Below are positions 1 to 22,188 of a stretch of 22,188 bases of DNA, piece after piece (position 1 is the first letter of the stretch; the number at the start of each line of letters is the position of its first letter). The stretch is from positions 1-22,188 of IMG/VR virus record IMGVR_UViG_3300018022_000344; one strand, given 5' to 3'. The position numbers and the translations under genes were made by a program. Origin of the DNA: a virus. The notes beneath the pieces are model-generated. The model made no database searches. It had not been told where the DNA came from and saw only the letters and a program-made list of their open reading frames with translations.

Positions 1-555
1 TCACGCGACCCGCCAGGCTCTGAACCAGCGACGATGGCAGCACGGCAAGGTTCTTTCGCGTCTGCACGATCGTGACGATGCCCACGCGCAGCGGCGGACT
101 GTCCGCGGCGTGCCGTCGGGAAATTGGTACGTCGGCGCGCTCTGCGGCAGGCTCACGGTATGCGTCGCATAATCCAGCGACATCGTCCCCGTCGTTACGC
201 CCTCAATATAGTCCAGGCTCTTATACGTGATCCGCAGGCGAGCGTACTTGTAGCCCACCAGCCCATTGGGCCCCACCGTCAAACCGTTTTCACCGGGCAG
301 GCCTTCAACATGAATCGAATCGAACGGAAGGAACGGCGCATCGGGATAGGCCTGCGAGAGGTTGTAATAGTAGTACGCGCCGAGCTGCACCCCGCCGCCG
401 CGGATTTGATTGATGATCGCAACGCGGTCTTCCCAGGCGCAGAGCATCGTGCGCACGGCCGTGCTGTTGCCGGTGCGGACGAAGTTTTCTTCCGTCCCCT
501 CGTCCCAGACCTGCACGCCGAGGAACGTGATCGCCGTGGTTGAATCGAGCGCCAT
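1..555 (-). CDS. Phage tail-type structural protein with a frameshifted 3' end
   Basis: I do not recognise a named family. The ATG at 555 follows an AAGGA ribosome site 8 nt upstream and lies just after the stop of the coiled-coil gene, so the two are probably co-transcribed. Residues 1 to about 148 read as an ordinary globular protein (for example YKYARLRITYKSLDY near 103-117), and its place after a tape-measure-like gene suggests a distal tail or baseplate part. After Gly148 the composition changes abruptly to an Arg/Cys/Trp-rich tail ending in TGA at 1-3. The -1 frame from about position 112 instead reads AADSPPLRVGIVTIVQTRKN and onward, hydrophobic and natural, and stays open to the window edge. 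The annotated C-terminus is therefore probably the product of an indel, natural or from sequencing, and the true gene continues beyond position 1. The family assignment is inference. Confidence 0.6.
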   Translation of the reverse strand: MALDSTTAITFLGVQVWDEGTEENFVRTGNSTAVRTMLCAWEDRVAIINQIRGGGVQLGAYYYYNLSQAYPDAPFLPFDSIHVEGLPGENGLTVGPNGLVGYKYARLRITYKSLDYIEGVTTGTMSLDYATHTVSLPQSAPTYQFPDGTPRTVRRCAWASSRSCRRERTLPCCHRRWFRAWRVA

Positions 556-558
556 GGT

Positions 559-1833
559 TCAGTCCTTCACAAGCACAAGCGTCTTTGAATTGGACAATGC
601 CTTGTCGAGCTTCGCGGTCGTGGCATCGAGCTTTCGGACGGCTTCGTTCAAATTGGGCTCGCCGCCGCCGGCGTGAAACGAGATCAGATGCGAGTCGGCC
701 AGTTGCGACGCCGCCGAGATCCCCGGCGCCTGCGCATTGGTCAACTGCTGGCGGTGAATCTCCTGCTGAACGGCGTCGCGCTCGGTCTTCCCGGCGTCGC
801 CCGCCGCGGCGATCATCTGCTGGATTTGTGCCTTGGCAGTCGGATCGGTCGCCGCATCTTCCTGTTCCTGGAGCGATTTGACTCGCTGCTGGGTGGCAAA
901 ATTGACGGCCGAGTTCTTGGCGTCGTCATCACGACCTTCGGCCCGAAGCTGCGCCTCGTTTGCCTCCTCCTTATAGCCCGCGATTTGATCCTCGGTTTGA
1001 GCTTGCTGGAGTTTGGCCTTCCTCGCGGCGTCGGCGTCGTAATTGGCGAGGGCTTGCGCGCGCAGCGTCTGAACGCGCTGGATTTGCTGTGAGTCGAGAC
1101 CGTCGACCGAACGCTCTTCTACGTTGTATTGGTTTTCTATCTCTTGTCGCCCGGCCCCCGTAGCGTCACCCGCCGCCTGCAATTTCAGAGCCTTGAGGCG
1201 ATCCTCATCATTCAGACGTTGGTATAGCTCTTGATCGTGATAGCCCTGAACCGTTTCGTCGCGGACGACGTTTGCCTCTAACTTCAATTGGCTGATCGCC
1301 CTGTCCTGATCTGCCTGACTCTTGAACAAATTGTTGAACGCTTGGTACGGCCTGTTGCTCAGTTGTTCTATGTTCGCCAGTGTGTCGTCATGTTGGAATT
1401 GGGCCGCAAGCTGCTGCCGTTCCGCCTCATTGGGCGCCAGCGAAAGCGCTGCGGCCTGTTGGAGCGAGCGTGATAGGCCGAGCAATTCGATGCGATTCGT
1501 GTCCCCAGCGGCGTTGTACGGTTCTCTGTGATCTTCGGACTCTTTTGCCTCTGTTGCGCTTCGGTATTGGCCCTCTGCGATACCAGGATCCTCTGTAGAA
1601 AACATGCCGGCGTACAGGCTGTGAACTCCATAGCGAGCCAAGCCGTTTAAGCCGCTGTATTCGGATTCATGAAGCCCCTTTCCCTCTAGCATTAGCTGAT
1701 ACGGATCCCCTGATTTCTTGAGGAGATCTGACTCCTTATTCATCCGTTCAATCTGCTCAGAAAGGGCCTCAAAACCTTCGATCGCGGCCGCTCCCGCAAG
1801 CCCACTTTCCAGTATTGATGTGTCCACAGCCAT
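559..1833 (-). CDS. Coiled-coil protein, probable short tail tape-measure protein
   Basis: A 424-residue protein, mostly Ala/Gln/Glu/Lys-rich and predicted helical. From about residue 140 on there are long heptad-like stretches rich in QQ, EE and KL, and related motifs such as LKLQAAGDATGAGRQE and AQLRAEGRDDDAKNS recur. There is no enzyme motif and no clear membrane segment. The start is the ATG at 1833, with AGGAG 7 nt upstream; the TTG at 1839 is too close to that site to be used. Tail tape-measure genes normally follow the frameshifted chaperone pair, as here once the plus-strand cassette at 1940-2696 is ignored. The protein is short for that role, since siphophage tape measures usually exceed about 600 residues. 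It could be a C-terminal remnant of a longer tape measure, a genuinely short one, or another tail-fibre component. Confidence 0.55.
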   Translation of the reverse strand: MAVDTSILESGLAGAAAIEGFEALSEQIERMNKESDLLKKSGDPYQLMLEGKGLHESEYSGLNGLARYGVHSLYAGMFSTEDPGIAEGQYRSATEAKESEDHREPYNAAGDTNRIELLGLSRSLQQAAALSLAPNEAERQQLAAQFQHDDTLANIEQLSNRPYQAFNNLFKSQADQDRAISQLKLEANVVRDETVQGYHDQELYQRLNDEDRLKALKLQAAGDATGAGRQEIENQYNVEERSVDGLDSQQIQRVQTLRAQALANYDADAARKAKLQQAQTEDQIAGYKEEANEAQLRAEGRDDDAKNSAVNFATQQRVKSLQEQEDAATDPTAKAQIQQMIAAAGDAGKTERDAVQQEIHRQQLTNAQAPGISAASQLADSHLISFHAGGGEPNLNEAVRKLDATTAKLDKALSNSKTLVLVKD

Positions 1834-1939
1834 TACCAAACTCCTGTATCAAGGCCTGAAAAGGGGTCGAGGTACAAGTACGTTCGTCGACAAACGAAGA
1901 ATTTTGGCGTACGTTAATTGGATAATCGGAGGCAAGTCC

Positions 1940-2461
1940 ATGCGGTGTAACTCTTCCATAACCCGGTGCGTTCTCGCGCTCAGTATCGGCTTGCCATTGA
2001 TCTTTGCCGGCTGCGGCAAGAATGCATCCCCGACCGCGGGTGATTCAACCTCGCCGGTCGAGATTTCCGGAAATTTCGGAGCGTTGATGAATCCCAATCT
2101 ATCGTCAAGGCAAATGATGTTTCACGGAATTAAGATTGGTGATCCCGAGTCGGCTGTGCTAGCTCTGCCCAACGCTCACGAGGCGCCAAACGGCCTCGTG
2201 GACTTTGAGGCATGGCATGTGGCCTACTTGGTCAAAGGTGGCTACGTCACCGAGTTATATATTGCCGGTCCCGAACTGAGTAAGTCCCTGGACCTTCATC
2301 ATTCCGGAGACATCGAGGTCAAATTCGGGCGGGCGGACATCGCCGACGACAGCGAAAGCCAAGGTGAGTATGATTATTCGGGCCGGCATTTGCGCATCGC
2401 CTACGGTCCGCCTGAAGCGGGATTATCCACATTGTGGGTGAGCGTCACTCTGGTCCGTTGA
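1940..2461 (+). CDS. Putative lipoprotein, plus-strand moron gene
   Basis: A 173-aa protein encoded against the direction of all surrounding phage genes. The ATG at 1940 has a strong GGAGG 7 nt upstream, so I take it rather than the longer open frame from 1718. Residues 1-24 form a basic then hydrophobic signal sequence ending in IFAGC, a lipobox-like site with Cys25 as the likely lipidated residue. The -3 position is Phe, slightly off consensus. A Ser/Thr/Pro-rich linker follows, then a small domain with HGIKIGDPESAVLALP near residues 64-79. It should be exported and membrane-anchored. I do not recognise the family. An isolated lipoprotein gene in a tail operon fits a moron expressed from the prophage; some phage lipoproteins block superinfection, but that role here is speculation. 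An imperfect palindrome at 1881-1896 lies upstream. Confidence 0.7.
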   Translation: MRCNSSITRCVLALSIGLPLIFAGCGKNASPTAGDSTSPVEISGNFGALMNPNLSSRQMMFHGIKIGDPESAVLALPNAHEAPNGLVDFEAWHVAYLVKGGYVTELYIAGPELSKSLDLHHSGDIEVKFGRADIADDSESQGEYDYSGRHLRIAYGPPEAGLSTLWVSVTLVR

Positions 2462-2489
2462 ATACTACACGAGAACCAACCAAGATTTT

Positions 2490-2696
2490 ATGCAGCCAGG
2501 CTTTCCCGTGATCGAGGTAATCCCTGAATACTCCCCGCCGACGGACGGCCCCGGTCAATATTGCGTTGAAGGCGTTGATCGCCAAACGAAGATGGACAAG
2601 ACGTTGCATATCCAAGCCGATAGCGCCGCCAACGCGAAGGTCAAGGCGGAACTGGAAGGCATCGTCGTCACTTCCGTGAAAAAGGTCGCGATCTAG
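2490..2696 (+). CDS. Small protein of unknown function (68 aa)
   Basis: A short gene 28 nt after the lipoprotein, on the same strand. It has no good ribosome site, so it may depend on translation of the upstream gene. The body (YCVEGVDRQTKMDKTLHIQ, then DSAANAKVKAELEGIVVTSV) has the look of small beta-alpha-beta domains in which a residue-rich helix of the type ANAKAKAELEG is followed by a Val-rich strand. I recall similar short proteins in planctomycetes but cannot name a family. Its stop overlaps by 4 nt the end of the frameshifted chaperone gene on the other strand, so the two transcription units converge here with no visible terminator between them. Confidence 0.5.
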   Translation: MQPGFPVIEVIPEYSPPTDGPGQYCVEGVDRQTKMDKTLHIQADSAANAKVKAELEGIVVTSVKKVAI

Positions 2697-3495
2697 CGAG
2701 ATCGAATTTGCCTGCCGATATATCGTTGAAGGCCGCGAAGCAATGATTCAGACGTCGGCGGACGGTCATCCGACTCCGCCGCAACCTGCGCCGCCAAATC
2801 GGTCACCGGCAAACGCAACAAATCCGGAGACAGGCATCGCCGACGAACGACAATGCGGTCGAAGATCGCGTCTTGCCGGGCGTTGATTTCTTCGGTCGCA
2901 ACACCATCTCTGATTCCCTCATCAATCCCCAGCGCATGCATCAACTGCGGCCAGGTCAATTCCGCCGCCTGGGCATAACTCAATCCCCCGCCGCGCGGCC
3001 CGCGGTCGGTGAGCCGCTTGAAGATTCCCCGCCAGTCGATTGCGCGGCCTGCTGGGCCGGGACCGCGCTCGCCGGCGGGGGCGCGGCTTTTTTTCCCGGC
3101 TTGTATCCCCAAAGCGACCAGATCGTCCCCACCTTCGACGCATATTCCCCATCGCACAAAAGCTGCGATGCTTCCGGCAACGTCAGCTTCGGATGCTTGA
3201 TCCGCAGCAGCAGCCACGCCAGGAACGGCGCCGCCGACATCGACAGCGCCCATTGGTCGAACGCCAGCGACCCGTAACTGAACGGATGGCTGCGGAGATT
3301 GTCCACGGCCCGCTGATGCATCGCATCGCGAACCGCCGCGGGCAGCGCCGCCGCGGATTTCGCAATGCCGCGCAGATATTGGGCCGCCGCCTCTTCTTCC
3401 GCCTCGGCGAATTCGATCAGCCGCGGCGGAGAAAGCGTATGGCCGGGAAACGCCGACGCATCGCCCAGGCCCACCAGCTCCTTTAGATCGCTCAT
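2693..3495 (-). CDS. Tail assembly chaperone, -1 frameshift fusion product (gpGT-like)
   Basis: Predicted fusion made by -1 slippage at 3088-3097. The first 136 residues come from the frame beginning at 3495; reading then moves to the overlapping frame, adding 131 residues that start SRAPAGERGPG and end at the stop at 2693-2695. The added part contains a natural-looking segment, GGLSYAQAAELTWPQLMHAL, and ends QRYIGRQIRSR. It has no plausible start codon or ribosome site of its own near its beginning, and the same frame upstream of the slip is just a Gly/Arg-rich shadow of the first gene. In lambda and many other long-tailed phages, gpG and gpGT are chaperones that coat the tape measure and recruit tube subunits. 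The position after the tail tube gene fits. The fusion is inferred from sequence alone. Confidence 0.75.
2980..3495 (-). CDS. Tail assembly chaperone, unshifted product (gpG-like)
   Basis: A 171-aa protein starting at the ATG at 3495, preceded by GAGGTGAGG and only 8 nt after the tail tube stop. The first ~130 residues are Ala/Leu-rich and helical (for example AFDQWALSMSAAPFLAWLLL near residues 79-98), typical of tail chaperones. After GYKPGKK it ends in a low-complexity Ala/Pro/Ser/Gly tail of 35 residues (AAPPPASAVPAQQAAQS onward), which is what a non-shifted ribosome would add. It acts in the cytoplasm during tail assembly and is usually absent from the finished virion. The family assignment rests on genomic position, size and the slippery sequence rather than on a recognised domain motif. 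Confidence 0.75.
   Translation of the reverse strand: MSDLKELVGLGDASAFPGHTLSPPRLIEFAEAEEEAAAQYLRGIAKSAAALPAAVRDAMHQRAVDNLRSHPFSYGSLAFDQWALSMSAAPFLAWLLLRIKHPKLTLPEASQLLCDGEYASKVGTIWSLWGYKPGKKAAPPPASAVPAQQAAQSTGGESSSGSPTAGRAAGD
3088..3097 (-). promoter_or_regulatory. Programmed -1 ribosomal frameshift (slippery) site
   Basis: On the minus strand the run is GGGAAAAAAA. In the zero frame the codons are CCG GGA AAA AAA GCC, so both G GGA AAA and A AAA AAA have the X XXY YYZ phasing required for -1 slippage. The lambda G-GT site is GGGAAAG. Immediately downstream the message is very GC-rich (GCCGCGCCCCCGCCGGCG), able to form a stimulatory structure. Confidence 0.8.
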
Positions 3496-3503
3496 GCCTC
3501 ACC

Positions 3504-3920
3504 TCATGAAACCGGCGTATAGCTGCCGTTGCCCTTGGCCGTAAATCGCGTGGTGATCTTGCCGTCCACTTTCAGGCTCTGCGGCGTTGAATCCACGACC
3601 AGCGACGAAAACGTCCACGCCAGCCCATCCAACACGCCCGCCGCGGATTCGTGCAGGCACAATTTGACGTTGGTAAGCGTCGTGCCCGGCTGGATCGAAT
3701 ACGGCGTCTGGAATGGGTTGTTGCCAAAATCAAAATCCAGTTCGATCGCTACGCTGCAATCCTTGAACGTGGCTTCGCGCAGAACGTATCCCCCGCTCTT
3801 GCTGTTCTTGAATTCGACAAGCTGAGCAGTTGGCTGCACATTCCAGCTTGTAATGGAAAGCTCGTTCGTGCCGAGCGCGGCGGTGCCAAAAGATCCGGAA
3901 TGGAAAACCGAGGCGGCCAG
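3504..3920 (-). CDS. Probable tail tube protein, apparently with a CTG start
   Basis: The open frame lies between the virion protein gene and the chaperone pair, the usual place of the major tail (tube) protein. The 111 residues from the GTG at 3839 onward are coherent (QLVEFKNSKSGGYVLREATF, ELDFDFGNNPFQTPYSIQPG, then alternating strands to the C-terminus). The frame continues naturally upstream with SVFHSGSFGTAALGTNELSI, so a start at GTG 3839 would cut off real protein. There is no ATG, GTG or TTG in that extension. The best candidate is CTG at 3920-3918, with GGAG exactly 6 nt upstream, giving 138 aa. An alternative is an ATG at 3966 overlapping the previous stop, with a frameshift into this frame. 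The tube assignment comes from position and beta-rich composition; the start is uncertain. Confidence 0.6.
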   Translation of the reverse strand: MAASVFHSGSFGTAALGTNELSITSWNVQPTAQLVEFKNSKSGGYVLREATFKDCSVAIELDFDFGNNPFQTPYSIQPGTTLTNVKLCLHESAAGVLDGLAWTFSSLVVDSTPQSLKVDGKITTRFTAKGNGSYTPVS

Positions 3921-3962
3921 GAGAGACTCCTGTAATGAATGGCTTTGGGGAATTCGCCCGGC

Positions 3963-4457
3963 TCATGCCGAGCGGCCGAGAATGGTGAGCTTGCCCGGCA
4001 CGTTCGTGCCGGAGGCGACGGAAATCTGCAGGGTGTCGCTCGTGCCGGCGACAACCGAATAGCCGGGGTTGGGGTTCGTCACCAGAAAGGCGCCTCCGTT
4101 GGCCTGGGCCGTCCCCTGATCGGTCCCCAGCACGGGATGCGTCCCGCCGCCGACGGTGAAGTCCTGGCCGGCCGTACTGCTGTCGTTTTCGACCAATACG
4201 CTCGTGACGTGGACCACGGCCAATGCGTTGCCCAATGGATCGGTTGCCGATGAAAGATTCACCGTCAGCGGCGTGCCTGCGCTCACCGTGAACGGTTCGG
4301 AAAAACACCGGTCCACGTTCCCAGCGGTGTTGCCGGGTCCCAAAGCGATGTTCGGCTGGTGGCTCACCTGCGACGTAACCACGGCCGGCGCCGCGCCAGC
4401 CGTGAGCTGGCATTTCAATTGGACGCTGACCTGCGGATTGGAAAGAGTTGTTGACAT
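3963..4457 (-). CDS. Virion structural protein of unknown role
   Basis: A 164-aa protein starting at ATG 4457, with GGAGA 7 nt upstream; the longer open frame to 4520 begins in Ala/Arg-rich shadow and includes the P3 palindrome. It is Thr/Ser/Val/Gly-rich and looks all-beta. The segment GGAFLVTNPNPGYSVVAGTS followed by DTLQISVASG near the C-terminus has the cadence of phage proteins that form Ig- or jelly-roll-like capsid or neck decorations. I cannot name the family. It lies between the neck protein and the tail tube gene, so a head-tail joining or surface structural role is likely. Its TGA is the only stop codon separating it from the next gene, which is in the same frame. Confidence 0.6.
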   Translation of the reverse strand: MSTTLSNPQVSVQLKCQLTAGAAPAVVTSQVSHQPNIALGPGNTAGNVDRCFSEPFTVSAGTPLTVNLSSATDPLGNALAVVHVTSVLVENDSSTAGQDFTVGGGTHPVLGTDQGTAQANGGAFLVTNPNPGYSVVAGTSDTLQISVASGTNVPGKLTILGRSA

Positions 4458-4475
4458 CGAACGGTCTCCAAGAAG

Positions 4476-4503
4476 TTTAGCCGCCGCGGCCTCGCGGCGT
4501 TCC
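4476..4503. repeat. P3 palindrome, copy 2
   Basis: TTTAGCCGCCGCGGCCTCG followed by CGGCGTTCC. It forms a 7-bp stem CGCCGCG / CGCGGCG around a GCCT loop (4482-4499). It shares the TTTAGCCGCC and CGGCCTCG cores with the copy at 5064-5093, so the two are members of one family. It sits upstream of the virion protein start. Confidence 0.6.
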
Positions 4504-4523
4504 CCAGCGTCCCCCGTCATCCG

Positions 4524-5015
4524 TCAGCACAAGGAAACAAGCCGTTCGCGCGCGAGATACATGCTGACCCGAATGCTCAGCACGCTGACCCATCGTTGCG
4601 TGCCCCGCCGCCATTGCTTCTGGCCCACAGCGTCGTCCTCGCCTTGCGTGATTTCCCAGTCGCGAATCAAGCCTTCCAACCCGAGCGACGGACCCGCCCT
4701 GGCCAGCGCGATCAATGTCTGGAATTTCAACTGATTGACAGGTCTGACCCGAAGCGAGTCATGCGTGGCGATGAGCTGATAGCTTTGGTCCATTTCCGTC
4801 ATCCGGCTGCTGGCGCCGAACGGCTTCAGCTTGAATCCACCCTGGAGCAGGATGACTTCGGGCACATCCGCGAGCTGGAGTTGCAATTTGAACCGCTCGA
4901 AGGAGTCGGCGGTCATATCAACCACGTTGCCCGGCTTGACCATCGACGCCCAGCCGGCGTCGGCCTGAAGCGAGCCCAGGATGGCTTGAGACGTTTGCGT
5001 GAAGGGATCGATCAT
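4524..5015 (-). CDS. Head-tail joining (neck / tail-completion type) protein
   Basis: The product from ATG 5015 is 163 aa and begins MIDPFTQTSQAILGSLQADA, like many phage neck proteins that start with a short helix before an alpha/beta core. DVPEVILLQGGFKLKPFG and the later LKFQTLIALARAGPS contribute the strands and helix of a gpZ/gp37-like completion fold. A GTG at 5042 with GAGGAT upstream is a possible alternative start adding nine residues. It is the first gene after the major capsid protein and precedes the tail genes, where head-tail adaptors and tail terminators normally lie. Specific activity (adaptor, stopper or terminator) cannot be decided from the sequence. The Cys/Arg-rich last 15 residues look less conserved. 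Confidence 0.55.
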   Translation of the reverse strand: MIDPFTQTSQAILGSLQADAGWASMVKPGNVVDMTADSFERFKLQLQLADVPEVILLQGGFKLKPFGASSRMTEMDQSYQLIATHDSLRVRPVNQLKFQTLIALARAGPSLGLEGLIRDWEITQGEDDAVGQKQWRRGTQRWVSVLSIRVSMYLARERLVSLC

Positions 5016-5046
5016 GGGATTGAATTGCAAGCGGCGAACCACGATC

Positions 5047-5107
5047 CTCGAACCTCTTTATGTTTAGCCGCCTCGGCCTCGAGGCGGCATTCCAAAAGAG
5101 GTTCGAG
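5047..5107. repeat. P3 palindrome, copy 1, nested inside a larger inverted repeat
   Basis: The inner hairpin at 5067-5088 is GCCGCCTCG / CGAGGCGGC with a GCCT loop. Around it, CTCGAACCTCTTT at 5047-5059 is exactly complementary to AAAGAGGTTCGAG at 5095-5107. The whole structure fills the gap between the capsid gene stop and the neck gene. There is no U-tract on the transcript side, so it is not a classical terminator; it could act as an RNA stability element. Confidence 0.65.
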
Positions 5108-5121
5108 ATTCGTGGAAACAT

Positions 5122-6240
5122 TTAGAATTTCACGGTCGCGACGAAGACGGCGCTGGGAATCTTCAGCACGGGCAGAAACGTGTCGCCGTAGACGATCTTC
5201 GCCGTGGGCGGGTCAGCGCTGGCCATGCCATATGCGAACATGCCGGCTCGCGCTTCCATGGCCGAAACCACGGCGGGCTCCGCCGGCGTGATGATCCCCG
5301 CCTTGGTCGGAACCGGATACGTCCCTTCCAAAAAGCCGATCCAGGCCGTGCTTGGTTCCGGCGTGAAGACAATCTGGTCATCGCCAACCAACGATTGGCG
5401 ATTGCCGTTCTGATCGACGAAGAAGCTCTGGTACGCCTTGTGCCAGGTCACGCCGAGCAACGGATTGGGAATGTCCGCCGTCGCGATATACTGTGGACCG
5501 AAGGCATCGGGTCCGTAGTTGTCGCGGAAGAAGTAATTACTCAGATTACTGTTGCTGGTCAGATATCCGGGAACGTTCTTGCCATAGAACGCGTGCTTGA
5601 GTTCATAGCCCGTCAATTCCACGGCCGCCTGGTGCAATGCCCGGATCTGCGTGTCGATCGCCGTCGTCGTGGTTGACCACGGCGCGCTGAGGATCGCGTT
5701 GCCCGTGCCGAATACATCGAGCTGATTCTGATTCCCAGCCGGCACCGTATAGTTCACGGTTGTCTGCGCGCCCGTGGAACTGGGCAGAAGATTTCCCTGG
5801 TTGTCGTAATAAATCTGCGTCTTGAACAGCATCGACGTCAGCGCGCTGATGCGCAAATTGTCCTGCGTCCACCGCGCTTCGCGGATTTGCCGGCTTACCT
5901 CGTCGATGCCGAGCTTTTGCTTGGCCAGCTCGTTGTAGTTCAGAAGGTTGATGTAATCCTTTACCGGCAGCACGATGTTCTCGATGCTGTGCAGCAGCTT
6001 GACCGACATGACGCCGATCTCGCGCAGCTGGCGATTCTTCGACGGCGCTCCGTACGGCGAGATCGTCGCGTTCGTGCGCGAGCCGCTGAACACCTTGTAT
6101 TCCCCGGTGTCCCCGTCCACGGTCTGATCGACCTGGAAGAACGCCTGCGGAAACGGATTCGGAATGCCGCTGACCGTGCTCTGGATGATCCCGCAGAGAT
6201 TCGGGGCGCCGAGGATGTCGTTGATGGAAACGTAAGCCAT
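5122..6240 (-). CDS. Major capsid protein, lambda E-like family (Phage_cap_E)
   Basis: A 372-aa protein, the expected length for the lambda gpE / Phage_cap_E family. The ATG at 6240 has AAGGA 8 nt upstream. Family features seen: an early YKVFSGSRTNATISPYGAPS segment, a long helical spine region (residues ~95-130, NELAKQKLGIDEVSRQIREA), and the diagnostic C-terminal stretch MFAYGMASADPPTAKIVYGD followed by TFLPVLKIPSAVFVATV. This protein builds the procapsid and capsid shell. It follows the decoration protein and the protease/scaffold gene in transcription order, as in many siphophages. An AT-rich block and the gap at 6241-6314 precede it; I could not identify a promoter there. Confidence 0.88.
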   Translation of the reverse strand: MAYVSINDILGAPNLCGIIQSTVSGIPNPFPQAFFQVDQTVDGDTGEYKVFSGSRTNATISPYGAPSKNRQLREIGVMSVKLLHSIENIVLPVKDYINLLNYNELAKQKLGIDEVSRQIREARWTQDNLRISALTSMLFKTQIYYDNQGNLLPSSTGAQTTVNYTVPAGNQNQLDVFGTGNAILSAPWSTTTTAIDTQIRALHQAAVELTGYELKHAFYGKNVPGYLTSNSNLSNYFFRDNYGPDAFGPQYIATADIPNPLLGVTWHKAYQSFFVDQNGNRQSLVGDDQIVFTPEPSTAWIGFLEGTYPVPTKAGIITPAEPAVVSAMEARAGMFAYGMASADPPTAKIVYGDTFLPVLKIPSAVFVATVKF

Positions 6241-6268
6241 GATGAAGGTCCTTGAAAATGCAAATTGT

Positions 6269-6299
6269 TTTGAAATTTGATATTTGAAATTTGAAATTC
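6269..6299. repeat. AT-rich TTTGAAAT direct-repeat block upstream of the capsid gene
   Basis: Three or four close copies of TTTGAAAT/TTTGATAT are strung together in otherwise GC-rich DNA, between the decoration gene stop and the capsid gene ribosome site. On the transcribed strand it reads as repeated ATTTCAAA. It could be a promoter-like or mRNA feature; no clean -35/-10 pair is visible. Confidence 0.5.
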
Positions 6300-6314
6300 A
6301 GATTTCGGCTTTCC

Positions 6315-7022
6315 CTATCCCGTGATGTCATCCAGGAAGGAGACGCCCGGGCAAATGGCCCGCAGCGATGCCTTCACGTACGCCTTCAGACTGGGATCGG
6401 ACGGATAGTTGACGATCATGCCCGTATTGATCGTTCCGCCGCCGGCCAGCAAGGTGCCGCAGAAAACGTCCACGCGATTGGTGTGTGTTTGGTCGACGAT
6501 TTGCAGGCCATCGGTTTCGCACAGAAGCGTGAGGATGGTTTCGCTGCCGTCGGTCGGCTGGATCAGCGAACCGCTGACCGCCGCCGCGGAAAGTGCCGTG
6601 CACGTGATGACGCCCGTGGTGGTATTCACGGCCGAATAGGTGACGACTTGCGTCGCGACCGTTCCCGCCGTCGCGGGAGGGCCCGTCAGCTTGAAGGTGC
6701 CGGAAGCGCCGATGCGGCGTACGATTTCCGCCGCCGTGTTCACGTCGGTGGTCACCGATGTCGCCGCGCTCGCTGCGGCCGCCGTGCTCAACCCGAGAAT
6801 GCTGTTGGCGTATTTCCCGGTTGCCGTGATTCGGCCCATCGGCATGCCCGCCCACAACAGCCACGTGTAAGGCGTATTGAGCGGATTACTGGAATTCGTG
6901 CCGTCCACGGTCACCGGCGGCGCCCAAAACTGCGCAAACTGCCGACCGGAATAAAACACTTCGCGCGGCTGAGACGTAAAACTGCCCACCACGCCTGGTT
7001 TGCCTTGTGGAATCGAAAACAT
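6315..7022 (-). CDS. Head decoration protein (lambda D-like) with a central insertion
   Basis: A 235-aa protein from ATG 7022 with AAGGAT upstream. It lies between the protease/scaffold gene and the major capsid gene, the usual place of decoration proteins. The N-terminal half contains MPMGRITATGKYANSILG (residues ~61-78), which resembles the VLGKITATGKY motif of lambda D-type proteins. The DGSETILTLLCETDGLQIVD segment (~157-176) matches the DGSETAVAIL motif that follows it. In D proteins these motifs are close together; here about 80 residues lie between them, with alternating strands such as ASGTFKLTGPPATAGTV and NTTTGVITCTALSA. I read this as an inserted beta domain. It should bind the expanded capsid surface and stabilise it. 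The D-type assignment is from motif memory. Confidence 0.65.
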   Translation of the reverse strand: MFSIPQGKPGVVGSFTSQPREVFYSGRQFAQFWAPPVTVDGTNSSNPLNTPYTWLLWAGMPMGRITATGKYANSILGLSTAAAASAATSVTTDVNTAAEIVRRIGASGTFKLTGPPATAGTVATQVVTYSAVNTTTGVITCTALSAAAVSGSLIQPTDGSETILTLLCETDGLQIVDQTHTNRVDVFCGTLLAGGGTINTGMIVNYPSDPSLKAYVKASLRAICPGVSFLDDITG

Positions 7023-7083
7023 TGTGATCCTTTCGAAGAAATGGAATTTCCCAATTGAGGAGAATCTGAACTGCCAACCGCCC

Positions 7084-8370
7084 TTACCCCGACACGCTCG
7101 CGATCTTTGTCATGTATTGGCGAAGCTGCTCGATCGGCGAGGAGTCTTCCCCGGGAACATGCCTCGCCATCGCTTGCAGGCCGGTCCTTTCGCCAAGTTC
7201 AATCGGACTGTTGTCGAGCAGAATCTCCCCGACCGCCAATGCCAGGGAGCGATCGCCGCCGGCGTTGGCCGTGCGTGACAGCGCTATCACATTTGCCCGT
7301 CCCTCGCTGCTTTGGACGAGCGTCGCCACCAGCCTGTCCCGCGCGGCGGGCGATAAGGACCCCCGCAATACCGCGGCATCGAATTTCGCCGTCGCCGATT
7401 CCACCAGCGCGGCCTGAACCTCCTGCGGCATCACCGGCGGCAACCGCGCCGAGAGTTGCAGAATCTGCTCCCGAGCCGATGAGAGTTCCGCCTGCAATTC
7501 CTCTGACCTGTCTTCCGTGGAATCGTTTTGGTTCGGCGATTGCAGCCATTGAATGATTCGTGCCACACCGCTTTCGGCGTCAAAGTCGTCGCCGATCAGG
7601 CTGCGGAGGGTTTGAAGTTGGTCGGCCGTGCAGGGCAACACCAATTCGCTCTGGTCGCCTGCGGAGGCTTCGCCTTCCGTTGCGGAGGCTTTGCCTTCCG
7701 CATTCTGATCTGAGGATTCCGCCACCAAAACAAGTTCCGGCGATTCCTCGTCGTTTGCGGACGCTTCGCCTTCCGCTGCGGACGCTTCGCCTTCCGCTGT
7801 CGCTTCGACAAACTGATCCTGATCGGGCACGACCGGAACCGGCGTCAGCGCCAGGTGCACGATCGCTTCCCCCCACTGCCGGGCCTGGCCATCGGTGAAA
7901 TCCGGGTCGATGCCGACGGAGACGAGATTTCGCGCCGCCGTCAGGGCCGCGTCGTCTCCTATGAATTGGCACAATCCCAGCAGCCGATCATCATCCAGCT
8001 TAAATCCCTTGACGTACCCGACCACGTCGCGCGCCGCGTCGGAGTGATCGCAGTTGATGGGAATGGCGACCCCCGCAGCCAGCATCTTCTGACCGGCATC
8101 GGCCCAGCGGCCAAGGCGGTCGCGATCCACCGCCAGCGAAAACTTGCGCTTTGGATGGACATAGGCGCCGGTGTGGATCATGTCCTTCCAGAGATACGTG
8201 GCGGGTTGACCGGCAACCTCGGCCGGCAAATCGCCGACCCCGAAAGGCGAAGCCTCCGCAGCGGAAGGCGAAGCCTCCGCAGCGAAAGGCGAAGCCTCCG
8301 CAGGCGTCACCGGAGCATCGGGCGAAAGAACCGACGTGTGCAGTTTGAACGGTTTCGTGGGTTGATTCAT
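7084..8370 (-). CDS. Mu I-like prohead protease / scaffold
   Basis: A 428-aa protein with the layout of Mu gene I: an N-terminal protease domain (about residues 50-190) and a C-terminal helical scaffold region. In the protease half, GVAIPINCDHSDAARDVVGY places a His in the typical EHS/DHS position, and SVGIDPDFTDG provides the likely catalytic Ser region of this His/Ser peptidase group. The last ~190 residues are Glu/Ala-rich and helical, suitable for scaffolding before cleavage. The ATG at 8370 has no recognisable Shine-Dalgarno site. Three Ala/Glu/Ser-rich insertions, at about residues 24-44 (AEASPSAAEASPFG), 192-206 (AEGEASAAEGEASA) and 224-238, are encoded by P2 palindromes; these repeats are not expected in the family. 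It lies between portal and decoration genes. Confidence 0.82.
   Translation of the reverse strand: MNQPTKPFKLHTSVLSPDAPVTPAEASPFAAEASPSAAEASPFGVGDLPAEVAGQPATYLWKDMIHTGAYVHPKRKFSLAVDRDRLGRWADAGQKMLAAGVAIPINCDHSDAARDVVGYVKGFKLDDDRLLGLCQFIGDDAALTAARNLVSVGIDPDFTDGQARQWGEAIVHLALTPVPVVPDQDQFVEATAEGEASAAEGEASANDEESPELVLVAESSDQNAEGKASATEGEASAGDQSELVLPCTADQLQTLRSLIGDDFDAESGVARIIQWLQSPNQNDSTEDRSEELQAELSSAREQILQLSARLPPVMPQEVQAALVESATAKFDAAVLRGSLSPAARDRLVATLVQSSEGRANVIALSRTANAGGDRSLALAVGEILLDNSPIELGERTGLQAMARHVPGEDSSPIEQLRQYMTKIASVSG
7661..7700. repeat. P2 palindromic repeat, two tandem copies inside the protease gene
   Basis: GCGGAGGCTTCGCCTTCCG at 7661 and GCGGAGGCTTTGCCTTCCG at 7682, spaced exactly 21 nt, so the reading frame is kept. 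On the coding strand they specify AEGKASATEGEASA. Each unit is itself nearly self-complementary. Confidence 0.85.
7757..7796. repeat. P2 palindromic repeat, second tandem pair inside the protease gene
   Basis: GCGGACGCTTCGCCTTCCG at 7757 and again at 7778, the same 21-nt spacing as the pair at 7661. It encodes AEGEASAAEGEASA. The A-to-C variant at the sixth base is shared by both copies, suggesting tandem duplication after insertion. Confidence 0.85.
8241..8301. repeat. P2 palindromic repeat, three tandem copies in inverted orientation
   Basis: CGAAAGGCGAAGCCTCCGC at 8241, CGGAAGGCGAAGCCTCCGC at 8262 and CGAAAGGCGAAGCCTCCGC at 8283, again 21 nt apart. This is the reverse complement of the units at 7661-7796. 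The coding strand therefore reads AEASPFAAEASPSAAEASPF near the N-terminus of the protease, still open in frame. Confidence 0.85.
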
Positions 8371-8406
8371 AAAGTTTGGATTGAGTGAGAATGTTGAGCC
8401 GGCACA

Positions 8407-8494
8407 TCATTGTGCCGCGCGCGGAATCGCGTAGGGTGAGCGTACTCGCCCACCATTTGCCCTTCAACACGGCGAATCACTGTGCCGCGCGCGG
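8407..8494. repeat. 18-nt direct repeat flanking a P4 half-element at the portal 3' end
   Basis: TCATTGTGCCGCGCGCGG at 8407-8424 and TCACTGTGCCGCGCGCGG at 8477-8494, one mismatch, 70 bp apart. The second copy contains the portal stop codon and final codons. Between them, 8431-8458 carries GTAGGGTGAGCGTACTCGCC and CACCATTT, matching the left arm of the P4 element at 11399 with two mismatches. The rest of the 106-bp gap upstream of the protease gene shows nothing else I can support. Confidence 0.65.
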
Positions 8495-9751
8495 GACCGA
8501 GAGTTGGTCGAGCAAAGAGTCGCCGTCGATCTTCGACGTCACTTCACCGGCGCCGCGAGCCAGCAGCGTAGTCAGTACGCCCCGCAGAACGCCCAGCGAA
8601 TCCGCTTCGATTGGCGCAGGATCAATGGCCACCGCCCCACCAGCACGCCGGCCGAAATTCAGAATCAGCAGCTCGTCCACCACGTCCCGGCTGACGGCAT
8701 CCGCGATTTCGCGATCGATCAGCTCGCAATCCAGCGTGCCGGTGTCCGTGTGCGTTTCAGCATCGGCCTTGCTCCCGTGGCGGGATTCAAGCCCGGCGCG
8801 CTCGGGTCTCAGCCAGCCCCGGAAAATCAAGGCGTCGTAATACTCCAGCACCACCTTCATCCCAGGGGCATGATCGGCGCCTTGGACTTCCAACGTCGAA
8901 AGCTGCCACGGGCTTTTGCCCGCCAATTCGTACGCCATCCGCGGATCATTCGCCGACGCAAACCCGTTGGGGAACATGACGCTGCGCCCGGAAGAAACGG
9001 CATCGAGCACCTGCTGGCCCAGCCATTGATTGGGTCGCTCCGCGCCGCCTGAGTCGCGGCTCGTGCCTTCCGGGTAGTGCAGCTGCACGACGATCCCCGA
9101 GATTTTCTTCATGTACTGCGCAAGTCGCTGGCGAATCTGCTCGCTCTCGGACCAGGCCTGCCGAATGTTCTCGTGACGCGACCGGCCGTAGGGATTGCCC
9201 GCCTCTCCATCGTAGGTGTAGAGGAAATATTTTTCGCCCGTGAGAGCAACCGGCTCCCCGCCCGGCGGATGATTCAGCAGTCCCGCTGGATTGCCGTGAT
9301 CGTCCATCAGGATATCCGTGCAATCCCACAGCAGCGGCTTGAGCCGGCGCAGGATTCGGCGGCCATTCTGGATTTGCCAGATCTTCTCGAAACCCGCCCA
9401 CCCGAATTCCAGCGCCCGCAGCGCGTCGCGCACGATGCCTTGCCGGAGCGGGCCGAGCACCTGTTGGACAAACTCCACCCATTCATCCGGCACGTCCTGG
9501 CGGCATTTTTTGAACCGCCAGGTATTGGCCACGATCGGCGCCGCCACGATCCCGCGCACCAGCGCATTGGTCGGATGCGCGGAAATCTGCCGATACGTCG
9601 GATAAGTCCCGGAAGCCGCGGGCAGGAAGCCGACCAGCGCCGCCGCGCTGGAACTCGGAATTCCGCCGATCGTCGCGATCAACGTCTGTTGCTTCGTGGC
9701 TTCGCCAACCTGCGCCTCGACTGAAATGGTGGAGCTTTTTGTCATGCTCAT
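8477..9751 (-). CDS. Portal protein, DUF935 / Mu gp29-like
   Basis: A 424-aa protein, normal for DUF935 portals (typically ~400-520). Seen: an N-terminal helical lead-in, then YRQISAHPTNALVRGIVAAP, a wing-like EFVQQVLGPLRQGIVRDALRALEFGWAGFEKIW segment (about residues 93-125), and YTYDGEAGNPYGRSRHENIR near 178-197. This G-x-PYG-x-S segment is characteristic of the family. The stem/clip region continues to QWLGQQVLDAVSSGRSVMFP, and the crown is Ala/Arg-rich. The portal forms the dodecameric vertex through which DNA enters. The ATG overlaps the terminase TGA (ATGA), implying translational coupling; a second in-frame ATG lies two codons later. It follows the terminase and precedes the protease, as in Mu-like phages. 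Confidence 0.85.
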   Translation of the reverse strand: MSMTKSSTISVEAQVGEATKQQTLIATIGGIPSSSAAALVGFLPAASGTYPTYRQISAHPTNALVRGIVAAPIVANTWRFKKCRQDVPDEWVEFVQQVLGPLRQGIVRDALRALEFGWAGFEKIWQIQNGRRILRRLKPLLWDCTDILMDDHGNPAGLLNHPPGGEPVALTGEKYFLYTYDGEAGNPYGRSRHENIRQAWSESEQIRQRLAQYMKKISGIVVQLHYPEGTSRDSGGAERPNQWLGQQVLDAVSSGRSVMFPNGFASANDPRMAYELAGKSPWQLSTLEVQGADHAPGMKVVLEYYDALIFRGWLRPERAGLESRHGSKADAETHTDTGTLDCELIDREIADAVSRDVVDELLILNFGRRAGGAVAIDPAPIEADSLGVLRGVLTTLLARGAGEVTSKIDGDSLLDQLSVPRAAQ

Positions 9752-11100
9752 GGTTCCCGTTGCAATTTTGAAAACCCGATTCCCGCGCCGCCCACCCTTA
9801 CCGGCCGCTCAATCGGATATTCCCACCAGACGAAATACCGCAGCCAGGCGAGCGCGTGATACGGCTCCTGTGCCATTCCATTGCTCCCTGCCGGCGACTG
9901 ACGCAGGTCCCGGATCAACCTGATGCATTTCGGATCGATCGACAGCCGCGTTCCGCCGCCCGCCGAGCGAATGACCGCCCGCACCGCGTTCATCGTGTCC
10001 TTCACTCGCGGATTGCTCGCCGGCACATTCATCCGCGGCGAAAGATGCCCAAGCCGTTGTCTGACGATGTCCCAATCGGATTCGCTCGCATTGCTATGCC
10101 GCGCCGATCCGCTGGCGTCCCCATAAACCGCCAGGTCCCGTAAATTCCAACCCCGGACCATCGCCCTTTCCAGAAACACCTCGCACGCCGTGTCCGTATC
10201 CGCGTTCGGCAGCGAGAACTCCTCGATCACGCGTACCAGTTTCCGGTTATGCTGCAACACCCCGCTGCACATCGGATTGACGTTGAAATCCAGCGACCAG
10301 CAGATATGCAACGACGGATCGTATGCCGTCGGCTTCACGTGTATCGCCGGATCGAAATTCGCGAACGCGCTGCCGCGCGCTCCCACGAACCTCCCAAGAT
10401 ATTCCTGCTCGAAGATCAGCGGGTCCAATCGCCGACGCGCCGACTCAATCTCCTCCGGACTCAGGATGTCGCTCGACGGCCAATTGAAGCACCTCCATTC
10501 CTCATTCGCTCCGCTTTGCGCCGCGACGACCAACCCCTCGTAGATCTCCTGTCCCATCGAATCCACGTCCGGCACGCCGATCAGCCACGCCCAGCCCCGA
10601 CGATCCGCCAGCGCCGGCCGAATGTGCGCATCCCACAAAGTCGGCTTGCAATTCGCTATCTCGTCAATCACGCAGCCGTCCCACGGGCTCCCCTCAACGC
10701 GCTCCGGCCTCTCCATCCCATGCACCCAAAGGTGCGCCCCCTTCGTCGTCTCGATCCGCAAATCCGTTTCGTTAATCGAGCCGATCCAATCCTCCAGAAT
10801 CAAAGCCTTCAAGTCGTCCCAGAAAATGCGCTTCGCCTGTTCGATCGTCGGCGCCGCCGCGAAATATCGGCCCGGCTGCCCGTGCCATGTCCGCCGGAAC
10901 AAATGCTCCACCAGCCGCCGTTTCGCCAGTTCCGTCTTTCCACTGCGCCGGCCCGCCGAAACCAGCTTGAATCGCGTTTGGTCGTGCCACAGCCGCAATT
11001 GTTCCACATGCGGCCGAAGCTCAACCCACCTTGGGCTCCAATTCCGGTTCGGGCCGAGGAGTTTTGCCGGCGGTAGTAGCTCTCCCTTGTCCAAGCTCAT
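9748..11100 (-). CDS. Terminase large subunit (ATPase and nuclease)
   Basis: From ATG 11100 (GGGGA 4 nt upstream) the product is 450 aa. It motorises DNA packaging and cuts the concatemer. Walker A is SAGRRSGKT (residues 48-56), Walker B is GCVIDEI (142-148) with the catalytic Glu. The C-terminal RNase H-like nuclease shows its first Asp in CWSLDFNVNP (near 271), its second in VYGDASGSARH (near 328), and a conserved YHALAWLRYFVWW (414-426) in place of the last acidic segment. The start overlaps the upstream small-subunit-like gene by 80 nt, unusually long; an earlier ATG at 11130 lacks support and a later GTG lacks a ribosome site. It is followed by the portal with a 4-nt overlap. Confidence 0.9.
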   Translation of the reverse strand: MSLDKGELLPPAKLLGPNRNWSPRWVELRPHVEQLRLWHDQTRFKLVSAGRRSGKTELAKRRLVEHLFRRTWHGQPGRYFAAAPTIEQAKRIFWDDLKALILEDWIGSINETDLRIETTKGAHLWVHGMERPERVEGSPWDGCVIDEIANCKPTLWDAHIRPALADRRGWAWLIGVPDVDSMGQEIYEGLVVAAQSGANEEWRCFNWPSSDILSPEEIESARRRLDPLIFEQEYLGRFVGARGSAFANFDPAIHVKPTAYDPSLHICWSLDFNVNPMCSGVLQHNRKLVRVIEEFSLPNADTDTACEVFLERAMVRGWNLRDLAVYGDASGSARHSNASESDWDIVRQRLGHLSPRMNVPASNPRVKDTMNAVRAVIRSAGGGTRLSIDPKCIRLIRDLRQSPAGSNGMAQEPYHALAWLRYFVWWEYPIERPVRVGGAGIGFSKLQREP

Positions 11101-11368
11101 TTTTCCCCAACAAAGAAAGCATCGCGGCATTTCCTCCTTTCACAGCCACCTCCGTTTGTTTCCCCCGTATCAAAACCCGCCGCCCCGCCCGCGCCGCAAC
11201 CAGCACCGCTCCAAACCTCTCCTCCAAAACCACTTCGTTGATTTTCAACACCTCGCTGATATCGCGGTTCGTCGCCCCGTTAAAAGCCAGCTTGTGAATC
11301 TCCCGCCGCAACGGGTCCGAGGGATCGTTCGATTCCATCCCCGATTCTGAGTCGTCCTGCGATTTCAA
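11021..11368 (-). CDS. Terminase small subunit-like DNA-binding protein
   Basis: A 115-aa protein with an N-terminal helix-turn-helix region, HKLAFNGATNRDISEVLKIN, and the segment VLIRGKQTEVAVKGGNAAML followed by SLLGKNELGQG. That second segment resembles the KQ-x-VA-x-GN-x-ML-x-WLGKQ-LGQ motif of many phage proteins encoded just before the large terminase. It probably recognises the packaging site and loads the motor. The open frame begins with TTG at 11368, preceded by AGGTGA 4 nt upstream; an ATG at 11338 with GGGG before it is the alternative. The C-terminus is Pro/Glu/Lys-rich. It overlaps the large terminase by 80 nt, so the two are probably translated from one message. Confidence 0.7.
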   Translation of the reverse strand: MKSQDDSESGMESNDPSDPLRREIHKLAFNGATNRDISEVLKINEVVLEERFGAVLVAARAGRRVLIRGKQTEVAVKGGNAAMLSLLGKNELGQGRATTAGKTPRPEPELEPKVG

Positions 11369-11398
11369 GGTTCACCTGACCGACATATTAAAAGCGAT

Positions 11399-11470
11399 GT
11401 AGGGTGGGCGTACTCGCCCACCGTTCGACTGTCCGCGCGAGCAAACGGTGGACGATTACGCCCACCCTAC
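11399..11470. repeat. P4 element: 72-bp inverted repeat
   Basis: Two 27-nt arms: 11399-11425 (GTAGGGTGGGCGTACTCG, then CCCACCGTT) and 11444-11470 (AACGGTGGACGATTACGCC, then CACCCTAC). They are reverse complements with two mismatches and enclose an 18-nt loop. It sits in the gap upstream of the small terminase gene. Similar GTAGGGTGGG palindromes are, as I recall, common in planctomycete chromosomes; that was not checked. No transposase is nearby. Confidence 0.8.
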
Positions 11471-11474
11471 CCGA

Positions 11475-11603
11475 CTGGACGAACAGATTCCGCCGTTCAG
11501 TGACCGGACGGGAAGCGGCGCGGACCGATTCCATTTCGTGGTGCCGAACGTCGTCGGACAGCGCATCATGTATGGGGAACTGATCGGGACGGACGCGAAC
11601 TAA
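11475..11603 (+). pseudogene. Possible 3' remnant of a plus-strand gene next to P4
   Basis: This stretch has no gene on the minus strand. The plus strand carries a short open frame ending at TAA 11601-11603 that reads LDEQIPPFSDRTGSGADRFH, then VVPNVVGQRIMYGELIGTDAN-like residues. Most third codon positions are G or C, which looks like real coding sequence. There is no start codon, and going upstream the frame runs into the P4 arms. I therefore suspect the tail end of a disrupted gene. The family is unknown. Confidence is low because the fragment is only about 42 codons. Confidence 0.3.
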
Positions 11604-11617
11604 ATGGCGTTTCCGTA

Positions 11618-11857
11618 TCAGGTGCGCCCAGCGGGCGTCCCAGCGGCTGGCTTCGGATCGCTCCTTCGCTCAGGTGATACCGGCAGTGGTGCGATAGCAG
11701 GCGGCGTCGCCGGTGCGTTCAACGGCCACTCTCCACAAATAACCGTGCCGACGTTAAACGCGCCACTCGGCAATACCGAAGTGCTCAAGAGACGGTGCGG
11801 TCCATCGCGCACGACTATTGGCGCCGCCATACCGATATAGGGTTCCATCCAACTCAT
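11618..11857 (-). CDS. Hypothetical protein (79 aa)
   Basis: The ATG at 11857 has an excellent ribosome site, GGAGAGG, with 6 nt to the start, the main reason to believe this ORF. The product begins MSWMEPYIGMAAPIVVRDGP, then LPSGAFNVGTVICGEW, and ends in a Pro/Ala-rich tail. I recognise no family, signal peptide or membrane segment. It follows the serine protease gene by 119 nt. Two competing frames cover the same DNA: a basic 73-codon minus-strand frame starting one base after the protease stop (MATKNRPKHRKFKG), and a plus-strand 78-codon frame at 11604. Neither has a ribosome site. The call is uncertain. Confidence 0.4.
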   Translation of the reverse strand: MSWMEPYIGMAAPIVVRDGPHRLLSTSVLPSGAFNVGTVICGEWPLNAPATPPAIAPLPVSPERRSDPKPAAGTPAGRT

Positions 11858-11976
11858 GGTTATTCCTCTCCAATGGTATCTTACCACACGGTATTCTTCG
11901 CCGGTCCTTATATTTTTCGGAAGAATTCCCCAAACCCTTGAATTTTCTATGTTTGGGACGATTCTTCGTCGCCATT

Positions 11977-13077
11977 TTATGGCGGAATCGAAACGCCAAC
12001 CCAGCCGGATTTCTCCGGAACGATGCTTATTCTCATGTTCAAATCCTGTAGCCTAGCGCCGAAAACACTTCCACTCAACACCGATTTACTTGCGTGGCGG
12101 CGACTCTCCATTATCCCCGTCACGAACTCGAAGCGCGTCGGCGGCACCTGGTATTGTGACGCAAGCTGGAAAAACATGTTCAAGATAATCTGTGCGTCCT
12201 GCTGTGATGAGCCCGGCGGAATCGATAGCTGCGGTACCGGCGCGAACATCGCGACGCAGTTTGCGTCTTTGCGAAACAGTTCCATTGCGTTGAACGGCTC
12301 GCGGACTTTCAAATCAGACTCGATGTCCTGCCAAATAGACCAAAGTAACGCTTCAAGGTCGGCATTCTCTTCGGCGATAGGTAGCCCAACTTCAGTGGCC
12401 TCTTTTCGGCTCAGCGGATACCCATGATGAAAATATCGCGTGTTCAGTGATTCAGAAATTGTTCGTGCGCTTTGTTTGCGTTCCGCCGTATCTGGCATGT
12501 GAAGACGCAGCATCTTTTCCCCCATCGTTTTGGATAACTGAGATCCGCGCGCCGCAATAGCTATTCCCATAAAACCGACTTCCTCGCTAAACTTTTGAAA
12601 TAAATCACGAAGGGGTATCTGGTCGGTCAGGCCTACGCCGTTTCTGATGAATCTTAAAAACGCCTGAACATCCTCAGACCCAAATCGAACGCCCTTTTGA
12701 ATATTCGTAATTTGGGGATCGGTCGGCCCAAGGTTTCCGTTCGGGTGCATTACGATTTCATTCGCCCCAAGTGCTATGAGGGTCGCGGCACTGAATGCCG
12801 CCTGGGGAATCAAGATGGAGAAATTGTCCACGCGCTCGCGGATTAAGGATACGATGCGCCACGCAACGGTTCCATCTCCTCCATTGCTCACCACAAGTAA
12901 ATCAAGATCATTAGCGTTTGGATCAAGCTTTTGGAGTTGATCCAGTAACTCGGCTATTGCGTCCTGGCCGATCTGGCCTTCCGCGCCTTGCCGAATACTT
13001 GTGACGTACACGATGAGGGGCTTTTTTCTCCTCTCTTCAAGTTGCCGATATAGCTCTACCCGTTCTGGCAGCCCCAT
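11977..13077 (-). CDS. SppA/ClpP-class serine protease, SDH-type
   Basis: A 366-aa protein resembling the serine dehydrogenase proteinase (SDH_sah) group of the Clp/crotonase-fold peptidases. LVVSNGGDGTVAWRIVSLIR (about residues 61-80) matches the oxyanion-loop strand and following helix. PQAAFSAATLIALGANEIVM (91-110) holds the presumed nucleophile, Ser96, in the A-x-SAA context. HPNGNLGPTDPQI follows as in SppA-like enzymes. There is no signal peptide or membrane segment, so it should act in the cytoplasm. The ATG at 13077 has AAAGGAAA upstream; an extended open frame to 13179 is Cys/Leu-rich and unlikely. It is visibly richer in A/T than its neighbours and has 237-340 bp of non-coding DNA upstream, suggesting an acquired gene with its own promoter. 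Its substrate is unknown. Confidence 0.75.
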   Translation of the reverse strand: MGLPERVELYRQLEERRKKPLIVYVTSIRQGAEGQIGQDAIAELLDQLQKLDPNANDLDLLVVSNGGDGTVAWRIVSLIRERVDNFSILIPQAAFSAATLIALGANEIVMHPNGNLGPTDPQITNIQKGVRFGSEDVQAFLRFIRNGVGLTDQIPLRDLFQKFSEEVGFMGIAIAARGSQLSKTMGEKMLRLHMPDTAERKQSARTISESLNTRYFHHGYPLSRKEATEVGLPIAEENADLEALLWSIWQDIESDLKVREPFNAMELFRKDANCVAMFAPVPQLSIPPGSSQQDAQIILNMFFQLASQYQVPPTRFEFVTGIMESRRHASKSVLSGSVFGARLQDLNMRISIVPEKSGWVGVSIPP

Positions 13078-13416
13078 TGCTCTTTCCTTTGCTTGAGACA
13101 AACCGCAAGAATACAAAACTATTCGTCTGACGCAATGGCAATACCAAAGGCAAAGGTATAACTCCGCAATGTCCCCCAAACCCTGTCAACCAACGCCGAT
13201 TAGGAAATCCCCGTCACGACCGACCGTCATACCACCGTTGCAGGTGTGATTCAGATGGGGGAACCCGAATGAGTAAAGGGGGCTGCGGGAGACGAGAAAC
13301 CATCCGGTGTTCGCCCCTGAGGCTCAGACCCGAAATGGTCCTTATGTGTTATCTCGCCTCCCCCGCATTGCATTTCTGCATTTCGCAGGCCCCACACCGT
13401 GCCACGTCGCAATGCA
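13078..13416. other. Intergenic region between the ATPase-GNAT gene and the serine protease
   Basis: About 340 bp without a convincing gene. On the minus strand a perfect TTGACA lies at 13184-13189, but the nearest TATAAT-like box, TTATAC at 13156-13161, is 22 bp away, too far for a standard promoter. Short open frames on both strands lack ribosome sites. The AT-richer half next to the protease gene is the likeliest place for its promoter. Confidence 0.5.
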
Positions 13417-14634
13417 TCAGCAAACTCTTTCCATTTGGAAGGCACCGATTCCAAACCTCGCCGCGATGTCGTCGCGCGCCTCCCCGACATATTCAAAACT
13501 CGCGGTCAACCGCCTGCTGCTGAGCGTCTTGTCCAACGCGGCCATTCGATTGTTCTTCCGATGGCCGCGCCGAATGCGCGATGGTGATCGGCTCATTCGC
13601 CACTGCGGCGATCTCGCCCGGTGATGGATCATCGCCGGATGGCTGGTCACGCTCCTGTACGGCTTGCCCGTGGCCACAAACAGCGACGCGACAAATTCAC
13701 TCATGGCATTGCCGATGCCCACGCCCTGAAAATCCGGCAGGCAAACGCAACGATGCTCGCGCCAGCCCGATCGCACCGGATGAGGAAATGGCAAAACCGC
13801 CACGAAAGCCGCCGGCCGCTCCTCGACCAATCCCATGAAACATTGCGCCGACGGATGAAGCTTTCCACTCAGATAGTGATGACGACCGAATAGCTTCCAC
13901 GCCGATGTACCGCAGCGCACGATCTCCAAGTTGATTTCCGGCCGGTGAAAGATCAAGGAGCTGCTCTCCTCTCTCCTTTCTCCACCTCTCCTCTCTAGCC
14001 GCTGGCTCCCCATATCCAAAACCCAGTCCGGCTCAAGCCACGGAAGCACATCGTAATGGCACGTCACCGCGACGAACCTGCGGTCCGACTGGCGCACGGC
14101 CCGGCTGATTGCGCTCGAGCCGATCCGTGCCACCGTCCGATCCACAACGCTGGTGAATTCATCCACCACGGCACAGTTAGCCCCCGGCGGGGAGGCTTTG
14201 CCTTCCCCTGACTCACCGGGGGCCAATTCCGCCAGCGTCCGGGCCATGCTGACTCGGAACTGCTCGCCGTTGCTGAGAAGGTGAAACGGCCGCATCCATG
14301 CCGGCGGCGAACTAAAGCCCACGCTTCCCAGCAGCTGCGTGATGTCCCGAACGCCCATGTTCGCCGGAAAGCCGTCCAAAATGCTCTGGTCGGCGGGCCA
14401 ATCCCAATGCTGAACCATCCGATCACCGAAGGCCTGTCGCGCAACCGTTGTTTTGCCCGACCCGCTCGGCCCGACGATCACGCCGATGCTCCACGCATCC
14501 TGCAGCGACGGCAGTTCCACCGTGAAGGAGCAGTGAGATCCAGACCCCGCGGGCAGATCAAACATCCCGGCCACCTGTCGGACGCGGAAGCTGTCCCGCA
14601 GCGGACATTCAACTACAGCGTGAACAGTCGGCAT
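13417..14634 (-). CDS. ABC-type ATPase fused to a GNAT-like acyltransferase domain (COG2401-like)
   Basis: A 405-aa two-domain protein. Residues ~40-210 form an ABC ATPase: Walker A GPSGSGKT (55-62), a signature helix LLSNGEQFRVSMARTL (119-134), Walker B CAVVDEFTSVVD (154-165) and an H-loop His in VTCHYDV (193). There is no membrane domain, so it is not a transporter. A charged RRGGERREESSS linker leads to a GNAT-like domain (about 238-383) with RHHYLSGKLHPSAQCF, the acyl-CoA-loop-like LPDFQGVGIGNAMSEF (299-314) and a closing RLTASFEYVG. This matches my memory of ABC-type ATPases fused to a predicted acetyltransferase. Residues ~139-152 (GESGEGKASPPG) are an insertion encoded by nested P1/P2 palindromes. 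The ATG, with AGGGA upstream, overlaps the ParB gene by 22 nt. A role in DNA-base modification is inference. Confidence 0.75.
   Translation of the reverse strand: MPTVHAVVECPLRDSFRVRQVAGMFDLPAGSGSHCSFTVELPSLQDAWSIGVIVGPSGSGKTTVARQAFGDRMVQHWDWPADQSILDGFPANMGVRDITQLLGSVGFSSPPAWMRPFHLLSNGEQFRVSMARTLAELAPGESGEGKASPPGANCAVVDEFTSVVDRTVARIGSSAISRAVRQSDRRFVAVTCHYDVLPWLEPDWVLDMGSQRLERRGGERREESSSLIFHRPEINLEIVRCGTSAWKLFGRHHYLSGKLHPSAQCFMGLVEERPAAFVAVLPFPHPVRSGWREHRCVCLPDFQGVGIGNAMSEFVASLFVATGKPYRSVTSHPAMIHHRARSPQWRMSRSPSRIRRGHRKNNRMAALDKTLSSRRLTASFEYVGEARDDIAARFGIGAFQMERVC
14178..14224. repeat. P2 repeat nested inside a split P1 palindrome, within the ATPase gene
   Basis: Outer halves TAGCCCCCGG (14178-14187) and CACCGGGGGCC (14214-14224) match the two ends of the P1 palindrome found at 16824. 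Between them lies GGGGAGGCTTTGCCTTCCCC (14189-14208), a P2 unit. The frame stays open and adds about 14 residues between the ATPase signature helix and Walker B. Confidence 0.75.
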
Positions 14635-15131
14635 GAATATCCCTCGGCCGTCAGTCGTTCGTACAATTGCTTCTGGCCGCCTTCATCGCGACACTCGGCA
14701 ACGACTTCAAACAACGCGTCAATATCAGATGCCGCTTCAAGGGGCTCCCCCGTGTCATCGACGAACTTCTGTAGTTCGTCGTCTGTAAACCCCACATCGC
14801 CCAGCTCCCCGCCGGAAAGAAGGCTTGTCAGTGTTATCGCATCCCATTCAGCCAATTCGGCCGTGCGATTGTCCGCGATGGCGTAGGCCGCTAATTCAGT
14901 CGCCGGAAGATCGGAGCGAACGACCTTAATGTGCGACCAGCCGAGCGCCCTGGCCGCGGCAAGCTGGCCGTTGCCCGCCCGGACCACTCCGCGCGAATCA
15001 ACGACGATCGGCTTTTGCTGTCCGAACCGCCGCAAACTCGCGACGATCGCATCCAGGTTCCGCTCCCCGTGCTTGCGCGCGTTGGCCGGGTCCGGACTGA
15101 GGCTGTCAATGGCCACGGTTTCGACGGTCAT
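14613..15131 (-). CDS. ParB-like nuclease-domain protein
   Basis: A 172-aa protein. Residues 1-100 are a ParB/Srx-type domain: the VAIDSLSPDPANARKH strand-loop, LRRFGQQKPIVVDSRGVVRA, the signature GNGQLAAARALGW (53-65) and YAIADNRTAELAEWD (83-97). There is no obvious centromere-binding HTH, so this is not a partition ParB. The C-terminal ~40 residues, DALFEVVAECRDEGGQKQLY and RLTAEGYSCRLFTL, are of a type I associate with phage ParB-like and methylase-linked proteins. The ATG at 15131 has AGGACC upstream. The gene directly precedes and overlaps the ATPase-GNAT gene by 22 nt, indicating joint expression. Phage ParB-domain proteins can be nucleases, NTP-binding enzymes or parts of modification systems; which applies here is open. 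Confidence 0.85.
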   Translation of the reverse strand: MTVETVAIDSLSPDPANARKHGERNLDAIVASLRRFGQQKPIVVDSRGVVRAGNGQLAAARALGWSHIKVVRSDLPATELAAYAIADNRTAELAEWDAITLTSLLSGGELGDVGFTDDELQKFVDDTGEPLEAASDIDALFEVVAECRDEGGQKQLYERLTAEGYSCRLFTL

Positions 15132-15151
15132 TATTGAAAGGTCCTCACGGC

Positions 15152-15598
15152 CTAATACCCCGTGGGCGCCGTCGCGGCCGGCCAGCGCCGCGCGGCATTG
15201 AGTTTTTCGTTGCCGCGATACCGAAGCATTTCCGCCTCCACCTGCGACTGCAATTGAGCAATGTGATCGCCCTCGGAGCCATCATCGCGCAGCCCGCGCG
15301 ACTGATACAGCCAGGCGCCGGCGATCACCGCCGCCCAACGCGTGACCAGAGCAGCATCCGTCCCGATCGGGGCAAGCGGTGTTACGTAGTTCCCGAAATT
15401 CGCGAAGGTACTGATGATCTTGCCATCGGCAAAACTCAGCGCCTGTTGGATGCGCGACACATCCGCGGTGGTTTGCGCATTATCCAACTGTGACCAGGCG
15501 CGCACGTTGTCAATGCCAAACTGAGATTCGACATCGCTCTGAACGGCGTAGCGTCCAGAGGCTGAGCCGGCGCTGATGGGCGTCGCGGTGACAGGCAT
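15152..15598 (-). CDS. DUF1320 head-tail connector protein (Mu gp36-like)
   Basis: A 148-aa protein, the usual length for DUF1320. It starts at ATG 15598, preceded by AAAGGGAT. RYAVQSDVESQFGIDNVRAW near residues 16-35 is the typical YA..DLE..FG N-terminus. VSRIQQALSFADGKIISTFA (48-67) is the helix of the A-x-A-x-IDS type. ALVTRWAAVIAGAWLYQSRG (82-101) and the following long helix to EMLRYRG complete the all-alpha connector fold. The protein joins the portal to the tail in Mu-type virions. Normally it lies close to the capsid gene; here it is about 9 kb away, upstream of the ParB gene and downstream of the tail-spike genes. Confidence 0.82.
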   Translation of the reverse strand: MPVTATPISAGSASGRYAVQSDVESQFGIDNVRAWSQLDNAQTTADVSRIQQALSFADGKIISTFANFGNYVTPLAPIGTDAALVTRWAAVIAGAWLYQSRGLRDDGSEGDHIAQLQSQVEAEMLRYRGNEKLNAARRWPAATAPTGY

Positions 15599-15618
15599 GG
15601 GCCATCCCTTTCACTTAC

Positions 15619-16452
15619 CTAAACCGAAAAAGCTGACGATACATCCGGCCCGTCGGCGCCGATTTTCGTGAAGACGGCGACGTACGTGCCGCTTTGAACG
15701 TACGCGGGCGATAGCCAGCCGCCGTCCGGACCGGTCGCGGCGGCGGCCTGAACAAGATCGGGCTGCGACGGCCAATTTGTCGCCAGGTAAATCAGCACCT
15801 GAGCCCCTTCAACGCCATTGCCATTACTGTCGACGTAGCGGAGATTGTCGGTTCCGCCGGTGTTGTGATTGATCGCGATCGGACCGCCGCCGGCGCCGAC
15901 GTTCCCCGCATTCACGCTTGGCAATCCGCCATTCAGCGAGACGGCCGTGCCGTTCCACTGGGTGACGTTCACATTGCCGCCGGATGCAAACGTGCTGGTT
16001 CCGATGCTGGCTGGGAACGCGACCGAAGCCGCGGCGCTGGCGGTCTGCCCCGCGACCTGTGTGATATTCACGTTTACGTTGCTGCCGCTCATCGCGACGC
16101 TCGCCGCGCTTGCAGCGTTGGAGGCCAGCGGAAACGACTCTGCCGTGCCGGTCCAGTAGATCGTTCCGCCGAGCATGCCGTTGCTTTGATCGGTGGATGC
16201 CGGAGAGCTGCCAGATTGCTGCCGGAACAGCACGTGGTACGCCCCGGCCGTCGTGATCGCGGCCGGGAAATCGCCCTCGTAGATCCCGGTGGTGGATTGC
16301 TCCATGGCGGCATTGGCGTAATGCGCCCAATCTCCGACCAGCGGCAACTCGAAGACCCCGCTATCGGTGCGCCATGCCTGGCCCGCGGCATTGAGGATGA
16401 CGGCATATACCGTCGCGCCGGAGATGAATGGTGTTTTAAGCTCTTTAGACAT
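15619..16452 (-). CDS. Virion / tail-associated structural protein
   Basis: A 277-aa protein from ATG 16452; the longer open frame to 16686 is a shadow of the next gene. There is only a weak ribosome site. The N-terminal third (SGATVYAVILNAAGQAWRTD, then TTGIYEGDFPAAITTAGAYH) is a compact beta domain of a kind common in phage tail appendages. The middle, SNVNVNITQVAGQTASAAAS and GGNVNVTQWNGTAVSLNGG, is a low-complexity Asn/Val/Thr/Ser repeat typical of fibrous tail proteins. The C-terminus (YVDSNGNGVEGAQVLIYLAT) looks like an Ig-like or carboxypeptidase-regulatory-type fold. It lies between the spike region and the DUF1320 gene. I infer a tail fibre or baseplate accessory role; no enzyme motif is seen. 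Confidence 0.55.
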   Translation of the reverse strand: MSKELKTPFISGATVYAVILNAAGQAWRTDSGVFELPLVGDWAHYANAAMEQSTTGIYEGDFPAAITTAGAYHVLFRQQSGSSPASTDQSNGMLGGTIYWTGTAESFPLASNAASAASVAMSGSNVNVNITQVAGQTASAAASVAFPASIGTSTFASGGNVNVTQWNGTAVSLNGGLPSVNAGNVGAGGGPIAINHNTGGTDNLRYVDSNGNGVEGAQVLIYLATNWPSQPDLVQAAAATGPDGGWLSPAYVQSGTYVAVFTKIGADGPDVSSAFSV

Positions 16453-16467
16453 TTCCGTGAACCTATA

Positions 16468-16493
16468 TAGCCCCCGGTGATTCACCGGGGGTT
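16468..16493. repeat. P1 palindrome, copy 2
   Basis: TAGCCCCCGGTGA, then TTCACCGGGGG; stem of 10 bp around a single central base. It contains the stop codon of the 109-aa structural protein gene (TGA at 16482-16484 on the minus strand). No U-tract follows on the transcript strand, so it is not a standard terminator. Confidence 0.8.
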
Positions 16494-16811
16494 TGCCGGT
16501 GGCGTCAGCGTGACCGTTCCGTCCCTGTTGGCCGTTACGGTCCAGCCAGCCGGAACTGGATTCGGCGTCGTTCCGGTAATCGATCCGATCAATCCGCAAA
16601 GCAGCGCCGAAAGCTGGAACAGGCTCGCTGCGTTGGCTCCGAACGCCGCCACCACCTGGTGGGGCACCGCTCCTGGATTCTTCCAAACCAGGTTCGATCC
16701 ATCGTTCAGAAGGTTGTTCAGACGGTTGAATTCAATCTGGATGCGCGCCCAGAATGAATTCACGCTCGCGGTCAGCGGATTCACGGGCGAAGTTGAAAGA
16801 TCGATTGGCAT
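16482..16811 (-). CDS. Small phage structural protein bounded by P1 palindromes
   Basis: The ATG at 16811 has GGAGA 4 nt upstream, giving a 109-aa protein that starts MPIDLSTSPVNPLTASVNSF. The first half (FWARIQIEFNRLNNLLND) is helical; the end (AGWTVTANRDGTVTLTPP) is a beta strand pair. I recognise no family. It lies between the tail spike and a tail-associated protein gene, so it may be a trimerisation, chaperone or adaptor protein for the spike. P1 palindromes lie on both sides, and the TGA stop and last two codons (Pro-Arg) are supplied by the downstream palindrome, so the C-terminus may have been altered when that repeat arrived. Confidence 0.6.
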   Translation of the reverse strand: MPIDLSTSPVNPLTASVNSFWARIQIEFNRLNNLLNDGSNLVWKNPGAVPHQVVAAFGANAASLFQLSALLCGLIGSITGTTPNPVPAGWTVTANRDGTVTLTPPANPR

Positions 16812-16823
16812 GGTTTCTCCACA

Positions 16824-16850
16824 TAGCCCCCGGTGAATCACCGGGGGCTA
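16824..16850. repeat. P1 palindrome, copy 1 (perfect)
   Basis: TAGCCCCCGGTG and CACCGGGGGCTA are exact reverse complements around a 3-nt AAT loop. It lies between the tail spike stop (16861) and the next gene's ribosome site. A stable 12-bp stem without a U-tract suggests an mRNA-stabilising or REP-like element. Confidence 0.85.
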
Positions 16851-16860
16851 ACTGTTGTTC

Positions 16861-18615
16861 TCACAATCCATTCGCGTATCCGGTTAAATCCCACTTCGAA
16901 TTGTCCTGATCGTACTGGAACGTTAAATACGCCTTCTTTCCCGCGGCGATCGTGCCGGCCGAGCTCGAGCCGAGGTCGTAGCCGGCGGCGAAGGATAGGA
17001 TCATCGCGGTGCTACCGGAGTTGGTATTTTTGATTCGCTGCACGACCTTCGTGAAATCGGCCACAGTGGCTCCGGTCCCTGTATTAAATGGCGGCGGATT
17101 CACCGTCAGCGTGTTCGACGTCAAGGTGCCGGCATCGACGGCGATCTCGCTGAAACTGGCCAATGGCGGCGTGACGGCGCTGGATGAGACGCTCGGGGAC
17201 GAAAATGTCTGTGGAATCTCAAAAACGGAAGTGCCGCCGGAAAGTATCGCGATGAAGACGTTCCCGGCGTCAGCTTGATTCGCGAGATAGGGGATATAGG
17301 GCTGCGAAAGATTCGGCGTATTCTGCACGAACCGGCAACCCTTCACCTCAACACCCGACATGCTGATGAACTGGGCATTGTGCGGGCTGCTGGAGGTATC
17401 GTTGTTAATGAAGTCGCAATCCTCGCAATAGATCGTGCAGTTCGCCCCCGCAAGGCTCCGCATGGTGCTGGAAACTCCGTTGTATGTCGTTATGAATTGG
17501 CAACGTAAAAATGTTCCGTTGAAGGTCCATGTTCCCGTTGTCGCGTGCTGGGTGGTATCGTAGTTGGACCGGAACCAGCAGTCATCGCACGTGTAAACAG
17601 TGGAGTTGCCGTTGCCCGCGCCAGAGTTCAAATACAGGCCGTCAATTCGTCCCGTGAAGTCGCAATTGCGCAGCGTAAAGGCGGTGGATGTCTGCGTCGA
17701 TCCGGCCCCGGCCCCTATGTTAAACCCGATCGGCGCTACGTTGTTCGTTCCATTGATCGCGTTGATCGTAACATTCTCCACCACCGATCCAGTGCCCAAG
17801 ACGACGAAGAGTCCCGGAGTTGAGGCGACGCCGGTGTTCTGGATGGTCGTCACGCCGATGCCGCATCCGGAGAGACTGACGCCGTTCGGCAGAACGATTT
17901 GGCCTGGGCAATTGTAAGTTCCCGGCCCGACGAAAACGCATTGCCCCGGGGTTGCCACTGAGAGCGCGTGGGCAATCGTGGCGTAGGGAGCGAGGTTCGT
18001 CCCATTACCCCTCATGTCGCTGCCATTGGTCCCATCCACATAAATCGCCTGGGCAGCGGTGAACGTTGATTTGATGAAATTCCCGTTCGTGTCGATATAG
18101 CTGGCAATAAAGCCGCCGATGGCATTGGCGCCAAAGCCCGCGATATATTTCTTGCCCGTGGTGCTGCCGCTGAAGGAAGGGGCGAATACTGTTCCAATGG
18201 CGGTCACCGATCCCGAAACCGACAGAGCTGCGCCGAAAGCCGAGCCGGAGATCGTCCCTGAGCTTCCCGTCACCGCGGGAGAGATCAAAAGGGTTGTGCA
18301 GTCCAGCTCGACATTCCCGCTGCCATCTGCGTAGACGTCGGCGATGGAGTCAAAATTCAGGCCGCCGCCGAGATATAATTGTACGGTCGAGGAGAGCTGC
18401 ACCATGCCCTCGGCCACCGTCATCGCCGCAAAGCCGGTGTCGTCGCAGAAATTGAGTGCTCGATTCGAGCCGGTGTTGATGATCTGGATGCGGGTGTTGC
18501 CGTCGCTGTCTTTAACGTTGCCGGCATAATCCAGATCGAGCCCGCCGAGATTCAGCGTGCCGGTCAGCGTCCCGCCGGCCAGGGGAAGAAATTGTCCAAT
18601 GTATCCGCCCAACAT
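16861..18615 (-). CDS. Tail spike / fibre with a parallel beta-helix
   Basis: A 584-aa protein from ATG 18615, which overlaps the previous TAA (TAATG) and has GGGGAA upstream. Residues 9-25, FLPLAGGTLTGTLNLGG, are the classic phage tail-fibre repeat motif. Residues ~150-185 include the AIYVDGTNGSDMRGNGT segment and PYATIAHALSVATPGQCVFV, the entry to a pectate-lyase-3 / DUF1565-type right-handed beta-helix. VFVGPGTYNCPGQIVLPNG follows, with several later coils (NCDFTGRIDGLYLNSGAG, TCDDCWFRSN, CEDCDFINND). The last ~90 residues form a non-helical tip with AILSFAAGYDLGSSSAG-like and KWDLTGYANGL elements. It should bind, and possibly degrade, a host surface glycan; no catalytic residues can be assigned. 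It is transcribed right after the exported beta-helix gene. Confidence 0.78.
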   Translation of the reverse strand: MLGGYIGQFLPLAGGTLTGTLNLGGLDLDYAGNVKDSDGNTRIQIINTGSNRALNFCDDTGFAAMTVAEGMVQLSSTVQLYLGGGLNFDSIADVYADGSGNVELDCTTLLISPAVTGSSGTISGSAFGAALSVSGSVTAIGTVFAPSFSGSTTGKKYIAGFGANAIGGFIASYIDTNGNFIKSTFTAAQAIYVDGTNGSDMRGNGTNLAPYATIAHALSVATPGQCVFVGPGTYNCPGQIVLPNGVSLSGCGIGVTTIQNTGVASTPGLFVVLGTGSVVENVTINAINGTNNVAPIGFNIGAGAGSTQTSTAFTLRNCDFTGRIDGLYLNSGAGNGNSTVYTCDDCWFRSNYDTTQHATTGTWTFNGTFLRCQFITTYNGVSSTMRSLAGANCTIYCEDCDFINNDTSSSPHNAQFISMSGVEVKGCRFVQNTPNLSQPYIPYLANQADAGNVFIAILSGGTSVFEIPQTFSSPSVSSSAVTPPLASFSEIAVDAGTLTSNTLTVNPPPFNTGTGATVADFTKVVQRIKNTNSGSTAMILSFAAGYDLGSSSAGTIAAGKKAYLTFQYDQDNSKWDLTGYANGL

Positions 18616-20513
18616 TATGGGTTCCCCGATGTAGGTGCGAGCACCTGAAATCCCGCTTGAATCCAATTCACAACGGCCGCAGGTTCAAGGTTCGCCTTCC
18701 AATTTCCGCTCCATTGGTTCTCCATCGCCGACAGCAGCGCAGGAGCGCCAGAGTATCCAAGCGACTGTGCGTAGGTTCGTGTACATCGCGTCGGGTCAGC
18801 GTAGTGCGGAATCGCGCCGATCACGTTGAGGACGCCGGTCACACCAGGAAAATAACATTGAAGATAGGTGATCGTCGCGCTCGGCGGCCCGTTGAAATTC
18901 AAAGCATTCGCTGCGCCGGTCGCCGGATTTGGATAGCTCGATGACCAGGTGTACCAGTCATTAACTACGCAGTTGCTCAGTGCAGCGACCGTCGCCACCG
19001 TCGGCAGCCCCTTGGCCCCGTCGTTGACGTGGACCCCCAGGGCAAACCCGCCATTGACGACCTCCGGCTTGTTGATAACGGTCACCGTGTCCATCGTGCC
19101 GGTTGGAACGCAGTCAAGAAACACGCCCCACCCGCGCGTGCCACCGTTGGTGGCAGGCGGCACCGGCGGCGGTTCAACCATCGTCAAGGCGCTTCCGATC
19201 ATTCCACCAAAGTCGAACTCATTGCCACCTTTGCCATCACCGCCACCGTCGACCACAACATTGTGGAAGCGGCCTTGATACACTGCAACATAGCCCGCGA
19301 TGGGATTGGCAAGGAACAGGTCCGTATCACATAGACCGCCGGAATTTCCTTCAAGTCCTTCGGAATCTGCGGTGGCGAAGACGGTGTTGACGTATCGGTG
19401 CTGCGGATCATTTGTCTCCGTCTTCGGGTTGACCCCCGTATACCAGTCGTGCTCGCGGCCCATCGGGTCAGATTTCGGCGCGGCCGTTACGTTCCAGCCG
19501 TTGTTAACCAGCACGTTTCCATCGCAGAGCATGTCATGGATGTGATAGTCATAAGCCCCGGCGAACGCCCCGTAGTTGTAAGCGATCACATTGCGGCGAA
19601 TGATGACCGTGTTGATCGCATAGGTCGGCCCGGTCTCGATGTTGATGGCCGTATGGAAGAATCGGAAGCGGTTATCTTCGATCAGGATGTGATCGCTTGG
19701 TGCGCCCCACTGACCGTTTTGGTCGAGAACCTGAAACGCCACGACCTCACCGGCGTAGCCCTTGTCGTAAGTCGGAGAGGCTGGATCGCGCTGATCGGCG
19801 TAGAAATCAATGCCGTCTACAATCACATAATGGGCCGGGCCGTTGGCGACGCCCAGTTGCGCCTCGATGAGCGGACGCGGGAGCGAGCGATCCAAAAACC
19901 CCTTCGGACCCACGCTGACGAACATCAGCGGCCTCGCGGCCGTCCCCACGTTGCCACGCAGGTTCGTATTGATGATCGCCTGCGAGTAGATATCGCCCTT
20001 GTATATAATAATCGCGTGTGATCCGTTGGCGATGGCGGCGTTTTGGGCGCTTGCAAGATCGTTGAAATCGTTCGCGCCGTGATAGGGCGCGCCCGACGGA
20101 CTGAAACCGATGGCGTTGGCGGGGATGTACGAGGTCAGATCGACGAATCCGTTTGCATCCTTCGGGAATGTCGCCAGCCACGCGTCCGATCCATACGTCT
20201 GCCCTGCCATCCCCGGCAACGCGCCCGGCTGTGTCGTTGGCGGAGTTACGACAGGCGACGGAACGACCGGCGGAGGAACAACCACCACTGGCGGCGGCGT
20301 CACCGGCTGGGTTGTGCGCTGAGTTGCCGCCGGGGTGAAGGTGACCGGCGTCGGCCCGACCGTGATAACCCCACCGCTCGACATCGTCGCCGATTGCGCC
20401 GGCAGGGTTGCAGTGGAACTTTGCGCTGTAACCTTTAGCGCGACCGCGATGATGAGTAGAAACAGCAGCGCCGTGATCGCGGGTATGAGCGGATGTCTTT
20501 TGTTGTGTCGCAT
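18615..20513 (-). CDS. Exported or membrane-anchored beta-helix protein
   Basis: From ATG 20513, with GGTGAG upstream, the product is 632 aa; the longer frame to 20687 overlaps a real 53-aa gene. Residues 1-30 form a basic n-region (MRHNKRHPL) and a hydrophobic core (ALLFLLIIAVAL) ending in KVTA-QS, a plausible signal peptide or anchor. Residues ~68-98 are a Pro/Val/Thr linker. The remainder is a right-handed parallel beta-helix: GSHAIIIYKGDIYSQAIINT, DHILIEDNRFRFFHTAINIE, NTVIIRRNVIAYNYGAFAGA, HNVVVDGGGDGKGGNEFDFG. No lyase or hydrolase catalytic set is clear. A signal sequence is unexpected for a virion spike, since tail spikes assemble in the cytoplasm. It overlaps the tail spike gene by one base and so shares its transcript. 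It may be a secreted glycan-binding or glycan-cleaving protein. Confidence 0.7.
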   Translation of the reverse strand: MRHNKRHPLIPAITALLFLLIIAVALKVTAQSSTATLPAQSATMSSGGVITVGPTPVTFTPAATQRTTQPVTPPPVVVVPPPVVPSPVVTPPTTQPGALPGMAGQTYGSDAWLATFPKDANGFVDLTSYIPANAIGFSPSGAPYHGANDFNDLASAQNAAIANGSHAIIIYKGDIYSQAIINTNLRGNVGTAARPLMFVSVGPKGFLDRSLPRPLIEAQLGVANGPAHYVIVDGIDFYADQRDPASPTYDKGYAGEVVAFQVLDQNGQWGAPSDHILIEDNRFRFFHTAINIETGPTYAINTVIIRRNVIAYNYGAFAGAYDYHIHDMLCDGNVLVNNGWNVTAAPKSDPMGREHDWYTGVNPKTETNDPQHRYVNTVFATADSEGLEGNSGGLCDTDLFLANPIAGYVAVYQGRFHNVVVDGGGDGKGGNEFDFGGMIGSALTMVEPPPVPPATNGGTRGWGVFLDCVPTGTMDTVTVINKPEVVNGGFALGVHVNDGAKGLPTVATVAALSNCVVNDWYTWSSSYPNPATGAANALNFNGPPSATITYLQCYFPGVTGVLNVIGAIPHYADPTRCTRTYAQSLGYSGAPALLSAMENQWSGNWKANLEPAAVVNWIQAGFQVLAPTSGNP

Positions 20514-20577
20514 AAGTCTCACCGTTGCACGAGCGCCCTCCGGGCAATCTTGGCCCGGCGGCGAATTCGACGAATTA

Positions 20578-20739
20578 TCACTTCCCGTTATAGACAGACC
20601 ATGCAAGGCAGCAAACCGACAGGCCGAGGAAGATCTGCGCTGCGCCGAAGAGTCCGGCCTTGTCAGAAAAGCGGAAACCAGCCCCACAGCAGATGAAAAA
20701 TAGCACCAAGAAAATGATGCAGAGAATTTGCGCGATCAT
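20578..20739 (-). CDS. 53-aa two-TM protein, holin candidate
   Basis: This small gene is easily missed because a larger frame (from 20687) overlaps it. ATG 20739 is preceded by GGGAG 6 nt upstream and begins 11 nt after the stop of the TM/coiled-coil gene. The product starts MIAQILCIIFLVLFFICCGA, has a short polar FRFSDKAG turn, then a second hydrophobic segment, LFGAAQIFLGLSVCCLAWSV, and ends YNGK. Two close transmembrane helices with a tiny loop and a short charged tail fit class II-type phage holins, which make membrane holes for lysis. It lies in a row with another small membrane protein. No endolysin gene is visible in this window, so the role is inferred from topology only. Confidence 0.65.
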   Translation of the reverse strand: MIAQILCIIFLVLFFICCGAGFRFSDKAGLFGAAQIFLGLSVCCLAWSVYNGK

Positions 20740-20750
20740 AGATGCTCCCG

Positions 20751-21047
20751 CTAAGGTTTCTCCGGTGGATCGTTCGCGGACTGTCCATTCATTTCCCGCT
20801 GCTGCTGTTTAGGCGTCAGCGCACCCCATTGTGATCCGATAACCCGATCCAGCTTGCCGTTGATGCCGTGCAGGTCGCTGTCGATAGTGTCCAGCCGCTT
20901 TTCGTGGCTTGATAGTTGCGTGCTCGTTGCTCCCGCCCACATTCCGCCAGCCAGGATGGCGATGGCCACTGTCACGAATACCGCGACAAGCGCGACCAGG
21001 ACGGCCTTACGCTCAACGCGGACGATTGCAGTTTCGTTATCTGGCAT
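20751..21047 (-). CDS. 98-aa membrane protein with a coiled coil
   Basis: Start chosen at ATG 21047 with AAGGGAT upstream. Residues 15-40, AVLVALVAVFVTVAIAILAGG, are one transmembrane helix after a charged N-terminus. Residues 42-72 (TSTQLSSHEKRLDTIDSDLH, GINGKLDRVIG) form a short heptad-patterned helix, and the C-terminus is polar and Pro-rich. This TM-plus-coil layout is found in phage lysis accessory proteins (spanin-like or XhlA-like, though XhlA has the coil before the membrane segment) and in tail-length regulators. An in-frame ATG at 21098 would add a second hydrophobic stretch (MLAAVGLALGW); it lacks a ribosome site. The 94 bp between this gene and the glycosyltransferase hold no other clear gene. 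Confidence 0.6.
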   Translation of the reverse strand: MPDNETAIVRVERKAVLVALVAVFVTVAIAILAGGMWAGATSTQLSSHEKRLDTIDSDLHGINGKLDRVIGSQWGALTPKQQQREMNGQSANDPPEKP

Positions 21048-21141
21048 ACATTCTATCCCTTCTGTCCAGCCCAGCGCCAGCCCGACGGCGGCAAGCATGA
21101 TCCAGGTGATTGCGATTTGCGATTGCGGCGGACATGCACTT

Positions 21142-22188
21142 TCACGCGCCGCCGAGATAAGCTGTCCATGTCGCCAAGCTCGCGCGAATATATGCGGTAA
21201 GCGCCGCTTGACCGATCGCGCCGGCCTCGTGATCCTGGAGAACGGACATTGACACACGCGCCAATTCTTCGGGATCATCGCTATCCACGCGCCAGTGCGG
21301 GGGCACCCAATCAATCGAATCGCTGACCACGGCGGGCACGCCTTCCGCCAAACTGTCCGCGGTGACGATATTGAACGTCTCCGTGCAACTCGGCTGCATC
21401 GTCAAATCCATTGCCGAAATCTGGTGTCGGAATTCCGCCCAGCTTTGCCAGGGAACCTCGATCAATTTGGCGGTCGTCAAGCCGGCATACATATTCCGCA
21501 TCATCTTCAAGACGCCCAGTCCATGCTCCACGCGATCAACATTGATGTGGAATTCGATCCGCTTACCCATGCGCCTTCCGATGCTGATCGACGCCGCAGC
21601 AGCCGTGGCGTGGTTTTTAAGCAGTCGAATGGCTCCGAAACTGCCGATGCGGATCGTATCGCCAAAGCCGTGTGATCGTACCTTGGCGAATGGCCGGTCC
21701 TGATCGTAGAGATTGGGCAAGAGCAGGCATCGGCCGTTATATGCCCTTCGCGCCCAATCGCAGAAACGGGAACTATTGGCGGCCATCGCCACATTCAGTC
21801 GGTCGTCCTGGAGCGTAAGCCCCTCTCTAAAGAGCTTGACGGCTCCCGCCTCGACTTGAAGGAACGCCACTTGACTGTGCAGACGGACGATGAACTGCAC
21901 CTCGTGGAACGCAGCGGACAGTTTGGCGAGTTCTGCGGTGGCAAGCCAGCAAGCCTCAATCACACAATGCGTCGGAGAATATCGTTTGAGAGCGGCGCTG
22001 ATGTCGGCGGACTGCTTGGCCCCCGCGAGATTCGATTCGATGCCAGAGCGCCGAAGCACTCGACAGCTATGGAGTCCGTTTACTCCCAATCCGACGTGCG
22101 AACTTCCGTCGCCGAAGTCTCGATAGACGATGAGAACCTTGGCCTGTTTCGCGGTGTCGATCTTGTAGGGCAGCACAGTGTCTTTCAT
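21142..22188 (-). CDS. GT-B glycosyltransferase (GT4-like)
   Basis: A 348-aa protein whose ATG is the last base of the window; the true start could lie further upstream. The N-terminal Rossmann half begins KVLIVYRDFGDGSSHVGLGV (17-36). The C-terminal half starts near residue 180 with IRIGSFGAIRLLKNHATAAA, and the donor-binding motif is TETFNIVTADSLAEGVPAVV (269-288), the E-x7-type segment of GT4 enzymes. It should transfer a sugar from a nucleotide- or lipid-linked donor. No signal peptide or membrane segment is seen, so it acts in the cytoplasm. In phages such enzymes glycosylate virion proteins, DNA bases or the host cell surface; nothing here decides which. It is followed by the membrane protein genes after 94 bp. 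A host-derived gene is also possible. Confidence 0.75.
   Translation of the reverse strand: MKDTVLPYKIDTAKQAKVLIVYRDFGDGSSHVGLGVNGLHSCRVLRRSGIESNLAGAKQSADISAALKRYSPTHCVIEACWLATAELAKLSAAFHEVQFIVRLHSQVAFLQVEAGAVKLFREGLTLQDDRLNVAMAANSSRFCDWARRAYNGRCLLLPNLYDQDRPFAKVRSHGFGDTIRIGSFGAIRLLKNHATAAAASISIGRRMGKRIEFHINVDRVEHGLGVLKMMRNMYAGLTTAKLIEVPWQSWAEFRHQISAMDLTMQPSCTETFNIVTADSLAEGVPAVVSDSIDWVPPHWRVDSDDPEELARVSMSVLQDHEAGAIGQAALTAYIRASLATWTAYLGGA

Follow-up and report, generated by a model that had tools for sequence, protein, structure and literature searches.

A palindromic repeat nested in frame within another palindrome in an ABC-type ATPase gene of a phage with probable planctomycete affinity

Rickettsia palindromic elements (RPEs) are palindromes that lie in frame in the genes of unrelated proteins, where they are probably tolerated at loops (PMC3733652, PMC10969869); the first to be described are about 150 bp long (PMC10969869). 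GTAG- and CGTC-tagged REPs are smaller palindromes of 20-40 bp with a patchy distribution across species, and are sometimes found within genes and as dimers (PMC3733652). IS1397 is reported to insert into the palindromic unit of REP/BIME sequences (title cited in PMC3116915). Intragenic palindromes, in-frame RPEs, intragenic REPs and the tolerance of loops are thus already known (PMC3733652, PMC10969869).

Here, we analyzed a 22,188-base IMG/VR virus record (the window), which carries phage head genes for a Mu-type portal, capsid protein E, a terminase and a head protease, and which probably represents a phage with planctomycete affinity. One of its genes contains a short repeat, P2, within another, P1. 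The features of this nest are as follows.

13417-14634, minus strand: phage ABC-type ATPase with a C-terminal GNAT-like acetyltransferase domain, carrier of the nest (phrog_11143)
14177-14226, minus strand: complete nest of the 21-nt P2 within the 29-nt P1, with the product LAPGES-GEGKASP-PGA; its letters are TTAGCCCCCGG (CGGGGAGGCTTTGCCTTCCCC) TGACTCACCGGGGGCCAA, the 21 nt of P2 being in brackets
14177-14187: first piece of P1, TTAGCCCCCGG
14188-14208: P2 unit, CGGGGAGGCTTTGCCTTCCCC, a clean 21-nt insertion relative to the contig of L018 and L003
14209-14226: second piece of P1, TGACTCACCGGGGGCCAA

Profile searches matched the 405-residue product to phrog_11143 (E=8.8e-95) and additionally to the acetyltransferase phrog_7693; the score for ABC_tran was 22.5 bits, slightly below the cut-off. 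Both by profile and by fold, the product resembles ABC NBDs in the PDB. Alignment showed that the Walker A motif (GPSGSGKTT), the signature (LSNGEQ), Walker B (VVDEF) and the H-loop (CHYD) are all conserved, so the catalytic motifs remain intact, as the first-pass annotation had stated. Homologues were found in 51 known phages, all below 60% identity, and in 25 out of 392 planctomycete genomes, and the same protein is encoded at 15 viral loci.

Joined together, the outer pieces of the nest restore P1 as a 29-nt palindrome, TTAGCCCCCGGTGANTCACCGGGGGYTAA. On the minus strand the nest is read in frame as LAPGES-GEGKASP-PGANC, bounded by LSNGEQFR and VVDEF, and is located after the signature helix and before Walker B. 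Sequence and translation therefore confirmed the annotated placement of a P2 unit inside P1, in frame, in the segment between the signature and Walker B, although the annotated ends (14178-14224) were off by one to two bases.

Comparison among the 15 viral loci revealed three states of the site. The empty site, with the reading AE-MP(D/E)LA-VVDEF, was present in L004, L005, L006 and L008-L012. P1 without P2 was present in L003 (AE-LAPGESPGVNCA-VVDEF) and L007 (AEGQLAPGDSPGVT-IVDEF), and P2 within P1 was found in the window only. The P1-only loci exceeded the empty site by 7 residues and the nest exceeded it by exactly 14 (19 versus 5 residues, the latter being MPDLA), of which 7 were contributed by P1 and 7 by P2; the annotated figure of about 14 added residues was thus accurate. 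The same annotation had called the region normally compact, which holds for most relatives, with their MP(D/E)LA, but not for the whole family, as the distant relatives L013-L016 carry unrelated inserts within the same ATPase loop.

The nearest relative for DNA comparison was L018, which is the same contig as L003. The window and L018 were alignable at 82-92% through most of a 14-kb stretch, with about 90% DNA identity in conserved parts. Relative to L018, the nest contained exactly one 21-nt insertion, P2, with zero bases lost. P1 in L003 was a replacement of 12 nt by 33 nt, for a net gain of 21 nt, and a second non-clean entry of P1 was seen at L018:14246, where 31 nt stand for 7 nt of the empty site in the window. 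The proposal that P2 had entered an earlier P1 insertion was hence supported by preserved stages, with the qualification that P1, found alone in L003 and L007, had not arrived by simple addition.

In a tree built without the insert region, the window and L003 were paired (85/83, moderate support), followed by L004 and L006 with empty sites, and L007 was more distant. The P1 of L007 is offset by 6 nt from the P1 position in the ATPase of the window and L003. Given its displacement and the distance of L007 in the tree, the simplest reading is that P1 was inserted into the ATPase loop twice, the P1 of L007 probably being the second, separate insertion; the alternative is one gain followed by losses. 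Comparison of the loci shows the order of events: empty site, then P1, then P2 within P1.

Both repeats recur elsewhere in the window, as the annotation had presumed, with two solo copies of P1 and seven further copies of P2.

16469-16491: solo P1 copy adjoining the start of gene MSKELKTPF; in L018, a P1 at 9676 lies close to the equivalent position
16824-16850: solo P1, a perfect 27-nt palindrome, TAGCCCCCGGTGAATCACCGGGGGCTA, near a predicted gene boundary
7084-8370, minus strand: head-maturation-protease-like gene with seven P2 copies (phrog_976, E=4.4e-06)
7659-7700 (core 7663-7699): two P2 units in tandem, 42 nt, an in-frame insertion private to the window
7759-7800 (core 7759-7795): two P2-like units, 42 nt, with a diverged version in L107 but none in L108
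8240-8302 (core 8242-8299): three P2 units in tandem, 63 nt, opposite orientation, in frame and private to the window

We observed four P1-like matches in the window, all of them belonging to the two solo copies, versus 0.21 in shuffled sequences, and none of 100 dinucleotide shuffles reached the observed count. For P2, three exact or near matches were observed versus 0.00 expected from shuffles. In the protease-like gene, the 42-nt block at 7659 and the 63-nt block at 8240 were clean additions absent in seven out of seven relatives; the block at 7759 was matched by a diverged version in the closest relative. Altogether, the eight P2 copies in the window lie in two unrelated genes and in both orientations, and differ from one another by substitutions. 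The P2 stem varies by paired change (GCGG...CCGC versus GGGG...CCCC), which keeps the hairpin.

No repeated P2 was detected in the 392 planctomycete genomes, none of which exceeded the reversed-pattern control, or in the viral contigs searched other than the window. The case for P2 mobility therefore rests on one phage. We judged 13 isolated matches to the P2 core in unrelated viral contigs to be due to chance, as no further P2 copies were present there. Two other palindromic features were noted in related phages. The nearest relative has a P2-like hairpin, GCGGAGGGCTCGCCCTTCCGC, at L018:14467-14487, which may represent a family sister to P2, and the protease-like gene of L110 combines the palindromes TCCCGCCGATTCATCGGCGGGA and CCCTCCCCCGGAGTACCAGGGAGGGGG in frame (L110:2170-2250).

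P1 has a wider range. In a scan of 84,980 species genomes, TAGCCCCCGGTGANTCACCGGGGG was found in 33 stretches, nearly all from planctomycete-labelled assemblies and in unrelated contexts; the largest share came from MAG RI_361, which is titled only 'bacterium' and was grouped with planctomycetes. Exact P1 was present in only 4 out of 392 sampled planctomycete genomes, at no more than 14 copies each, and its distribution is therefore patchy. Across contexts, the common core of P1 consists of TTAG...CTAA around the arms and a GANTC centre, in which N can be any base. GANTC is also the CcrM methylation site, a match that is possibly a coincidence. In L016, an unrelated palindrome, TGGCCCACGGCGAGTCGCCGTGGGCCA (1805-1831), lies where the ATPase gene ends and shares the GANTC centre of P1.

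Owing to its palindromy, P1 is fully open in one frame, which reads LAPG(D/E)SPGA from either strand. We found it in frame in the following planctomycete genes.

L023:5393-6490, minus strand: PheS
L027:2939-5434, minus strand: ValS, P1 placed by domain position only
L048:3-2243, minus strand: LeuS, P1 placed by domain position only

An amine oxidase gene in L044 contains two inverted P1 copies, also in frame. The PheS of L023 exceeds solved PheS structures by 17 residues precisely at P1, and the loop concerned is a hotspot whose insert differs in almost every one of 29 same-family relatives. PheS of L169 has a P1 of its own (LAPGESPGAK) at a different position of this loop, and those of L147 and L156 have a P1-like palindrome with another centre. 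With P1 in frame in several host genes, the ATPase nest belongs to a broader pattern.

No nest of P2 in P1 was found in the sampled planctomycete genomes; matches to the nest pattern in P1-rich genomes were not clean nests but mainly half a P1 fused to a complete copy. Three viral contigs with such matches (L081-L083) were inspected and did not contain P1/P2 nests. At L208:1501-1545, within an open frame of 857 residues, the P1 centre is enlarged by 15 nt, which may reflect another in-frame insertion into P1, here in a host gene.

We consider it quite likely that P1 and P2 are mobile palindromes, that P1 entered a tolerant ATPase loop and P2 later entered P1, and that selection maintained the frame. 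Gene conversion or template switching among copies already carried by the phage or prophage, in place of transposition, is a less probable explanation, and we think it unlikely overall. Conversion within the phage is a possible source of P2, in that seven other P2 and two P1 copies are present in the same 22-kb record, and we found neither a transposase link nor a target duplication. However, conversion requires flanking similarity, none of which was apparent around the three P2 insertions private to the window, and P1 is scattered through unrelated planctomycete genomes and contexts.

Slippage in an ordinary low-complexity loop, with a coincidental likeness to repeats, could explain why loop length varies among distant relatives with unrelated inserts (L013-L016) and why P2 forms tandem blocks within one gene. 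It does not fit a 29-nt palindrome, P1, that recurs at unrelated genomic sites and in other genes, nor does it fit P2, which adds exactly 21 nt, takes both orientations, lies in two unrelated genes and has a shuffle expectation of 0.00; we regard slippage as very improbable.

The insert location had been proposed for modelling, and an AlphaFold2 model of the ATPase/GNAT protein (15 sequences, mean pLDDT 78.9) placed it between the helix at residues 122-136 and the strand at 154-158, with residues 141-150 below a pLDDT of 50. The insert is thus probably a disordered surface loop. The peptide falls in a loop that follows the signature helix and precedes the Walker B strand, so that the ATPase fold and motifs survive the nest. 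Comparison of the window with L003 gave a dN/dS of 0.16 overall and about 0.19 in the ATPase part, which indicates that the gene is under purifying selection. Since the motifs are intact, the fold matches that of ABC NBDs and dN/dS is low, the nest-bearing protein is probably functional. The linker between the ATPase and GNAT parts has inserts as well: in the window, 33 inserted nt (13955-13987) whose strands show a strong purine/pyrimidine bias, and in L005 and L012 another repetitive insert.

Selection for a functional loop could account for P1 having probably entered twice in the same frame and for other phages having other inserts there. Yet the insert was modelled with low confidence and no predicted structure, most relatives lack it, and its peptides are the default reading of the palindrome; an adaptive insert therefore appears highly doubtful. 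That the nest is an artefact of metagenomic assembly, the window being an IMG/VR virus record probably assembled from mixed DNA, is extremely improbable given the intact frame, the substitutions among P2 copies and the presence of the P1 stage in two other contigs.

As the comparison shows, P1 entered the tolerant loop before the window phage and L003 diverged, with a small local loss and a gain of 7 residues. P2 entered the centre of P1 later, cleanly and in the window lineage only, adding another 7; both net lengths preserve the frame. We suggest that P1 and P2 belong to the REP/RPE/SDR type of non-autonomous mobile palindromes and that a host function copies them in trans when phage DNA is inside the cell. 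P2 would be a repeat native either to the phage or to its unsampled host. It may have landed preferentially at the hairpin centre of P1, and selection may retain only in-frame copies in surface loops. After insertion, local duplication probably expanded P2 into its tandem arrays of two and three units.

More tentatively, planctomycetes and their phages might harbour an undescribed set of tiny frame-preserving mobile palindromes that actively inserts into coding sequences, also those of essential genes, and prefers the hairpin centres of older copies, so that loops grow by stacking. If so, protein loops of planctomycetes and their phages grow through stacked palindrome insertions. The stages (empty, P1, P2 in P1) form a stepwise record of tiny palindromes enlarging a protein loop, in a phage gene rather than a host chromosome, and illustrate that tiny repeats repeatedly enter protein-coding genes without destroying them. 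A phage group with occupied and empty sites at about 90% identity also makes the movement of short elements testable.

The literature available to us, which was incomplete, contained no nested palindrome pair in a phage gene with preserved intermediates, no untagged planctomycete palindrome family in aminoacyl-tRNA synthetases and no publication that deals with intragenic palindromes of planctomycete phages; nor did we find in it an RPE nested inside a gene. We identified no mobilising enzyme: no P1 lay within about 1.5 kb of any of 30 Y1-transposase (PF01797) loci in eight P1-bearing genomes, and RAYT as the mobiliser is therefore unsupported.

GTAG-tagged REPs do occur in the window, as an inverted REPIN-like doublet, GTAGGGTGGGCG...CGCCCACCCTAC, at 11399-11470 and as a single copy at 8406-8475 in a 70-nt insertion relative to L018, with similar 30-nt stretches on either side. 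A further difference from L018 is a segment of about 2.2 kb (11055-13442), including a protease-like gene (11977-13179), that is missing at the same place in L018.

P1 shares small size, palindromy, patchiness and intragenic copies with GTAG/CGTC REPs. Its doublets in L044 and the paired palindromes about 55 nt apart in G001 look REPIN-like, but the copies in the window and at most loci are solo. The GTAG/CGTC tag is absent both from P1, which ends in TTAG/CTAA in many contexts, and from P2, which has no tag. As a full insertion sequence, IS1397 encodes a transposase; P2 enters a palindromic unit as IS1397 does but, at 21 nt, is too short for a transposase gene. Cyanobacterial small dispersed repeats (SDRs), reportedly described by Elhai and colleagues in 2008, are said to be mobile units of 21-27 nt that sometimes lie within other repeats. 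P1 and P2 resemble them in size and in the repeat-in-repeat arrangement but differ in phylum and sequence, so the likeness is a lead only. As with RPEs, in-frame palindromes with empty-site homologues were found in genes of unrelated function, namely those for the ATPase, the protease-like protein and PheS. By contrast, RPEs belong to Rickettsia and those first described measure about 150 bp, whereas P1 (29 nt) and P2 (21 nt) belong to planctomycetes and a phage and are set apart by length and phylum. Together with the in-frame P1 copies in planctomycete aminoacyl-tRNA synthetases, this extends the phenomenon beyond Rickettsia and the known tagged REPs.
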